Shown piece after piece: positions 1 through 64,000 of a stretch of 64,000 nucleotides of DNA. The position numbers were made by a program, and so were the translations under genes. Numbering within the stretch: position 1 is the first letter of the stretch; each line of letters opens with the position of its first letter. The stretch lies in the NCBI RefSeq assembly GCF_014218355.1, contig NZ_AP023368.1, positions 1,244,001 through 1,308,000 of the forward strand, given 5' to 3'. Origin of the DNA: Anaerocolumna chitinilytica. Lineage in GTDB: Bacteria; Bacillota; Clostridia; Lachnospirales; Lachnospiraceae. The notes beneath the pieces were generated by a model. That model was not told where the DNA came from and ran no database searches. It was given only the letters and a program-made list of their open reading frames with translations.

Positions 1-183
1 AGGCAGCTCTCTAAAAGCAGCCTCCAGCATTCTTTTAGGAGCATCCCCTAACTTCTCCAGTAAAAGAGCGACTTCCTTGGATTTGACATCCTTATTGGAT
101 AGATTTTCAAGCAGCATGGGAAGAAAGCCTGCTGCCAGCTCAGCATAATTAATCTCGTCAAAAGTGACTTCTAATTTTAACAT
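1..183 (-). CDS. Small uncharacterised protein, 3' end cut by window edge
   Basis: The first 61 codons of a minus-strand gene are visible, starting at ATG 183-181 behind an AAAGGAG ribosome binding site. The protein begins MLKLEVTFDEINYAELAAGF and continues with a Leu/Lys/Glu-rich, probably helical stretch. It is clearly related to the next gene upstream (343-585): both open MLK, and both have an acidic segment followed by FLP (A.GFLP against ADKFLP). I do not recognise the family and there is no membrane segment in the visible part. The tandem layout suggests a duplicated pair in one transcript. Confidence 0.6.
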   Translation of the reverse strand, partial: MLKLEVTFDEINYAELAAGFLPMLLENLSNKDVKSKEVALLLEKLGDAPKRMLEAAFRELP

Positions 184-342
184 ATATACTCCTTTCGTAA
201 ATATCCAATCTTTTATTGGATATTTCTAAATCATAGTTGAAAGAACTGTTTTTGGAATTTTTCAACCAATTATTCTTACTTATTGTCTGTAGACTTGGTT
301 TGACAAGTAAATAGTTACGAAATTCGATTTGTGAACCGTTAT

Positions 343-585
343 TTACAAATGTTTTAAGTAGATGTGATTGACCTTTAAGGGAAGAGATTTTTTGGCAGTG
401 CCGGCATTGATTTCCCTTATGATTTTATCTTTATTGGCATTAACAAGAAAAGAGGTTATTTGTTCTTTGGCAGGAATCATGCGAATTCCTGCTTTTAAAA
501 AGATATTTTTAAGATCATTCGGCAGAAATTTATCAGCCGCTTCATTAAAATCCAGATCTCTTACTCTTACAGTAAATTTCAGCAT
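343..585 (-). CDS. Small uncharacterised protein (80 aa), paralogue of its neighbour
   Basis: ATG 585-583 with AAAGGAG about 8 nt upstream is the preferred start. A longer frame reaching to 774 has no such site and its extra N-terminus does not look like the paralogue. The 80-residue product starts MLKFTVRVRDLDFNEAADKF and ends in a basic tail. It shares its opening and the FLP motif with the truncated gene at 1-183, which lies 160 nt downstream on the same strand. No known domain, signal peptide or membrane segment is visible. Function unknown; the pair may be a small operon of related cytoplasmic proteins. Confidence 0.6.
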   Translation of the reverse strand: MLKFTVRVRDLDFNEAADKFLPNDLKNIFLKAGIRMIPAKEQITSFLVNANKDKIIREINAGTAKKSLPLKVNHIYLKHL

Positions 586-844
586 AGGGGTTCTCCTTTC
601 GCAAATTCCGCTTTTGGTTACAGCAGGGCCAAAGAGCACATGCTGTAGGATAAGGGTAAATGCTGGTTTATGTAGTTCCATTATAAGGGAAGAAGTGGTA
701 ATATACAAGTTAGAATGCAGTAACACGGCAAGAACTGATAGGAACATGAAAATTAAGCAAGCGGGCAGATACAATCAGGCTGCTTGGAATGGCAGGAGTA
801 TTTCGCAGACCTTTGGGTTGCTAAAATACAGATGGGAGTAAAGG

Positions 845-1252
845 ATGTACGGTAATACAAAAGTAAAAAGAACATCTGGTAAATGGAAAAGGAATGATAT
901 TATTATATTACTGCTTGTTGGCATCTGTGCCTTTCTGCTAATGGAGAAGGATGTTATTTTTGCCGAAGGAAATCCTCTGGTCTTTATAAAACCCATGTTT
1001 TTGCTGGCAACAGGCAAGGAATATACAGAGGTTTCTATAAAGGGCACAGAAGAGGGCAAAGAAATAGTATATCTTACCCAAAGAAGTGAAAAAGAGAACC
1101 TTTTTAAGCATATAGAAGAAGCTTATAAAGTGAAATTTACAGAGCAAAATGGAAATGCTTATACATTCTATGGTTCTTCAGGGAAAAAAGTTTTAACCGG
1201 AAGGATATATCTGAAGTATTATATTGTTTGGAGACTCCATGAGAACAAGTAG
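845..1252 (+). CDS. Small membrane-anchored protein, function unknown
   Basis: This encodes 135 residues starting at ATG 845 with GGAG seven bases upstream. A basic N-terminus (residues 1-17) is followed by one hydrophobic segment at about residues 18-37 (IIILLLVGICAFLLM), then a roughly 95-residue extracytoplasmic or cytoplasmic tail rich in Lys and Glu. No lipobox and no recognised domain are present. It stands alone, transcribed away from the pair on its left, and a perfect hairpin terminator follows about 85 bases after the stop. The good start signal and the terminator support a real gene; a function cannot be assigned. Confidence 0.6.
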   Translation: MYGNTKVKRTSGKWKRNDIIILLLVGICAFLLMEKDVIFAEGNPLVFIKPMFLLATGKEYTEVSIKGTEEGKEIVYLTQRSEKENLFKHIEEAYKVKFTEQNGNAYTFYGSSGKKVLTGRIYLKYYIVWRLHENK

Positions 1253-1338
1253 TGCAGCTAATCTGATAACAAATTACGAAAGCGGTGAGGACAAGGACTG
1301 CATATGATATATCTATGAGGTAAAGAATCACTAAACAC

Positions 1339-1380
1339 AGGCTATCTATGATGTTGTTTTATCATAGATAGCCTGCTTTT
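1339..1380 (+). terminator. Intrinsic terminator
   Basis: A perfect 14-bp stem (1339-1352 with 1361-1374) has an 8-nt loop and is followed by GCTTTTTAT. It ends transcription of the small membrane protein gene and separates it from the convergent esterase gene. Confidence 0.85.
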
Positions 1381-1407
1381 TATAGAAATCTATAACAAAC
1401 TGTCATT

Positions 1408-2394
1408 TCAAAAATTGCTGCATTTCTGCTTAATAAACTCAGATAATTGTACAGCCATTTGATGATGCTTTTTTATTGAGGGGTGCCCGGAGCCGCCCAT
1501 GCCTTCTTCCGGCCGTTTAATCAAAGGGAACTCCATAAAATGAATATGTGTGTCTCCCTCTTCCTGCAAAGTTCTAACCAGTGCTTCTAGATAAGGGCTT
1601 GGACCAAGGTTCATTGGGCCGATGACACAGAACAGCTCGGCAGCCGGATATCTGCTACGGATAAAATCTGTCAGATTACGATAGCGGTTAGTATAGTCAG
1701 TGGGCTCAATAGGTGCTGACCAATCATTGGTTCCGAGATTAACGACAATTACCTCTGGCTCGAAGGGGTCAAGTGCTTTCTGGTCTAGGTCCGGACAGAT
1801 ATTTTCCATAAAATAATCTGTCATACGGCCTTCTTTTGAACCGCCAAAATTCTGATAACAGCCTGTTCCGGAGGCACCTACGATTAAGGTTTCAGCATTT
1901 AAAAAATCCCCTAGCAAAGCGCTGTAAGCCAGAGCGTTATTTTCTCTGGATGCATCACAGTCGCAAGGAATCTGAGCTTCATTTCCGTAACCGCATGTAA
2001 TAGAGTCACCAATGATCATTAGTTTATGAGGTTTCGGGGAAGGAGGAGGTAAAAAAGTTCCGTTCTCAGTAGTAAGATCTGTAAACTTGATGGTTCCAAA
2101 GCCTGCTTCGGTCCGTTTTTGCAGCGTAAGGGTATGAGGTACATCCTCAAGATCATCGGCAAGCTGGTATATCTGGTTGTCTGGATCGATTCGCATGACC
2201 CGTACCGGAAGGTTGTCTATGTAGATGTTAAGCCAGCTTTTCCCACTTTTGCTCATGTCATCTACGGAGAGAGTGACTTCCTGCCCCTGAAAGCATACAC
2301 TGATAGCACTGCCGGGAAGAAAACAGGAGATTCCGTCCGGTTCTTTATGAAAGAGCCCATGGCGCAGACTATTATGAATAAAATCAAATGACAT
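1408..2394 (-). CDS. SGNH/CE2-type carbohydrate esterase
   Basis: The 328-residue product has the two-domain layout of carbohydrate esterase family 2: an N-terminal beta-sandwich of about 115 residues and a C-terminal SGNH hydrolase domain. Visible blocks are IIGDSITCGYG (nucleophile Ser131), NLGTNDW (Asn223) and GSGHPS (His304). Enzymes of this kind remove O-acetyl groups from xylan, mannan or other oligosaccharides. There is no signal peptide, so it probably deacetylates imported oligosaccharides in the cytoplasm. It lies 38 nt downstream of the GntR/LacI regulator gene and is probably co-transcribed with it. A second esterase of the same type sits in the divergent operon (9920-10933). Confidence 0.88.
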   Translation of the reverse strand: MSFDFIHNSLRHGLFHKEPDGISCFLPGSAISVCFQGQEVTLSVDDMSKSGKSWLNIYIDNLPVRVMRIDPDNQIYQLADDLEDVPHTLTLQKRTEAGFGTIKFTDLTTENGTFLPPPSPKPHKLMIIGDSITCGYGNEAQIPCDCDASRENNALAYSALLGDFLNAETLIVGASGTGCYQNFGGSKEGRMTDYFMENICPDLDQKALDPFEPEVIVVNLGTNDWSAPIEPTDYTNRYRNLTDFIRSRYPAAELFCVIGPMNLGPSPYLEALVRTLQEEGDTHIHFMEFPLIKRPEEGMGGSGHPSIKKHHQMAVQLSEFIKQKCSNF

Positions 2395-2432
2395 AATAAA
2401 ATACTTCCTTTCATTTTTGTAAAGCTTTGGTG

Positions 2433-3497
2433 TTAAGAATATGGATTTTCACTGGTTGAATCCCTCATAACCAAAGAAACACCGGATAATACTTTGGTAT
2501 TGCCGCCCTGTATTTTGCCTAGGATGGCATTGATTAGTAAGTTGGCTGCATTAATACCGATCTCTTCAAAGACCTGTTTTACTGTGGATAAGGCAACAGG
2601 CAGATCACGGGAATTATCCCAGTCATCAAAGCCCATAATAGAAACATCCTGGGGGATTCTTATACCCCGCTCATGCAATTGTTTCATTACCTTGACAGCT
2701 AATTTATCATTACTGCAAAATAATGCTGTAATGTCATGTCTAAGGATACTCTCTGCCAGGGAATCGTAATTAATACTGGTTAACAAATTATCATCATTTA
2801 CAGGAAGGCCGGCATGACGCATTGCACTGCAATAACCGTCATATCGCTCTTGCTCCGAATTCAGAAAAAAATGATAGCCTGCGAACTTGATTTTGGTATG
2901 CTTTAAGCGTATCAGCTCCCTGGTAGCTAATACGGCTCCATCATGATTGTTACAGCCTGCGAAATAGCAGGGGCGGTTCAGATTATAGCGGTCCACCAGT
3001 ACATAGGGGATATTTCGTTGTTCGATTAATTTAAAATTATCAATGCTCTTAATTGGATCGAAGGGATAAATCAAAAAGCCATCTACATTCCGGTCCAGCA
3101 TTTTCTGGATAGATGCCTGTTCGATTGCAAGATTTTCATTACTCCATTCAACAATTAAAGAGTAATTGAATTCAGCCGCCATTCGCTGGGCACCTTTAAT
3201 GATTTTCATATAAGAGGAATCATAATAATCTTCCGCAGATAAAATCAAAGCTATTAAATGGCTTTGATTTTCTGTTATTTTTGGATTATTTACAAAGGAA
3301 CCTTTTCTTTTAATTCTGACGATGTATCCTTCGTTTGCCAACTCTGTCAAAGCTTTTCGAATTGTTATTCCGCTTACATTAAACAGCTTCATATAGTCTT
3401 CTTCATTCGGCAATTTATCGCCGGTATGAAGCTCACCGGTATGTATTTGGTTCAAGATAGCATGTTTTACGGTTTCGTATTTTAACTCATTCTCCAA
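2433..3497 (-). CDS. GntR-HTH / LacI-sensor hybrid transcriptional regulator
   Basis: The protein (354 aa) starts at TTG 3497-3495, with GAGGGGG seven bases upstream. Residues 1-70 form a GntR-type winged helix-turn-helix (YETVKHAILNQIHTGELHTG, then ITIRKALTELANEGYIVR). Residues 80-350 form a periplasmic-binding-protein-like sensor domain of the LacI/AraR kind (FLIYPFDP, IPYVLVDRYN, MGFDDWD, LSTVKQ). This is the AraR-type arrangement, normally a repressor released by a sugar. It is divergent from the ABC transporter operon, and three AAAGTATA-like motifs in the 448-bp gap are likely operators. Probably the local repressor of the mannoside/rhamnoside locus; its effector is unknown. Confidence 0.9.
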   Translation of the reverse strand: MENELKYETVKHAILNQIHTGELHTGDKLPNEEDYMKLFNVSGITIRKALTELANEGYIVRIKRKGSFVNNPKITENQSHLIALILSAEDYYDSSYMKIIKGAQRMAAEFNYSLIVEWSNENLAIEQASIQKMLDRNVDGFLIYPFDPIKSIDNFKLIEQRNIPYVLVDRYNLNRPCYFAGCNNHDGAVLATRELIRLKHTKIKFAGYHFFLNSEQERYDGYCSAMRHAGLPVNDDNLLTSINYDSLAESILRHDITALFCSNDKLAVKVMKQLHERGIRIPQDVSIMGFDDWDNSRDLPVALSTVKQVFEEIGINAANLLINAILGKIQGGNTKVLSGVSLVMRDSTSENPYS

Positions 3498-3570
3498 AAT
3501 ATAACCCCCTCTTTTCTGGTAATAAAGTCATAAAATGCAGTTATATAAACTTTTTGATTTTAAAATCTAA

Positions 3571-3770
3571 TAAAAGTATACATTAATATTTAAAAAAGTC
3601 AAGATAATATAATTATACTCTTTTGTAAGGGCAAAAAGTTGTTTGTATTAATAGAAGAGTAATTTGAAAATTGTCTGAAAGGGCTGTTTTTAGCCGGTTT
3701 CAAGAAATAACCTGTCTATAATAATATTGTGTATTATGTTAATTTATAAAATATAATCAGATAAAGTATA
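3571..3770. promoter_or_regulatory. Two AAAGTATA repeats in the divergent intergenic region
   Basis: AAAAGTATAC at 3572-3581, near the regulator start, and AAAGTATA at 3763-3770 match the arm of the palindrome at 3914-3927. The rest of the 3498-3945 gap is very AT-rich and holds no gene. Reading them as binding sites for the neighbouring regulator is inference. Confidence 0.45.
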
Positions 3771-3861
3771 TCGTATGTTAAAAATGTTAATATGAATTTT
3801 AGGTAGATAATTTGTGAAAATGTACAAAACAAACATTGAATCAAAAAATAAATTTAATGTA

Positions 3862-3938
3862 TTGACGAAATACGAATGTTATGCTAGCATATAAACATGT
3901 TTTAAATAACAAATAAAGTATACTTTAATTACTGGAGG
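3862..3938 (+). promoter_or_regulatory. Promoter and candidate operator of the glycan transport operon
   Basis: TTGACG (3862-3867), a 17-bp spacer and TAGCAT (3885-3890), with an upstream TG making an extended -10, form a good promoter. The perfect palindrome TAAAGTATACTTTA lies at 3914-3927, about 20 bp after the predicted start, a classical repressor position. GGAGG at 3934-3938 serves the ATG at 3946. Confidence 0.65.
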
Positions 3939-3945
3939 TAACAAC

Positions 3946-4833
3946 ATGAGTAGTCAAGGTGCTCGTATTGAACAAGCAGGTTATCAGAAAAGGTATTTAC
4001 ACAAAAGAGGGAGAGGGAAAGTAATTAAAAATTCTATCGTTTTATTTCTCCTGATTTCATTAAGCATTCTATTCATGTTTCCGTTTATATGGATGCTCAT
4101 GACTTCACTAAAAAGCAATAAGGAAATGATTCTCCCGATATTTTTTCCCACCGAAATTCATCTTGAGAATTACGTAAAAGCGATGACATCGATGCCTTTT
4201 GGCAGATATACGATAAATACATTGATTATCACAAGCCTTAATATGCTTGGTACGGTGCTGTCCTCCTCTCTTGTGGCCTATTCTTTTGCTAGGCTTCGCT
4301 GGAAGGGAAGAGATATCTGGTTTGTCGTGATGTTAGCGACTATGATGCTGCCCGGTCAGGTAACACAGATACCGTTGTTTGTACTGTATAAGAAATTAAA
4401 CTGGTTGAATACATATTTGCCGTTAATTGCGGGTTCTTTTTTCGGCGGCGGTGCTTTTAATATCTTTCTTTTAAGACAGTTCTTCAAGACTTTGCCTACG
4501 GAATTAGCGGAAGCTGCAAGAATTGATGGCTGCTCTGAGATTAGAATCTTCTCTAACATCATGATGCCGTTATGTAAGCCTGCTATTGCAACCATTGCAA
4601 TATTTACTTTTATGGGCTCTTGGAATGATTTCTTTGGACCGTTGATATATCTGACAGACCCTAAGTTATATACCATTGCACTAGGACTTCGTGCCTTTAA
4701 GGGTTATTCGGGAGTACAATGGAATCTTTTAATGGCTGCCTCCATTGTAACCGCATTGCCTACCTTGGTGATATTTTTTAGTTTTCAGAATTACTTTGTC
4801 AAAGGTATTACCCTTACAGGTATTAAGGGATGA
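3946..4833 (+). CDS. CUT1 carbohydrate ABC transporter permease, MalG-like
   Basis: The product has 295 residues with six predicted membrane helices; the first lies at about residues 30-52 after a basic N-terminus. The EAA loop that contacts the ATPase is clear (ELAEAARIDGCSEIRIFSNI followed by MMPLCKPA). The C-terminus VKGITLTGIKG is typical of MalG-type permeases. It is the first gene of the rightward operon and pairs with the MalF-like permease at 6435-7376 and the binding protein at 4906-6267. No ATPase gene is present, so the transporter probably uses a shared MsmX-type ATPase encoded elsewhere. The gene order (MalG-like, binding protein, MalF-like) is unusual; most CUT1 operons start with the binding protein. 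Confidence 0.93.
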   Translation: MSSQGARIEQAGYQKRYLHKRGRGKVIKNSIVLFLLISLSILFMFPFIWMLMTSLKSNKEMILPIFFPTEIHLENYVKAMTSMPFGRYTINTLIITSLNMLGTVLSSSLVAYSFARLRWKGRDIWFVVMLATMMLPGQVTQIPLFVLYKKLNWLNTYLPLIAGSFFGGGAFNIFLLRQFFKTLPTELAEAARIDGCSEIRIFSNIMMPLCKPAIATIAIFTFMGSWNDFFGPLIYLTDPKLYTIALGLRAFKGYSGVQWNLLMAASIVTALPTLVIFFSFQNYFVKGITLTGIKG

Positions 4834-4905
4834 TATTTATCTGCGTATTTTATTCAGTCAAGGGCTGAAGAAAATAAATAATAATATTTAAGAGGAGGAA
4901 CAAAA

Positions 4906-6267
4906 ATGTTTGGCAAGTTTAGCAAAAAGATTTTGTCCATGTTACTGGTTGTTTTACTGGTAGGATCACTTGGGGCATGCAGTAAGAGCACCGATACAAA
5001 AGCTCCTGCTACAGGGAATGGTACAGGAACAGAAACGGCGGGAGAGAAGCCGAAGGAAAAGGTTAAAATTACATACTGGCACATTTTTCCCGAAGGGGAC
5101 GTATTTAAAAAGGTGCATGACAAATTAATTAAGGACTTTAATGCATCACAGGATGAGGTTTATGTAGAGGATTTAGGTATCAGTTTCTTTGATTTCTTAT
5201 CTAAAATGGATACAGCAATACCGGCAGGAACCGGCCCTGATGTTGGATTCATGGGACTGGGAGATAATAATTTCCGAGCATCTTCCGGTGTCCTTGCCAA
5301 CCTGAAGCCGTATATTGATAAGGAAGGCTTTGATATGAGCCAGTACTATGAATATGCAGTAAAAGATGTTACTTATGATGGCGGTATTTATGGTATGCCC
5401 ATGATTTGGGGAACCCGTATGTTAGTTTATAACAAGCAGATGTTCCGTGATGCAGGACTTGATCCGGAAAATCCTCCTAAGACACTGGAACAACTGGAGG
5501 AATATGCAGATAAACTGACAAAGGTAGATGCAAAGGGAAATATTAAAGTTATGGGCTTTCATCCTTCATTAGGCAATGCTTCCTTTATGGATTATCTTGA
5601 CGGACGCGGCGGCTCCTTCTTCGATGACAAGGATAATCCTACTATCACCAGCCAGACTGTATTAGATACCTTAAAGTGGTATGTTGATATGACGAATAAA
5701 TACGGTGTAAAACAAGCTCAGTCTTTGAAATCCTCATCCGCAACCACCGGTATTGATCCATTCCTTGCAGGGTATGTTGCAATGGAAGTTAACGTAAATG
5801 ACTTTTATAAGAAATTATCAGAATCAGATATTGATTACGGCATCTGCTCCATCCCGATTCCTGCAAACGGAGGTGTTCGCGCTGCTACAGGCGATGGTTT
5901 TGATTTAGAGGTATTTGACCACGGCGATCCTGCTAAGGTAGAAGCTGCCTGGAAGTTCGTTTCTTATATGACCAATGTTGAGAATCAGCAATACTGGGCT
6001 GTACAGAATAAATGGCCGGTTGCGAATCAAAAGGCTATGGAAACCAGCGAAGAGATTAAAGCAGATCCCAATTGGCAGACAATCGTTGCAGATATGCCCT
6101 ATGCTGTACCGAATAGATATATTCCAAAGGCAAAGAACTGGTGGAATGCAATATCACCAGAAATTGAAGCAGCTCAGAACGGTCTGAAAACACCGGAGCA
6201 GGCTTTAGACGATGCACAGAAGGCAGTTGAAGCTCAGATTCAGGAATACGAAGCTACGAATAAATAA
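4906..6267 (+). CDS. Extracellular sugar-binding lipoprotein (CUT1 family)
   Basis: The product is 453 residues with a lipoprotein signal: a basic start, a hydrophobic core and lipobox LGAC with Cys25 as the lipidated residue. A Thr/Gly/Glu-rich linker follows, then a family 1 solute-binding fold beginning KVKITYWHIFPEG. It captures oligosaccharide outside the membrane and delivers it to the flanking permeases. A strong GAGGAGG ribosome binding site precedes the ATG, and a stable hairpin just after the stop probably protects this transcript segment, consistent with a need for excess binding protein. The nearby alpha-mannosidase and rhamnosidase suggest an alpha-mannosyl or rhamnosyl oligosaccharide, but the ligand cannot be read from sequence. 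Confidence 0.93.
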   Translation: MFGKFSKKILSMLLVVLLVGSLGACSKSTDTKAPATGNGTGTETAGEKPKEKVKITYWHIFPEGDVFKKVHDKLIKDFNASQDEVYVEDLGISFFDFLSKMDTAIPAGTGPDVGFMGLGDNNFRASSGVLANLKPYIDKEGFDMSQYYEYAVKDVTYDGGIYGMPMIWGTRMLVYNKQMFRDAGLDPENPPKTLEQLEEYADKLTKVDAKGNIKVMGFHPSLGNASFMDYLDGRGGSFFDDKDNPTITSQTVLDTLKWYVDMTNKYGVKQAQSLKSSSATTGIDPFLAGYVAMEVNVNDFYKKLSESDIDYGICSIPIPANGGVRAATGDGFDLEVFDHGDPAKVEAAWKFVSYMTNVENQQYWAVQNKWPVANQKAMETSEEIKADPNWQTIVADMPYAVPNRYIPKAKNWWNAISPEIEAAQNGLKTPEQALDDAQKAVEAQIQEYEATNK

Positions 6268-6276
6268 ATGATTTCA

Positions 6277-6308
6277 CCAGCGGAGCATATTCGTACATGC
6301 TTCGCTGG
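6277..6308 (+). other. Intercistronic hairpin after the binding-protein gene
   Basis: A 12-bp stem with one G-U pair (6277-6288 with 6297-6308) and an 8-nt loop lies ten bases after the stop codon. No T-run follows, so it is more likely an mRNA-stabilising or processing element than a terminator. Confidence 0.6.
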
Positions 6309-6434
6309 TTGACGAAATAAGCAAAGAGTGAAACGAACGCTTTTACTTCCCCTGATTTGTACTGGGCATTGGCATTTTTAAGAGGTGCTAATGACACGCA
6401 AATGGGAGCCAAGTATGAAAGGAAGTCCTTTAAT

Positions 6435-7376
6435 ATGAATACAAACCAGAAAAATATGAAACCAGCAGCTGCGAATAAGCGCTCTGGTTTGCGCATGCAG
6501 ACAAAAGAAGGAATCTTGGGATATCTATTTGCATCACCTTGGATTTTAGGCTTTCTAATCTTCACACTTTATCCCGTGTGTTCCTCGCTCTACTACAGTT
6601 TCACCAGTTATAATACCTTAAAGCCGCCGAAGTGGATAGGCTTTTATAATTACATCTATATGTTTACAAAGGACCCTCTTTTTACGAAGTCCCTAGTAAA
6701 TACCGCATATTACGCAATTATAAGCGTACCCCTCGGAATCGCTGCCGGAGTGCTGGTTGCAATATTACTGAATCAGAAAGTAAAAGGTATGCGCTTATTC
6801 CGTACACTTTTTTATCTGCCTACAATAACCTCGTCGGTTGCTACGGCTCTTTTATGGCTGTGGTTAATGGAACCCAACTTTGGTCTCTTTAATACCTTCT
6901 TAGGTAAAATCGGAATCGAAGGTCCCGGATGGTTAAGTGATCCGGCATGGTCAAAGCCTTCCTTAATCTTGATGAGTCTTTGGACTGTCGGCGGAGGTAT
7001 GCTCATTTATCTTGCCGCACTTCAAGATGTGCCCCAATCCTTATACGAATCGGCATCCATTGACGGAGCCGGCGCTATGAAACAGTTCTTTAAGATTACC
7101 CTGCCTATGATTACACCCACCCTCTTTTTTAATCTTATTACCGGCGTAATCGGCGGACTTCAGGTGTTTAACCAGGCTTTCATTATGACAAACGGTGGGC
7201 CGGCATACTCGACATACTTCTTTGCTTATCATTTATACACGAAGGCATTTACGGAATATTCCATGGGATATGCTTCAGCTCTGGCTTGGGTACTGTTGGT
7301 AATCACGCTGGTGCTTTCTATGATTATTTTCAAGACCAGTAACCGTTGGGTGTATTATGACGGTGACCAGAAATAG
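6435..7376 (+). CDS. CUT1 carbohydrate ABC transporter permease, MalF-like
   Basis: I start this at ATG 6435 (313 aa). The frame is open from 6357, but the extra N-terminus is unlike the family, while from 6435 a basic head leads straight into the first helix (GILGYLFASPWILGFLIFTL). Six membrane helices and the EAA loop (SLYESASIDGAGAMKQFFKI then TLPMITPT) are visible. The tail TSNRWVYYDGDQK is typical of MalF/UgpA-type permeases. The ribosome binding site (AAAGGAAG) is rather far from 6435, so the exact start is uncertain. It forms the channel with the permease at 3946-4833. Confidence 0.9.
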   Translation: MNTNQKNMKPAAANKRSGLRMQTKEGILGYLFASPWILGFLIFTLYPVCSSLYYSFTSYNTLKPPKWIGFYNYIYMFTKDPLFTKSLVNTAYYAIISVPLGIAAGVLVAILLNQKVKGMRLFRTLFYLPTITSSVATALLWLWLMEPNFGLFNTFLGKIGIEGPGWLSDPAWSKPSLILMSLWTVGGGMLIYLAALQDVPQSLYESASIDGAGAMKQFFKITLPMITPTLFFNLITGVIGGLQVFNQAFIMTNGGPAYSTYFFAYHLYTKAFTEYSMGYASALAWVLLVITLVLSMIIFKTSNRWVYYDGDQK

Positions 7377-7412
7377 GTTTCAATCTTCTTATTATAGAAA
7401 GGTACGGAAGGA

Positions 7413-9884
7413 ATGAGCAAATTATACTTTATAGACGGATATCATGGGGGCATCCGCGGACATATGCCGGAGGGCTCCTGGCAGGATATCCTCCATGCCC
7501 TGGAAAGCTATCCGGAATGGAAGATTAGTCTGGAAATCGAACCGGAATCCTGGAAATATCTAAAAAACCATGACTATAAAACATACAAAAAAATAGAAAA
7601 AATGGTATCCGATCCGATATCTGGAAGCCGTCTGGAATTTATCAGCGGTAGCTACGCTCAGCCCTTTTGCTGGGCAGTAAACGGTGAGAGCAATATTCGC
7701 CAGCTGCTTTATGGGGTCAAGGTCATCAAGGAGCATTTTCCCGGAGTAGTCGTTGATACTTATGCGGTGCAGGAACCTTGTTTTACATCCTCGCTCCCTC
7801 AAATATTAAGGCAGCTTGGTTATGCAAGAATAAGCTTAAAGAACCCAACGGCATGGGGCGGGTATATGGCTAAAATGCCAGGAGAGATAATACGTCTGTT
7901 CAGTCAGGACGGTTCGTTTCTTCCTGCTGTTCCACGGTATGAAGGGGAAGAATTAATCAGCTGTAATGCAACGGAAGCTTCCGGCTATGACTTCTCATCC
8001 ATTGAAGGCTTCGCAGAGAAGTGCAGCCTTCATGGAATTAGTGCCCCGGCAGGAATGTGCCTCCAGGACCTTGGATGGTCTTCGAAACCATTGGTAAAAG
8101 ATATTGATGTAGAATATGTTACCTGGCGTGAGTACTTTAGCAGGTTTGGAGACCGCATCAAGGGAGAAGTCTTGTTATCACAGGAAGATGTGCTAACCGC
8201 TCTTCCCTGGGGTAACCGTATTCTGCAGGAGATGCTTCGGAATGTCCGCCATGCTGAGAATCGGGTACTGCAAGCTGAAAAATTACTTGCCATTGCGGAA
8301 GCGGAAAGGGGCGAAAGGGAGGAGTGCCATTCTCTGCTGGAGCAAGCATGGAAAAAGCTGATGCAGGCACAGCACCACGATGGTTATATCTGTGCTACCT
8401 GCGGAGAGGGAACCCGTATGTGGGCTTTTCAATCCAATGCTCTTGTAACTGATTGCTGTTCAATGATAGACGAGATTACTGAGCGTGCTATGCTAGCGGT
8501 ATCCGGAAGGAGACCGCAGGAAATTAACCCTGGAAATGAACAATGGCTGAGAGTATATAATACGGTTGGTAATCCCCGCCTTTCCCAGGTGGAGTGTACA
8601 CTGGGGTTTGATTATGGCATTCGTGATGTCAAAGTATATGATGAAGAGAATAACAGCTTAACCTCCCAGCTAGACCCAATCCGATATTACGAAGATGGCA
8701 GCATTGGAGCGGCCGTATTAAGATTCTATGTAAATTCCGAGGGCATCGGATATACTTCCTACCGCGTTGTTCCGGCAGATACGGTGTCAATTGGAAAAGG
8801 CATGGCGGTAAAGACGGCACAGAATACCATTGAAGTAACCAACGATTATTTTCAGATGGTTTTTGACCTGCAAAAAGGCGGTTCTATCGTACGGCTGTAT
8901 GACAGGGAAACAAAGCGTGATTATACAGAAGGAGTATCGGGTTTTGGCTCTTTAAGGGGATACTTGGTAAAGGAAGAGAAATTTATTGATACACTGGATT
9001 TGACCGTTGAATGCAATATAAAATCCAATGGTCCCTTATACACAGAACTTGTGTTTAGCGGAGAATTTCATGAAATCGAATTTGAGAATAGGGTAAAGAT
9101 TACTCTTCATGAACGCCGAATTGATTTTGAAACATCGATAAACTTTATGAAAGATACAGAAATAGGATATCCTTATGAACCTGCCGTGGAGGAAAGGTAT
9201 CATGGAAGGAAAAGGTCCTCTTGCAGGGAAGATTACAAAATCGGAGTACAATTTCCTTTGGGAAACAGTCCGGTTAAAGTTATAAAAAGCGCTCCTTATG
9301 ATATATATGAGAGCAGATTGACTGACACTCGTTTTGATTCCTGGGATACAATAAAACATAACATAGTAAATGGTTATGCAGATATCTATCAAGAGAGCTC
9401 CAACTCAGGACTGGCAATATTCTGTGACCATGTAAACGGTTATTCTCTGGTAGATAATCTTTTTACACTTACCTTGGGGTTTGGATACCATAGTAATTTT
9501 TGGTGGGGATATCAGCCTCTTAGAGGAAGATGCAAAATGAAATATTCCATAATGCCACATGGGCTTACTTGGGAAGAGGCTTATGTTCCTTATGAAGATT
9601 CCCTGCTCAGAGAACCGCTGCTGGCAGAACGCCTGCCCGGTAAACCTGATTCTATTAAATTAAATGTATTTAGCTGTGAAAATAAGTCAGTGGAAACCGT
9701 ATCGATAATACGCTGCGATGGAAAATCACAGGTACGCCTGTTCCATAACAGCCATAAGAATGAAAAACTTATTTTAAAATGTTCTATTCCGGGTTTTCAG
9801 GGAGTTTCAGCCGATCTATACGGAACTTCCGATGGAAGAGAAGCGGATTCAATAGGAAAATTGGAAATTAAAACATTGATATAA
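7413..9884 (+). CDS. Divergent GH38-like glycosidase, canonical nucleophile not conserved
   Basis: This 823-residue protein has no signal peptide. It matches the order of elements in GH38 alpha-mannosidases: an N-terminal barrel, a helical bundle carrying AQHHDGY (His321, His322, Asp323; compare NQFHDII in the mannosidase downstream), and a C-terminal beta-rich domain from about residue 370. The nucleophile region reads YAVQEPCFTSSLPQILRQLG where the neighbour has WLPDVFGYSAALPQVMKKSG, so the GH38 Asp is replaced by Gln120/Glu121. The N-terminal metal motif HxHxD is replaced by DGYHGGIRGHMP. It lies 36 nt after the permease gene in the same operon. It may use a different mechanism or substrate; the family call is an inference from these alignments. 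Confidence 0.7.
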   Translation: MSKLYFIDGYHGGIRGHMPEGSWQDILHALESYPEWKISLEIEPESWKYLKNHDYKTYKKIEKMVSDPISGSRLEFISGSYAQPFCWAVNGESNIRQLLYGVKVIKEHFPGVVVDTYAVQEPCFTSSLPQILRQLGYARISLKNPTAWGGYMAKMPGEIIRLFSQDGSFLPAVPRYEGEELISCNATEASGYDFSSIEGFAEKCSLHGISAPAGMCLQDLGWSSKPLVKDIDVEYVTWREYFSRFGDRIKGEVLLSQEDVLTALPWGNRILQEMLRNVRHAENRVLQAEKLLAIAEAERGEREECHSLLEQAWKKLMQAQHHDGYICATCGEGTRMWAFQSNALVTDCCSMIDEITERAMLAVSGRRPQEINPGNEQWLRVYNTVGNPRLSQVECTLGFDYGIRDVKVYDEENNSLTSQLDPIRYYEDGSIGAAVLRFYVNSEGIGYTSYRVVPADTVSIGKGMAVKTAQNTIEVTNDYFQMVFDLQKGGSIVRLYDRETKRDYTEGVSGFGSLRGYLVKEEKFIDTLDLTVECNIKSNGPLYTELVFSGEFHEIEFENRVKITLHERRIDFETSINFMKDTEIGYPYEPAVEERYHGRKRSSCREDYKIGVQFPLGNSPVKVIKSAPYDIYESRLTDTRFDSWDTIKHNIVNGYADIYQESSNSGLAIFCDHVNGYSLVDNLFTLTLGFGYHSNFWWGYQPLRGRCKMKYSIMPHGLTWEEAYVPYEDSLLREPLLAERLPGKPDSIKLNVFSCENKSVETVSIIRCDGKSQVRLFHNSHKNEKLILKCSIPGFQGVSADLYGTSDGREADSIGKLEIKTLI

Positions 9885-9919
9885 AATATAATTACCTGTG
9901 TATACGGAGGAATTAAATC

Positions 9920-10933
9920 ATGGGTTTTTGTTTTAAAGAGAACGCGAGATTAATGGGAAGATTTGAAATAGAAGATAGTAGTGTAAAATGTGCATGGGTC
10001 AACAGCGCGGTATTTGTTGCCTTCAAAGGAAGGTCAATTAGTATGACAGCAGAGGATTCAGAGGGAAACGATTATGTTGAAATTGTTTTGGATGGCATCG
10101 CACGCAACTGGATTAACCTGAAAAAGGGCATTCACGAGTATGTGGTTGAAGGTAATTTAACGGAGGAGGAGCATATACTGGAGATTCATAAAAGAACCGG
10201 TATCTTAACCGGCAGTATATCATTTCATGAGTTCTCTTTACCGGAAGGCGGATGCTTTCTGAATCCTCCCAAATGCAAAAATCTCCGCCTTGAATACTTT
10301 GGTGATTCTATCACCGACGGAGCAGGAATCGGACATCCTCATGAGGTGGCAGAAGCTACGAATCTGGATGATGGTTACATGTCTTATGTGGGAATCAGTG
10401 CAAGGATGTTAAATGCAGAATACCATACGATGGCTATTTGCGGTATCGGTGTGCTGCAGGATGCAAGAGGTAATATTAACGGATTACCGGTGCATTTTGC
10501 AGGGACACTTGGCAAGGATACGACACCTTGGGATTTTTCGCAATATCCGGCAGATGGAATTGTGATTAATCTGGGACAGAACGATTATTCTAATACTATC
10601 GATCATCAGAAATACATCCACGCCTACATTGATTTTATTGAGGACATACTGGCAAGATATACAGACCCCTATGTTTTCTGTTGTGTTGGAACAATGAATA
10701 ATAATTATCTTGAAAGCGTAGAAAAGGTAGTTTCCCATTTTAATCGGAGTGGAAATAAAAAAGTATACTTAGTGGATCTGGGATTGATTCATCCTGAGGT
10801 TGAAGGCTGGGGCGGTGGTTTTCACCCGGGATACCAGACCCATTATAGAATGGGTCTGGAACTTGCCGGTTTTATATCCGATAAGACAGGATGGGAGTTA
10901 CAAAAGCGCCCGGTAATCGCAACGAAGTGTTAG
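9920..10933 (+). CDS. SGNH/CE2-type carbohydrate esterase
   Basis: The 337-residue product has the same layout as the esterase at 1408-2394: an N-terminal beta-sandwich (residues 1-115) and an SGNH domain. Key blocks are EYFGDSITDGAG (Ser130), INLGQNDYS (Asn221) and GGGFHPGYQTH (His302). LGQND replaces the more common LGTND, a conservative change next to the oxyanion-hole Asn. There is no signal peptide, so it likely acts on imported, acetylated oligosaccharide. It sits between two GH38-type genes with a good CGGAGG ribosome binding site. Sequence differences from the first esterase suggest a different acetyl position or sugar. Confidence 0.85.
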   Translation: MGFCFKENARLMGRFEIEDSSVKCAWVNSAVFVAFKGRSISMTAEDSEGNDYVEIVLDGIARNWINLKKGIHEYVVEGNLTEEEHILEIHKRTGILTGSISFHEFSLPEGGCFLNPPKCKNLRLEYFGDSITDGAGIGHPHEVAEATNLDDGYMSYVGISARMLNAEYHTMAICGIGVLQDARGNINGLPVHFAGTLGKDTTPWDFSQYPADGIVINLGQNDYSNTIDHQKYIHAYIDFIEDILARYTDPYVFCCVGTMNNNYLESVEKVVSHFNRSGNKKVYLVDLGLIHPEVEGWGGGFHPGYQTHYRMGLELAGFISDKTGWELQKRPVIATKC

Positions 10934-10988
10934 TGCCAAGGTGACTTAAAAAGGTTTCCTGAAATAATTATATTAAAGGAGTTTTTAC

Positions 10989-13900
10989 ATGTTTTTCATA
11001 GAAGGACGCATTAAAAAAATACTGGAAGAATTGCACCGCAGAACCATGGAATACAGCCTGCCGATTCACGGGATAAAGTGGAAGGAATGCGAATACGGTG
11101 AGTTAAATCTCTTAGAGGAGAAGGATTCGGATTGGGAAGCCTATTCGGACAGACTGACCTGGGGAGGAAGAGATAAGCACAGTTGGTTTCGATTTCAGGT
11201 AATACTTCCGGAGGAATTTATAGGGAGCCCGGTTATTATTAAGATAAAAACAGACAGAGAAGGCTGGGATGCAACAAATCCACAGTTTATCGCCTGGGTA
11301 GATAAAAAGCTCCAGCATGGTTTGGATGTAAATCATACCTGGATTCTTCTTCCCCAGGATAGTCAAGGCAGAGGAGAATTCTGTGTGGATTTGTATGCCT
11401 ATGGAGGTACAGAAGAGGGGTATAGCAGATTACAAGTGGAGATGTTTGTATTAAATCGCCGTGTCGAAAAGCTGTACTATGATATTTCGGTTCCCTTAGA
11501 GGCTGTCTGCCTCCTGCCGGAGGAAGATAAAAGAAGAATAGATACCTTGGCTTACCTTGAACAAGCAATCAATCTGCTGGATCTAAGAGAGGACGGCAGC
11601 GAAGCTTTTTATTGTTCCGTAGAGGATGCAATCCGTTATTTGGAGAAAGAATTCTATCATTCTGAACTCATAGGAAATGAGAATATCACGGAGCTTTGTG
11701 TGGGGCATACCCATATTGATGTTGCCTGGTTATGGTCTTTGCGTCAGACCAGAGAGAAGGCGGTACGTTCCTTTTCTACGGTTATTTCATTAATGAAGGA
11801 ATTTCCGGAATACATATTCATGTCAAGTCAGCCTCAGCTATACCAATTTGTGAAGCAAGACCAGCCTGAGCTCTATGAAGAAATAAAAGATATGGTAGCA
11901 AAAGGAAGATGGGAGCCTGAGGGTTCAATGTGGGTAGAAGCGGACTGTAATCTGATTTCGGGAGAATCGCTGGTCCGCCAGATTATGTTCGGAAAAAGCT
12001 TTTTCAAAGAGGAATTCGGTGTTGAAAATAAGATACTTTGGCTTCCTGATGTATTCGGATATAGTGCCGCACTTCCTCAGGTCATGAAAAAGAGCGGCAT
12101 AGAGTATTTTATGACTACAAAAATCAGCTGGAATGAATTTAACAAGCTTCCTTATGATACATTTTTGTGGAGAGGTATTGATGGGACAGAAGTACTGACC
12201 CAATTTATTACAACCCAGGAGTATCATGGTGAGAAGTCCATCAATGGCACTACTTATAACGGTATTATCAATCCCAGCCATGTACTTGGCTGCTGGCAGA
12301 GATACCAGCAAAAGAATATCAATAATGAGGTACTTAACTGCTTTGGCTTCGGAGACGGCGGCGGCGGTCCTACCCGTGAGATGCTTGAACATGCAAGAAG
12401 AATGGAAAAGGGGCTGCCGGGAATGCCAAAGGTGCAAATTGGCAAGTCAATCGACTTCTTTCAAAAGCTGGAGAACAATACCCTTACCAATCCCAAGCTG
12501 CCCAAATGGGTTGGTGAACTTTATCTTGAATTCCATAGAGGAACCTATACTTCTATGGCAAGAAATAAAAAATATAACCGAAAAGCAGAGTTTATGAATC
12601 AGGATCTGGAATGGCTCTCGGTTATGGCAGAACAGCTTACCGGACTGGAATATCCTGCAAAGAGGATTCATGACAGCTGGGAAGTAACGCTGCTTAATCA
12701 GTTTCACGATATTATCCCAGGTTCCTCCATAAAGGAAGTATATGAGACCTCAAAGGAGCAATATGAGCAGTTGCTGCAGGAGGGGAAGGAATTGATTCAT
12801 AGGTCACTTCTATCGATGGCAGAAAGCATGGATATCAAAGAACATTCTTTCGTAATCTTTAATCAGCTGGGATTTATGAGGGATGATATTGTGACAGTGG
12901 ATATGCCGGAAGGCTGGAAGAATGCTGAGGTTTATGATGGCGCTAAGCTTTTACCGGCACAGGGTTCCTATGACGGCAAGCTTGTCTTTTATGCCAGGAA
13001 ACTACCGGCTAAGGGATATAAGAAGTTTATCATTAAGGAAGCACCTGCTCAGGAGAATATTTTTGAGGTGGTTTATCAAAAGGGCTGCAGAATGGAAAAT
13101 GGCTTTTTTGAACTGGAATTCAATAAGGAGGGTAATATTACCTCTCTCTATGACAAACAGAATAAAAGGCAAGTCTTAAAACCGAATGCCTTCGGTAATG
13201 TACTGCAGGTATTTGAGGATAAGCCCATGGATTTTGATGCCTGGAATCTGGATATATTCTATCAGGAGAAATCCTGGGAGATGAATGATGTTACTGAAAT
13301 CAGATTATTGGAGGAAGGTCCGGTCAGAAAGATAATTCAGATTAAGAAGAATTATCTGAAATCCACTCTGATTCAGACGATTTCCATCTATTCAGAGATT
13401 AACAGGATAGACTTTAATACGAAAATCGATTGGAAAGAAAAGCAGGCTTTTGTAAAAGCAGCTTTTCCTGTTGAAATAAACTCAGATAAAGCAACCTATG
13501 ATATTCAATTCGGTAATGTGGAACGGCCCACCCATTGGAATACCAGCTGGGACTTGGCGAAGTTCGAAGTATGTGCACACAAATGGGCGGATTTATCAGA
13601 AGGCGGCTATGGTGTTGCACTGCTCAATGACTGCAAGTATGGATATGATATCAAGGATTCCGTTATGCGGCTTTCTCTGCTGAAATCTGCTATACATCCT
13701 AACCCGGATGCTGACAAGGAAGTGCATGAATTCACCTATTCCCTTTATCCTCATGCCGGTAATTTTAAAGAGGCAAAGGTTGACCAGATGGCATACCGCT
13801 TAAACTGCCCGGTTTATTGTGTACTGCAAGAACCTCATACCGGTACCCTGCCGGAAGAATTATCCTTTGTATCGGTGGAGCAGAGTAATGTATTCATTGA

Positions 13901-14135
13901 TACGATTAAGAAGGCAGAGAGCGGTAATGAATACATTGTACGTATGTATGAGAATCACAATCAGCTTACGAAAGGGTGCTGCAGGTTCAATCAGAATATT
14001 AACAGCGTTTTTGAATGTGACCTTTTGGAAAATAATATTTCTGAGGTCGCCCATCAGGGAGATCAATTTCAGTTTAGCATAAAACCCTTTGAAATAAAAA
14101 CTTATAAAATAATATTTGAAAGTAAAACCTTATGA
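10989..14135 (+). CDS. GH38 alpha-mannosidase
   Basis: The protein is 1048 residues, the usual size for the long cytoplasmic (Ams1/class II-like) group of GH38. The N-terminal 230 residues form an accessory beta-domain. The catalytic barrel has the zinc motif GHTHIDVAW (His240, His242, Asp244), nucleophile Asp354 in WLPDVFGYS, and QFHDIIPGSS (His573, Asp574) supplying the remaining zinc ligand region. A long beta-sandwich C-terminal half follows. No signal peptide is present, so it hydrolyses imported alpha-mannosides. AAAGGAG lies upstream of the ATG. With the transporter and two esterases it indicates use of acetylated alpha-mannosyl oligosaccharides; linkage preference is not readable. Confidence 0.95.
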   Translation: MFFIEGRIKKILEELHRRTMEYSLPIHGIKWKECEYGELNLLEEKDSDWEAYSDRLTWGGRDKHSWFRFQVILPEEFIGSPVIIKIKTDREGWDATNPQFIAWVDKKLQHGLDVNHTWILLPQDSQGRGEFCVDLYAYGGTEEGYSRLQVEMFVLNRRVEKLYYDISVPLEAVCLLPEEDKRRIDTLAYLEQAINLLDLREDGSEAFYCSVEDAIRYLEKEFYHSELIGNENITELCVGHTHIDVAWLWSLRQTREKAVRSFSTVISLMKEFPEYIFMSSQPQLYQFVKQDQPELYEEIKDMVAKGRWEPEGSMWVEADCNLISGESLVRQIMFGKSFFKEEFGVENKILWLPDVFGYSAALPQVMKKSGIEYFMTTKISWNEFNKLPYDTFLWRGIDGTEVLTQFITTQEYHGEKSINGTTYNGIINPSHVLGCWQRYQQKNINNEVLNCFGFGDGGGGPTREMLEHARRMEKGLPGMPKVQIGKSIDFFQKLENNTLTNPKLPKWVGELYLEFHRGTYTSMARNKKYNRKAEFMNQDLEWLSVMAEQLTGLEYPAKRIHDSWEVTLLNQFHDIIPGSSIKEVYETSKEQYEQLLQEGKELIHRSLLSMAESMDIKEHSFVIFNQLGFMRDDIVTVDMPEGWKNAEVYDGAKLLPAQGSYDGKLVFYARKLPAKGYKKFIIKEAPAQENIFEVVYQKGCRMENGFFELEFNKEGNITSLYDKQNKRQVLKPNAFGNVLQVFEDKPMDFDAWNLDIFYQEKSWEMNDVTEIRLLEEGPVRKIIQIKKNYLKSTLIQTISIYSEINRIDFNTKIDWKEKQAFVKAAFPVEINSDKATYDIQFGNVERPTHWNTSWDLAKFEVCAHKWADLSEGGYGVALLNDCKYGYDIKDSVMRLSLLKSAIHPNPDADKEVHEFTYSLYPHAGNFKEAKVDQMAYRLNCPVYCVLQEPHTGTLPEELSFVSVEQSNVFIDTIKKAESGNEYIVRMYENHNQLTKGCCRFNQNINSVFECDLLENNISEVAHQGDQFQFSIKPFEIKTYKIIFESKTL

Positions 14136-14165
14136 AATCAATACGATATTAATAGGAGGAAAGTA

Positions 14166-15116
14166 ATGAATATACTTGAAGAACGGAATAAGTTTCATAA
14201 AACCCGGAATATCCGGGAAGCAGCTCTGTTAAAGTTCCGTGGAGTGGACGGATATGATGTTTATAATTGTTCTGTTCCATTTATATGGAATGGTAAAAGA
14301 TACATATATGGAAGAGTTGAACGAAGAGCGGAATGGATGCGTTCTCTGGTAAGGTTATTTGAAGAGACAGGAAAAGATGAATGGAGTCTTGTTCCGGAAT
14401 CTATGGTATACCAGTTAGAAGATCCGTATATCAGCATCATTAACAGGGAATTGATTCTGGGAGGGACCCATGTCCGAATAAGCGGAGGAAAGCTGGATAC
14501 CTATTATGGTTATTTCTACCGTGGCACAAAACTGGAGGATCTCTATTACTTTACCACCGGTCCGGAATATATGAAAGATATTCGTTTGGTAGAACTTGCC
14601 GACGGTAGAATTGGAGTGTTTTCAAGACCGAGGAATGATAATATCTTGAAAAAGCACGGCAGTGAATCTATGATAGGCTTCTCCGTTATTCATTCCCTGG
14701 AAGAGCTTACGGCAGAAGTTATTCAAAATGCACCTTTTATTGAAGGCTTATTTGCCGGCGGAGAATGGGGAGGTTGTAATCAGGCGTATCTGCTTGACAG
14801 CGGAAACATCGGTGTAATCGGTCATCTAAGTTATAGTTATGTAGACACTACCGGTGAGAAACAATCTTCCTATATGAATATTTCCTTTGTACTAGAGCCG
14901 GATACGCTAACCGTGCATGATTATAAAATTATCGGCACCAGGGACTGTTATCCCGATGGACCGGCTAAGCTGCCCCATTTGTCAGATTGTGCCTTTACTT
15001 CCGGAATTGTAATGCGCGAGGACGGCAGGGCTGACTTATACAGCGGGATTGGTGATTGCATGGAAGGGAGAATTGTAATAGACTACCCCTTTGAAGGATA
15101 TGGAAAAATAAAATAA
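14166..15116 (+). CDS. DUF1861 family protein (beta-propeller, possible mannoside-active enzyme)
   Basis: The product has 316 residues, starting at ATG behind AGGAGG. The opening ERNKFHKTRNIREAALLKF, the DVYNCSVPF segment, the GGTHVR motif and YYFTTGPEYMKDIRLVELAD match what I know of DUF1861, a single-domain five-bladed propeller family related to GH43/GH130-type proteins. Such proteins often sit next to alpha-mannosidases and GH130 mannoside phosphorylases. It is the last gene before the terminator at 15126-15156. No signal peptide, so cytoplasmic. A role in mannose-oligosaccharide breakdown is inferred only from context and fold; I see no proven catalytic pair. Confidence 0.75.
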   Translation: MNILEERNKFHKTRNIREAALLKFRGVDGYDVYNCSVPFIWNGKRYIYGRVERRAEWMRSLVRLFEETGKDEWSLVPESMVYQLEDPYISIINRELILGGTHVRISGGKLDTYYGYFYRGTKLEDLYYFTTGPEYMKDIRLVELADGRIGVFSRPRNDNILKKHGSESMIGFSVIHSLEELTAEVIQNAPFIEGLFAGGEWGGCNQAYLLDSGNIGVIGHLSYSYVDTTGEKQSSYMNISFVLEPDTLTVHDYKIIGTRDCYPDGPAKLPHLSDCAFTSGIVMREDGRADLYSGIGDCMEGRIVIDYPFEGYGKIK

Positions 15117-15125
15117 ATTGACTTT

Positions 15126-15156
15126 AAAAGCCTTGTTTGAAACAGGGCTTTTATTG
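15126..15156 (+). terminator. Intrinsic terminator after the DUF1861 gene
   Basis: AAAAGCCTTGTT pairs with AACAGGGCTTTT (one G-U pair) around a short loop, followed by TTATTG. It is AT-rich at its base and probably only partly effective, so some transcription may continue into the rhamnosidase gene. Confidence 0.7.
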
Positions 15157-15194
15157 TATAGTAAAAATATTACTTGGAAAGGTTGGGAAGCACA

Positions 15195-17924
15195 ATGATA
15201 GAAATGACGGCAATCATTCCTTACAGTTTGAAAACGGAATACCTGACAAATCCTCTGGGCATCGATGTACCAAATCCACGGTTTAGCTGGCTATTAAAAT
15301 CGGAGACAAGAGGGATGAGGCAGTACGCCTACAGGGTAATTGTTGCCACCAGTAAGGAAATGCTTGAAGAAGGTCTTGGGGACATGTGGGACAGTGGTAT
15401 GGTGGTCTCCGATGAAAATATACATATAGAATATACAGGAAAGAAACTCCTAAGCAGCACAAGATACTGGTGGCAGGTGCGTTGTTATTCCCATGCAGAG
15501 GAGACGGGGAATAACAGCGAGACGGCTGTATTTGAAACTGCTCTATTAGAATCTTCAGACTTTATCTGTGGCTGGACAGGTACGGAGGAAGAATTAAGCT
15601 CACCCATCTTTCGAAGAGAATTCAGTCTGGAGAAAAAGGCAGCACAGGCACGAGCTTATATATGTGGATTAGGTTATTACGAAATGTACATAAATGGGCA
15701 TAAGGCAGGAGATCATGTACTTGACCCCAATTGGACGGATTTTGATAACCGTACCCTGCATGATTTGATCTACCCTTACAAGGATAACACCAGAAAACGT
15801 GCTCTCTATGCTGTTTATGATATTACTTCCCTCTTAAATAGCGGGTATAACGCAGCAGGTATTATGCTTGGAAATGGCTGGTATAACCAAAGGGAGAGAA
15901 ATGTCGAAGGTAAGATGGCTTATGGGAAGCCAAAATTCTGGCTGCAGATTCATATACAGTTCGAGGATGGAAGCGAAAAAGTCATCGGAAGCGGCAGAGA
16001 GTGGAAGTATTCCAGGGGACCAATTGTTTTCAATAACATTTATTATGGTGAAATATATGATGCACGAATGGAGCAGACAGGCTGGAATAACCCGGAGTAT
16101 GAGGATGCAAGCTGGAAGAGGGCAAAGGAAGTTCCAGGGGTGTCTGGATGCCTAAGGGCTCAGATGTCACCGGCGGATAAGGTTATCTCAGCGATTGAGC
16201 CTTGCAGTATAGCCCTTAGTAAGGCCGGCAGTATGATATATGACCTTGGGCAGAATATCTCCGGATGGGCGAGAATAAGGGTCAGCGGAAGTTCCGGTAA
16301 AAAAGTAGAGCTGCGTTTTGCAGAAGAGCTTGATGAGAATGGTCATCTGGATTATATTAGTTCCGGCTCTATAGAGCAGCTGCAAAAAGACGTCTATATT
16401 CTTTCCGGTAGAGGAATAGAAACCTATGAACCTCATTTTACCTGGCATGGCTTCCGGTATATTGAGGTAAGGATAGAGGACGGGGTCAGTATGGAAAGCA
16501 TCCTGGGAATTGTGGTCCATGCGGATGTTAAAAGCGCTGGTTCTTTTTCCTGCTCGAACAGTCTGTTTAATCAGATATATGAAGCATACAAATGGAGTCA
16601 ACTATCGAATTTGCATGGAGGGGTACCCAGTGACTGCCCTCATCGTGAACGGCTCGGATACACCGGAGATGCTCAGATAACTGCCGAATCAGCCATGCTT
16701 AGTTTTGATATGACAGCCTTTTATACAAAATGGGTTGAGGATATTGACTATGCCAGAGATTTGAAGTCCGGATATATCCCGCACACAGTACCTTTTTATG
16801 GGGGAGGCGGTGGTCCTGGAGGCTGGGGGTGTGCCGCGGTCTTACTGCCCTGGTATATGTACATGTATTATGGGGATAAAAGAATCCTGGAACAGCATTA
16901 TGAAATGATGCTTGCCTGGATGGAATACCTCCAAAGACACAGGGATGAGGACTACATAATCACCAGTGAGGAGCCTGGCTCCTGGTGCCTTGGAGAATGG
17001 GTGGTGCCTCATCAGTTTGATAAAGTTCAAGGGAAAAAAGAGGGGTTCAATATTGATATACCACCGGAACTGGTAAATACCTACTACTATCTGCAATCTG
17101 CAACCATAATGAGTACAGTTGCCAAGCTTCTTGGAGATAAGGAAAAGGAGTGTGATTTTATAGCTCTTAGTTTTGATTTAAAGAAGGGAATGCATAAAAG
17201 ATTCTACAATGAGAAAACCGGCTCCTACGGAGCAGGTGTTCAAGGATGCGATGTATTCCCATTGGCAGCAGGCTGTGTACCGAAAGAAAAGAAACCTAAG
17301 GTGATTGAAAATCTGCTACAGAATATCCTGGAAAGGAATGACGGACATTTTGATACCGGCATATTTGGAACCCCGCTGCTGCTTAAGACTCTTTCTGACC
17401 ATGGATTTCAGGAGATAGCTTATAGAATAATGAACCAAAGAAGTTATCCGGGGTATGGATATATGCTGTCTCAAGGAGCAACCACTCTATGGGAGTGTTG
17501 GGAGAAAGACCAGGGTTCTCATAATCATCCGATGTTTGGAAGTGTGGCTGCCTGGTTCTTTCAGTATGTTGCCGGTCTGAGGATAGATGAGAACAAGCCG
17601 GGATTTAAGAAGCTTATAGTTCGGCCATGTTTGTTTTCTGATATTGACTATGCGGAAGTTACCTATGAATCTATAAGGGGGAATATAGGGATTCGGTGGG
17701 AAAGAACGGACGCTAAGAAGGCAATCCATCTGGAAATTCCCTGTAACTGCAGTGCGGATGTGTATCTGCCTGTAAAGGAATTAGAACGGATAACAGAAAG
17801 TGGAATACCTATCTTCCAGAAGGAGAAATTATGGAAGGAACTACAAGGGATAGCAGGTTACTCTTTGGAAGAAGATGGAGTAAAACTAACGGTACAGTCC
17901 GGTGTATACTTTTTTGAATTGTAG
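15195..17924 (+). CDS. GH78 alpha-L-rhamnosidase
   Basis: I start at ATG 15195 behind GGGAAG; an alternative TTG at 15174 adds seven residues. The 909-aa protein shows the Bac_rhamnosid order: an N-terminal beta-domain (LKTEYLTNPLGIDVPNPRFS), two further beta-domains with GYYEMYINGHKAGDHVLDPN and GNGWYNQRE, the (alpha/alpha)6 catalytic domain and a C-terminal beta-sandwich. The catalytic cluster SDCPHRERLGYTGDAQ gives Asp480, Glu485 and Asp492, the same spacing as the acidic residues of Bacillus RhaB, and Glu767 in TLWECW matches the second essential Glu. No signal peptide, so it acts on imported rhamnosides. It shares the locus with the mannosidase, implying a heteroglycan substrate. Confidence 0.95.
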   Translation: MIEMTAIIPYSLKTEYLTNPLGIDVPNPRFSWLLKSETRGMRQYAYRVIVATSKEMLEEGLGDMWDSGMVVSDENIHIEYTGKKLLSSTRYWWQVRCYSHAEETGNNSETAVFETALLESSDFICGWTGTEEELSSPIFRREFSLEKKAAQARAYICGLGYYEMYINGHKAGDHVLDPNWTDFDNRTLHDLIYPYKDNTRKRALYAVYDITSLLNSGYNAAGIMLGNGWYNQRERNVEGKMAYGKPKFWLQIHIQFEDGSEKVIGSGREWKYSRGPIVFNNIYYGEIYDARMEQTGWNNPEYEDASWKRAKEVPGVSGCLRAQMSPADKVISAIEPCSIALSKAGSMIYDLGQNISGWARIRVSGSSGKKVELRFAEELDENGHLDYISSGSIEQLQKDVYILSGRGIETYEPHFTWHGFRYIEVRIEDGVSMESILGIVVHADVKSAGSFSCSNSLFNQIYEAYKWSQLSNLHGGVPSDCPHRERLGYTGDAQITAESAMLSFDMTAFYTKWVEDIDYARDLKSGYIPHTVPFYGGGGGPGGWGCAAVLLPWYMYMYYGDKRILEQHYEMMLAWMEYLQRHRDEDYIITSEEPGSWCLGEWVVPHQFDKVQGKKEGFNIDIPPELVNTYYYLQSATIMSTVAKLLGDKEKECDFIALSFDLKKGMHKRFYNEKTGSYGAGVQGCDVFPLAAGCVPKEKKPKVIENLLQNILERNDGHFDTGIFGTPLLLKTLSDHGFQEIAYRIMNQRSYPGYGYMLSQGATTLWECWEKDQGSHNHPMFGSVAAWFFQYVAGLRIDENKPGFKKLIVRPCLFSDIDYAEVTYESIRGNIGIRWERTDAKKAIHLEIPCNCSADVYLPVKELERITESGIPIFQKEKLWKELQGIAGYSLEEDGVKLTVQSGVYFFEL

Positions 17925-17970
17925 TGTAATGGGATGATGGACGGATATTAAGTGAAAAATAATACAAAAT

Positions 17971-18171
17971 TTGACATAATCTATATCTGTGTTATAATAG
18001 GAAATATATGCTAACTAATCAGCATAAATAATGAGTCAAGAGAGATAGAACAATTTTCACTTTTGATTTAAGCATGCGTTAAAGCGTATCACATGGAGGA
18101 TAGTGTGAAAATGATAGAACAATTTTCACTTTTATTTAGTACGCTAAAGCGCATCACACATGGAGGATTAT
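17971..18171 (+). promoter_or_regulatory. Promoter and duplicated leader of the alpha/beta hydrolase gene
   Basis: TTGACA (17971-17976) and TATAAT (17993-17998) with a 16-bp spacer make a strong promoter. The roughly 165-nt leader has a small hairpin (TATGCT 18007-18012 with AGCATA 18021-18026) and two copies of a 60-nt unit. Copy A is at about 18044-18102 and copy B at 18113-18171. Both begin GATAGAACAATTTTCAC and end in a short GC-containing motif and ATGGAGGA. In copy B, GTGAAAAT (18105-18112) pairs with ATTTTCAC (18122-18129) ahead of TTTTATTT, a weak terminator-like hairpin. Confidence 0.7.
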
Positions 18172-18191
18172 ATGAGAAAAAATTTTGTTAA
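18105..18191 (+). CDS. Possible upstream ORF (28 aa) overlapping the hydrolase start
   Basis: GTG 18105 sits five bases after GGAGG (18095-18099) and opens a 28-codon frame, V-K-M then IEQFSLLFSTLKRITHGG and a short tail. It reads through copy B of the leader and stops at TAA 18189-18191, twenty bases inside the hydrolase gene in another frame. The overlap could couple or limit translation of the hydrolase. A comparable frame (32902-33003) precedes the Crp-type gene. It may equally be chance in a repeated DNA element. Confidence 0.35.
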   Translation: MKMIEQFSLLFSTLKRITHGGLYEKKFC

Positions 18192-19125
18192 AAAAGTCAT
18201 TACAACATTACTTGCAACAACACTATTTCTAACATCTGTCGCTTCTGCAGCAGCAAAGGTCACCGTAGACAAAGGTTTAATTGATATCGGAGATAAGCGG
18301 CTCTATGCTCAAATAATGGGTAATAGCAGTAAAGTTTCAGTTGTTTTTGACTCGGGTTATGGAGATGGAATTTATACTTATTCCGAGGATCCAACTTATG
18401 AGACTTGGGGGGACATTCAATCCCAAGTATCAAAATATGCCAAAACAATAACTTATGACCGAGCAGGCTTGGGGAAAAGCGATAGTGGTGTTAACAGGGC
18501 GCCATTAAGCAATGAAATGATTCATTCCTTTCTGAATGGTAATGATATACCCTATGATGCATCAGTTTTTGAAACAGGCTCCGGAAAAACTGCCCTTGAC
18601 AGAGCAAGAGATTTATATGCATTGTTAAAAGCTGCAGATGTAGATGGGCCGTATTTACTGGTGATTCATTCTATTTCAATGTTAGAAGCAGTAGAGTTTG
18701 TTAAAGAATATCCAGGGAAAGTGGCTGGAATAGTCAGTGTGGATGGTACCTCAGCAGATACTTTTCAGAAAAATATTGAGTTCTTTCGAACTTATGCTCC
18801 TTCTGTAGAAGAATTATTTTTAAATCAGTTTCAAGAGTATGACGGTACTTTAAGTGAAGTTATCCAAAGTTCCTTGCAGGTACAGAATGCAGGTGATGTA
18901 TTAAGAAATATTCCATTTACAATCCTTCATCCCTCAGATAGCGGAGATGGTCCTGAATATCAGAAAATGACAGATGATATTATGAAAGAATGGACAACAT
19001 GGTCAGATTATTCCAAGCTGATTTTTGTCAAAAACACAGGGCATTATATTATGAAGGACCAACCGAAAGAGGTAATCAAAGCTATAAAAGATATGCTGAA
19101 AGTTATAAATAAAAATTGTATGTAA
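18172..19125 (+). CDS. Secreted alpha/beta hydrolase with unusual nucleophile elbow
   Basis: ATG 18172 follows GGAGG by six bases; the ATG at 18160 overlaps the ribosome binding site and is rejected. The 317-aa product has a signal peptide (MRKNFVKKVITTLLATTLFL, then TSVASAAA). The fold is visible from DSGYGDG (oxyanion region) through YDRAGLGKSD, the elbow LLVIHSISM, LHPSDSG and NTGHYIM (catalytic His). Ser167 lies in I-H-S-I-S rather than G-x-S-x-G, a departure that could alter activity, although Ser, acidic and His positions all remain. Probably an exported esterase, lipase or peptidase-like hydrolase; substrate unknown. The repeated leader suggests post-initiation control. Confidence 0.8.
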   Translation: MRKNFVKKVITTLLATTLFLTSVASAAAKVTVDKGLIDIGDKRLYAQIMGNSSKVSVVFDSGYGDGIYTYSEDPTYETWGDIQSQVSKYAKTITYDRAGLGKSDSGVNRAPLSNEMIHSFLNGNDIPYDASVFETGSGKTALDRARDLYALLKAADVDGPYLLVIHSISMLEAVEFVKEYPGKVAGIVSVDGTSADTFQKNIEFFRTYAPSVEELFLNQFQEYDGTLSEVIQSSLQVQNAGDVLRNIPFTILHPSDSGDGPEYQKMTDDIMKEWTTWSDYSKLIFVKNTGHYIMKDQPKEVIKAIKDMLKVINKNCM

Positions 19126-19178
19126 ATACGAAGAATTAGGTAATTATTAGGCTTCGTAAAAATGTTATAAACTAAATA

Positions 19179-19334
19179 TTGACATTTAAGGAAGGAGTAG
19201 TTACAATAATTAAAAATAATAATATATGTTAATCCGGTTGGGCAGGTAACTGCTTCAAGATGATAAGCTTATGGGTGGAGAGCTTCTATTAGAAGTTCTC
19301 TGCTTTTTTATTGTGAGTAGAAAGGATGATGATA
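19179..19334 (+). promoter_or_regulatory. Promoter and riboswitch-like leader of the cation exchanger gene
   Basis: TTGACA (19179-19184), a 17-bp spacer and TACAAT (19202-19207) give a strong promoter with a start near 19214. The 120-nt leader contains a GNRA-capped stem (GCAG-GTAA-CTGC, 19242-19253), a self-complementary ATAAGCTTAT segment and a GGGTGGA stretch. A terminator hairpin follows at 19278-19307 just before the ORF. ATAAGCT and AGCTTcTAT could pair as an alternative that breaks the terminator. Terminator-controlled sensing of an ion is likely; the Na+-I (DUF1646) class is one candidate, which I cannot confirm by eye. Confidence 0.6.
19278..19307 (+). terminator. Leader terminator hairpin
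   Basis: GAGAGCTTCT (19278-19287) pairs with AGAAGTTCTC (19291-19300) with one G-U pair and a 3-nt loop, followed by TGCTTTTTTATT. It lies 27 bases before the exchanger start and downstream of that gene's own promoter, so it is best read as an attenuator. Confidence 0.75.
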
Positions 19335-20318
19335 ATGCAGTATTTTTTATTAGTTCTGGGGTTGGTTATGATAGTTAAAAGTGCGGATGTTTTAATAGAT
19401 TCTACTTCAAAAATAGCAAGAAGATATGGTGTTTCTTCCTTTATTATTGGTATAACGGTAGTAGCTTTTGGTACAAGTGCGCCAGAACTTGCCGTTGGAA
19501 TAATGTCAGGAATATCCCATTCTAACCAACTTACACTTGGTAATATTATAGGAAGTTCTTTATCAAATATTGCTTTAATTGTTGGTATATCCGCAATAAT
19601 AATGCCATTACAGGTAAGGGACTCTGTTGTAAAACGGGAGCTTCCGATTTTGATTGGGATACAGATACTACTGACGGTTATGCTTTTTGACGATAGACTA
19701 CTTTCCAGAATCAATGGAATTATATTATTAATTGGTTTTATAGGTTTTATGTTATACATTATGAAGAATTCCAAAGATTCCATAGAGATAGAAATTGATG
19801 CAGAAGGAGATATTGATACGGATGCAGATGGAAATCATGTGCCGCTAGATGCTTTTAAAAAAGTAGAAAAACTCGGGAAGTTGTGGATCTATTCTATTCT
19901 TTCCCTTGCTGGGTTATTTATTGGAGGAAGACTAACAGAAAGCAGCAGTTCAAATATTGCATCAAATCTAGGTCTTAGCGAAACACTCATCGGACTTACT
20001 GTAGTTGCAATTGCTACGACATTGCCGGAGCTGATAACCAGTATAATTGCTGCTAAGAAAAAAGAGCCGGATATCATCCTTGGCAACTGTATTGGCAGTA
20101 ATATTTTTAACATACTTTTAGTTCTTGGATGCTCTTCACTTATATCACCGATTAGAGTGGATTTTAGTCTATGGGTTGATGTTGCTATTATGATAACATT
20201 AACAGTTTTTATATTTGTTATATCATGGTTCAGGAAAAGTATAAAAAGAAAAACCGGTGTTTTTCTCTTGCTAGCGTATATATTTTATCTTGTTTTTAAA
20301 GTTATTACGGTTCTTTGA
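19335..20318 (+). CDS. CaCA-family sodium/calcium exchanger, YrbG-like
   Basis: ATG 19335 is chosen because AAGG lies nine bases upstream; ATGs at 19326 and 19329 abut it. The 327-aa protein has ten membrane segments in two inverted halves. Each half carries the alpha-repeat: VVAFGTSAPELAVGI with GNIIGSSLSNIALI, and VVAIATTLPELITSI with GNCIGSNIFNILLV. An acidic cytoplasmic loop (IEIEIDAEGDIDTDADGNH) joins them and could bind cations. It exchanges Ca2+ or a related ion against Na+ or K+. The gene has its own promoter and structured leader, pointing to control by an ion. Confidence 0.93.
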   Translation: MQYFLLVLGLVMIVKSADVLIDSTSKIARRYGVSSFIIGITVVAFGTSAPELAVGIMSGISHSNQLTLGNIIGSSLSNIALIVGISAIIMPLQVRDSVVKRELPILIGIQILLTVMLFDDRLLSRINGIILLIGFIGFMLYIMKNSKDSIEIEIDAEGDIDTDADGNHVPLDAFKKVEKLGKLWIYSILSLAGLFIGGRLTESSSSNIASNLGLSETLIGLTVVAIATTLPELITSIIAAKKKEPDIILGNCIGSNIFNILLVLGCSSLISPIRVDFSLWVDVAIMITLTVFIFVISWFRKSIKRKTGVFLLLAYIFYLVFKVITVL

Positions 20319-20373
20319 TTAGAGAAAATCACCTAATTGAAAGGTTACCAGTCTGATAATGAATAATGGAAAA

Positions 20374-20389
20374 GGGGCTGTTGCAAAAT
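20374..20389 (+). repeat. Left copy of IS-like terminus
   Basis: GGGGCTGTTGCAAAAT here is exactly inverted at 36348-36363. Sequences of the form GGGGCTGTTGCAAA are typical ends of several Firmicutes insertion sequences, such as the IS1182 group. No transposase gene adjoins it. Confidence 0.6.
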
Positions 20390-20533
20390 AGCCATAATAA
20401 ACTCTAAAACAGGACTGGGTGTATAATAATGTTAAATTCCACTATTAATTGTAATAATTGTATTTGATTGGTAAATACTATAGTTGCATACCTAATGTAT
20501 TTAATTAGGATACAGAAAGGAATAGATTCAATA

Positions 20534-21784
20534 ATGCCAAATAATAATACACCGCATGAAAAAGATCTTGATGAAACCCTTGCCCTGTCACATGACGGGT
20601 ATCTGTATATAAAGAATAGGATGGATAAACATAAATCCGATTTGTTTCAGACGCACTTATTTGGACAGGAAGCAATATGTATAACCGGAAAAGAAGCAGC
20701 GGAGTTATTCTACGATACGGAAAAGTTTGCACGCAGTGGTGCGGCACCTAAAAGGGTACAAAAAACCCTGACCGGAGAAAATGCAATTCAGGGCATGGAT
20801 GGTGAAGCACATATTCATCGAAAATCCCTTTTCATGGCACTTACAACTGATCCGAATCCAAGGACCCTTGCTGATTTAGTCACGAAGGAATGGGAAGCGG
20901 CTATACCCAGATGGGAAACAGCTGAAAAGATTAACCTCTTTGATGAAGGAAAGCTTGTCTTGTGTAAAGTTGCCTGCCAGTGGGCTGGTGTTCCGCTATT
21001 GGAAGCTGAAACGAAGGAATATGCAGATGATTTTGCAGAAATGATTGACGCTTTCGGAGCTGTTGGACTGAGACATTGGAAAGGGAAGACAGCAAGGACG
21101 AAAACGGAAAAGTGGATAGAAAATATTATTGATAATTTACGGGCAGGCAGATTAAAAGCACCTGAAGACTCGGCTCTGTTTATGGTAGCAAATCATAAAG
21201 AGCTTAACGGTAATCTGCTGGAGACGAACATGGCGGCAAAAGAACTGATGAATCTAATTCGTCCAATAGTTGCCATTTCAACTTATATCACATTTATGGC
21301 GCTGGCGCTGTATGAACATTCGGATTATAAAGATGTGTTGCTTAACGATTCCGATGCCGCCCACCTGTTTGTGCAGGAAGTTCGGCGTTTTTATCCCTTT
21401 ACCCCCTTTGTCGGGGCAAAAGTGAAAAAAGAGTTTACCTGGAATGGCTGCGAGTTTAAAACTGGAACGCTTGTTATTCTTGATGTATACGGGATAAATC
21501 ACGATTCACGCATATGGGAAAAGCCTTTTGAATTTCAGCCGGAACGTTTTAGAAATTGGCAATACAATCCCTTTGAATTTATTCCCCATGGCGGAGGTGA
21601 TCCTGCCAATGGACACCGTTGCCCCGGAGAGAGCATAACAGTTGAAATTATGAAAGCAACCCTTCAATTTCTTGTTAATAGAATCCAATACAAAGTACCG
21701 GATCAGGATTTAAGCTACGATATGACAAGAATACCGACCTATCCGAAAAGCGGATTCGTGTTAACTAATGTGATATCCAAATGA
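20534..21784 (+). CDS. Cytochrome P450, CYP152 fatty-acid peroxygenase type
   Basis: ATG 20534 behind AAAGGAAT gives 416 residues, the usual CYP152 length; the longer frame from 20468 is not needed. The heme-ligand loop FIPHGGGDPANGHRCPGE places the axial Cys at 363. EVRRFYP supplies the ExxR motif. LIRPIVAIS (Arg243-Pro244) matches the Arg-Pro pair that in P450 BS-beta binds the fatty-acid carboxylate and replaces the usual acid-alcohol pair. Such enzymes use hydrogen peroxide directly to hydroxylate or decarboxylate fatty acids, needing no reductase, and none is nearby. In an anaerobe a role in peroxide removal or lipid modification is plausible. It lies just inside the left IS-like end. 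Confidence 0.92.
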   Translation: MPNNNTPHEKDLDETLALSHDGYLYIKNRMDKHKSDLFQTHLFGQEAICITGKEAAELFYDTEKFARSGAAPKRVQKTLTGENAIQGMDGEAHIHRKSLFMALTTDPNPRTLADLVTKEWEAAIPRWETAEKINLFDEGKLVLCKVACQWAGVPLLEAETKEYADDFAEMIDAFGAVGLRHWKGKTARTKTEKWIENIIDNLRAGRLKAPEDSALFMVANHKELNGNLLETNMAAKELMNLIRPIVAISTYITFMALALYEHSDYKDVLLNDSDAAHLFVQEVRRFYPFTPFVGAKVKKEFTWNGCEFKTGTLVILDVYGINHDSRIWEKPFEFQPERFRNWQYNPFEFIPHGGGDPANGHRCPGESITVEIMKATLQFLVNRIQYKVPDQDLSYDMTRIPTYPKSGFVLTNVISK

Positions 21785-21806
21785 AAATATAACTTTATGG
21801 TTTATG

Positions 21807-21845
21807 AAAGACATGATGCTTATTGGAGATTATGTCTTTTTGTAT
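21807..21845 (+). terminator. Intrinsic terminator after the P450 gene
   Basis: AAAGACAT (21807-21814) pairs with ATGTCTTT (21832-21839) and is followed by TTGTATTTT. Confidence 0.65.
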
Positions 21846-22087
21846 TTTAATGATAAGAAATAATTCCTGAGTTTAATATAAAGAAAAAACTTGATGGAAT
21901 AGTAATAGTGGTTGAAGGTTTACTATTGGATTATCCATAATATTTCAAACCTAGACATAAAATAGTAGTTGATGCTATAATATCGATAGGAAATATTTTC
22001 TATATAAATATGCAGGATATGGAAAATAAACATCCCATTCTATTTATTAAAACCTATGGGGGAATACCTCGATAGTTGGAGGCAAAA

Positions 22088-22780
22088 ATGAAAACGCAAA
22101 GCATTAGAATTAACAACATCCCTGCCATTATTTGGGGTGAAAAATCAGACAAGGTATATATTAATGTTCATGGAAAAATGTCTTGCAAAGAACATGCAGA
22201 GTTTTTTGCTAAAATAGCGGAAGAAAAAGGCTATCAAACACTTAGTTTTGATTTGCCGGAACATGGTGAAAGAAAAGAGAGTGATTATCGTTGTGACATC
22301 TGGAATGGCATACACGACCTTACTGAGATTGGTAACTATGCATTTTTAATGTGGAGTGATATTTCGTTGTTTGCTTGCAGCCTTGGGGCATACTTCAGTT
22401 TAAATACTTATGCAGACAGGAAATTTAAGAACTGTCTTTTTCAATCGCCTGTGTTAGACATGGAATACCTTGTTCAGCAAATGTTTTGTTGGTTTAATGT
22501 AACAGAGGAAAAGTTATATACGGAAAAAGAAATTCAGACGCCTGTGGATTTATTGCGTTGGGACTATTATCAATACATAAAAAAACATCCGATTAAAAAA
22601 TGGAACATCCCAACTTCAATACTCTATGGAGGAAAAGACAATTTGCAATCAGTAGAAGTTATTCAAAAATTTGTGAAAGCACATGACTGCAAACTGACAA
22701 TTTCTCAAAACAGTGAACATCCATTTATGGAAAAAGGGGATATAGAAACAGTTCGTATTTGGCTTGAAGAAAACATATAA
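22088..22780 (+). CDS. Alpha/beta hydrolase (230 aa)
   Basis: ATG 22088 follows TTGGAGG; the frame is open from a TTG at 22076 that overlaps this site. The product shows YINVHGKMSCKEHAEFFAKI (oxyanion strand), FDLPEHGER, the elbow FACSLGAYF with Ser98, LYGGKDNLQS (acid) and SEHPFME (His). There is no signal peptide, so the enzyme is cytoplasmic. The elbow C-S-L-G-A lacks the first Gly of the consensus but keeps the second. The fold resembles BAAT or dienelactone-type hydrolases, including many small carboxylesterases. Substrate unknown. It precedes the kinase-like gene by 125 nt, with a leader peptide region between them. Confidence 0.8.
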   Translation: MKTQSIRINNIPAIIWGEKSDKVYINVHGKMSCKEHAEFFAKIAEEKGYQTLSFDLPEHGERKESDYRCDIWNGIHDLTEIGNYAFLMWSDISLFACSLGAYFSLNTYADRKFKNCLFQSPVLDMEYLVQQMFCWFNVTEEKLYTEKEIQTPVDLLRWDYYQYIKKHPIKKWNIPTSILYGGKDNLQSVEVIQKFVKAHDCKLTISQNSEHPFMEKGDIETVRIWLEENI

Positions 22781-22835
22781 GAATAATATGGAGTTGATTA
22801 TTTCTAATTGCTGGATTTCGAAAGGAGTCGATTAT

Positions 22836-22880
22836 ATGAATATGTTATACAACAAAATGTGGAGGGTGACAGTATTGTAG
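22836..22880 (+). CDS. Putative leader peptide of the kinase-like gene (14 aa)
   Basis: ATG 22836 has AAAGGAG (22821-22827) eight bases upstream and encodes MNMLYNKMWRVTVL before TAG 22878-22880. It ends immediately before CCCTCC, the second arm of a hairpin whose first arm (GGAGGG, 22861-22866) lies inside this frame. The layout resembles translational attenuators in front of drug-resistance genes. Confidence 0.5.
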   Translation: MNMLYNKMWRVTVL

Positions 22881-22899
22881 CCCTCCTAAAACTTGGAGG
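22861..22899 (+). promoter_or_regulatory. Alternative hairpins over the kinase ribosome binding site
   Basis: GGAGGG (22861-22866) can pair with CCCTCC (22881-22886), leaving GGAGG (22895-22899) free for translation. If a ribosome stalls in the leader peptide, CCTCC can instead pair with GGAGG and hide it. Confidence 0.45.
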
Positions 22900-22904
22900 A
22901 AATA

Positions 22905-23813
22905 ATGGTAAATGTAAAAATAGATAGTGTTTACTTTAGTCTAAAAGAAGAACACAATTTTTCATGGCTTAAATCATTTGGCAAAGTTTTTGCTGTCTTT
23001 GCCCAAAACGATTCAGGGAATATAAGTTTTGGTGTTGATAATGGTGAAGAAAAATATTTCATTAAGGTGGCAGGATTAAAAACAACTGAATCCGTGCGGA
23101 CGCAGCAAGAAGCAATAGCTGCCTTAAAAGCAGCAATGCCTATATATGAAGATATCAAGCATAAAAATTTGATTAAACTAGTCAAGCATTATTCTCTTGG
23201 AGAGATTTATGTTGCTGTATTTAAGTGGACTGACGGTGATTGCTTATTCGACCCTTGGAATTTTGAGAAATATAAAAAAAATCCACATGTTCTACCCCCT
23301 GCAAAGCGCTTCAAGCAACTGCCAATTTCCAAGCGAATTGAATCAGCAGATGTGTTGTTTTCATTTTTGGATACCGTTTCTAAAAACGGATATGTTGCAG
23401 TAGACTTTTATGACGGTAGCATAATGTATGATTTTGCACGGAATACTACCACAATTTGCGATATCGACTTCTTTAGGAAAAAGCCAACATTAAATGATAT
23501 GGGTGAAGATTACTGGGGTACAAAGAGGTTAAAAGCACCTGAAGAATATGTTTATGGTGCTGTTATTGATGAAGCAACAAATGTTTTTACACTTGGAGCG
23601 TTACTATTTGACAGTTTTTTCGGTAATTATACAAATGCTGAAGTAAGAATGAGATATGAAATGAATGCATTTACTCCTTGTTCTTTTGAGAACTGGGAAA
23701 TAAGTAAAGCGTGCTATGATGTTGCACTAAAATCTGTCTCTGTAGAAAGGTCTGAACGGTATGCCTCGATAAACGAATTTTGTACCGCTTGGAAGGCAGC
23801 TCTATTCGAATAA
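22905..23813 (+). CDS. Eukaryotic-like protein kinase fold protein
   Basis: ATG 22905 follows GGAGG by five bases (302 aa). The kinase motifs can be followed in order: a beta-strand Lys in KYFIKVAG, an acidic helix (QQEAIAAL), a catalytic loop VAVDFYDGSIMYD in place of HRDxxxxN, the metal site CDIDFF in place of DFG, and the activation-segment end LKAPEEYVYG (APE motif). Then comes DEATNVFTLGALLFDSF, matching subdomain IX. The C-lobe ends with RYASINEFCTAW. There is no transmembrane segment or PASTA domain. The atypical catalytic loop suggests a small-molecule kinase or specialised Ser/Thr kinase. A leader peptide and hairpin upstream suggest inducible translation. Confidence 0.75.
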   Translation: MVNVKIDSVYFSLKEEHNFSWLKSFGKVFAVFAQNDSGNISFGVDNGEEKYFIKVAGLKTTESVRTQQEAIAALKAAMPIYEDIKHKNLIKLVKHYSLGEIYVAVFKWTDGDCLFDPWNFEKYKKNPHVLPPAKRFKQLPISKRIESADVLFSFLDTVSKNGYVAVDFYDGSIMYDFARNTTTICDIDFFRKKPTLNDMGEDYWGTKRLKAPEEYVYGAVIDEATNVFTLGALLFDSFFGNYTNAEVRMRYEMNAFTPCSFENWEISKACYDVALKSVSVERSERYASINEFCTAWKAALFE

Positions 23814-23836
23814 TGTATATAAAACAGGAGGATTGA

Positions 23837-24361
23837 TTGGAAGAAATGAAACATGAAATAAATAAAACTGATAAGTTAACAAATATATTATTTATCATAT
23901 ATTTAATTGCTGTGTTTGAAATTATTTTATTTAAATTAGAACTGCCGTTTAGTAATATAGGTAATCTTAGAAGTATAAATTTAATCCCATTTAATGAATC
24001 ATTAATACTAAACGGAAAAATTGATTTTTCTGAAATTATTATGAATATGGTAATTTTTATGCCTCTAGGTATTTACGTAGAGATAATATTTTCGAAATGG
24101 TCCACTACGAAAAAGTTTTCAATATTTTTTATTATAAGTTTGGTATGTGAAATATTACAATATATATTTGCTTTAGGAGCTTCTGATATTACAGATATCA
24201 TCAATAATACGTTGGGAGGAATTATAGGCTTTTTGATATTCAAGGTAATCGTCAGAATATTTAATAATAGGGATAAAGCCCATAAATTTGTTAATGTATT
24301 TGCAGCAATCGGAACTGCGTTAATGATATTACTACTGGCAATCATTTTAATTACGAATTAG
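23837..24361 (+). CDS. VanZ family membrane protein
   Basis: The TTG at 23837 lies five bases after GGAGG and is preferred; ATG 23846 is an alternative (171 aa). The 174-residue product has four or five membrane helices and the VanZ motifs: NLIPFNES near the first loop, NMVIFMPLGIYVE, and EILQYIFALGASDITDIINN with TLGGIIGF. VanZ proteins are widespread in Firmicutes; the original VanZ raises teicoplanin resistance by an incompletely understood effect on the envelope. No vanHAX-type genes are near, so resistance should not be assumed. Confidence 0.88.
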   Translation: MEEMKHEINKTDKLTNILFIIYLIAVFEIILFKLELPFSNIGNLRSINLIPFNESLILNGKIDFSEIIMNMVIFMPLGIYVEIIFSKWSTTKKFSIFFIISLVCEILQYIFALGASDITDIINNTLGGIIGFLIFKVIVRIFNNRDKAHKFVNVFAAIGTALMILLLAIILITN

Positions 24362-24376
24362 AAAACGTTTGGTTTT

Positions 24377-24415
24377 CACGGTGTTTATCTTATGAATTGC
24401 AAGTATTGCTTTTAA
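24377..24415 (+). pseudogene. Fragment of a secreted repeat-type protein
   Basis: This reads HGVYLMNCKYCF followed by a stop. It is the same segment as YGVYLLNCQYCLYDMNQDG in the larger fragment at 30003-30239. It is a short remnant in the 333-bp gap 24362-24694. Confidence 0.4.
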
Positions 24416-24484
24416 ATTCAAATGCAGAGGTACAATCGTTACAAAGAACGAAGTGAAACTAATTTTTTAAGAGAGGAAATATTT

Positions 24485-24673
24485 ATGTCTGATAAAACAT
24501 TTTCTCAAATTGGACTTGATCGCTCATTACCCCATATTGGTGTGATAATGGAATGAAATCAATTCATATCAATCAACTTTTAATCAGGAATAAATTTGCT
24601 GGCTTCGCTGTCTTTAGAAAATCAAGGAACTACCTATTATGTTTATGAAGCAAATAAAAGAGTATTAGAATGA
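24485..24673 (+). pseudogene. Two short remnants before the P-loop kinase gene
   Basis: ATG 24485 behind AGAGGAAA opens MSDKTFSQIGLDRSLPHIG and four more residues, then stops at 24556. A second open stretch (24584-24673) ends QGTTYYVYEANKRVLE. Its TYYVYE motif recurs as SHYVYE at 28889-28990. Both look like ends of decayed genes; neither family is recognised. Confidence 0.35.
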
Positions 24674-24694
24674 TTTGAATTTGGAGAAAACGTT

Positions 24695-25234
24695 ATGGCA
24701 AACAAAATTATTCATATATATGGAGCATCTGGTTCTGGAACATCGACATTAGGAAAATATATAAGAGATATGTTGGGATATTTTTTTATGGATACAGATG
24801 ATTATTTTTGGCAACCAACAAATCCGCCTTATACTAAAAAAAGAAATATTGCTGAAAGATTAGCAATGATAAAAAGCGATTTTGGAAAAGCTGATAATGT
24901 AGTTATATCCGGTTCACTTGTTGATTGGGGAGATGAACTTATACCTCTATTTACACTTGCTATCCGGTTGAAAACGGATACTAATATTCGTATGGAGCGA
25001 TTAAAAAGAAGAGAAAGAGAACATTTTGGTTCGAGAATTGATTTTGGTGGAGATATGTATCAAGACCATATAGATTTTTTAGAATATGCGAATGTTTATG
25101 ACAATGGAGACTTAGGGATGAGAAGTAAAGCAAAACATGACGAATGGGAGAAATTGCTCCGGTGTAAAAACATTACATTAGATGGAAATGACAGTTTGGA
25201 ATACAATTTAGAAATAGTAAAAAGATTTATATAA
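24695..25234 (+). CDS. P-loop nucleoside/shikimate-type kinase
   Basis: The 179-aa product starts at ATG 24695 behind TTGGAGA. The N-terminus IIHIYGASGSGTSTLGKYI is a Walker A loop of the adenylate kinase/uridine kinase type (GxSGSGTST). FFMDTDDYFW supplies the acidic substrate-binding motif, VVISGSLVDWGDEL the Walker B region, and RRERE a lid-like basic cluster. Proteins like this are usually listed as AAA-family ATPase or adenylate kinase-like. It is likely a small-molecule kinase; the phosphate acceptor is unknown. Its codon use is as AT-rich as the rest of the island. Confidence 0.75.
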   Translation: MANKIIHIYGASGSGTSTLGKYIRDMLGYFFMDTDDYFWQPTNPPYTKKRNIAERLAMIKSDFGKADNVVISGSLVDWGDELIPLFTLAIRLKTDTNIRMERLKRREREHFGSRIDFGGDMYQDHIDFLEYANVYDNGDLGMRSKAKHDEWEKLLRCKNITLDGNDSLEYNLEIVKRFI

Positions 25235-25358
25235 ATACCAATTTTCAAGAGCTGAACTTCCCTTAATTTTTTAGACAAATAGATCAGTGTTAAAGAATTG
25301 CGATACATAATCGGTTGTAAATGTAAAATTAATACAAAAAAGAAATGAGAGAATAATC

Positions 25359-26237
25359 ATGGAGAAAAAGGAGAAAGAAGAGAACCACTCCTATTATAAC
25401 AAAATAAAATCAGAACTTAATATATATGCCCGAAAATGGGCATTAAGTCAACTGGAAGTAATCGATGATGGTCGCGAAAGTTGTGTCCTGAAAGCAATTT
25501 CGAAGCAATATGGAAATGTAATACTAAAAAAACGCGAGACAGTAAAAGTCATTGAAGATGAATTCAACACCTTATTAGAATATAACGGAAGACATTTTTG
25601 CAAGGTCTATGAGGCGAAACTGGAAAATGGCATTTTTCTGGAGGAACAGATACAACCGGGTACGGAATTGATTAAAGAGACTTCTCTTGATCAGCGTCTG
25701 GCAGTATTTTGTTCTATTTACAAAAACCTTCATATCGAGCCCACTAACCAGTACCAATATTCCACGTATTATGACTGGGTGGATAAGATCTCTAGATACA
25801 TGGAGACGAGAGAAGATCATAAAGTATTATGTATGCATATGAAGAAGGCAGAGAAGATTTGTAATGAACTTATGACCCTTTATCCGCGTAAAATGCTTCT
25901 GCATGGCGATTTACACCACCATAATATTTTACAAAATAATCATAACGGGTATACATTAATTGATCCGAAGGGAGTCATCGGAGACCCGATTTTTGATCTT
26001 CCTCGTTTCTTATTAAATGAGATGGAAGAAAAAATCAATCAGGACTTATTTGAAAAAATCAATTATGCAATCACAGTAATTGGAGATAAGCTGGAAATTC
26101 CAACTGAGATCATAAAGAAAACATTTTATATAGAAATGGCTATGGCAGAGTGCTGGATGGTAGAGGACGGAGAGAAAGCCTGTTTGGATCGTGTCATTTT
26201 TGCAGAGAAGATCAGTAATACAGAGATAACTGAGTAA
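25359..26237 (+). CDS. Aminoglycoside/hydroxyurea phosphotransferase family, APH(6)-like
   Basis: The 292-residue product begins at ATG 25359 behind GAGAGAA. It has the APH kinase fold: an N-lobe strand with VILKKRETVKVIEDEF, the Brenner motif LLHGDLHHHNIL (catalytic Asp184), and the metal loop IDPKGVIGDPIFDLPRFLLN (Asp202). The IDPKG.xGDPxxD pattern is the hallmark of the APH_6_hur group, which includes streptomycin 6-kinases and viomycin/hydroxyurea kinases. In its own context it may inactivate an aminoglycoside-like compound, but many chromosomal homologues have no tested resistance activity. It is a single gene in the accessory island. Confidence 0.85.
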   Translation: MEKKEKEENHSYYNKIKSELNIYARKWALSQLEVIDDGRESCVLKAISKQYGNVILKKRETVKVIEDEFNTLLEYNGRHFCKVYEAKLENGIFLEEQIQPGTELIKETSLDQRLAVFCSIYKNLHIEPTNQYQYSTYYDWVDKISRYMETREDHKVLCMHMKKAEKICNELMTLYPRKMLLHGDLHHHNILQNNHNGYTLIDPKGVIGDPIFDLPRFLLNEMEEKINQDLFEKINYAITVIGDKLEIPTEIIKKTFYIEMAMAECWMVEDGEKACLDRVIFAEKISNTEITE

Positions 26238-26372
26238 GTAGGGAAAAAGTTATAATACAGAAGAAGATGAATCTGTAGAGATAACGTTGGGATGATAGCT
26301 TATGAAAGAACAATTGTTGGTGAAATCATAGAGCTGCCTAAATTTTAGATGAACAGGCGAGGAGAAATAGCT

Positions 26373-26678
26373 ATGAAGAGAAAGGTAGTAACATTATGTG
26401 GATCAGTAAGGTTTTGGAACAAAATACAGGAGATGTCTGAAAGATTAGAATTAGAAAATGGATATGTTGTAATAGGAATTATACCCCATGTTATGGATAG
26501 AGATTTAACAGAATATGAAAAAAATACATTAGGTGAATTACATAAAATAAAAATCGATTTGTCAGATGCAATTTTTGTTATAAATGTTGATGGTTATATT
26601 GGAGAAAGTGTAAAAAAAGAAATAGAATATGCTAAACAAAAAGGAAAAGAAATAATTTATTTAGAAAGTTCTGATTAA
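26373..26678 (+). CDS. Nucleoside 2-deoxyribosyltransferase-like protein
   Basis: ATG 26373 follows GAGGAG; an upstream in-frame ATG at 26349 lies before this site. The 101-aa product opens VVTLCGSVRFWNKIQEMSER and ends DAIFVINVDGYIGESVKKEI followed by EYAKQKGKEIIY. These match the Rossmann-like nucleoside deoxyribosyltransferase superfamily, in which the Glu of GES is the nucleophile candidate. The protein is shorter than true deoxyribosyltransferases (about 150 aa), like many compact family members of unknown substrate. It is cytoplasmic and probably acts on a nucleoside or nucleotide. Confidence 0.75.
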   Translation: MKRKVVTLCGSVRFWNKIQEMSERLELENGYVVIGIIPHVMDRDLTEYEKNTLGELHKIKIDLSDAIFVINVDGYIGESVKKEIEYAKQKGKEIIYLESSD

Positions 26679-26941
26679 GCTTATGCCAATCAAGCAACGA
26701 TGTTGTATATTGTATATTTTGAAAATAAAGACGATTTACGAAGGGCATTTGGGCTTTTTTACAAAGAGGGAAATCCATGCTCAGGAGTGAAACCTGAGGG
26801 GACATCATTTGCGCTTTCATTGATATATTCGGGTGGTATTGGCACTTCCAGGCTCCGAAAGATTGGAATGCTTCATTTGTTCACAAATAGGGATAGATAG
26901 AAAGAAACAGAACTTAAAATAAAAGTAAGGTGAAAATTACT

Positions 26942-27508
26942 ATGGATATAGCATACAGAGAACTTAACGAACAGGATATACATAATGATTTATTAAAAGA
27001 TTTTAATAGATACCAAGAAGTTACAAATGATTGGTGTCGGATGCAAAATGGAGAATATGCACTAGTACTGCAACCTCATATAGAAGATTGGAATGAGAAA
27101 GCAAAAGAAAGAAAAGTAAGTTGTTTAAGTAATCTTCTTCAAAACGGTGGTAGAATATTCTGTGCTTTTGATAGTGATAAACTTATTGGATTTTCCGCAA
27201 TAAATGGTACATTGCTGGGATCGAATAATCAGTATATAGAGTTAGTCGAATTTCATGTATCAAACGAATATCGAGGTAAGGGCATAGGGAGAAAATTATT
27301 CGATTTATGTGTAGAAGCTGCCTCATCTTATATATGTGAGAAAATATATATAGTAGCTAGTTCGTCAGAAGAAAGCCAAAAAATATACCGTAAATTAGGA
27401 TGTGTGTATACAACGGAACTTATACCATCATTATACGAACAAAGTCCAGCTGACATACATTTAGAGTTCCTATTAACTAAAAAAGAAAATACGAAGAGTT
27501 ACGAGTAA
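26942..27508 (+). CDS. GNAT family N-acetyltransferase
   Basis: ATG 26942 is preferred over a GTG four codons upstream that overlaps TAAGGTG. The 188-aa protein has an N-terminal specificity region, the core strand RIFCAFDSDKLIGFSAINGT, the acetyl-CoA pyrophosphate loop VSNEYRGKGIGRKLFDLCVE, and KIYIVASSSEESQKIYRKLG with the catalytic-helix region. It transfers acetyl from acetyl-CoA to an amine on a small molecule or peptide. The long N-terminal part resembles GNATs of antibiotic or polyamine type, but the substrate is not readable. Confidence 0.85.
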   Translation: MDIAYRELNEQDIHNDLLKDFNRYQEVTNDWCRMQNGEYALVLQPHIEDWNEKAKERKVSCLSNLLQNGGRIFCAFDSDKLIGFSAINGTLLGSNNQYIELVEFHVSNEYRGKGIGRKLFDLCVEAASSYICEKIYIVASSSEESQKIYRKLGCVYTTELIPSLYEQSPADIHLEFLLTKKENTKSYE

Positions 27509-27647
27509 TAAAATGCTTGTTAGTAAATAGAAACTACACACATACTAGCGAACAATCTTCCTATTATATCTATAATAGATAAGTTAGAAAAATATACAAA
27601 CTAGAAAAAGAATGCAAATATACTAAAATTTGTGGAGAGTATGTAGG

Positions 27648-28426
27648 ATGAATGACGACAGTGATAATGTGATAGATGGGAAAAATCCTAGTATGTATGG
27701 TATTTTAACTGGCATATGCAAAGGTGAAACATGGTCTTATAGGGATGAACCGCTGGCCTTGGATATAATGTACTCTTATTGTGTCGGTGGCTGTGGAGTT
27801 GTTGGTAGAATTCCTAATGAAAAAAGGAAACAAGCAAGAATATTCTTTGAATCAGTGTTTTCTTCATTAAAGAAAAAGAATATTTTTGAATTTGAATTTT
27901 CCACAGAGGATGTTGAATTACGTAAAGCAATGTTGGATATTTTTTCAGATAAGAAACTACATTCAGAAGAAGAATATTCATATAGGAAATTAGATAAATG
28001 TAATTATAATGTCACTTTGCAGTCGTATACAATCTTAGAAGTAGATAGAAGTTTTTTAGAAAAGAGAGAGAAATATGAAAATGAGGATATGCTCTTTGAA
28101 CGTTTAAATAATTCATGGTACTGTCAGGAGGATTTCTTAGAATATAGTAAATGTTTTGTTGCAATACAAGAGAAAAAAATCGTTGGTATTATTTTTGGTT
28201 CTGCAAGATTCTCAAATATCATTGATGTTGATATTGAAGTTCTGGAAGAGCATAGAAAAAAAGGGTTGCTACTGCACTTACGGCTTATTTTGTTAATGCG
28301 TGTATTCGTATCGGTTGCATTGTACAATGGGATTGCGTTGAATCCAATGTCAAGTCACAGGCTGTTGCAGAGAAATGTGGATTTCAATTGTTTAAGAAAA
28401 GACCATTTTATTGGTTTAATTTATAA
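27648..28426 (+). pseudogene. GNAT acetyltransferase disrupted by a frameshift
   Basis: ATG 27648 behind GGAGAG opens a GNAT-type frame that is normal through DIDVEVLEEHRKKG-like sequence near 28265. In that frame the rest is unrelated. One frame over, the expected end appears: ATALTAYFVNACIRIGCIVQ, WDCVESNVKSQAVAEKCGFQ and LFKKRPFYWFNL, stopping at TAA 28424-28426. A single lost base just after AGAAAAAAAGGG (28254-28268), next to a run of seven A, explains this. The intact product would be about 259 aa, of the GNAT_acetyltran (PF12746) kind. It is either a real pseudogene or a homopolymer-associated sequencing error. Confidence 0.8.
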
Positions 28427-28555
28427 ACTGGTAAAATGCAATGTTATAATTTGCGGAGGCACATAAGCGAATAGTATATGAGACTGTTCGGATATTATGT
28501 ATGTTGTGGTGTTGTAAAACATGAATAAAATATAGAATGAAAGGGAGAAAATCAA

Positions 28556-28885
28556 ATGGAAATTCGAGAGGTACCATTTTGTACAGTTGACTGGGATACA
28601 ATAAAACCAACCAGGCATGCAGGAATTACAGGGGATGCCTATTGGCGCACTTTTGAAATGGGAAATATAAGGGTTCGTATGGTAGAATATGCACCTGGAT
28701 ATTTGGCAGATCATTGGTGTAAGCGCGGACATGTACTTCTAGTCCTGGAGGGTGAATTAGAAACGGAACTTGATGATGGAAGGAAATTCACATTAATGCC
28801 AGGGATGAGTTATCAAGTTGCCGAAGATAGCAATCCGCACCGTTCATACACAGAAAAAGGTGCTAAGTTGTTTATTGTAGATTGA
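28556..28885 (+). CDS. DHCW-motif cupin protein
   Basis: The 109-residue product starts at ATG 28556 behind AAAGGGAGA. It is a single cupin domain: MVEYAPGYLADHWCKRGHVL has the DHWC/DHCW-type metal-site variant, followed by LVLEGELETELDDGRKFTLM and PGMSYQVAEDSNPHRSYTEKG with a second His. These small cupins are cytoplasmic, probably metal-binding, and mostly of unknown function. It follows the frameshifted GNAT gene by 130 nt. Confidence 0.85.
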   Translation: MEIREVPFCTVDWDTIKPTRHAGITGDAYWRTFEMGNIRVRMVEYAPGYLADHWCKRGHVLLVLEGELETELDDGRKFTLMPGMSYQVAEDSNPHRSYTEKGAKLFIVD

Positions 28886-28888
28886 AAT

Positions 28889-28990
28889 ATGTTATTTACA
28901 TATTATGCTTCCGTTAGTACTTCCCATTATGTTTATGAAGTAAAGCCTGGTGCGTATACAAATTTGAATTTATCAAGCAGTTTTGACTGA
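28889..28990 (+). pseudogene. Short remnant ending in YVYE-type motif
   Basis: A 33-codon stretch (ATG 28889 to TGA 28990) contains SVSTSHYVYEVKPGAYTNLN. The nucleotide string ATTATGTTTATGAAG is shared with the remnant ending at 24673. It looks like the end of a decayed secreted protein. Confidence 0.35.
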
Positions 28991-29019
28991 GGATTTTTTA
29001 TTTTTGTAGGAGGGAAGTC

Positions 29020-29166
29020 ATGAAAAATTATACTCAAGTTTTACGTGAAAAATAGTTTTTAAACGCAGAAATGTATTGCGAATCCTTTGGTGCAGAGATT
29101 TTTAATGCTCACTCAGAAAGTTACATGGAGCAAATGTTGTATTTATATGAAGGTTATAAAGATTAA
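29020..29166 (+). pseudogene. Small gene with an in-frame stop
   Basis: ATG 29020 follows AGGAGGGAAG closely and reads MKNYTQVLREK, then TAG at 29053-29055. The frame continues FLNAEMYCESFGAEIFNAHS and ends YLYEGYKD at TAA 29166. Removal of the stop would give a 48-residue product. The strong ribosome binding site and continuing frame support a recently broken gene or 5' fragment. Family not recognised. Confidence 0.5.
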
Positions 29167-29196
29167 ACAAATCATAATTTATGGAGAAATTTAGTG

Positions 29197-29967
29197 ATGG
29201 TGGGAATATATGATTGGTTGGGATATGATGTATCTATCAGAGATAGATATAAACTCATAAAAGAGGCCGGGTTTGATTGTGTTATGCTATGGTGGAGTGA
29301 GGGGTTCGGAAGAGGAACTGGTTATCGAGAGGGCGTGCATTATGCAAGAAATGTAGGACTGTTTATAGAGAATATACATACACCAGTCCAGTATCAAAAT
29401 AATTTTTCATTGGATAATTTGGATGGAGAAAGTGTATTTCAATGTTATTTACAATGCATTAATGATTGTTCAGAATATGATATACCTTCAATGGTCATAC
29501 ATTTACCAGATGATAAATATCCAATAAATAAATTGGGGATGGAAAGAGTTGAAAGAATAACAAATCGGGCAGAAGAAAATAATGTGAATATTGCATTTGA
29601 AAATCTAAGGAATATCCATAATGTATCTCATATTTTAGATACTAGCGATTCTAAAAAAATAGGGTTTTGCTACGACAGCTGCCATCATGCAAATTATGCT
29701 AATGAAGATGACTTGCTAGGGAAATACGGAAACCGTTTAATGGCAATTCATTTACATGATAATGGTGGTGAGAGAAATCAGCATCAATTACCTTTTGATG
29801 GGAATATAGAATGGACAATGGTCATGCAAAAAATTGTATCTATTGGTTATAAAGGTGCGACTGCTCTAGAACCTATGAATTGGGGATATGAAAAATTATC
29901 AATTCAAGAATTTCTTAGTAATGCATATAGAATGGCGAAAAAATTGGATGACCTGAGATCTATATAA
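29197..29967 (+). CDS. Sugar phosphate isomerase/epimerase (TIM barrel)
   Basis: ATG 29197 (or GTG 29194) follows GGAG. The 256-aa protein has the xylose-isomerase-like TIM barrel. Visible metal-ligand regions are NIAFENLRN (Glu), GFCYDSCHHANYA (Asp and His), MAIHLHDNGG (His) and ATALEPMNWG (Glu). Such enzymes isomerise or epimerise sugars or related polyols, or cleave AP-endonuclease-like substrates. It stands alone in the accessory region, flanked by pseudogenes, so a pathway cannot be inferred. It is shorter than and distinct from the TIM-barrel enzyme at 57412-58380. Confidence 0.85.
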   Translation: MVGIYDWLGYDVSIRDRYKLIKEAGFDCVMLWWSEGFGRGTGYREGVHYARNVGLFIENIHTPVQYQNNFSLDNLDGESVFQCYLQCINDCSEYDIPSMVIHLPDDKYPINKLGMERVERITNRAEENNVNIAFENLRNIHNVSHILDTSDSKKIGFCYDSCHHANYANEDDLLGKYGNRLMAIHLHDNGGERNQHQLPFDGNIEWTMVMQKIVSIGYKGATALEPMNWGYEKLSIQEFLSNAYRMAKKLDDLRSI

Positions 29968-30002
29968 ATCCAATTTACATTGGATTTTGAGTTTCCAAGG
30001 GG

Positions 30003-30239
30003 ATAGCTACCGATACAATTACATTAGGTGACGGCACTAACAACCATAAATATGGTGTTTATCTTTTAAATTGTCAGTATTGTTTATATGATATGAATCA
30101 AGATGGATTTCCAGAATTTATATTAAAGACAGGTGACTGTGAGGCTGCTTATTAGTACACAGTCTATACGGTCGTTAATGGTAATCTAATTAATTGTGGG
30201 GAACTTAATGGTAGCCATTCCAGTTTTTATAACCACAGT
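30003..30239 (+). pseudogene. Decayed EF-hand/FG-GAP-like secreted protein fragment
   Basis: The frame reads IATDTITLGDGTNNHKYGVY, LLNCQYCLYDMNQDGFPEFI, LKTGDCEAAY, a TAG at 30153-30155, then YTVYTVVNGNLINCGELNGS and HSSFY. DMNQDGFPE is a calcium-loop-like DxNxDGxxE motif found in clostridial surface lipoproteins. No start codon or N-terminus is present and a stop interrupts it, so it is a pseudogene. It is the main content of the 373-bp gap 29968-30341. Confidence 0.65.
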
Positions 30240-30341
30240 ATTATAAGTAAACTGATTAGATATACATTTCAGAATATAGTTTACATTTATAACTTATGGT
30301 GGGGTTTTATCTTGAGAGTTTTTATTTAAGGAGGTTTTAAC

Positions 30342-30842
30342 ATGCAAGATATGGTAATTAAGAATGTAAAGACAGCACAATACCGGAATGTTAATTTGAA
30401 TCAGGTTTATGATCCGAATGGAAAGCACAAACAATCTTTTGAATTTCAAAGAAGCGACGTTGTTTCACCATATAGAAGCGGAGAAGGGAATCTCAATATC
30501 AATTTTTATGCATTACAACCCGGAAAAAGTAATTATCCATATCATCAGCATTTTGGAAGAGAAGAAGTTTTTTATATAATATCTGGAACTGCAACATTAA
30601 AAACACCAAAAGGTGATATTGAAGTATGTGAGGGTGATGTAATTACAATACCACCAAATGAAAATGGTGCACATATGTTGACCAATAATTCAAATGAACC
30701 GACTTATTATCTTGATATTGATACAATAGCCTCACCAGATGTAATTTTATATCCCGATTCAGGTAACGTACGTATTATGACAGGAGACATGCAGAAATCA
30801 TTTAAAATTGAATCTGAAGTAAATTACCTGGATGGTGAATAA
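30342..30842 (+). CDS. Cupin domain protein (166 aa)
   Basis: ATG 30342 follows AAGGAGG. The product contains a single cupin: INFYALQPGKSNYPYHQHFG with REEVFYIISGTATLKTPKGD gives the HxH...E metal motif, and VITIPPNENGAHMLTNNSNE supplies motif 2 with His. About 60 residues precede the barrel. Cytoplasmic, no signal peptide. Proteins of this type may be sugar-modifying enzymes or sensors; the substrate is not evident. It stands alone with its own start signal in the accessory region. Confidence 0.85.
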   Translation: MQDMVIKNVKTAQYRNVNLNQVYDPNGKHKQSFEFQRSDVVSPYRSGEGNLNINFYALQPGKSNYPYHQHFGREEVFYIISGTATLKTPKGDIEVCEGDVITIPPNENGAHMLTNNSNEPTYYLDIDTIASPDVILYPDSGNVRIMTGDMQKSFKIESEVNYLDGE

Positions 30843-30910
30843 AAACAGCTTTCTCAATACTCAATATAGAAAATATACATATCGACTATTATCTGCAGAG
30901 GAGATAAAAA

Positions 30911-31351
30911 GTGGTTATTAAAAAGGTTATGGGTGTCAAAAAAGAATATATGGATTTGCTTTTACTGGCTGACGAACAGGAAAACATGATAGATAAATAC
31001 CTTGAGAATGGTGATATGTTTGTTTTGGAGGATGATGGTATAAAAGCAGAGTGTGTGGTAACCAAAGAAGCCGATGGTATTTATGAGCTTAAAAACATTG
31101 CTGTTTTACCAGAGTATCAACGAAGAGGTTATGGGAAAAGCCTGATAGAATATCTGTTTGTCCATTATTCTGACTGCAATGTTATGTTTGGCGGTACTGG
31201 CGACTGTCATTCAATCCTTTCTTTTTATAATATCTGCGGTTTTACAGAATCGCATAGAATAAAAAATTTTTTTATAGATAATTATGACCACCCAATGTTT
31301 GAGGAAGGAAAACAACTGGTTGATATGGTTTATCTGAAAAGAGTACGATAA
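30911..31351 (+). CDS. GNAT family N-acetyltransferase
   Basis: The start is GTG 30911, about ten bases after GAGGAG. The 146-residue product has the core GNAT elements: EAGAECVV-like strand (IKAECVVTKEADGIYELKNI), the acetyl-CoA loop AVLPEYQRRGYGKSLIEYLF, and CNVMFGGTGDCHSILSFYNI with CGFTESHRIKNFF. Its C-terminal part (IDNYDHPMFEEG) is typical of small clostridial GNATs. Substrate unknown. It is close to the small membrane protein downstream (34 nt), suggesting a two-gene unit. Confidence 0.85.
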   Translation: MVIKKVMGVKKEYMDLLLLADEQENMIDKYLENGDMFVLEDDGIKAECVVTKEADGIYELKNIAVLPEYQRRGYGKSLIEYLFVHYSDCNVMFGGTGDCHSILSFYNICGFTESHRIKNFFIDNYDHPMFEEGKQLVDMVYLKRVR

Positions 31352-31385
31352 CTTCGAATTATTTTTATTGTTGGAGGATATGAAA

Positions 31386-31709
31386 GTGAGAAAATCAGTA
31401 TATTTTATACCTACAATTATCTTTTCAGTTTTTTATGGCTTAGTAGTGATCGGTGGCGGTATTAGCATTATTTCATCTGTTGCAGCTGTTTGGTTAATTC
31501 TTTTTTTAATAAGTGGTATTCTTTTAAGTAAAAATATTTTTTGGGGTAGTTTGTTAGGTGTATTACCTGCAATTCATATGATTTATATGGGAACACAGGA
31601 TACAGGACAAATTATCAATGAAATACCAATTGGGATTATAGTTTTCGTTTTTTATATTATTTGTGGTGGGTTAATATTCTTTAAGAGTAAGAAAAGGTGT
31701 AATATATAA
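31386..31709 (+). CDS. Small polytopic membrane protein
   Basis: I start at GTG 31386, eight bases after GGAGG (31373-31377); the ATG at 31380 is only two bases from that site. The 107-aa product has about four hydrophobic helices: YFIPTIIFSVFYGLVVIGGG, SSVAAVWLILFLISGILL, IFWGSLLGVLPAIHMIYM and IGIIVFVFYIICGGLIFF. A basic tail ends it. No known domain is recognised. It directly follows the GNAT gene and may be co-transcribed with it. Confidence 0.65.
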   Translation: MRKSVYFIPTIIFSVFYGLVVIGGGISIISSVAAVWLILFLISGILLSKNIFWGSLLGVLPAIHMIYMGTQDTGQIINEIPIGIIVFVFYIICGGLIFFKSKKRCNI

Positions 31710-31853
31710 TAGTGAGATACGTTCTTGTTATTATACATGCTCTTATCATATGTTAATACTTAAAACCACCAAAGTGCTACAATTACTATGCGAGGTGGTA
31801 TTTAGAAAAGTAAATCCATTTTTCTCGACATCAGATTGGAAGGATTAAAATAT

Positions 31854-32855
31854 ATGAAAAATACAATTCAGGCACCTATAAACTCAAGATTTAACTTTTT
31901 TTCAACAGCAGCAGATGTTATCGGTAATTTAGATTTAAGGGGGAAAACCGCAATCGTCACCGGAGGTTATTCAGGGATTGGCCTTGAAACAGCCAGGGTA
32001 TTAGCACAAGCAGGTGCTTCAGTCATAGTCCCGGCAAGAACGGTTGAAAAAGCGGAAGAGGCATTAGCTGGAATCCCTAATATAGAATTAGAAGCCTTAG
32101 ATCTTATGAAGTACTCTTCTATTAATGATTTCGCAAATAGATTCCTTTCTTCCGGAAGGCAGCTAGACATCTTAATTAACAGTGCCGGTATTATGGCTCC
32201 GCCCCTGATGAGAGATGAGAGAGGCTATGAATCCCAATTTGCAACAAATCACTTAGGGCATTTTCAATTAACAGCAAAACTTTGGCCGGCACTCAAAAAA
32301 TCTGGTAATGCCAGGGTTGTTGCTGTTTCTTCACGGGCTCAGAGACTTGGCGGTGTCAACTTTGATGATCTGAACTTTGAACATACAGAATATGATAAAT
32401 GGAAAGCATATGCACAGTCTAAAACAGCGAATATCCTTTTTGCCCTCGAACTTGACAGGCTTGGTAAAGCGTATGGCGTGAGAGCTTTCGCAGTTCACCC
32501 CGGATTAATTCCAACTACTAACCTTGGCAGATTTTCTGAGAACGGAAAAGCTACCAAACAAGAAATAAAAGTGGAATCGAATAAAACTTCTCAGGAAAAA
32601 AAGACCTCTGTGAATGAGCTTGCTAATGAATTTAAAACCATTGAACAAGGTGCAGCAACTTCCGTATGGTGTGCAACTAGTGATGAACTAAAAGGAATGG
32701 GTGGTGTTTATTGTGAAGATTGCAACATTGCAGAAGAAGTCCCGGAAGACAGTCTAAAAGCCAATGGTGTACGTCCGTGGGCTATTAATCCAGATTATGC
32801 GAAGAGACTCTGGCAGCTGAGTGAAGAACTTACCGGTGTAATGTTTGATATTTAA
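31854..32855 (+). CDS. Short-chain dehydrogenase/reductase
   Basis: ATG 31854 follows GGAAGGA; a TTG at 31836 overlaps it. The 333-aa product is a classical SDR of the retinol-dehydrogenase/WWOX-like length. It shows TGGYSGIG for dinucleotide binding, INSAGIMAPP (NNAG-type), ATNHLGHFQLT, VVAVSSRAQR with catalytic Ser, and YAQSKTANILFALE carrying the YxxxK pair. A C-terminal extension of about 80 residues includes PWAINPDYAKRLWQLSEELT. The family oxidises or reduces alcohols and carbonyls; substrate not determined. The Crp-type regulator gene follows 108 nt downstream and may control it. Confidence 0.9.
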   Translation: MKNTIQAPINSRFNFFSTAADVIGNLDLRGKTAIVTGGYSGIGLETARVLAQAGASVIVPARTVEKAEEALAGIPNIELEALDLMKYSSINDFANRFLSSGRQLDILINSAGIMAPPLMRDERGYESQFATNHLGHFQLTAKLWPALKKSGNARVVAVSSRAQRLGGVNFDDLNFEHTEYDKWKAYAQSKTANILFALELDRLGKAYGVRAFAVHPGLIPTTNLGRFSENGKATKQEIKVESNKTSQEKKTSVNELANEFKTIEQGAATSVWCATSDELKGMGGVYCEDCNIAEEVPEDSLKANGVRPWAINPDYAKRLWQLSEELTGVMFDI

Positions 32856-32895
32856 GCAGATATATCAAAGCTATAATTTTTAGAATGAATGATGT

Positions 32896-32963
32896 ATGAA
32901 AATGAAAGAACAATTTCATTTTTATTTTAAATATACGCTAATGTGTAGCATATGGAGGTTAAT
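32896..32963 (+). promoter_or_regulatory. Leader related to the hydrolase leader at 18044-18171
   Basis: GAAAGAACAATTTCATTTTTA, an ACGCTA motif and ATGGAGGTTAATATG follow the same order as the element before the hydrolase gene. ATGAAA (32896-32901) can pair with TTTCAT (32914-32919) ahead of a T-rich run. A 33-codon frame (ATG 32902 to TAA 33003, MKEQFHFYFKYTLMCSIW...) overlaps the regulator start. Confidence 0.5.
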
Positions 32964-33545
32964 ATGGACGTATCAATTCAGGCTAGGATTCAGGAAAACA
33001 TAATTAAATACACGAAATATATAGATATTGATACTCTAGGCAGTATTGTCGACGTTAATCACCCAATAACGATTCCTAAGGGTAAACTTATTGTTGCAGA
33101 AGAGGAAGCTTTCTTTTTGCTTTCTGGTATTTTTCGTGGGTTCTATCTTGACAAAGAAGGCAATGATATAACTCATCACTTCATTTTTGAGAATCAGAGC
33201 TATGCATCGAACTTCTTGACAACAGACAAGCCACAAGTATGCAGCTATGAGGCTCTGGAAGACTGCGTAGTTTTATCCATTAATACAAGGAAATTAAGGG
33301 AAAGCATGCAAATAAATAACCAGCTTTTATGGTTGTATGTCCAAAAGCTGGAAGAAGCTATGAAACATAAGATTATTCGTGAAACGAGTCTTGTCAATAA
33401 AAACGCCACTGAACGCTATATTGACTTCAAACAAATGTATCCCGGTATAGAGAAACGAGTAAACCAAATACACATTGCTTCGTATCTCGGCATTACTCCG
33501 GTCTCTCTTAGCAGGATTCGCCGCGTAATTCGTGAAGAAAATTAG
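32964..33545 (+). CDS. Crp/Fnr family transcriptional regulator
   Basis: ATG 32964 is five bases after GGAGG; an ATG at 32952 overlaps that site. The 193-aa product has an N-terminal cyclic-nucleotide-binding beta-barrel (PKGKLIVAEEEAFFLLSGIF, then DKEGNDITHHFIFENQSY), a dimer helix and a compact C-terminal helix-turn-helix (IHIASYLGITPVSLSRIRRV). No iron-sulfur cysteines of Fnr type are visible. Members of this group commonly regulate an adjacent oxidoreductase or transporter. The related leader before a distant hydrolase gene suggests shared post-initiation control. Confidence 0.9.
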   Translation: MDVSIQARIQENIIKYTKYIDIDTLGSIVDVNHPITIPKGKLIVAEEEAFFLLSGIFRGFYLDKEGNDITHHFIFENQSYASNFLTTDKPQVCSYEALEDCVVLSINTRKLRESMQINNQLLWLYVQKLEEAMKHKIIRETSLVNKNATERYIDFKQMYPGIEKRVNQIHIASYLGITPVSLSRIRRVIREEN

Positions 33546-33706
33546 GTGCAACTGGTGATATTAAATAAGAGAAGTATGTATTTCACTATAATAATTGAGA
33601 TTTCCGGACTACAAATATAACCCACCGTAGATTACATAATGTTAATGATAGCAATCCAGTATTGGTTTATGGTATAATTTAACAAAACAGACTTGAGGTA
33701 TGTCTA

Positions 33707-33880
33707 ATGAAATTATATACGTGTAAATATTGTGATGCTGAGGTTAAGTTCAGGGATGTTAGATGTCCTTGGTGTGGCAGAAAAATTCTGATTAAAGGGA
33801 AGCGTTTCACCAGTGTTGGGTGGGCAATATATCTCTTGTTATTTACATTAGGAGCAGCATTAATATTATTTAGAGTATAA
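33707..33880 (+). CDS. Small zinc-ribbon membrane protein (57 aa)
   Basis: ATG 33707 lies eight bases after GAGG, and an extended -10 (TGGTATAAT, 33670-33678) is just upstream. The 57 residues begin MKLYTCKYCDAEVKFRDVRC and continue PWCG: two CxxC knuckles (Cys6-Cys9 and Cys20-Cys23) forming a zinc ribbon like RpoP/Rpb12-type sequences. A basic stretch and one membrane helix (WAIYLLLFTLGAALILF) follow. It is probably an inner-membrane zinc-ribbon protein of unknown role. It was missed by simple length cut-offs but is well formed. Confidence 0.75.
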   Translation: MKLYTCKYCDAEVKFRDVRCPWCGRKILIKGKRFTSVGWAIYLLLFTLGAALILFRV

Positions 33881-34016
33881 ATTTTAAGCACTTAATCAAT
33901 TGCTAGGCAAAAAATTATTAATTAAGTTCATTTATATAGTAAAGCCTTTAATAGCATATTTGAATTGAATGTATGACTTACATACTGACACCAAAAATGT
34001 TGATGGAGGATTATCG

Positions 34017-34400
34017 GTGAAAAAGAAAATTGGAGTTATTGCTGTACTTTCATTAATAATAGTATTTGGTTTGCTATTAATAAGTACCGGGGGAAAAGTT
34101 ACAAGTGTTATGATAACTGATTACTCGGTAGCCGAAGGTGGAGATGTAATTAAACTTAAGGTTGGTTTAGCAAGTAGTATGGGATATATTAGAACGCTTA
34201 AAACGACGGAAGACGGAAATAAAAAACTTATTACTTTTTATTCAACATACGGCTTAAATAGTGTTATCGGTGCTAAAAATGAATTTCAGGTTAAATTAGA
34301 TCCATTCTGTGAAGAAATATATTTTTACAGCGGAAATGATGAATACAAGTTGAAATTGCAAAAAATAAGCGGAACAAATGAATGGGAAAGAGTAAAATAG
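34017..34400 (+). CDS. Uncharacterised membrane-anchored protein (127 aa)
   Basis: GTG 34017 lies seven bases after GGAGG and starts directly at a basic, signal-anchor-like sequence (VKKKIGVIAVLSLIIVFGLL). An earlier ATG in frame at 33969 adds 16 polar residues and lacks a ribosome binding site. After the helix comes a mainly beta-strand domain (MITDYSVAEGGDVIKLKVGL, then LDPFCEEIYFYSGNDEYKLK). The protein is probably exported and tethered. Family not recognised. Confidence 0.7.
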   Translation: MKKKIGVIAVLSLIIVFGLLLISTGGKVTSVMITDYSVAEGGDVIKLKVGLASSMGYIRTLKTTEDGNKKLITFYSTYGLNSVIGAKNEFQVKLDPFCEEIYFYSGNDEYKLKLQKISGTNEWERVK

Positions 34401-34495
34401 CAATATTAAATTAAACAATATGAATTTGTATGGGGTTGGTAACTCATTAATGTTTGCTATCGCGAAGTAAGATTATTTGTTCTTGGAGGCATAGT

Positions 34496-35002
34496 ATGTT
34501 GAAAACAAAACGGCTTGACTTGGTTGGATTTGATGTTAAATATGCAAAGGATTTCTTTGAACTATGGAGCGATTTTGAAGTAATAAAATACACATTTACA
34601 CCTTTATTGACCACCATTGATGAATGTATTAACTTAATTGAACAACAGATAATAAGAACGAACAAAGACTTCATGGACCGATTTGTTATTCTGCTAAATA
34701 ATAAAGCTATTGGTATGATTGGTTGTATTTGTATGGATAAAGAAAATTTGGTTTACGGGCTTTATTATCAGATTTCTCGTGTTCACTGGGGGTGCGGTTA
34801 TGCAAGTGAAGCAGCCAGTGTAATAGTACAATATGTTTTAAAGGAATACCCAAATGCCATTTTTAAAGCAGAAGCAGTATCTGAAAACCCAGCAAGTGCA
34901 GCTGTATTGAAAAAAATTGGATTAAAACAAACATATATAGAAAGAAATGGGTTTAAAAGAAACAATTTTGAACTTGATTTAATACATTATTCTAATGTTT
35001 AG
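34496..35002 (+). CDS. GNAT acetyltransferase, RimJ/RimL type
   Basis: ATG 34496 follows TTGGAGG. The 168-aa product opens MLKTKRLDLVGFDVKYAKDF, as RimJ/RimL-like GNATs do, and has YGLYYQISRVHWGCGYASEA (acetyl-CoA loop) followed by AASVIVQYVL and VSENPASAAVLKKIGLKQTY, the typical NPAS...L.KIG helix. RimJ/RimL-like enzymes acetylate protein N-termini or small amines, including some antibiotics. The first Arg/Gln-rich signature of the loop is W-G-C-G-Y-A. Substrate unknown. Confidence 0.85.
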   Translation: MLKTKRLDLVGFDVKYAKDFFELWSDFEVIKYTFTPLLTTIDECINLIEQQIIRTNKDFMDRFVILLNNKAIGMIGCICMDKENLVYGLYYQISRVHWGCGYASEAASVIVQYVLKEYPNAIFKAEAVSENPASAAVLKKIGLKQTYIERNGFKRNNFELDLIHYSNV

Positions 35003-35085
35003 CTCTGTAAAATGAGCATAATCTTTAATTCATATTCTCTTATGAAAGCGAAATAAATCTAAACGAACAATTCCGGGAGGTTATT

Positions 35086-35613
35086 ATGAAATTAATAATG
35101 GTAAGACATGGAGAACCTAATTACCGACCATGCGAAGAGCGAAATTTTATTGGACAAGGCATGGAGCTTGCTCCGCTATCTGTTATGGGTATAGAACAAG
35201 CTAAGAATGTTGCTAAGAGTAGATTTTTCGATAATGCTGAGATTATATTGGCCTCTCCATATCCAAGAGCACTACAAACCGCGTCCTATATCGCTATTGA
35301 AACAAAACTTGATGTAATTGTTGAGATGGATTTGCGTGAGTGGCAACCGGATTTGACCTTCCAATATAAATCACATAAAGAAGCTAGTAATGCATATAAA
35401 GATTATCGCTTAAATAATGGATTATATCCTGCAAATGAAAAGAAAAATTGGGAAACAGCACAACAGGTGCTCAATAGGGCAACCGAATGCTTAAAAAGTT
35501 ATAGCTCTAGGTATAGCAAGTTTATTGTTGTTGCACATGGCGAGTTAATTCGATGTTTAGCAGGTGGAGACGCTGTTGACTATTGCGGTGTAGTTGAATT
35601 TGATTTTAATTAA
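35086..35613 (+). CDS. Histidine phosphatase family protein
   Basis: ATG 35086 follows GGGAGG. The 175-aa product begins MKLIMVRHGEPN, with the RHG motif and phospho-acceptor His8, and ends VVAHGELIRCLAGG, giving the second active-site His. ASPYPRALQTASYIA supplies the conserved Arg region. The family removes phosphate from sugar phosphates, nucleotides or cofactors, and includes cofactor-dependent phosphoglycerate mutases. Its short length points to a PhoE/CobC-like phosphatase. No pathway neighbour identifies the substrate. Confidence 0.9.
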   Translation: MKLIMVRHGEPNYRPCEERNFIGQGMELAPLSVMGIEQAKNVAKSRFFDNAEIILASPYPRALQTASYIAIETKLDVIVEMDLREWQPDLTFQYKSHKEASNAYKDYRLNNGLYPANEKKNWETAQQVLNRATECLKSYSSRYSKFIVVAHGELIRCLAGGDAVDYCGVVEFDFN

Positions 35614-35719
35614 CCTACTAATAAACATACGTAACAGTTATAACCATATATAAAAACCCCAAAATTGGTCTTAAGTAAATTATTGGAGCCGACTGTTCGC
35701 TAAGATCATATATTTTTAA

Positions 35720-36097
35720 ATGGAGTGGATTAACCTGAAAAAACCTGTAAGAGTTGGATTTATTTTATTAATCATTTGTGTAATAGCATTATATGGTATA
35801 TACTGGGCATTCTATGATATGAACAGACTACCCAAGGGAGAATTAATATCAGAGGTAGTTTCGCCAAATGGTGAATACACATTGAAAGCTTATTTGGTCA
35901 ATGGTGGCACTACAGTTGCATATTGTATACGCGGTGAATTGAAATATAATATAGGGAATAAAAAACCTAAAACTATATACTGGAATTATAGAGAAACAGA
36001 AGCTAAAGTAGAATGGAAGGATAAAGATACAGTTGTTATAAATGGACATTCCTTGATGGTTAAAAAAGATGTATATGATTGGAGAAGAGAAAATTAA
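35720..36097 (+). CDS. DUF5412-like membrane-anchored protein
   Basis: The frame from ATG 35720 gives 125 aa, but no ribosome binding site precedes it. GGAGTGG (35721-35727) could instead serve a CTG at 35735 (start LKKPVRVGFILLIICVI), which matches the short basic head seen in such proteins. One membrane helix is followed by a domain reading EVVSPNGEYTLKAYLVNGGT, YCIRGEL and WNYRETEAKVEWKDKDTVVI. I recognise this pattern as DUF5412, common in Bacillus and Clostridia, of unknown function. It is probably exported and tethered. Confidence 0.75.
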   Translation: MEWINLKKPVRVGFILLIICVIALYGIYWAFYDMNRLPKGELISEVVSPNGEYTLKAYLVNGGTTVAYCIRGELKYNIGNKKPKTIYWNYRETEAKVEWKDKDTVVINGHSLMVKKDVYDWRREN

Positions 36098-36156
36098 AGA
36101 TGCTTTTTGAGTGGAGAATTGCTAAACAAGGGAAATGATTGTAAGGGGGTCATACT

Positions 36157-36339
36157 ATGTGGATTTTATTGTTGATATTGGGCGTTATTTTTACTGTTTT
36201 TCCAAAAGTATCATGGTATATCTCGAATTTTTGGAAATTTCAAGATAGCGCCCAACCTAGTAGTACATCCCTAATAATATATAGAATTGGAGGAATTGTT
36301 TGGATAATAATCGGAATAGTTTTATATATTAAAAAATAA
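36157..36339 (+). CDS. Small two-helix membrane protein (DUF6199-like)
   Basis: The 60-residue product starts at ATG 36157 behind AAGGGGG. It has two membrane helices (MWILLLILGVIFTVFPKVSW and YRIGGIVWIIIGIVLYI) joined by NFWKFQDSAQPSSTSL. The WKF.D.xxPS loop followed by RIGG resembles the small DUF6199 family. It follows the DUF5412-like gene by 59 nt and may share its transcript. The right IS-like terminus begins nine bases after its stop. Function unknown. Confidence 0.7.
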   Translation: MWILLLILGVIFTVFPKVSWYISNFWKFQDSAQPSSTSLIIYRIGGIVWIIIGIVLYIKK

Positions 36340-36347
36340 AGTATTTA

Positions 36348-36363
36348 ATTTTGCAACAGCCCC
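36348..36363 (-). repeat. Right copy of IS-like terminus
   Basis: ATTTTGCAACAGCCCC is the exact inverse of 20374-20389. The flanks (TGTTTCTC here, GGAAAA at the left copy) show no obvious target duplication. Confidence 0.6.
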
Positions 36364-36382
36364 TGTTTCTCTGTGTAAAACA

Positions 36383-38137
36383 TCACTGTGTCAACATAAA
36401 AGAATTCCGCAAGCACAAAGCACCATAACCAAAAGTCGGATTAGGGTACGTAGGCTCAAAGCTTAACTGCCTTGCCCCGGCTATTAAGTAAGCACGCATT
36501 TTCTCTCCGTACATATACGGGTCGTGATTTTCCACAATACCCCATTGCATCATAAGAGCACAACTTCCTGTAACAAAAGGAGTTGCCATACTGGTTCCGG
36601 AAAGGACTCTATAGCCGCCACCGGGAGCACAGGAATTAATACCTACACCGGGAGCTACCAGATCAGGTTTAATTGGAAAGCCGTTTCTTGGAAATCCCCG
36701 TCCGGAAAAGAAAGCCAGACTATCGTTGGAGCCGTCGTAAGCACCTACCGAAATTACCCTCTCGGCGGTGGAAGGTATGGTAAGAGTAGTTACCTCAGTC
36801 GGGCGCAGAAAAGCAGTCTGTGGATTTAGCACACCGCCGGAGGGAAGCCACATATCATAATTTCCCACAACAATACTTCTTGGAACCAGCTCAATCGACC
36901 AGATACCGGTTTCTACATAATCGTTTACAGGAATGAATTCCAGGTAGATTTCCTGCTGGGCATTGTAGGGAAGCGGTTCTCCATAGAATAAGTATATCTC
37001 TGTTGGGCCAATTCGAAACTGCTGGGTGCCAAGTCTCTCGGGAATAGGGCCAACTCTCGTACCTCCGGGAGATATAAGGGTAATATCAAACTTGTCATAG
37101 AAATTCTTCCATATCTGAAGGTTAAAGGTGAATTCATATTCACCTACACCAAGCTCTACGATTTCTCGGGCTGCTCCAGGAGCCATAGACAGGATTCCGC
37201 TGGTATGTTTGCTGGTAGTGCCTTCATTTCCGGTACCGACACAGATATTAATCCTTCCTCTGTTTGCAATTTCGCTCATGTAATTTTCCAGAAGTGAATT
37301 TCCGGTATGAGAGCCGTAGTTGGTACCGAAGCTGATGTTAATTGCCATAGGCTTATTAAGCTCCAGAGAACGTTTCACACAAAAGTCAATTCCTTGCATT
37401 AGTTGGGTGGTACGGGGAAAGGAATTACTGATGGAGGAACCAAGCTTTACAATCAGCAGATCACTTTGGGATGCAACACCCCGATACACCCCGTTGCTTG
37501 CCCTGCCGTTACCGGCAGCGATTCCGGTCACATGTGTTCCATGACCGGACAAATCAACGCTGGGAACGATAGCAAGCTGCTCTGCCTGGGTAGGAGCTTT
37601 CAGGGCTTCATTAATCTGTTCTCTGGAATAGAGAGTACCTATGGCATAACCGGCTGGCGGAGTTCCTTCTATTGTCTGGTCCCAGAGTTCGATAATTCTA
37701 GTGGTTCCATCAGGGTTTCGAAAGTCAGGATGGGAGTAATCAATTCCTGAGTCAATAACAGCAACGATTACTCCGTTCCCAAAGAGATTATATTGGGCAG
37801 TCTGTAAGGGATTGATACAGGAGACGCTTCTTCCCTGGTTTACGGAATAAAATATACGCTTTGGTTTTTCAATAAATTCGATTTCCTGATAACCGGTAAG
37901 TTTGGGGATGAGATCCTGACGGAGAGTGATAATCGCATACTCATTCTGGAGAGGAACTACGGTAGCACCTAAATCACTGGCAACCCGGGAGAGATCACCG
38001 CTGTATTTTACAATTAGCTCCCATATTTTAACCTCCGGTATAAAACCGACATTTAAGTCAAGGGTTTTGGCCCTTACATCTTCCGGAACATCTAGAGCCA
38101 GATTCAATTGATTGTCTGCTTTTCCGCTATTAGGCAT
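36383..38137 (-). CDS. S8 family serine peptidase (subtilase, Csp-like)
   Basis: The 584-aa protein starts at ATG 38137-38135. It has a short propeptide-like N-terminus without a signal peptide, then the subtilase triad: IDSGIDYSHPDF (Asp129), LSGHGTHVTG (His199) and LSGTSMATPF (Ser516). A long insertion (about residues 300-450) separates His and Ser, with a jelly-roll-like character. This matches the clostridial Csp/bacillopeptidase-like group, some of whose members act in spore germination. All catalytic residues are present, so it is not a pseudoprotease like CspA or CspC of C. difficile. It lies just right of the IS-like end. Role in germination is possible, not shown. Confidence 0.9.
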   Translation of the reverse strand: MPNSGKADNQLNLALDVPEDVRAKTLDLNVGFIPEVKIWELIVKYSGDLSRVASDLGATVVPLQNEYAIITLRQDLIPKLTGYQEIEFIEKPKRIFYSVNQGRSVSCINPLQTAQYNLFGNGVIVAVIDSGIDYSHPDFRNPDGTTRIIELWDQTIEGTPPAGYAIGTLYSREQINEALKAPTQAEQLAIVPSVDLSGHGTHVTGIAAGNGRASNGVYRGVASQSDLLIVKLGSSISNSFPRTTQLMQGIDFCVKRSLELNKPMAINISFGTNYGSHTGNSLLENYMSEIANRGRINICVGTGNEGTTSKHTSGILSMAPGAAREIVELGVGEYEFTFNLQIWKNFYDKFDITLISPGGTRVGPIPERLGTQQFRIGPTEIYLFYGEPLPYNAQQEIYLEFIPVNDYVETGIWSIELVPRSIVVGNYDMWLPSGGVLNPQTAFLRPTEVTTLTIPSTAERVISVGAYDGSNDSLAFFSGRGFPRNGFPIKPDLVAPGVGINSCAPGGGYRVLSGTSMATPFVTGSCALMMQWGIVENHDPYMYGEKMRAYLIAGARQLSFEPTYPNPTFGYGALCLRNSFMLTQ

Positions 38138-38332
38138 AGCATGAACCTGCTTTCTTTTATTAGTTCCAATATATGCAGGGTATTATTTTTAAGGTACTTA
38201 TTCGAGAGGATATAGTGTATTGGGATTTCATAATGAATTTAGACATTAAGATCTATTACTTTTTTACTGAATTATCACAAAGGTAGTTTTTTGATGTGTA
38301 TGGTAAATACTATTTGAGGTAAATTTTTTGGA

Positions 38333-38397
38333 TTGACATTTGCTGCAATAAATATTATACTAAAGACACTTATTAAATATCTTTTAAAAAGTACTTT
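38333..38397 (+). promoter_or_regulatory. Promoter of the ROK regulator/MFS unit
   Basis: TTGACA (38333-38338), a 17-bp spacer and TATACT (38356-38361) form a near-consensus promoter. The palindrome AAAGTACTTT (38388-38397) about 25 bp after the predicted start could be a ROK-protein operator. The remainder of the 312-bp gap 38138-38449 shows no gene. Confidence 0.65.
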
Positions 38398-38449
38398 AAA
38401 TATAAAATTTACCTTTAATTATAACTAGTGATTTCAAGGAGGTGAGATA

Positions 38450-39469
38450 ATGTTAAGCGGCAATACCCTTCTTATTAAAGAAGTGAATAAAAATCTAGTC
38501 AGGGAGAGCTTAAAATTGCTCCGTCAGGCAACAAAGCAGGAGCTTGCGGCTAAGACCGGGCTTAGTGTCGTAACAGTCAATTCGCTGCTGGCAGATATGA
38601 TAAAAGAAGGCGAAGTATTTGAAGGAGAGATGGTTCCATCCAATGGAGGACGTCCTTCTCTCAGTTACCATTATAATGTTAACTTTAGTCATGGGATTGT
38701 AGTATTCGGCCATCAGAAAGAGAATAAGAACTGCATTCACCTGGCGGTTGTTGATTTGTCGGGAGAGATTGTTTATCGTGAAGAGACATTTATAGAAGAT
38801 ATTCATATCGACAGTTTTGAAGAGATGATAGACCGAGGTATTAAAAAAGTAGAATCTGTTTCAATCATCGGTTTTGGACTGCCGGGAGAAGAAGAGGAAG
38901 GAATTGTTACGATAAATGATTATAGCAGATTAATCGGTGAAGAGTTCATGTCCCATTACAAGGAGAGATATAAGGTCCCTGTTATCTTTGTAAATGATGT
39001 AAATGCAGCTGTGAACGGTTATTTTCATTACAAAGGGGCTGGCGGTATTCGAAATGTTGCCGGCATTTATTTTCCAAGACTCTATAATCCGGGAGCGGGA
39101 CTAGTGCTTAGCGGAGAAGTCTATACCGGTTATAAAAGCTTTGCCGGTGAGATAGGAACAATGCCCTTAGGAATTGACTGGCCTAAACTTAATTACAGCA
39201 GCAGAGAAGAGACAGCAGAGAATATCGGCAAATTAGTCGCTTCCTTTGCATGCGTTATTGCGCCGGAGCAGTTTGTTCTGTATGGTGATTTCTTTCAAGA
39301 AGGCGATGCTATAAGAATAAAAGAGTATGTCAGGATTCTTTTAAATGGAAAATTTGATGCCTATGTGGTGGTATCCGAGCAGTTTGAAGAAGACTTTGAA
39401 CAGGGAATGATACGCTTTATCTTAGAGCAGACGGGCAATAAATATATCTTATCAAGAAAGGGTTTATAA
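38450..39469 (+). CDS. ROK family transcriptional regulator
   Basis: ATG 38450 follows AAGGAGG. The 339-aa protein has an N-terminal winged helix-turn-helix (residues 10-70, ATKQELAAKTGLSVVTVNSL) and a C-terminal ROK actin-like ATPase fold with DLSGEIVYREE, FGLPGEEEEG, FVNDVNAAVNGYFHYKG and SFAGEIGTMPLG. The canonical zinc-binding CxCGxxGC motif of NagC/XylR-type proteins is absent and the fold is degenerate, suggesting loss of kinase activity. It forms a two-gene unit with the MFS transporter (one base between them), so it probably senses that transporter's sugar. Confidence 0.88.
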   Translation: MLSGNTLLIKEVNKNLVRESLKLLRQATKQELAAKTGLSVVTVNSLLADMIKEGEVFEGEMVPSNGGRPSLSYHYNVNFSHGIVVFGHQKENKNCIHLAVVDLSGEIVYREETFIEDIHIDSFEEMIDRGIKKVESVSIIGFGLPGEEEEGIVTINDYSRLIGEEFMSHYKERYKVPVIFVNDVNAAVNGYFHYKGAGGIRNVAGIYFPRLYNPGAGLVLSGEVYTGYKSFAGEIGTMPLGIDWPKLNYSSREETAENIGKLVASFACVIAPEQFVLYGDFFQEGDAIRIKEYVRILLNGKFDAYVVVSEQFEEDFEQGMIRFILEQTGNKYILSRKGL

Positions 39470-39470
39470 A

Positions 39471-40637
39471 ATGACATTACTATTACTAATTATTATCTAT
39501 CTTGCATTTATCAGTCTCGGTCTTCCGGATTCCCTCCTTGGGTCCGCATGGCCTGCCATTCAGCCGGGACTTCATGTGCCGGTATCCTATGCTGGAATTG
39601 TAACCATGATAGTCTCCGGAGGAACCATTATTTCCAGTTATTTTAGCTCAACAATTATAAAGAGGCTTGGAACAGGACTGGTAACGGCAATCAGTGTTAT
39701 TATGACCGCTGCTGCACTCCTAGGCTTTGCAGCTTCTCATAATTTCATTTGGTTCTGTCTCTTAGCGGTACCCTTAGGGCTTGGAGCAGGCTCTGTAGAT
39801 GCAGCTCTGAATAATTTTGTAGCCATCCATTATGAAGCAAGGCATATGAGTTGGCTCCATTGTTTTTGGGGAGTAGGGGCTACTTTAGGACCAGTGGTTA
39901 TGGCGTCCTTTATAAAGGAGCAGGGAAGATGGGACTTGGGTTACCGGACTATTGGACTGATTCAGTTAGGGCTTTCCGTGATTCTTTTTATTTCCCTGCC
40001 CCTTTGGAAAAAAGTGAAACAGGAGGCAGAAGCAGAGGAAGAGGAAAATGGTGTTGAATTAAGCCGAAGTGAGATTCTGAAAAAGAAAGGGGTATTGCCG
40101 GCTCTATTTGCCTTCTTTTGCTATTGTGCGGTGGAATCCACGTCAGGACTTTGGGGAAGCAGTTTTCTTGTCTTCTCGAAGGGAATAGCTCCGGAAACAG
40201 CTGCGAAGTATGTATCTCTTTTTTATCTGGGTATTACGATAGGAAGGTTTCTGGCAGGGTTTGTTACTATGAAGTTTAGCAATCATACTATGATTCGATT
40301 TGGAGAAGGAATCATCTTCATTGGTATATTGCTGTTGTTCCTTCCTGGCGGCAGCTTCACTTTAATGGCTGGTCTTCTTTTGATGGGCTTTGGCTGTGCG
40401 CCTATTTATCCCAGCTTGATTCATGAGACTCCAAGGCGATTTGGAAAGGTAATATCCCAGTCTTTGATGGGAATGCAGATGGCATTTGCTTATATCGGGG
40501 CAACCTTCATGCCTCCGCTTTTCGGAGCAATAGCCAATGCTACTACTTTCCTGCTTTATCCGGCAGCACTGCTTTTCTTCCTTTGTCTGATGGTCATACT
40601 GTCTGAAAAAAGTGCACGAGGAGCTCAGGAAAGCTGA
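39471..40637 (+). CDS. MFS transporter, sugar-type
   Basis: The 388-aa product starts at ATG 39471, one base after the ROK regulator stop, with AAAGGG in the regulator's end. Twelve hydrophobic helices are visible in two halves joined by a charged loop (KKVKQEAEAEEEENGVELSR). SWLHCFWGVGATLGPVV and the GLGAGSVDAALNNF stretch resemble the FucP/YfkF-like sugar permeases. Translational coupling with the regulator suggests a sugar or sugar-derivative importer or exporter. Substrate unknown. Confidence 0.88.
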   Translation: MTLLLLIIIYLAFISLGLPDSLLGSAWPAIQPGLHVPVSYAGIVTMIVSGGTIISSYFSSTIIKRLGTGLVTAISVIMTAAALLGFAASHNFIWFCLLAVPLGLGAGSVDAALNNFVAIHYEARHMSWLHCFWGVGATLGPVVMASFIKEQGRWDLGYRTIGLIQLGLSVILFISLPLWKKVKQEAEAEEEENGVELSRSEILKKKGVLPALFAFFCYCAVESTSGLWGSSFLVFSKGIAPETAAKYVSLFYLGITIGRFLAGFVTMKFSNHTMIRFGEGIIFIGILLLFLPGGSFTLMAGLLLMGFGCAPIYPSLIHETPRRFGKVISQSLMGMQMAFAYIGATFMPPLFGAIANATTFLLYPAALLFFLCLMVILSEKSARGAQES

Positions 40638-40827
40638 GTATCTGGCAGGATTATGCAAAGTAGGCAATATTGAGAGCCAAAGAAAGATGAAATCTTGTAA
40701 AAAATCTTCGGATAGTTACAGTAATTTTATTATTATTCTATTTTAAAACTAGTATTTGTTGAATTATCAAGGTGCATAGGTACTTATTCATTGCGAGGTT
40801 TGAGTAAAGTAATATTTAAAATATATA

Positions 40828-40866
40828 ATAGCCAGAGGAGACATTGATAAATGTTCCTCTGGCTAT
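40828..40866. other. Perfect 12-bp hairpin in the 40638-41165 gap
   Basis: Bases 40828-40839 pair perfectly with 40855-40866 (core AGCCAGAGGA with TCCTCTGGCT). Only TTAAG follows on the plus strand and an AT-rich stretch on the minus strand, so it may be a weak terminator for the MFS gene. On the minus strand, 40881-41099 encodes a hydrophobic 72-residue frame (LFANYPLKVYTNVSRNFFVF) faintly like an ABC-2 permease C-terminus, possibly a remnant. Confidence 0.45.
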
Positions 40867-41165
40867 TTAAGTACATAGTTTTATTTAATATAAATTTGCC
40901 ACTTAGTACTAGGCTTTGCCGATAAATTCTTAAGGAAGGAAACAAGTAAATAATTCATAAAGCATAGTAAAATAGTGCATATATTAAAAGGAATAATTTG
41001 GTACAATATTGAGAAGAACACAAAAAAATTTCTACTAACATTTGTATACACTTTCAGAGGATAATTGGCAAACAATATTGACTTGATCCAGAGAACCATT
41101 CATGTTTATTAATTCATTGTAACTGGGAAAGAAAATTCAAAATGCAGTTAATTATAGGTAAATGA

Positions 41166-42917
41166 ATGAATAAAAATTACTTTGATATAAAAAGCATAAT
41201 GAGAATTATTTATTATGAAAAAATATATATTATTATTCTTTTTTGTACATCTGTACTTATCTTGTTTTTTAATCTGTCGGAACCTATTTTAGCTCAAATG
41301 TTTATTAATAAAGTTATATATGCAATTAAAAATGAAAAAACTTTATTCTATGGTGTACTTTGGATAATTGTTTTTTCTGTAAAATCCATTACTGAATATA
41401 TTAAAAAACGAACATACACTATTCATAGAGGCAGAGTAATAAAAAACATCCAGAAGGAAATATTCAGAAAAAGCATGCAATTATCTTCAAGAAAAGCAGA
41501 AGAAATGGGGACAGGTTATATCAGTTCTAGAATGAATGATGATGCTGACTCATTGGACGGTCTGATGTGTGATAACTTGATAGGTTTCGTTTTTTCAATA
41601 ATACAAGGAATTTGGGTGCTGATTTTAATGATTCGTATGAATCAGATTTTGGCGATTTGCGCGATTATAATTGCTATAGGTTATGTTAGCGTTCAATTTT
41701 TTTATCCCCTAAAAGAATTATATAAAAATTTTGCTGAAGTACGTTCAAAGTATAATAAAGATATTTTTGATACTCTTCAGGGATTAAGAGTGATTAAAGT
41801 ACACAATAGTCAGGCATATGAGCAGGATAGATTTGAAAGTATTATTTCAAACTTAATTCAGGTGAAAAATAAGCGAGAATTTGCAGATATATTCAGACGT
41901 ACAGCCAGTTCCTATCTTTACGCATTAGGAACACCAGTGATTTATTTTGTAGGTGGGATATTAATTCTAAAGGGACAGTGTACAGTTGGTATAATTGTTG
42001 CATTTATCATGCTATATAACCTCTTTGCATCAAGTTGTATGACGATTGGAACCTTTTTTCCTCAGTTTAACATTTCAGTTGGAGCAGCGGAACGGATTCA
42101 GGAATTTCTTAACATACCAGGAGATGAGGAGTCAGCATCTTTTAATGAGAGTAATTTTAACGATTATAAAGACAGTTTGAGAAAATGTGATACTATGCCG
42201 ATTATTCAGTTTAATCGGGTATCATTTTCATATAACAACGATGACCAATATTCAGTGAAAGATATTACTTTTTCAGTATATCCTAATGAACACATAGCTA
42301 TTGTAGGTCCTAGTGGATCTGGAAAAAGTACTCTTGCTAATCTTTTAATGAGGCTTGAAGAGCCTTCCACGGGTAGTATTTATCTTTGTGGAAAGCCAAT
42401 AACAGACTTTGACTTACATACAGTAAGAGATTTTTTTAGCTATATACAGCAAGATAGTTATTTGTTTGGCAGAACTGTTTATGAAAACATATCTCAAGGT
42501 AAAGCTTTAACACTTTCGGAAATAGAGAAAGTTCTTAATGATGCATATGCGGATTCTTTTATTTCAGATTGGCAATTAGACGTCAATACGCTTGTTAGCG
42601 AAAAGGGAAAATCGATGTCAGGAGGTGAAAAGCAACGGTTATGTATAGCAAGAGAATTTGCAAAAAACGCCCCAATACTAATTATGGATGAAGCGACCTC
42701 TTCATTAGATGCTTTGGCTGATGATATGGTTTTAAAGGCTATTGATGGAATATCAAGGAATCGTACTGTAATAACCATTACTCATAAATTAAGCAGTATA
42801 AAAAATGCTGATAAAATATATGTTTTAAAGGAAGGTAAAATTGTAGAATCAGGAACCCATGAGACGCTTATGGCGAATAAGGACCTTTATTTTACGATGT
42901 ATAATCATCAAGAGTGA
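41166..42917 (+). CDS. ABC transporter, fused membrane and ATPase domains
   Basis: The 583-aa protein is a half-transporter of the exporter type: six membrane helices in residues 15-320, then an ATPase domain. Motifs are Walker A GPSGSGKST (381-389), the Q-loop IQQDSYLFG, signature MSGGEKQR (from 484), and Walker B ILIMDEATSSLD (Asp508, Glu509) with ITHKLSS (H-loop). It probably works as a homodimer or with a partner elsewhere to export a peptide, lipid or drug. No ribosome binding site of normal strength precedes ATG 41166, and the gene is distinctly AT-rich. The closest functional hint is its convergent neighbour, a MATE pump. Confidence 0.92.
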   Translation: MNKNYFDIKSIMRIIYYEKIYIIILFCTSVLILFFNLSEPILAQMFINKVIYAIKNEKTLFYGVLWIIVFSVKSITEYIKKRTYTIHRGRVIKNIQKEIFRKSMQLSSRKAEEMGTGYISSRMNDDADSLDGLMCDNLIGFVFSIIQGIWVLILMIRMNQILAICAIIIAIGYVSVQFFYPLKELYKNFAEVRSKYNKDIFDTLQGLRVIKVHNSQAYEQDRFESIISNLIQVKNKREFADIFRRTASSYLYALGTPVIYFVGGILILKGQCTVGIIVAFIMLYNLFASSCMTIGTFFPQFNISVGAAERIQEFLNIPGDEESASFNESNFNDYKDSLRKCDTMPIIQFNRVSFSYNNDDQYSVKDITFSVYPNEHIAIVGPSGSGKSTLANLLMRLEEPSTGSIYLCGKPITDFDLHTVRDFFSYIQQDSYLFGRTVYENISQGKALTLSEIEKVLNDAYADSFISDWQLDVNTLVSEKGKSMSGGEKQRLCIAREFAKNAPILIMDEATSSLDALADDMVLKAIDGISRNRTVITITHKLSSIKNADKIYVLKEGKIVESGTHETLMANKDLYFTMYNHQE

Positions 42918-42930
42918 TATTAGGGGGGCA

Positions 42931-44322
42931 TCAGTTTTGCTCCTTCTCTTTTAACTCTTTTAATACAACATTTAACATAGTCAGAAAACAAGCAGTTCCG
43001 CCAATAAAATTGGAAACAGGCTCCGCTAAAAAAACACCGGTAATACCGGAGTTAAAAAAGTGAGGCAGTATTAGTGTTAAAGGAACTACTATTACAATCT
43101 TTCTTAAGATAGAGAAAAACACCGCATATTTGGCCTTTCCCAAGGCCACAAAGACGGATTGACCGGCGAATTGCAGGGACATCATAAAGAAACCGAAGAA
43201 ATAAATCCGAACAGCAGGCATGGCAGCCTGAACCAAGGCAGGGTTATGATTAAATATCCGAATAAAAAAATGAGGAAATGCATGTAATAATCCCCAGGCA
43301 GCAAGGGTATAGGAAATACAGGTAACGGATACGAACTTGATTGACCTGCGCACCCTGCTATACGCTCCCGCACCGTAGTTATAACCTATAACCGGCTGGG
43401 AACCATTTGTCAGACCGGATACCGGCATGGATATGATTTCACGAATAGAATTTAATACTGTCATAACACCTACATATAAATCTCCCCCATAGAATTGAAG
43501 GCTTTTATTACACACAATCTGGACAATACTATTTGTGATTGCCATCATAAAGCCCGACAGGCCAAGGGCGGAGATTTTTTTGACGGTGGAGAGCTGAAGA
43601 CGGATATTTGAGAACTTTAATCGAATCAGAGCCTTTTTACTGATAAGAAAACGAAAGACCCAGAAGGCGGACAGAAACTGCGAAATTACCGTTGAAAGAG
43701 CAGCACCGGTAACACCCATATGAAAAACAAAAATAAAAATCGGATCAAGAATAATATTAGTAATAGCACCAAGCAGTACTGTTGCCATACCGATACCGGA
43801 AAAACCTTGGGAATTGATAAAGCTGTTCATGCCAAGGCTTACCATTACAAAAAGATTCCCCAGAAGATATATGCTGATAAAAGCATTGGCGTAGGGAAAA
43901 GTCTCATTGCTTGCACCGAAAAGATATAATAAAGGACGCTTCAGCATAAACCCAAGAATAGTCAGAAAAACAGAAAATAATAACAGTAGGGCAAAAGAGT
44001 TGCCCATAATCCGTTCCGCCTCCTCCCTGTCACCTCTGCCTCTGGCAATAGAGCAAAGAGGGGCACCACCCATACCAAAGAGGTTGGCAAAAGCTATAAT
44101 AATAGTAGTGATGGGAAGTGTAAGGCCGATACCCGTCATAGAAAGAGTTGCATTCTGTGGAATCAATCCGATATACACCCGGTCAATAACGCTATACAAA
44201 ACATTAACCAATTGTGCCAGAGTCATGGGAAGCGCAAGCCTTAAAATATTCTCAACCACGCTTCCTTTTGTAAAATCATTGATTACCTGCTCTTTTCTGG
44301 AGCCTGATCCAAATTTTTTCAA
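42931..44322 (-). CDS. MATE family efflux transporter
   Basis: The 463-aa protein starts at TTG 44322-44320 (KKFGSGSRKEQVINDFTKGS) with only a weak AGAAG upstream. It has twelve membrane helices in two halves; ILRLALPMTLAQLVNVLYSV and the repeat ISALGLSGFMMAITNSIVQI open them. DRVYIG, GAPLCSIARGRGD and GSQPVIGYNYGAG are typical MATE loops. It exports cationic drugs or metabolites using Na+ or H+. It converges on the ABC exporter gene with a 13-base gap. Substrate unknown. Confidence 0.93.
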   Translation of the reverse strand: MKKFGSGSRKEQVINDFTKGSVVENILRLALPMTLAQLVNVLYSVIDRVYIGLIPQNATLSMTGIGLTLPITTIIIAFANLFGMGGAPLCSIARGRGDREEAERIMGNSFALLLLFSVFLTILGFMLKRPLLYLFGASNETFPYANAFISIYLLGNLFVMVSLGMNSFINSQGFSGIGMATVLLGAITNIILDPIFIFVFHMGVTGAALSTVISQFLSAFWVFRFLISKKALIRLKFSNIRLQLSTVKKISALGLSGFMMAITNSIVQIVCNKSLQFYGGDLYVGVMTVLNSIREIISMPVSGLTNGSQPVIGYNYGAGAYSRVRRSIKFVSVTCISYTLAAWGLLHAFPHFFIRIFNHNPALVQAAMPAVRIYFFGFFMMSLQFAGQSVFVALGKAKYAVFFSILRKIVIVVPLTLILPHFFNSGITGVFLAEPVSNFIGGTACFLTMLNVVLKELKEKEQN

Positions 44323-44783
44323 AGTAATTCTTCTTTCTTCTGTCTAAGATAATTAGTAATTGCAGATATTTATAAACCTTCTAAAAAGAAAATCCAGTGT
44401 AAAACTATAATTCAATGCCTGAATACGTAGATACCATTTTCCATATAGGTAAATATATGAGATTTTTTTATTGTAGCATAGAATTTTTTAAAGTGAAAGA
44501 TTTTACAAGAAAGAGATAGATTATATAACTAAAAAATATAGAAGTGAAATGGAAAAAAACGGAAGAATACTTAATAAAGTGATAAATAACTATAAGGAAA
44601 AGTAATAGGCTGTAGAACAAAGTAATAAATATAATAAAATGTAAAAAAATAAATTTGTAAGAATAAACAACAGTAAATAAAATGGTTTGTAGTTTAAACT
44701 ATAGTAAAAAAAGTCAACATAAAAAAGTAGAAAAAATAAGAATGACTAACAGAACAAACAATATAAATAAAGCTATACAGAAT

Positions 44784-44831
44784 ATAAATCCATAAAGCTA
44801 TAAATCCATAAAGCTATAAATTCATAAAACT
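44784..44831. repeat. Three tandem 16-bp repeats in AT-rich gap
   Basis: ATAAATCCATAAAGCT occurs twice, then ATAAATTCATAAAACT, at 44784-44799, 44800-44815 and 44816-44831. They lie in a roughly 500-bp purine- and A-rich stretch (44380-44880) that contains no gene I can support. Confidence 0.7.
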
Positions 44832-44882
44832 ATAAAGAAAGTAAACTCACAGTATAATTTTAAATAATACATGCAACAAGCA

Positions 44883-45113
44883 GATGACCGGAAGGTATGT
44901 GGGGGAGTTGGGTCTCGAGAGGACCATAATGACACTAAAGCCGCAGAAAATGTAACTAGGAAAAATAGTGCCATGTTTGAGCGCAGAAAATTATCGCGTA
45001 CATAATGGTAACAGCGAGTTTGGCACTATTTTGACTGTCAGTTACATTTTCTGCAGCTCTAGTGGAATAAGGTTCTCGAGTAACCCAACTCCCCCACATA
45101 CCTTCCGGTCATC
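44883..45113. repeat. 231-bp fold-back inverted repeat (MITE-like or structured RNA)
   Basis: The outer arms (44883-44913 and 45083-45113) are perfect 31-bp inverse copies, opening GATGACCGGAAGG. Inside them pair CTCGAGA with TCTCGAG, CACTA and AGC with GCT and TAGTG, GCAGAAAATGTAACT (44943-44957 with 45040-45054), and AAAATAGTGCCA (44962-44973 with 45021-45032). The tip holds further short palindromes. No ORF is credible. The arms are GC-rich against an AT-rich background. It resembles a non-autonomous fold-back element or a very stable hairpin RNA. Confidence 0.85.
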
Positions 45114-45254
45114 GTCCGTTCGTCAAAAAATAAATTCCAAAAAATCAAAAGGAAAATACGTCCATGCATCTATTAACTGTAAAGTGAGATACTATAAAAG
45201 AATAATTTTATTTAACATTTCCGCGATAGATTGATTTGCACCATGGAGGTTAAT

Positions 45255-46724
45255 ATGGAAGAAAAACGTGAAAAAGGCTTATCGGCCTCGCAGCTGACAA
45301 TGATGGCCATCGGCTCAGTTATCGGAGGTTCCTTCTTTTTGGGATCTTCAGTAGCCATACACTCTGCCGGGCCTTCCATTATTATTTCTTATATATTAGG
45401 AGGAATTCTTGTCTATTTTATCTTATTTGCCCTTTCTGAAATGACTGCCAATAATCCGGGAGCCGGATCATTTAAAGGGTTTGCGGCAGCAGCTTATGGA
45501 CAAGGAGCGGGTTTTATAACAGGCTGGGTATACTGGACAGGTATGATACTTGCAATGTCCAGTGAGGCAACTGCAATTTCTATTTTGGTAAAGAACTGGT
45601 TTCCGAATATTTCAACAACCATCGTCGGAACTTCCATTATAGTTGGAGTTACCCTGGTTAATTTATTGGGAGCCAGCAGACTGAGTAAGTTAGAGAGCAG
45701 CTTGGCTGGCGTAAAGCTTATAACGATTGTTGCCTTTATATTAATGGCACTGCTTTTAATACTTGGTTTGATAAAAGGTACTACGACAGGAGGAACAGTT
45801 AATTATACACGTCCGGCTTTTCTGTCTGAGCCGTTTTTTGCCAATGGCTTTCGTGGGCTTGCCGGCAGTATGTTAATCATCATGTTTGCCTATGCCGGCT
45901 TTGAAGTTGTAGGATTAGCAGCCTCAGAGGCAAGGCAGCCCAAGGTTACTGTTCCAAAAGCAATCCGTAAAATTGTAGTTCTGCTGCTCAGTCTTTATAT
46001 TATATCAGTTGGAGTATTATTATTCCTGATTCCGACAAATGACATTCGTGAAGATACCAGTCCTATGGTGGCAGTCTTAAACCGCTTTGGATTTGGCTGG
46101 GCCGGGACGGTGTTGAATATTGTTTTGATCACTGCTATCCTGTCAACCATGCTGGCATCAATGTTTGGTTTGGGACGAATGATACGTTCCTTGGCGGATG
46201 AAGGCCAGGCACCCGGGTTTTTGAAGGATAAAAAGGAAGTACCCTATAAAGGAATTGTTTTTTCCGGTATATGTATGCTTCTGGGGCTGTTTATCGGGCT
46301 TTTGCTGCCTCAGGTTTATTTGTTTTTAATTAGTGCAGGCGGGTTTTCCTCCCTTTTTACCTATGCAATGATTATGGCTTCCCATATTCATTTCCGAAAA
46401 AAACATGGTAAACCGGAGGATAAGCTGAGGCTTGCCGGATTTCCTTATTCTTCTCTATTTGTACTGCTATGCCTGATTGCTGCCATTGCCTGTATGCCTT
46501 TTATCAAAGGACAGGGCGACGGATTAATTGCAGGGCTTGCCATCTTAGGCTTTTATGGAATTTCATATTTCTTTATGAAGTTGTTCCAAAAAGCAAGAGG
46601 GGAAAAGAAAAGCTCATATAGGCCAGAACAGAGGTTTCAATATGAAATATCAAAAGAATTATCTGAGACGGATAAGGAATCAGATAATTCAGCAAATAAG
46701 AATAAAAAACGTGAAGATTCTTAA
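45255..46724 (+). CDS. APC-family amino acid permease
   Basis: ATG 45255 follows GGAGG; ATG 45243 overlaps that site and is rejected. The 489-aa protein has twelve hydrophobic helices. The unwound first helix reads MMAIGSVIGGSFFLGSSVAI (GxIGxG/S-type substrate motif), with EMTANNPGAGSFKGFAAAAY and FAYAGFEVVGLAASEARQPK typical of the family. A polar tail of about 45 residues ends it. It is likely a proton- or sodium-coupled amino acid importer or exchanger. The long inverted repeat ends about 140 bp upstream. Substrate not readable. Confidence 0.9.
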   Translation: MEEKREKGLSASQLTMMAIGSVIGGSFFLGSSVAIHSAGPSIIISYILGGILVYFILFALSEMTANNPGAGSFKGFAAAAYGQGAGFITGWVYWTGMILAMSSEATAISILVKNWFPNISTTIVGTSIIVGVTLVNLLGASRLSKLESSLAGVKLITIVAFILMALLLILGLIKGTTTGGTVNYTRPAFLSEPFFANGFRGLAGSMLIIMFAYAGFEVVGLAASEARQPKVTVPKAIRKIVVLLLSLYIISVGVLLFLIPTNDIREDTSPMVAVLNRFGFGWAGTVLNIVLITAILSTMLASMFGLGRMIRSLADEGQAPGFLKDKKEVPYKGIVFSGICMLLGLFIGLLLPQVYLFLISAGGFSSLFTYAMIMASHIHFRKKHGKPEDKLRLAGFPYSSLFVLLCLIAAIACMPFIKGQGDGLIAGLAILGFYGISYFFMKLFQKARGEKKSSYRPEQRFQYEISKELSETDKESDNSANKNKKREDS

Positions 46725-46788
46725 GTTTTTACCTATTAATAGTTGCATTAGAAAGGTCTAGGGCATATAATTAACCCAAACTTAAAAG

Positions 46789-46821
46789 CAGAGGTCATAG
46801 CATGTTTTGCTGTGATCTCTG
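46789..46821. other. Hairpin between the permease and DUF5662 genes
   Basis: CAGAGGTCATAGCA pairs with TGCTGTGATCTCTG (14 bp, two G-U pairs) around a 5-nt loop. No T-run follows; it may stabilise or partly terminate the permease transcript. Confidence 0.55.
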
Positions 46822-46859
46822 ATAACTTGCTGACATAATCGAAAGAGGTCTCTGGAATT

Positions 46860-47417
46860 ATGAAATGGTTACAACATTTAAAGACAATTAATCATCATAA
46901 AGGTCTGGTTATGAAATACTGCTTTAAAGCCGGCTTATATAAACAAGGACTCTTGCATGATATGTCAAAATATAGTCCTGTGGAATTTCTTGTAGGTGCA
47001 AAATATTTTCAGGGAAATCGAAGTCCGAATAATGCTGAAAGAGAAGTCAAGGGTTACAGTTCGGCTTGGCTTCATCATAAGGGGAGAAACAAGCATCATC
47101 TGGAATACTGGATTGATTATAGCTTAAATGAAGGTGCTCCTATGGCGGGTATGCGGATGCCGGTTAAATTTGTGATAGAAATGTTTTGTGACAGGATTGC
47201 TGCCTGCAGAACTTACAACAAAAAAGCGTATAAAGACAGCGACCCGTATATTTACTTTAGTACAAATAAGAAACATTTACTCATTCACCCCGATACAGAA
47301 AAACTCCTGGATAAGCTTCTCCTTATGTTAAAGGAAAAAGGAGAAGAAGAAACCTTTCGTTACATTAAAACATTAGTTTTTACAAAGGGATATGACGTTA
47401 TAAGAGAAAAAGATTAG
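46860..47417 (+). CDS. DUF5662 family protein
   Basis: The 185-aa product starts at ATG 46860 with GAGG upstream. It is rich in histidine: HLKTINHHKGLVMKYCFKAG, LLHDMSKYSPVEFLVGAKYF, and WLHHKGRNKHHLEYWIDYS. The HDxSK motif with the later HH..H pattern resembles an HD-domain-like metal site, and this layout matches what I know as DUF5662, common in Clostridia. It is cytoplasmic with no signal peptide. A metal-dependent phosphohydrolase role is conceivable but unproven. It precedes the ppx-ppk pair by 134 nt. Confidence 0.8.
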   Translation: MKWLQHLKTINHHKGLVMKYCFKAGLYKQGLLHDMSKYSPVEFLVGAKYFQGNRSPNNAEREVKGYSSAWLHHKGRNKHHLEYWIDYSLNEGAPMAGMRMPVKFVIEMFCDRIAACRTYNKKAYKDSDPYIYFSTNKKHLLIHPDTEKLLDKLLLMLKEKGEEETFRYIKTLVFTKGYDVIREKD

Positions 47418-47551
47418 TTTAAGCTACCAATTTTACACTGCCTTAATATATGCTTTACATAAAGAAAACAATGTCAGGATACAATGGTTACAGATTGTAG
47501 ACTGACAGACAGGCAGAAGTTTGGTAAGTAAACATGCCTAGGAGGTCTGAT

Positions 47552-48478
47552 ATGCTGTATGCAATTGTAGATTTAGGTTCCAATACTATGAGATTATGTA
47601 TCTATGAGCAGAAAGACAATAGCCTGAAGTCAATCTATGAAAAGAAAACCATGGCCGGTCTTGTAAATTATATAAAGAACGAAAGACTGAGCACAGCCGG
47701 TATTAACAGAACTTGTACAATTCTGGAGGAATATAAGCAATATGCTGCTAATTTTGGCTTGAATGCGGCAGATTTACATGTTTTTGCAACTGCTTCCCTT
47801 CGAAATATTGTTAATACCCGTGAGGTTGTTGATAATATTAAATCCGTCACCGGACTGTCAATAGAACTGTTGTCCGGTGAAGAAGAGGCTACCCTAGATT
47901 TTATGGGTGCCATTAAATTATTTGAGGGAAACAACGGAGCCTTAGTGGATATTGGCGGCGGCAGTACTGAGCTGGTTTCTTTTAAGGACCGGCAGATACA
48001 ATATGCAACCAGTATGCCGGTAGGTTCACTTAACTTGTATGTAAATTATGTCAAGAAGATTATACCCAAGGGTGAGGAGAGAGATCAAATCAGAAATCAT
48101 GTAAAAGAGGTTCTGAAATCTCTGGAGCTTAATAAGGAGACGATACCCTGTATTTGCGGAGTCGGGGGAACTATGCGTGCTTCTGCCAAGTTAAGCAATC
48201 AGATATTTGGTTATCCCAAAGACAATATTACGGTAAAGACTTCAGATATCAAGGAAATCCTTGAGATGATTCACAATAGTAAGAAACAGACGATAGCTCC
48301 TATATTGCAGGTTATACCGGACCGAATTCACACCATAATACCGGGGCTAATTGCTGTTGATACCATAGCCGAATTCTATGGAGCCGAACAGATAATTGTC
48401 AGCAAATTTGGTGTTAGAGAAGGATATCTATACGAAAGAATAATAAAGGAGAATGTCTATGCCCCGTCCGGAAAATAA
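47552..48478 (+). CDS. ppx: Ppx/GppA family exopolyphosphatase
   Basis: ATG 47552 follows AGGAGG; the frame is open from 47534. The 308-aa product has the actin-like ASKHA fold: YAIVDLGSNTMRLCIYE (phosphate 1), LSGEEEATLDFMG with catalytic Glu, and ALVDIGGGSTELVSF (phosphate 2). It is about 300 residues, the short form lacking the C-terminal helical domains of E. coli Ppx. It removes terminal phosphate from polyphosphate or converts pppGpp to ppGpp. Its last 20 bases overlap ppk, so the two are translationally coupled. Confidence 0.9.
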   Translation: MLYAIVDLGSNTMRLCIYEQKDNSLKSIYEKKTMAGLVNYIKNERLSTAGINRTCTILEEYKQYAANFGLNAADLHVFATASLRNIVNTREVVDNIKSVTGLSIELLSGEEEATLDFMGAIKLFEGNNGALVDIGGGSTELVSFKDRQIQYATSMPVGSLNLYVNYVKKIIPKGEERDQIRNHVKEVLKSLELNKETIPCICGVGGTMRASAKLSNQIFGYPKDNITVKTSDIKEILEMIHNSKKQTIAPILQVIPDRIHTIIPGLIAVDTIAEFYGAEQIIVSKFGVREGYLYERIIKENVYAPSGK

Positions 48479-50585
48479 TTTCCAGAATTCCTTTATGCAA
48501 AATAGGGAACTGTCATGGCTTCGTTTTAACCGCAGAGTGTTAGAGGAAGCGGAAGAGGAATCAGTACCTCTTTATGAACGCCTTAAATTTATATCTATAT
48601 TCACAAGCAATCTCGATGAATTCTTTATGATAAGAGTCGGGAGCCTTACTGATCTTATGTTTATGGATAATAATGTAGATGATAAGACAGGTCTGACTGC
48701 TAAACAGCAATTAGAACTTATCTTCCAGGCAGTAGTGCCTTTGTATAAGGAAAGGGACCGGATTTTTCATATAGTAGAGGATGAATTAAAGCGTTTTGGA
48801 ATTCGTCATCTGGATATCAAGGAACTGAAAAAAAGTGACAAAAAGCAGTTGGACAGAATTTTTGAAGATGAAATAGCGCCTATTCTTTCCCCTCAGGTCA
48901 TTGATTCCAGACACCCGTTTCCGCATCTTGTCAATAAAGGAATCTATATTATCTGTGAGTTCACAGGAGAGACGACAAAATTTGGTTTAATACCAATATC
49001 ACAGTCTCTTCCGGCATTTTATATGCTGCAGGGAACGGAATCCGGCTACATAATGACGGAAAAGATTGTCTTGGAGCGTGTTTCTGATGTTTTTGGAATG
49101 TACAAAATAGAATGTGCTGCCATTATATCGGTAACACGAAATGCAGATATCAGTCCGGAGGATGAGAACTTCGATGTTGACGATGATTTCAGGGAACGGA
49201 TGAAGAAGGTTATTAAAAAGCGATCCAGGCTATCCCCTGTAAGACTGGAAGTCCAGGGACACATGACAAAGGGATTGAGTGCTTTTCTTCTTTCAAAGCT
49301 TCATTTATCCAAAGAGCAGGTTTTTACCAGTGAAATCCCTCTTGTATTAAGTTATGTTTTTGATTTGCATAACCATTTGCCGCAGACTGTAATGAAGCAG
49401 CTAAGTTACCCTAACTTCAGACCTCAGTTCCCGGCTTGTTTAAGCAGTGGGGAAAATATCACAGCTCAGTGTAAGCGAAAGGATATCTTACTTTTCTTTC
49501 CCTATGACCAAATGGAACCTTATCTGCAGCTGCTTCGGGAAAGTGCTCAGGACCCTACCGTAATATCCATAAAGATTACCATTTATCGCTTGTCCAGTAA
49601 TTCCAGGATAATTGATTATTTATGCAATGCAGCAGAGAACAATAAAGAAGTCACAGTGCTCATGGAATTGAAGGCAAGGTTTGATGAAAAGAATAATATC
49701 GAATGGGCAGAGAGGTTAGAGGATGCCGGTTGTACGGTGATTTATGGTTTTGAGGGCTTTAAAGTTCACAGCAAGATCTGCCTGATAACAAGAAGAGACA
49801 GAAACAAAGTATTCTATATCACTCAGATTGGTACAGGAAACTATAATGAAAAGACTGCCAAGCTCTATTCAGACCTGTCTCTCATAACTGCTAACCAGCA
49901 AATCGGCCAGGAAGCAAATGAATTCTTTAAGAACATGTCTATTGCCAACCTTCAGGGAAACTATAACAACCTTTTTGTTGCCCCGTATTTTTTCAAAAAT
50001 AATATAATAGCTTTGATTGATAATGAGACAGATAAGGCCAGAAGAGGAGAAGCAGCCAGTATTATTATGAAATCCAATTCTCTTACGGATAGAGAAATTA
50101 TGGAGAAGCTCTCTGAAGCCTCCAATGCCGGTGTTGAGGTCAAACTTATAATAAGAGGTATCTGCTGTCTCCTTCCGGGAATTAAAGGAAGGACAGAAAA
50201 TATAAAGGTCTATAGTATAGTAGGCAGATTTTTGGAACATTCCAGAATCTATTGCTTTGGTACAGGAAAGGATGCAGCAATCTATATCTCTTCAGCGGAT
50301 ATGATGACCAGAAACACCAGAAGAAGAGTAGAAATTGCCTGCCCTATTTTGGATGTGGATATCAGAGAAAGGCTCTTTCATATATTGGAGGTTATGTTTT
50401 CAGATACAGTAAAGGCAAGAGTCTTAAACAGCGAAGGAATGTATCAGAAACTGGAGGGGACCGTTACACCTTTGGATTCACAGCAGAGTTTTATTGAAGA
50501 GGCTTTAAAGACAGAAAGCGGAAGGACTGTATCAAAGGATTATTTTATGAACTTTTTTAAAAAGATTAGAATCAGCAAAAAGTAA
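48459..50585 (+). CDS. ppk1: Polyphosphate kinase 1
   Basis: ATG 48459 lies seven bases after GGAG; ATG 48453 is too close to it. The 708-aa protein shows the PPK1 domains: N-terminal NRELSWLRFNRRVLEEAEEE, a head domain, and two phospholipase-D-like C-terminal domains. GFKVHSKICLITRR contains the phospho-acceptor His437, matching E. coli His435. GTGNYNEKTAKLYSDLSLIT and RRRVEIACPI are also clear. It reversibly makes polyphosphate from ATP at the membrane. It overlaps ppx by 20 bp and is followed by a strong terminator, forming a two-gene polyphosphate operon. Confidence 0.97.
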   Translation: MPRPENNFQNSFMQNRELSWLRFNRRVLEEAEEESVPLYERLKFISIFTSNLDEFFMIRVGSLTDLMFMDNNVDDKTGLTAKQQLELIFQAVVPLYKERDRIFHIVEDELKRFGIRHLDIKELKKSDKKQLDRIFEDEIAPILSPQVIDSRHPFPHLVNKGIYIICEFTGETTKFGLIPISQSLPAFYMLQGTESGYIMTEKIVLERVSDVFGMYKIECAAIISVTRNADISPEDENFDVDDDFRERMKKVIKKRSRLSPVRLEVQGHMTKGLSAFLLSKLHLSKEQVFTSEIPLVLSYVFDLHNHLPQTVMKQLSYPNFRPQFPACLSSGENITAQCKRKDILLFFPYDQMEPYLQLLRESAQDPTVISIKITIYRLSSNSRIIDYLCNAAENNKEVTVLMELKARFDEKNNIEWAERLEDAGCTVIYGFEGFKVHSKICLITRRDRNKVFYITQIGTGNYNEKTAKLYSDLSLITANQQIGQEANEFFKNMSIANLQGNYNNLFVAPYFFKNNIIALIDNETDKARRGEAASIIMKSNSLTDREIMEKLSEASNAGVEVKLIIRGICCLLPGIKGRTENIKVYSIVGRFLEHSRIYCFGTGKDAAIYISSADMMTRNTRRRVEIACPILDVDIRERLFHILEVMFSDTVKARVLNSEGMYQKLEGTVTPLDSQQSFIEEALKTESGRTVSKDYFMNFFKKIRISKK

Positions 50586-50610
50586 ACTGTTTAACTAAAA
50601 TTATTTTATA

Positions 50611-50646
50611 AAAGTCATGGAGCATATGCCATGACTTTTTCTTTTA
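50611..50646 (+). terminator. Intrinsic terminator after ppk
   Basis: AAAGTCATGG (50611-50620) pairs perfectly with CCATGACTTT (50629-50638), followed by TTCTTTT. Confidence 0.9.
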
Positions 50647-50756
50647 CGGCAGATTTTTATTCTCCGATATATTTTATAGAAAAAAATGAAAAAATAAATT
50701 TTACATGAAAAATTTTCAATATTTCAATTGTATTATAAGTGAAAGGAGTTGAAACA

Positions 50757-51245
50757 ATGGAGAATTCATTTGGTACCGATGAATTTATACAGCATGTTTT
50801 AGATAAATACTCAAAAATGATAATTAAGCTTGCCTTCACCTATGTGAAAAATACAGCAGATGCAGAAGACATTGCACAGGATGTCTTTGTTAGTCTGATT
50901 AAGAGAGGATATGGTTTCGAAAGTGAAGAGCATGAGAAAGCCTGGCTTATAAGGGTTACGATAAATAAAGCAAAGAATTACTTAAAGTCCTCCTGGAACA
51001 AGCTAAAGGTCCCTTTGGAGGAGGATGTCAGCTATATGCCGGAAGAAGAGAGTGAAGTTCTTAACACGGTACTGAATCTGCCCTCCAAATACCGAACTGT
51101 CATTCATTTATATTACTATGAGGATTACTCTATAAATGAAATAGCGTCAATATTAAACAAAAAGCCTGCAACCATAGGAACTTGGCTGTCAAGAGGACGT
51201 AACTTGTTGAAATCAGAGTTAATCGGAGGTTTTGAATATGAATAA
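50757..51245 (+). CDS. ECF-type RNA polymerase sigma factor
   Basis: ATG 50757 follows AAAGGAG; the GTG at 50739 is upstream of that site. The 162-aa product has region 2 (YSKMIIKLAFTYVKNTADAE with DIAQDVFVSLIKRG) and region 4 (LPSKYRTVIHLYYYEDYSIN with EIASILNKKPATIGTWLSRG), the ECF minimal pair. It overlaps the next gene, encoding a membrane protein with a short N-terminal cytoplasmic part, by eight bases. That layout is typical of a sigma factor and its anti-sigma partner. Target promoters are unknown; self-regulation is common in such pairs. Confidence 0.93.
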   Translation: MENSFGTDEFIQHVLDKYSKMIIKLAFTYVKNTADAEDIAQDVFVSLIKRGYGFESEEHEKAWLIRVTINKAKNYLKSSWNKLKVPLEEDVSYMPEEESEVLNTVLNLPSKYRTVIHLYYYEDYSINEIASILNKKPATIGTWLSRGRNLLKSELIGGFEYE

Positions 51246-52677
51246 GAATGATTACAAAAAAGCAATGAACGGACTGAGAATCTCGGAAGATTTTATAGAT
51301 AGAACAACTATTAAAATGAAGGAAGCAAGAAAGGAAGAGACAACTATGAAAATAAATCCTAAGGACAATAAACAAAGCGGAAAGAATTCCGTTGTATTTC
51401 GAAGATTTGCAGTATCTGCTGCCAGCCTTGCAGTACTGGTTGCTGTAGGCACTGTTGCTTTTCATCTGCCGGGCAATGGTTCCCCAGAGAAAGGAAATAG
51501 CTTAAAAGTTGAGAGTATTGATACCGGTAAAAAGACAGCAGCAGGAACAACAACTCCTGCAGGAGCTGAGGCTACTGGCGGAATTACCGTACCTACGGTA
51601 AAGCTTCCTGATAGCAACTCCGCTGTTACGGCTAGGATGCTGCCCCTTTTCGTTTATAAAGGGCATATATATGTTCAGAGTGCTACAGCCTTTGAAACTA
51701 CCGATGGTATGACTTTAGATAAGGAAGATGTTTTAGCTTTAAGAGGTGATTTCCTTGGAAAAACCAAGGGTAGCCTGAATGAATGGAGCAGCCAGAAGGA
51801 TTACGATAAGGAATTTGCGTCTACCATTGGAGAAGGAGATGTATATACGGTTAAGGGTTATGACAGTGACCATAGGTTAATGGTTTATTATGAATATGAG
51901 GGCGGCGGTTTTGGATGTGAGTTGTATGACAGCTTTGGAGGTATGACAATCAAAACCGGTGAAGATTATTTTAAACTGCTGAATTTAAATGGTAATGTTG
52001 CTTCTTACCAGTGGCAGAGTTTTAACAGCTGGAATAATGGTGTGAATGATATCCAAAAGGGTAAAGATACAAAGGCTCTTGAAGCTTTCTTGGATAGTTT
52101 GAATACGGCAGTGCCCCTTGGTGAGAATCTTGATATGTTAACGGAAAATACGGACTATGACGGTCAGAAGTTCGTAGATATTAAAACGAAGGATAAATTG
52201 GTAACCACTCTGCGCCTTTTTAAGAGTGGCTATGTATATGATTCACAGATAGGTTTCTTTAAAGTAGATGACAAAGCATTCCAGACTTTCTGGGATACTA
52301 TGCCGGTTACTGACACAGCAGATGGTTCTGTTTCAAACGGTGATACTTCGAATGCAGCTTTGGCTTTAACCTTATCGGAAAGCTCCTTGCCGGTAGGAAC
52401 GAAGGAATTAAAGGCTACTATTAAAAATAATGGCAGCGAAGATGTATTCTTTGGCGCAGATTACAGTCTGGAGAAATTAAAGGGCAGCAAATGGGTAGTT
52501 GTTCCGGGCATGAAGGACATGGCCTTTATTGATATTGCTTACTCTGTCGCACCGGGAAGTGAACAGGAATTTACCGCGGATTTAAGCCAGATTAAGCCTT
52601 CACTGGACGCAGGAAAATACCGTTTGGTTAAAAATATCAACGGACAGACCTTTTATGGAGAATTTAAATTAAGGTAA
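51238..52677 (+). CDS. Putative anti-sigma partner with extracellular Ig-like domain
   Basis: ATG 51238 is eight bases after GGAGG. The 479-aa protein has a 55-residue charged cytoplasmic N-terminus, one membrane helix (FAVSAASLAVLVAVGTVAF, about residues 60-78), a Thr/Gly/Pro-rich linker, a large extracytoplasmic region (about 130-370) and a C-terminal Ig-like domain of about 95 residues (SESSLPVGTKELKATIKNNG, LDAGKYRLVKNINGQTFYGE) of the Big_14 kind. The single-helix topology and the overlap with the ECF gene suggest it holds or signals to the sigma factor. The middle domain is not recognised. Confidence 0.75.
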   Translation: MNKNDYKKAMNGLRISEDFIDRTTIKMKEARKEETTMKINPKDNKQSGKNSVVFRRFAVSAASLAVLVAVGTVAFHLPGNGSPEKGNSLKVESIDTGKKTAAGTTTPAGAEATGGITVPTVKLPDSNSAVTARMLPLFVYKGHIYVQSATAFETTDGMTLDKEDVLALRGDFLGKTKGSLNEWSSQKDYDKEFASTIGEGDVYTVKGYDSDHRLMVYYEYEGGGFGCELYDSFGGMTIKTGEDYFKLLNLNGNVASYQWQSFNSWNNGVNDIQKGKDTKALEAFLDSLNTAVPLGENLDMLTENTDYDGQKFVDIKTKDKLVTTLRLFKSGYVYDSQIGFFKVDDKAFQTFWDTMPVTDTADGSVSNGDTSNAALALTLSESSLPVGTKELKATIKNNGSEDVFFGADYSLEKLKGSKWVVVPGMKDMAFIDIAYSVAPGSEQEFTADLSQIKPSLDAGKYRLVKNINGQTFYGEFKLR

Positions 52678-52735
52678 GTGAGAGTAAAAGTATCCATACC
52701 GTAAAGCATCATAAAGAGTTATCACAAAAATAAAA

Positions 52736-52775
52736 CCCTGCGGAGTAATATAACTACTTCGCAGGGCTTTTTTAT
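52736..52775 (+). terminator. Intrinsic terminator after the sigma/anti-sigma unit
   Basis: CCCTGCGGAGTA (52736-52747) pairs with TACTTCGCAGGG (52755-52766), one G-U pair, followed by CTTTTTTAT. The rest of the 385-bp gap to 53062 is AT-rich; TTGACA occurs at 52975 and 53004, without a convincing -10. Confidence 0.88.
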
Positions 52776-53062
52776 CTATAAAAAAATTATAAGATTTACT
52801 CTAAGGCCTGTTGTTACTGTGGACATCAATAAAAACGAAACAATTTCAAAATGATCACAGAAGGCAAAAATAAGGTTGTTTTTTTTAGAGATATTGTTTA
52901 TAATTTCTATTATAACAGAAAAAAAACTTTATTATTAGGTGACAATGGACAAGTAAAAATGAAATTTGTGTAAATTGACACGAATTTTAATTGAAACGTT
53001 TTTTTGACATTTTACATGTACTAGGTCGCGGCCCAATGCAAGGAGGGCGGATAGGAGAGAAC

Positions 53063-55783
53063 ATGAAGGGATATAAGTATTTAGACGAGAATGGAACATT
53101 TTGCTTGGAAGATCCTGAATTAACAGGGTATTTGTATTTTCCCATCGCCAATGAAAAAGGTGTTATGGCAAGCATTACACCGACTCTCGCAGGAGATAAT
53201 AAAATGGGTCAGAATACATTTTTGCTGGCCCCGGTAAGCAGTGAGGAACTTCATGATAAAAGAGGTACCAGGAATTTTTGGGTAAATATAAAAGGAAAAG
53301 GTCTATGGTCCGTTACAGGTGCTTCTGCCTGGCAGGAGGCAGAACTTTTTGGGAAAGAAAAGGACAAGACTGTTCTTACAGCCGGAATGATGTGGCAAAC
53401 GCTAAAGAGAACCTCAAAGAAAAATGGAATTGAAGCAGAAGTTACTTCTTTTGTACCTTTAGCAGAAACTCTTGAAATCATGATGGTAACCCTGAGAGCT
53501 CTGGAGGATGAGCTTACGGTAACACCTACCGCAGCGATTCCTTTATACGGCCGTTCAGCAGACAATATAAGAGATCACAGGCATGTGACCTCTTTGCTTC
53601 ACCGTATGGAAACCGTTGAGGAGGGAATTATCTTAAACCCTACCCTTACCTTTGATGAAAGAGGACATAGAAAGAATGAAGTAATATACGGTGTAGCTGG
53701 AGGGGCATCAGCCTTCACTTTAGAATCAGAGGAAACTAAAAAGACAGAGCTGCCCATTGGCTTTTATCCTGTAATAGAAGACTTTATTGGAGAAGGCGGT
53801 TCTCTTACCAATCCTAAGGCACTGCTTTTTGAAGAAGAACCTGTAAAGAAGGGATTTACCAGAGATGGTTATGAGACCTTAGGTGGTCTGGCGTATAATA
53901 CCTGTACTCTGAAAAAGGGAGAAGAAAAGACTTACCTTGTAGTATTTGGATATGCTCAGAGCAAAGAAGATTTTCTTAACCAGGCAAGACCCTATCTTTC
54001 CAAAGAACGCTGTGAGAAAGCACTGGAAGAAACGAAGCAATACTGGCTTGAGAAATTAAATATTAAATACCACACAGGCTCCAAAGATTTTGACAGATGG
54101 ATGCAGTGGGTGGACTTTCAACCGATTCTTCGGAGAATATATGGCTGTTCCTTCCTTCCTCACCATGATTACGGAAAGGGCGGCAGAGGCTGGCGAGACC
54201 TATGGCAGGACTGTCTGGCCCTCCTTATTATGAACCCGGACGGTGTCAGAGAGATGCTATGGGCTAATTATGGAGGCGTTAGAGCTGATGGCAGTAATGC
54301 GACTATTATCGGTACAAAGCAGGGAGAGTTCATAGCAGACCGGAATAATATCACCAGAGTATGGATGGATCATGGTGTATGGCCTTTCCTGACAACCAGA
54401 CTTTATATCATGCAGACAGGGGATACCGGGCTTTTATTCAAAGAGAGTACATATTTTAAAGATCTTCAGGCAGTACGCGGGGAAGAAAAAGATCTTCTAT
54501 GGAAAGCGGAAGACGGCAATCTTCTTAAGACAAAAGAAAAGGAAGATTACAAAGGGACCATATTAGAGCATGTTTTAATTCAGCTCTTAACAGCTTTTTA
54601 TGATGTAGGTGAGCATAATCATATGAGACTTCGCGGTGCCGACTGGAATGATGCCCTTGATATGGCAAAAGATCGTGGAGAAAGCGTAGCCTTTAGCGCT
54701 CTTTACGGGCAGAATCTGGTACAGTTGGGGGAGATGCTCTTACATTTAAAAGCAGAAGGTATGGAGAAAGTATCCCTCTTGGAAGAAGTATTCCTGCTTC
54801 TTAATGAGGATAGGAATATCTATGAAAATACGGAAGCAAAAATTAGTCTGCTTCATGATTATTGTGATAAGGTCAGACATACGGTAAGCGGTATAAAGAA
54901 AGAAATTACTTTAACAGAGCTTGCAGAAAATCTTATAGGCAAAGGGAACTGGATTAAGGAGCATATAAGGAATACCGAGTGGGTTAACAGTAAAGAAGGT
55001 TACTCCTGGTATAACAGCTATTACGATAATAACGGAAGAAGAGTCGAGGGAGATCACGAACAGGGTCTTCGAATGATGTTAACCGGTCAGGTATTTGCCA
55101 TTATGTCCGGTATTGCCAAGGATGAACAGGTTACAGAGATTGCAGCCGCCGCAGATAAGTATCTCTATGCACCGGAGTTGGGAGGTTATAAGCTGAACAC
55201 GAACTTCCATGAATTAAAGACAGACCTTGGCAGAATGTTCGGCTTCGCCTATGGCAGTAAGGAAAATGGAGCAGTATTTGCCCATATGGCTGTTATGTAT
55301 GCCAATGCCCTGTATCAGAGAAACTTTGCGGAGGAAGGCTACAAAGTAATAAACAGCCTCTATTCCCATTTAAGTGATTTCACAAAGAGCAGGATTTATC
55401 CGGGAATTCCGGAATATATCGGTGATAACGGAAGAGGATTGTATCATTATCTGACTGGTTCCGCAAGTTGGCTGCTGCTTACTGTTCTGACAGAAATATT
55501 CGGAATTAAAGGCGATTACGGCAGTCTTCTCCTAGAACCTAAGCTTGTAAAGGAACAGTTTGACGAAGAGGGAAAGGCAGCGGTATCCTTTGTATTCCAA
55601 GGAAAGAATTTTACAGTGACTTATGAGAATAAGGAAAGAAAGGAAGTCGGAGATTACCGTATTCTCGAAGCTTTTCTGGAGGAAGAACAACTTATGCTTC
55701 CGGAAGGAAGATTCCTTCTTTCAAAAGAGGTTATTGAGAAACTTGATAATTCTCAGCATAAGATAACTGTCAGGTTGGCATAG
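53063..55783 (+). CDS. GH94-type glycoside phosphorylase
   Basis: ATG 53063 behind AGGAGAG gives 906 aa; a TTG far upstream (52991) is not needed. N-terminal beta-sandwich (KYLDENGTFCLEDPELTGYL, then YFPIANEKGVMASITPTLAG) leads to an (alpha/alpha)6 barrel. GGRGWRDLWQDCLALLIMNP and LRGADWNDALDMAKDRGESV (Asp527, Asp530 in DWND) match the GH94 catalytic region, and GDHEQGLRMMLTGQ follows. Length about 900 and the DWNDALD variant resemble laminaribiose-type phosphorylases. Such enzymes split a beta-glucoside with phosphate, giving glucose 1-phosphate, in the cytoplasm. It heads a set with a cupin, an AraC regulator and oxidoreductases. Confidence 0.88.
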   Translation: MKGYKYLDENGTFCLEDPELTGYLYFPIANEKGVMASITPTLAGDNKMGQNTFLLAPVSSEELHDKRGTRNFWVNIKGKGLWSVTGASAWQEAELFGKEKDKTVLTAGMMWQTLKRTSKKNGIEAEVTSFVPLAETLEIMMVTLRALEDELTVTPTAAIPLYGRSADNIRDHRHVTSLLHRMETVEEGIILNPTLTFDERGHRKNEVIYGVAGGASAFTLESEETKKTELPIGFYPVIEDFIGEGGSLTNPKALLFEEEPVKKGFTRDGYETLGGLAYNTCTLKKGEEKTYLVVFGYAQSKEDFLNQARPYLSKERCEKALEETKQYWLEKLNIKYHTGSKDFDRWMQWVDFQPILRRIYGCSFLPHHDYGKGGRGWRDLWQDCLALLIMNPDGVREMLWANYGGVRADGSNATIIGTKQGEFIADRNNITRVWMDHGVWPFLTTRLYIMQTGDTGLLFKESTYFKDLQAVRGEEKDLLWKAEDGNLLKTKEKEDYKGTILEHVLIQLLTAFYDVGEHNHMRLRGADWNDALDMAKDRGESVAFSALYGQNLVQLGEMLLHLKAEGMEKVSLLEEVFLLLNEDRNIYENTEAKISLLHDYCDKVRHTVSGIKKEITLTELAENLIGKGNWIKEHIRNTEWVNSKEGYSWYNSYYDNNGRRVEGDHEQGLRMMLTGQVFAIMSGIAKDEQVTEIAAAADKYLYAPELGGYKLNTNFHELKTDLGRMFGFAYGSKENGAVFAHMAVMYANALYQRNFAEEGYKVINSLYSHLSDFTKSRIYPGIPEYIGDNGRGLYHYLTGSASWLLLTVLTEIFGIKGDYGSLLLEPKLVKEQFDEEGKAAVSFVFQGKNFTVTYENKERKEVGDYRILEAFLEEEQLMLPEGRFLLSKEVIEKLDNSQHKITVRLA

Positions 55784-55812
55784 CCCATAAGAAAAGGAAA
55801 GGTGACAGGGAC

Positions 55813-56235
55813 ATGGAAAAACAATATATTGATATAACCTCCTATGAAGGAGAAGGATACAAACCGGTTATTGATTACATGAGCTGGAGAGTTGCCATTC
55901 TTCGGTATTGCGAGGAGTTGGAGGTTCAGAATCTAAAAACCATGCAAAAGCACAATGAGTCCGATGAAGTATTTGTACTCCTTGGGGGAAACTGTACGCT
56001 CTTTACAGGAGGCAGCGGAGATGTTATCAATCATATGGACGGAATAGCGATGGAACCCATGAAGCTTTACAATGTAAAGAGAGGAGTTTGGCATACTCAT
56101 ACCCTTGATAAAGAAGCAACTGTACTGATTGTTGAGAACAGGGATACCTCTGACCTGAATTCTCCTACACTTAAGCTTGATACTGAGCAGATTGCAAAAA
56201 TCAGTGAGATATTCACCAATCACAATATCTTTTAA
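55813..56235 (+). CDS. Cupin-like protein (140 aa)
   Basis: The product starts at ATG 55813, 29 nt after the phosphorylase stop, so it is co-transcribed with it. A single cupin-type barrel is suggested by KTMQKHNESDEVFVLLGGNC (H..E), LYNVKRGVWHTHTLDKEATV (two His) and VLIVENRDTSDLNSP. This type often accompanies sugar-acid or keto-sugar enzymes. It resembles ureidoglycolate-lyase-like or DUF cupins, but no family can be named with confidence. A terminator lies 48 bases after its stop. Confidence 0.75.
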   Translation: MEKQYIDITSYEGEGYKPVIDYMSWRVAILRYCEELEVQNLKTMQKHNESDEVFVLLGGNCTLFTGGSGDVINHMDGIAMEPMKLYNVKRGVWHTHTLDKEATVLIVENRDTSDLNSPTLKLDTEQIAKISEIFTNHNIF

Positions 56236-56283
56236 AGTGATTTAGGAATTGTTAAGAACAGCGCTTGAGAAATAACTTCTATA

Positions 56284-56343
56284 GGCTGTGTATAGGTAGC
56301 AGACCGGAATTCAGGTTATGCTGCGTTATACACAGCCGTTTTT
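56284..56343 (+). terminator. Intrinsic terminator after the cupin gene
   Basis: GGCTGTGTATA (56284-56294) pairs with TATACACAGCC (56327-56337), with GCAGAC-type inner pairing, followed by GTTTTTTA. Confidence 0.85.
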
Positions 56344-56453
56344 TAGGATGGGCTTTACAAGGCTTTTTTCTATTATTATAATAAAGAAATAAAGTGTTTT
56401 TCTTGGTTGTATTAAGGACTCTGTACAGGGTATCTAGCAGGAATGAGGTAGAA

Positions 56454-57269
56454 ATGCGTGACTTAAGTTTATACGAAAAGAAGATTATAAAAGATGAAGA
56501 ATTCCCGGTGCAGATGTTCAAGAACCATATACGAAAACCTGGGCTTTATTTTCGAATTCACTGGCATGAGCATCTGGAATTGCATTATATCTTAAATGGG
56601 AAAGGTTCCTTTATTTGTGACAGGAAAACGATACCGGTCACGGAAGGGAATCTTGTGATCTTTAACAGCAATGTGCTTCATGAAGGTGTCAGCGAAGGTG
56701 ATAATTTTGAGGCTCTGGTTATCATATTTGAAATGAGTTCCTTTTCCAAAGAAATTGCAGATTATAATGTAATCTTTCAGAATTTGATTGAGGAAGATGA
56801 AATTATTAAAGATATCATGCTGTCTATCTATAAGGAAGATGTGGAAAGAAGCCATGGGTACCGTCTTGCAATTAAAGGAAAGTTATACGACCTTATTACC
56901 TATCTGTTCCGCAATTATGTAACAGAAAGCCTTTCGCCCAGGGAAAATACCCTGCGTCTTCACAATCTCGGACGATTGAACACGGTGGTGCAGTATATTC
57001 AGGAAAACTACAGCGAGCCTTTGACCAATAAAGAACTGGCAGACTTAATCCATCTCAGTGAGTACCGGTTCTGCCATCTGTTTAAAGAAAGCATGGGGAA
57101 GAGCCCTATTAACTATATTAATGAAGTCAGGTTAAAGAAAGCATATGAACTGATAAAAGGAAAAGATAATAGTATTTCAGAGATAGCGGTTATGGTAGGA
57201 TTTTCGGATTATAATAATTTCGGAAGGTTATTTCGGAAATACTATGGTTTTCCACCTTCCAGAACATGA
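56454..57269 (+). CDS. AraC family transcriptional regulator
   Basis: ATG 56454 follows GAGGT; the frame is open from 56394. The 271-aa protein has an N-terminal cupin-type sensor (IHWHEHLELHYILNGKGSFI, with the His pair of sugar-binding AraC proteins) and a C-terminal double helix-turn-helix (NKELADLIHLSEYRFCHLFK, then ISEIAVMVGFSDYNNFGRLF ending FPPSRT). It lies between the GH94/cupin unit and the isomerase/oxidoreductase genes, which it probably activates in response to a sugar. No operator could be defined by eye. Confidence 0.92.
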   Translation: MRDLSLYEKKIIKDEEFPVQMFKNHIRKPGLYFRIHWHEHLELHYILNGKGSFICDRKTIPVTEGNLVIFNSNVLHEGVSEGDNFEALVIIFEMSSFSKEIADYNVIFQNLIEEDEIIKDIMLSIYKEDVERSHGYRLAIKGKLYDLITYLFRNYVTESLSPRENTLRLHNLGRLNTVVQYIQENYSEPLTNKELADLIHLSEYRFCHLFKESMGKSPINYINEVRLKKAYELIKGKDNSISEIAVMVGFSDYNNFGRLFRKYYGFPPSRT

Positions 57270-57411
57270 AATAGCAAAATAATATGACTTTTCAGCAATA
57301 CATCTATATCATTTTTAAAGGATAAATTGTATGATGGTATAAGATACAAGTAGTAGGGACAAAATTGCTTTAAAAATAATACATGGAATGTAGTAAAAAA
57401 GGAGGAAACAT

Positions 57412-58380
57412 ATGAAATTAGGAGTATTTTCAGTGGTATTAGGAGCATTACCCTTAGAAAAGGCCTGTGAATTCCTGCATAGTAAAGGTGTTCAGATGAT
57501 TGAAATCGGATGCGGCGGTCATCCTGGCAAAGCACATTGCGACCCGGAGATTCTTTTGAATGACGAAACAAAGTTACAGGAATTCAAAGATACGATAGCA
57601 AAATATGAGTTACAGATCAGTGCTCTTAGTGCCCACGGTAATATGGTACATCCCGTGAAGGAAATTGCAGCAGATTTTGATAAGGATCTTACCAATGCTA
57701 TCCTTCTAGCAGAGAAATTAGGTGTTCCTGTAGTTAATACATTCTCAGGCTGTCCTGGCGGAAGTCCTTCCGATAAGACACCTAACTGGGTAACCTGCTC
57801 TTGGCCGGAAGATTACCTGCATGCTTTGGAATATCAGTGGGAGGAAGTATTAATTCCTTACTGGAAGGAAAAAGCTGCTTTTGCAAGAGAACACGGAATT
57901 AAAATTGCTTTAGAACTTCATCCTGGATTCTGTGTTTATAACACAAAGACACTTCTTCGCTTAAGAGAAGCAGCCGGCCCTGAAATCGGTGCAAACTTTG
58001 ATCCCAGCCATTTAATCTGGCAGGGTATGGATCCTTGTGCCAGCATCAGAGAACTTGGTAAGCAGGGAGCAATCTTCCATTTCCATGCGAAGGATACAAA
58101 AATTGACGGACCTAACTGCAGCGTAAATGGTGTTCTTGATACTACCCATTACGGCGATGAAATCAACCGCTCCTGGATATTCCGTTCCGTAGGTTATGGT
58201 CATGGAGAAGAATACTGGAAGGCAATGATTTCAGAATTAAGACTGGCAGGCTATGATTATGCAATCAGCATTGAACATGAAGACAGTCTTATGACAGGAA
58301 CAGAAGGCTTAAATAAAGCAATCAAGTTCCTTCAGAATGTTTTGATTTACGAAGAGCGCGGAGAGATGTTCTGGGCTTAA
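57412..58380 (+). CDS. Sugar phosphate isomerase/epimerase-type TIM barrel
   Basis: ATG 57412 is behind GGAGGAAA. The 322-aa product is a xylose-isomerase-like barrel. The metal ligands can be placed: Glu168 (IALELHPGF), Asp197 and His200 (ANFDPSHLIW), His225 (FHFHAKDTK) and Glu288 (ISIEHEDS). The SGCPGGSPSDKTPNWVTCSW segment and the HAKDTKID lid are shared with enzymes acting next to Gfo/Idh oxidoreductases, including the catalytic subunits of C-glycoside deglycosidases and 3-keto-sugar enzymes. Immediate neighbours are two such oxidoreductases. Function in keto-glycoside cleavage is an inference. Confidence 0.88.
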   Translation: MKLGVFSVVLGALPLEKACEFLHSKGVQMIEIGCGGHPGKAHCDPEILLNDETKLQEFKDTIAKYELQISALSAHGNMVHPVKEIAADFDKDLTNAILLAEKLGVPVVNTFSGCPGGSPSDKTPNWVTCSWPEDYLHALEYQWEEVLIPYWKEKAAFAREHGIKIALELHPGFCVYNTKTLLRLREAAGPEIGANFDPSHLIWQGMDPCASIRELGKQGAIFHFHAKDTKIDGPNCSVNGVLDTTHYGDEINRSWIFRSVGYGHGEEYWKAMISELRLAGYDYAISIEHEDSLMTGTEGLNKAIKFLQNVLIYEERGEMFWA

Positions 58381-58492
58381 ACTATTATGTTTTACAGAAA
58401 GAAAATGGCAGGAAAGAGGAAAGCTTTTTCTGCATAAATTTGTGCTGACACCCAATTATGCAGGTGCCGGTAGCATGGAGGAACAGTATAGT

Positions 58493-59548
58493 ATGTCACA
58501 GCAGGAAATGAAGATTGCCATCGTAGGACTTGGCGGAATGGGAGACTGGCACAGACAGCTTATCGAATCCATTGACGGTCTTACTTTGGCTGGAATTTAT
58601 GATATCAAAGAAGAAAGACAAGAGTATGCAAGAGAAAAGAAGGTTCATGTTTATAACAGCTTTGAGGAACTTTTAGCGGATGAGTCAGTTGACTTTTGTC
58701 TTATTGCAACACCCAATGACCTTCACAAACCTCTTGCCATTGCAGCTATGAAGGCTGGTAAGCATGTGGTAAGTGAGAAGCCTGTAACGTTAAGCTCAGC
58801 AGATTTACAGGAAATGATAGATGCATCAAAGGAGACCGGCAAGTTATTTACCGTTCATCAGAACAGACGCTGGGATGAAGATTTCCTAACTATGAAAAAG
58901 ATCTATAAAGAGAATCTGTTGGGAGATGTTTTTAGAATTGAATCCAGAGTTCATGGTTCCAGAGGAATACCGGGAGACTGGAGACAGGAGAAAGAACACG
59001 GCGGCGGCATGGTTCTTGACTGGGGTGTTCATTTACTGGATCAGATACTTCTTATGATGGAAGGAATCAAGTTAAAGAAAGTTTATTCAACCGTAACACA
59101 TATCACCAACCAGCTGGTTGACGACGGTTTTACCACAAGCTTGCTCTTTGAGAATGGAACTGAAGTTATTGTAGAAGTTGGAACCAGTAATTTTGTAAAT
59201 CTTCCAAGATGGTATATGCTTGGCGCCAATGGTACAGCGATTATTGAGGATTGGAATCTGAAAGGTGAAATTGTCAGTGCAAAGGGTCAGAACGAGAAAG
59301 ATGTCGTTCCGGTAATAACAGCAGCAGGTCTTACAAAAACAATGGCACCCAGAAGAGACGATACCATAGCAAAGACAGAGCTTCCGATTGTAAAGAGTGA
59401 TATCAGAGATTTCTACCGCAATGTAATGAAGGCAATCAGAGGAGAAGAAGAGATTATAGTAAAACTTCCCGAGGTGGCCAGAGTTATGAGACTGATGGAA
59501 ACTGTTTTTGAATCAGCTGAAAAGAAACAAGTAATCGACTTCGAATAA
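58493..59548 (+). CDS. Gfo/Idh/MocA family oxidoreductase
   Basis: ATG 58493 is preferred: GGAGG lies at 58477-58481 and the family N-terminus (EMKIAIVGLGGMGDWHRQLI) follows at once. ATG 58475 is part of that site. The 351-aa protein has the NAD(P)-binding Rossmann fold (GLGGMG), ATPNDLHKPLAIAAMKAGKH with VVSEKPVTL (EKP catalytic Lys), and DWGVHLLDQIL, giving the catalytic His of the GxxxxD..H pattern. It oxidises a sugar hydroxyl. It follows the TIM-barrel isomerase gene by 112 nt and precedes a second family member. Confidence 0.92.
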   Translation: MSQQEMKIAIVGLGGMGDWHRQLIESIDGLTLAGIYDIKEERQEYAREKKVHVYNSFEELLADESVDFCLIATPNDLHKPLAIAAMKAGKHVVSEKPVTLSSADLQEMIDASKETGKLFTVHQNRRWDEDFLTMKKIYKENLLGDVFRIESRVHGSRGIPGDWRQEKEHGGGMVLDWGVHLLDQILLMMEGIKLKKVYSTVTHITNQLVDDGFTTSLLFENGTEVIVEVGTSNFVNLPRWYMLGANGTAIIEDWNLKGEIVSAKGQNEKDVVPVITAAGLTKTMAPRRDDTIAKTELPIVKSDIRDFYRNVMKAIRGEEEIIVKLPEVARVMRLMETVFESAEKKQVIDFE

Positions 59549-59599
59549 ATAAAATTTAAGCTTCATTCACATATACTTGAAAGGGATTGGAAATTAACA

Positions 59600-60679
59600 A
59601 TGGAAAAAGTAAAGATTGGAATTATTGGCTGCGGCGGTATTGCTAACGGAAAACATCTGCCGGCAATTAAAAGAAATGGTAATTTTGAAATTGTTGCTTT
59701 CTGCGATTTAGTGGAAGAAAAAGCAGAAAAAGCGAAAAAGGAATACGGCACAGAAAACTCTAAAGTATTTACAGATTATAAGGAGCTTCTTGCTGAAAAG
59801 GATATTACAGCGGTTTATGTATTAACCCCTAATAAGTCTCATGCTTTTATATCCATTGATGCGCTGGAAGCTGATAAGCATGTAATGTGTGAAAAACCTA
59901 TGGCAAAGACTTATGCTGATGCAAAGAAAATGGTAGAGACTGCAAAAAGAACCGGCAAGATTCTTACCATCGGATACCAGAACAGATACCGTTCTGATTC
60001 CGCTTACTTAAAGAGAGCTTGTGAAAATGATGATTTAGGTGAAATCTATTATGCAAGAGCACATGCGGTTAGAAGAAGAGCAGTTCCTACCTGGGGCGTA
60101 TTCTTAAACGAAGAAGAGCAGGGCGGAGGACCTTTAATTGATATCGGAACACATGCACTTGATTTGACCCTGTGGATGATGAATAACTATGAAGTGGAGT
60201 CTGTAAGTGGTTCCGTATACCGCAAGCTGGCTGACCAGAAGGAACAGGGCAATGCTTGGGGAGACTGGGATTCCTCTATCTTCACTGTTGAAGATTCCGC
60301 TTTTGGCTTCATTAAGATGAAGAATGGTGCTACTATCCATTTGGAAGCTTCCTGGGCATTAAATACTTTGGATGTGGATGAAGCAAAAGTAAGCCTTTGC
60401 GGAACCAAAGCCGGTGCAGACATGAAAGATGGTTTAAGAATTAATAGAGTACAGTACAACAAGCAGTGTGTAGAGAAACCTGATTTGGGTTCCGGCGGAG
60501 TTGCTTTTTATGACGGCAAATCCGAGAAAGATTCTGATGTTGAACAGAGAACCTTCTATAATGCCATTACAAAGGGTGAAGAGCTGGTTGTAAAACCGGA
60601 GCAGGCTTTAGTTGTAACACAGGTGCTGGAAGCTATTTATGAAGCCGGCAGAACAGGAAAGACTGTATATTTTGATTAA
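59600..60679 (+). CDS. Gfo/Idh/MocA family oxidoreductase
   Basis: The 359-aa product starts at ATG 59600, 51 nt after the previous gene. It shows KIGIIGCGGIANGKHLPAIK for cofactor binding, LTPNKSHAFISIDALEADKH with VMCEKPMAK (catalytic Lys) and PLIDIGTHALDLTLWMM, supplying Asp and His. It is not a close copy of the upstream enzyme, so the two probably act on different substrates or in opposite directions. In oxidative glycoside pathways one such enzyme oxidises C3 and another reduces the released keto-sugar. A strong terminator closes the unit. Confidence 0.92.
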   Translation: MEKVKIGIIGCGGIANGKHLPAIKRNGNFEIVAFCDLVEEKAEKAKKEYGTENSKVFTDYKELLAEKDITAVYVLTPNKSHAFISIDALEADKHVMCEKPMAKTYADAKKMVETAKRTGKILTIGYQNRYRSDSAYLKRACENDDLGEIYYARAHAVRRRAVPTWGVFLNEEEQGGGPLIDIGTHALDLTLWMMNNYEVESVSGSVYRKLADQKEQGNAWGDWDSSIFTVEDSAFGFIKMKNGATIHLEASWALNTLDVDEAKVSLCGTKAGADMKDGLRINRVQYNKQCVEKPDLGSGGVAFYDGKSEKDSDVEQRTFYNAITKGEELVVKPEQALVVTQVLEAIYEAGRTGKTVYFD

Positions 60680-60711
60680 AATTAAGTAATATTATATAAG
60701 GATAACAAAAG

Positions 60712-60749
60712 GTCCGGCAGGTTTTCATGAAACCTGCCGGACTCTTTTT
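60712..60749 (+). terminator. Intrinsic terminator of the isomerase/oxidoreductase unit
   Basis: A perfect 13-bp stem, 60712-60724 with 60730-60742 (GTCCGGCAGGTTT), has a 5-nt loop and is followed by TCTTTTTC. Confidence 0.95.
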
Positions 60750-60772
60750 CGTGGTGTTTCCGTCTTATTTAC

Positions 60773-60801
60773 TTGACAAATGGTGGTACTTTTTAGATAA
60801 T
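60773..60801 (+). promoter_or_regulatory. Promoter of the TPR lipoprotein/hflX unit
   Basis: TTGACA (60773-60778), 17-bp spacer, GATAAT (60796-60801). GAGGA at 60891-60895 then serves ATG 60902. Confidence 0.7.
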
Positions 60802-60901
60802 TTGTATAGATTATGAAATGTCGTACTAGTATGCAGATGCAATGGACAAAATATCCATATGAAAGTACACTAGCTAGATCATTCAGAAAAGAGGAAATTC
60901 G

Positions 60902-62164
60902 ATGCATCGAATGAGATATCAAATAAAGAATCAGAAAAGGAGCTGTACCTTTTCTACGAATTTCAAAAGAATAAAATATGGGATACTGATTCTTACCGCA
61001 GCGTTATTTATTACCGGCTGCAGTACAAAGTCTGCGGGAGATTATTATAAGGAAGGAATGGCCTATTTTCACAGCGGCAATTATGAAAAGGCAGGTGAAA
61101 GTCTTAAGAAGGCTGTTGAGGGAAAGAAGGATAGAGCGGAATACTATATCGGGTATGCCATGAATTTGATACAACAAAAAAAATATGAGGATGCGGTTGT
61201 TTATTTTGAACGCAGTATACTGGATAAAGACAATGCAATTGTAAGAAAAAATAATAAACAGGCTTATAGAGGCGAAGGAATTGCATATTATAAAGCCCAT
61301 GACTATAAAACAGCAATTGATAAATTTGATAAAGCTCTTGCAATAAAAGAATCAGATGAGATCAATTCGGATATTTTATCCTATAAAGGTATGGCACAGG
61401 CAAGATCAGGCTTATACAAAGAAGCTGCTGCCACCTATACAGAATTAATCCAGGAGGATAAAAATAATGCGGAGGCTTATAAGACCAGAGGGGATATCTA
61501 CAGCAAGATTGGAGAAGATAAGAAGAGTTTATCAGATTATGATAAAGCCATAAAGCTGGAGCCTCGTAATTATGATCTATACTTTGGTAAGTACTTTCTG
61601 CTGCTTGCAAAAAATGATAAGGCAGGAGCAAAGGAGGTACTAGCCAAGGCCGAAGCTATTAATGGAACTACTGAAAAAGATAAATTCAATATGGCAAAGG
61701 TCAAGTATTATAAAGGAGATTATGATACGGCAAAGCAGATGTTCGGAGAAGCCTTTGGCAACGGTTTTGCAGAGAGCTATTATTATCTTGGTTTAATCTA
61801 TGAGCAAAATAAGGACTATAAAAATGCTGCGGGAAATTACAGTAAGTATATAGAAGACGAAGAAGGAAGAGACAATGCGAATGCTTATAACCGGGCTGCA
61901 CAATGTTTGATTAAGCTTAAAAAATACGAAGAAGCCTTGGGATTAATAGAGGACGGAATAAAGGTTAATGATGTAGATGTGAATCAGATGTTAAAACGCA
62001 GTCAGGTTATCGTTTATGAACATCTTGACAGATTTGAAGAAGCATATAAATTAATCAAAGAATACCGAAAAGAATACCCGGAGGACGAAGAAGCGAAGAA
62101 AGAAGAAATATTCTTAAACAGCCGGCTTGCCGATAGGGTAACTATTCCCAAAACAGATCAATAA
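60902..62164 (+). CDS. TPR-repeat lipoprotein
   Basis: The 420-aa product has an unusually long basic head (residues 1-26), a hydrophobic stretch and lipobox FITGC with Cys40. About nine tetratricopeptide units follow, such as AGDYYKEGMAYFHSGNYEKA, AEAYKTRGDIYSKIGEDKKS and ESYYYLGLIYEQNKDYKNAA. It is anchored outside the cytoplasmic membrane and probably binds partner proteins in envelope assembly. The ATG is seven bases after GAGGA. hflX follows by 19 nt and is probably co-transcribed, although no functional link is known. Confidence 0.9.
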   Translation: MHRMRYQIKNQKRSCTFSTNFKRIKYGILILTAALFITGCSTKSAGDYYKEGMAYFHSGNYEKAGESLKKAVEGKKDRAEYYIGYAMNLIQQKKYEDAVVYFERSILDKDNAIVRKNNKQAYRGEGIAYYKAHDYKTAIDKFDKALAIKESDEINSDILSYKGMAQARSGLYKEAAATYTELIQEDKNNAEAYKTRGDIYSKIGEDKKSLSDYDKAIKLEPRNYDLYFGKYFLLLAKNDKAGAKEVLAKAEAINGTTEKDKFNMAKVKYYKGDYDTAKQMFGEAFGNGFAESYYYLGLIYEQNKDYKNAAGNYSKYIEDEEGRDNANAYNRAAQCLIKLKKYEEALGLIEDGIKVNDVDVNQMLKRSQVIVYEHLDRFEEAYKLIKEYRKEYPEDEEAKKEEIFLNSRLADRVTIPKTDQ

Positions 62165-62183
62165 AGGAGATATCATTAAAGGC

Positions 62184-63434
62184 ATGGGTGAATTATATGA
62201 AATAAAAGAACAGGAAGAGCGACTGATATTAGTCGGAGTAGAAACCGGTCCTGGAGACGACACCAAAGACTCCTTAGAAGAACTAAAGGAGCTTGCAGCT
62301 ACTGCGGGAGCAGCTACTCTTGAGATGGTAATTCAAAACAGAGAAAGTGTCCATCCCGGTACTTATATAGGTAAAGGTAAGATAGACGAAGTGAGGGAAC
62401 TGGCAGAGAGCCTTGGAGCTACCGGTGTGGTATGTGATGATGAATTGTCACCGGCACAGCTTAAGAATCTGGAGGATGCCCTTAAGATGAAAGTTATGGA
62501 TCGGACAATGCTGATACTCGATATCTTTGCTCAGCATGCAGTAACAAAAGAAGGTAAGATTCAGGTTGAGCTGGCACAGTTAAAGTACCGCTCCACACGA
62601 CTTATAGGTATGAGAAATTCTCTATCCCGTTTGGGAGGCGGTATTGGAACCAGAGGTCCAGGTGAAAAAAAACTGGAGGTAGACAGACGATTAATCAGAG
62701 ACAGGATTTCACAGTTAAACAGAGAGCTTGCCGAGGTAAAACAAGTCAGAGAGACAACCAGGGAATTACGAAATAAAAATGCTATTCCGGTAGTTGCTAT
62801 CGTGGGTTATACCAATGCCGGAAAATCCACACTGTTAAATCATTTGACCGGTGCAGGGGTATTAGAAGAAGATAAACTTTTTGCTACATTAGACCCTACA
62901 ACAAGAAATGTAGTATTACCCGGGGGTGAGCAGATCCTATTAACGGACACGGTAGGCTTTATAAGAAAACTTCCCCATCATCTGATAGATGCTTTCCGCA
63001 GTACGCTGGAAGAGGCTAAATATGCAGATATTATACTACATGTGGTGGACAGTTCCAATCCTTCCGCTTATAAGCATATGCATGTTGTATATGAAACTTT
63101 AAAGAGTCTCGGTATTAAGGAAAAACCGATTATTACATTGTTTAATAAGCAGGATCTAATTATTTCAGATAACATTATTAAAGATTTTAAAGCAGAAAGG
63201 ACACTGAAGATTTCTGCAAAAGCCGATATGGGATTAGAAGAACTTCTAAATATTACAGAAGAACTTCTTAGAGAGCGTAAGGTGTTAATCGAAAAAGTAT
63301 TTTCCTATCAGGATGCCGGGAAAATCCAGATGATTCGTAAATATGGACAGCTTCTATGTGAAGACTACAGAGAGGATGGCATCTATATAAAAGCTTATGT
63401 ACCGAAGGAGGTACATGGAAAATTAATGATTTAA
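62184..63434 (+). CDS. hflX: GTPase HflX, ribosome-associated
   Basis: The 416-aa product has the HflX N-terminal domain (VGVETGPGDDTKDSLEELKE, ESVHPGTYIGKGKIDEVREL), the glycine-rich linker RLGGGIGTRGPGEKKLEVDR and the G domain. G1 is GYTNAGKST (from 208), G3 DTVGF, G4 NKQD, G5 SAKAD; the switch region LFATLDPTTRNV is conserved. HflX splits stalled or heat-damaged ribosomes and affects macrolide response. The ribosome binding site is not ideal: GGAG lies 14 bases and AAAGG one base before ATG 62184. It follows the TPR lipoprotein gene by 19 nt. Confidence 0.97.
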   Translation: MGELYEIKEQEERLILVGVETGPGDDTKDSLEELKELAATAGAATLEMVIQNRESVHPGTYIGKGKIDEVRELAESLGATGVVCDDELSPAQLKNLEDALKMKVMDRTMLILDIFAQHAVTKEGKIQVELAQLKYRSTRLIGMRNSLSRLGGGIGTRGPGEKKLEVDRRLIRDRISQLNRELAEVKQVRETTRELRNKNAIPVVAIVGYTNAGKSTLLNHLTGAGVLEEDKLFATLDPTTRNVVLPGGEQILLTDTVGFIRKLPHHLIDAFRSTLEEAKYADIILHVVDSSNPSAYKHMHVVYETLKSLGIKEKPIITLFNKQDLIISDNIIKDFKAERTLKISAKADMGLEELLNITEELLRERKVLIEKVFSYQDAGKIQMIRKYGQLLCEDYREDGIYIKAYVPKEVHGKLMI

Positions 63435-63568
63435 TTGTTTAAACTGCTAAAATATTATAAGTAATTTGAGTAACAAAAGCAATTGCAGGAGATATGAAAT
63501 AATTGAATAACGCATAAAAAAAGTGTCTGATATCGTCGAAAGATATAGGTAAAAGGCACTATACGAAA

Positions 63569-63651
63569 ATACTATATATAGTTTAGGTATTATAATTAAA
63601 TAATATATATAGTATTTTTTTATTGACTAGAAAAGATTAATTTGCTATCAT
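63569..63651 (+). promoter_or_regulatory. Tandem NrdR-like boxes and promoter
   Basis: CTATATATAG (63572-63581) fully matches the NrdR core CwAtATaTwG, and ATATATATAG (63603-63612) matches nine of ten. Their centres are 31 bp apart, three helical turns, as in known NrdR sites. TTGACT (63623-63628) and TATCAT (63646-63651), 17 bp apart with an extended TG, follow directly. The same bases can also fold as a hairpin (63569-63580 with 63604-63615) before TTTTTT, so this may also terminate hflX transcription. Confidence 0.55.
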
Positions 63652-63657
63652 TTAACT

Positions 63658-63975
63658 AACGGTCAGTGAGCCTAGTTAAAACGGCCAGAACCCTATGGGC
63701 AGAGATTTGACACCAGGGGAACGGATGATCAGTGGTACATAACAATTGAAAATTAGCTTTTAAGAATCGGACTACGTGATACTGTATTGACAGCAGAGGC
63801 AAAGGGGCTAAAAGCTGTTTAATAGTATCACGTTGTAGTCTATATAGGAAGCTGTTTTGAAATGAAATTGTATGGTTTAAGAAAGAGGGGAGAAAGATAA
63901 AACTTTCTAAGGAAGATTTATTTTTCACATTCCTTGAATTGTAAGCGTGTTAAAGTACGCAGATGGGAGCTAATT
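63658..63975 (+). ncRNA. Long structured leader before an ATP-cone gene
   Basis: From the predicted transcription start to ATG 63976 there are about 318 nt without a supported ORF. A long imperfect hairpin (63767-63841) pairs GACTAC, TGATACT and GACAGC segments with GCTGT, AGTATCA and GTAGTC. Smaller stems are CCCTATGGG, GAAAG with CTTTC, and GCGT with ACGC near the ribosome binding site. It could be a regulatory RNA; I match no known class. Confidence 0.4.
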
Positions 63976-64000
63976 ATGATTCAGGTAGTAAAACGAGATG
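63976..64000 (+). CDS. ATP-cone protein start, probable anaerobic ribonucleotide reductase
   Basis: ATG 63976 lies six bases after GGGAGC. Eight codons are visible, MIQVVKRD, the usual opening of an N-terminal ATP-cone (KRDG motif) as in NrdD and other ribonucleotide reductases. Upstream NrdR-like boxes support this. The class (III, II or I) cannot be decided from the visible part. Confidence 0.6.

Follow-up and report, generated by a model that had tools for sequence, protein, structure and literature searches.

The long fold-back at positions 44881 to 45118 of the window, the whole analysed stretch of 64,000 nucleotides of Anaerocolumna chitinilytica DNA, represents one copy of a non-coding repeat that is dispersed through its own genome and those of some relatives. 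The repeat is present in many copies and in particular lineages, its arms covary, and its mismatch motifs and tip are conserved. Near-identical paralogues occur in one relative, and one copy has decayed. The reading that we prefer, to which we give about an even chance, is a non-autonomous dispersed repeat whose active form is a folded single strand, most likely DNA, and which has a putative reader protein.

Structure and copies of the hairpin

The outer arms of 31 nt at 44883..44913 and 45083..45113 of the plus strand are exact reverse complements, as read from the sequence and as found by a repeat search. The same search recovered nested arm pairs at 44883-44928/45068-45113 (46 nt, 87%), 44922-44957/45040-45075 (36 nt, 81%), and 44962-44973/45021-45032 (12 nt, 100%). 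The RNA fold of 44863-45133 was calculated as –139.9 kcal/mol on the plus strand and –142.1 kcal/mol on the minus strand, where shuffles averaged –62.9 and –63.2 (z –16.3 and –19.8); none of 200 dinucleotide shuffles was equally stable. The DNA fold of 44881-45118 gave z values of –17.3 and –18.2 against shuffles. The near-perfect fold-back of the preliminary description, with its perfect 31-bp outer arms and its inner paired blocks in matching order, is real and far more stable than the shuffles. Its limits, 44883-45113, hold for the fold-back itself; the unit kept between copies is slightly longer, 44881..45118 on the plus strand (238 nt, CAGATGA...TCATCGTCCG, CM score 227.1 bits), with ends taken from the A1 alignment of 64 copies. 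The earlier statement that no open reading frame fits was nearly right, as frames of 50 aa (minus strand) and 88 aa (plus strand) cross the hairpin and nothing gene-like was seen. The 16-bp tandem repeat noticed at the same time was found by repeat detection at 44783..44836 of the plus strand (3.4 copies, 94% matches), in the AT-rich left flank and outside the repeat family.

The CM built from the A1 alignment and blastn were used to count copies. In its own genome, blastn gave 24 matches to the fold-back, counted per strand, and the CM search recovered 32 or more copies of full length besides others that were weaker or partial, with 150 of 1164 candidates scored; the 70 CM rows of this genome include the same hairpins read on the opposite strand. 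The preliminary description had proposed such a BLASTN count and held that a single copy with neither paired substitutions in relatives nor a transcript would speak against both a mobile element and a functional RNA; the element is multi-copy. Within the genus, CM matches were found in 10 of 15 genomes and in none of the other five. With both strands counted, four other species of the genus yield 43–76 matches each; G000, G011, G012, and G014 have 63–76 CM rows each and G010 has 43, in a shorter form of mostly 208–220 nt. The five other genus genomes have 1–4 CM rows each. At the family level, 12 of 397 genomes matched under strict filters, including the own one. No match to the whole element was obtained in the plasmid and phage collections searched, and the exact motif pair was found in none of the viral contigs in which it was looked for.

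Copies are often paired at a few hundred bases to 6 kb, mostly divergently (minus then plus), as at L095, L099, L112, L165, L166, L046, L054, L179, and L030, the last being a same-strand pair. G012 and G014 also have a second subfamily (214–238 nt, 76–92 bits) in the vicinity of main copies (L143 3457-3675; L154 1823-2041; L158 4424-4642; L159 1994-2212; L161-L163). At L186 of G010 (2523-2780), an extra nested hairpin was seen by eye to be inserted in the tip.

Covariation, mismatch motifs and the nature of the folded strand

The A1 alignment was prepared from 71 extracted rows by dropping five repeats, one incomplete copy, and one copy with a misplaced end. In its 64 copies, 64 of the 79 pairs vary on both sides with pairing kept; the paired substitutions for which the preliminary description had suggested a covariance check are abundant. 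Of all cells, 95.3% are paired, compared with 76.4% after shuffling and 37–44% with the partner slid, a figure biased in favour of the structure because the structure was taken from the same alignment. Regular expressions for motif 2 (at most two mismatches) and the right tip half (at most one mismatch) served to select the A1 copies, part of the loci coming from an exact-pattern scan. The conservation of these two parts in A1 is partly due to that selection, in which motif 1 and the left tip half played no part.

Tandem GA/GA mismatches are found at three places. Motif 1 consists of CGAG at 44916..44919 and CGAG at 45077..45080, where GA/GA is present in 63 of the 64 A1 copies and in 73 of the 88 distinct, CM-chosen copies of a second set, A2. 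Its flanking pairs vary while GA/GA stays (TGAG/CGAA, TGAA/TGAA, CGAG/CGAG). Motif 2 consists of ATGACAC at 44929..44935 and GTGGAAT at 45062..45068, with GA/GA in 55 copies of A1, partly motif-selected, and in 71 of A2. At the third, apical place the counts are 63 and 86. According to the A1 alignment, CTAG at 44956..44959 lies opposite a 3-nt bulge of the right arm, CT-GTC-AG at 45035..45041 (GYC in many copies). This bulge and the tip TGTYTGAGC...GCGAGTTT are conserved among the A1 copies. The left half of the tip, TGTTTGAGC at 44974..44982, has TGAGC in 62 of 64 copies and is also found in other genera. It is followed by a variable insert of 31 nt (44983..45013), in place of which some copies have a short loop, and by the right half, GCGAGTTTGG at 45014..45023, where GCGAG is present in 64 of 64 copies, this being the half used for picking A1. 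The unpaired 3' edge GTCCG (45114..45118) leads across copies into a C-rich, G-poor tail (C 0.40 and G 0.06 over the first 20 nt, 101 copies), which is weak in the window copy. All these parts are given on the plus strand (CAGATG...CGTCCG), which was taken, from the sequence, as the strand presumably folding for a purpose, since the mismatches would be C.T on the minus strand.

Covariation is the usual proof of a functional RNA. Here it is accompanied by signs that point to DNA, namely the GNA loops of the tips, the equality of G-T and A-C in the outer arms, and arms that match each other at places where a mismatch is retained in relatives. Over all A1 cells of the plus strand, G-T exceeds A-C (187 against 69, or 99 against 66 with p 0.012 without three fixed wobble positions). 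This excess counts against the DNA reading, because RNA would give the same one. In the outer 21 pairs, however, G-T and A-C are equal (22 against 18, p 0.64).

The tip was searched for in other genera with the pattern TGTYTGARC-N(1-8)-GYGAGTT, which matched in 58 of 392 genomes of the order and in 37 of 398 of the phylum, two samples that share a few genomes. Single matches mean little, since a backward control pattern also matched in 26 and 10 genomes, mostly once. At least three matches were found in 24 genomes of the order for the tip pattern compared with two for the control, and in 17 compared with none in the phylum. In the order, G635 gave 95 matches, the highest number per genome, G700 gave 34, G585 31, and G455 30. 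The arms around 47 tips, in 40 stretches from five genomes, were scored for pairing; 46 scored at least 30, with a median of 55.9, whereas the control with a shuffled right arm had a median of 6.1 and a maximum of 26.3. Among the copies listed, the arms around the tip-pattern hairpins of other genera differ between copies. The tip motif locates such hairpins in many genera, and the search for a reader or mover protein thus becomes a concrete experiment by co-occurrence or pull-down.

Of 156 tips whose loop has 12 nt or fewer, 101 have a flanking stem. Tips of viral contigs, many of which have no long stem, had been found by a pattern with fixed GNA and were left out of this count. The loops of the 101 stem-flanked tips, a non-independent sample with many tips from G010, were GNA in 58, GNNA in 20 (GNRA in six of these), and other in 18, while the inner pairs were unpaired in five. 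The inner two tip pairs are mostly GC/GC and in some cases AC/GT, viral loci included. GNA or GNNA loops on G-C pairs are known as very stable DNA mini-hairpins, with a Tm of 78 °C for GCGAAGC (PMC4686876). When GNA or GNNA on at least two G-C pairs was taken as the mark of such a mini-hairpin, its loop type was present in 78 of the 101 tips. The window copy has its 31-nt insert instead of a GNA loop, and its DNA argument rests on relatives, as about 30 nt stand in its tip and in most copies of its type. ViennaRNA loop energies gave no GNA advantage in the sets compared and did not discriminate between DNA and RNA. We favour DNA over RNA for the folded strand.

The main alternative at this point is a multi-copy structured RNA, either a small RNA or a cis-element, whose read-through transcripts fold and are bound by a protein or cut, for example by RNase III. 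The strong covariation with conserved internal loops and the G-T excess on one strand suit it, and RNAs often contain tandem sheared G.A pairs. Comparable motifs have been catalogued as candidate RNAs (PMC2864571, PMC11109978). The preference of the tips for GNA over GNRA loops (58 against 6) and the balanced outer arms argue against it. Rfam gave no match at gathering score at the element or at the tips of 17 relative loci, and in evalue mode, run on six loci, weak matches only. Moreover, the sequences preceding 101 copies share no promoter-like motif at a constant distance, and of the four classes of promoter-like sites counted, the one directed inwards from the right side is the least frequent (38 of 101). 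The window copy has no terminator-like site, and the orientation of copies to their neighbours is not fixed. The stable small RNA of the preliminary description is kept as an unlikely explanation, with these points against it.

Probable mobility, neighbouring genes and the matching of the arms

A mobile hairpin repeat is suggested by near-identical paralogues, by relatives that lack the repeat at the corresponding gene, and by the decay of one copy. Paralogues in G010 are up to 97% alike over 219 bp. Upstream of the orthologue of the window's permease gene, no CM match was found in 10 relatives (1.5 kb covered); G011 carries a separate copy on the other side of this gene. At lepA, the element was found by CM in 4 of 14 loci (G010, G011, G012, and G014), one locus being cut short. 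One G014 copy is half deleted. Filled and empty sites of sister species were compared at two loci, neither of which gave a clean pair; G014 showed unrelated upstream DNA at one and the half-deleted element at the other. In sister species, many copies pair at 91–100% identity, some with the same downstream gene, and such conserved places may reflect a host function rather than selfish spread.

Several candidate movers and targets were considered. The Y1 tyrosine transposase PF01797 was rejected, with no match in the three copy-rich genomes G000, G010, and G011; G012 has one match below the cut-off and G014 has fragments. Around 38 stem-bearing tips, no protein family was present in more than three loci, and the threes came from homologous proviral contigs. 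L282, L294, and L342 are three such contigs, which carry the tip hairpin among homologous genes; some tip-hairpin copies may travel in prophages. Insertion inside terminator hairpins, prompted by L181, L188, L192, and L154/L143, was dropped because no clear excess was seen overall (flank-to-flank pairing in four genomes, own means 6.7–7.2 against 6.5–7.0 in controls).

The MITE-like transposon of the preliminary description fits in that the element is multi-copy and is absent upstream of the same gene in relatives that hold this gene. It fits less well in that the arms vary between copies and stay complementary, and that neither a target-site duplication nor a transposase was found. In its full form, this explanation supposes that a DDE transposase moves the element as a double-stranded MITE, with arms matched by mutational template switching alone and a functionless single strand. 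Dispersed copies and near-identical paralogues agree with it, as does the matching of one arm to the other. In seven of the 64 A1 copies (five one way and two the other), motif 2 is fully Watson–Crick through an exact match to the opposite arm; some of these copies are mutually orthologous, and the seven represent fewer events. The mechanism is known, since template switching can repair stems in one event (PMC8794818). However, the terminal inverted repeats are not constant. Close to their ends, the copies largely have only GATG/CATC in common, covariation affects the outer 21 pairs, and the terminal bases are unshared between the two families, CAGATGA...TCATCGTCCG and AAGGCAGT...ACTGCCG. Visual inspection of 24 flanked G010 copies revealed no target-site duplication. 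Template switching would also erase the mismatch motifs, and motif 1 is kept in nearly all A1 copies and most A2 copies. We consider such a MITE distinctly unlikely.

Template switching probably contributes to the matching of the arms. Among 23 pairs of G012 and G014 copies, matched by identity rather than by gene order, 11 double Watson–Crick changes were found against about 0.35 expected by chance, five of them in one pair (L171/L052). That mismatches persist in motif 1 and the tip of most copies argues for selection in addition to template switching.

The neighbours of the hairpin in the window are a MATE gene (42931-44322, minus strand) and, divergent from it, an amino-acid permease gene (45255-46724, plus strand, with a start codon of our choice). 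Pfam assigned these two and two further neighbours, an ABC exporter and a DUF5662 protein. A retron msd, as suggested in the preliminary description, is not supported: these four scanned neighbours include no reverse transcriptase, and around the 38 stem-bearing tips no protein family is seen at more than three loci. An intrinsic terminator, in which a T-run would follow the hairpin, is likewise not supported, with zero terminator-like sites in 44300-45300. Elsewhere in the window, a Na+ riboswitch aptamer (RF03071) was detected above gathering score at 19236-19284 of the plus strand (43.7 bits). Inspection by eye showed a different long hairpin with another tip in G007 (L429), at most 330 nt ahead of the start of the orthologous permease gene. 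It may belong to a second hairpin family that behaves alike.

A host regulatory or boundary element was also considered, in which the hairpin and its C-rich, G-poor tail would stand before promoters and block read-through or modulate the next promoter. The composition of the tail, the conserved places across species, and the promoter counts are in its favour. To the right of 79 of 101 copies, a promoter-like site scoring 9.5 or more lies within 200 nt, with the –35 at 40–79 nt in 52, compared with 58, 53, and 38 for the other three side and strand classes; the counts are non-independent, as sister-species copies are included. On the other side, seven scanned downstream genes differ (amino-acid permease, YitT, LysR, ABC exporter, DHDPS, ThiF, and LepA), which speaks against a fixed regulon. 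The right-hand frame points away from the copy in 81 of 125 cases, towards it in 43, and is missing in one, by simple frame calls rather than gene predictions. In the 13 lepA upstream regions read, promoter-like sequence is kept with or without the element, and in the window no plus-strand promoter-like site was found by the scan between the element and the permease gene. This explanation appears to be the least probable of those weighed.

According to the preferred reading, the folded plus strand would be single-stranded DNA, exposed at replication or as a transfer intermediate, and a putative protein would recognise the tip, GA-GC-loop-GC-GA above the internal loop TGTYT/GTT. The long arms would need pairing alone, so that their letters could drift while selection, together with template switching between the arms in replication, restored the match. 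As a non-autonomous unit, the element would spread between genes, in many cases to sites directly before promoters or beside gene ends. A wider proposal, possible though on balance doubtful, is a broad element class of Bacillota, and perhaps beyond, that lives and acts as folded single-stranded DNA. Its conserved tip, a DNA mini-hairpin that contains tandem sheared G.A pairs, would be read by a putative non-Y1 protein, and its nearly free arms of 100–250 nt would be matched by arm-to-arm copying.

Comparison with known systems

The kind of element is already known from long-stem mobile repeat candidates such as MRSC-65-2, and from ERIC and REP. No earlier report of this hairpin family or its tip was found in the open-licence papers searched, supplements aside, and a prior description is possible. 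The MRSC-65-2 motif is a mobile or repeat sequence candidate with the conserved repeat UYCCGG, for which the authors also consider a DNA form (PMC11109978). Like the present hairpin, it has a single long stem, strong covariation, and dozens of copies per genome in many taxa (PMC11109978). In contrast, UYCCGG is present in 10 of our 64 copies on the plus strand and in eight on the minus strand, and twice in none on the plus strand. In a comparison by description only, the tip TGTYTGA..GAGTT is absent from the account of that motif in PMC11109978.

REP and CGTC-REP sequences are likewise dispersed extragenic palindromes, and CGTC stands at the right end of our element; CGTC-REPs are described without a known transposase (PMC3733652). 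Unlike REPs of 20–40 bp (PMC3733652), the hairpin element has about 208–250 nt. It also differs from REP or REPIN sequences with a RAYT, as G000, G010, and G011 have no Y1 match and CGTC is missing from most G010 copies. ERIC, YPAL, bcr1, and other stem-loop repeats are similarly intergenic, stem-folding, and present in many copies of about 100–200 bp (PMC2267715). Judged by description, the present family is set apart from them by arms that vary freely around fixed mismatch motifs and a fixed tip. Dictyoglomi-1 RNA (RF01703) is similar in length (236 model positions), and a relative of the element matched it with 31 bits. However, the gathering score is 150 and the match lies on the strand opposite the tip, so that it probably reflects hairpin likeness only.

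For STAXI, single-stranded DNA and RNA were also weighed by loop type, and its authors preferred RNA (PMC2864571). STAXI is a pseudoknot whose UUCG loops were used to argue for RNA, whereas the GNA loops of the present hairpin family argue for DNA, the mirror image of the same argument.
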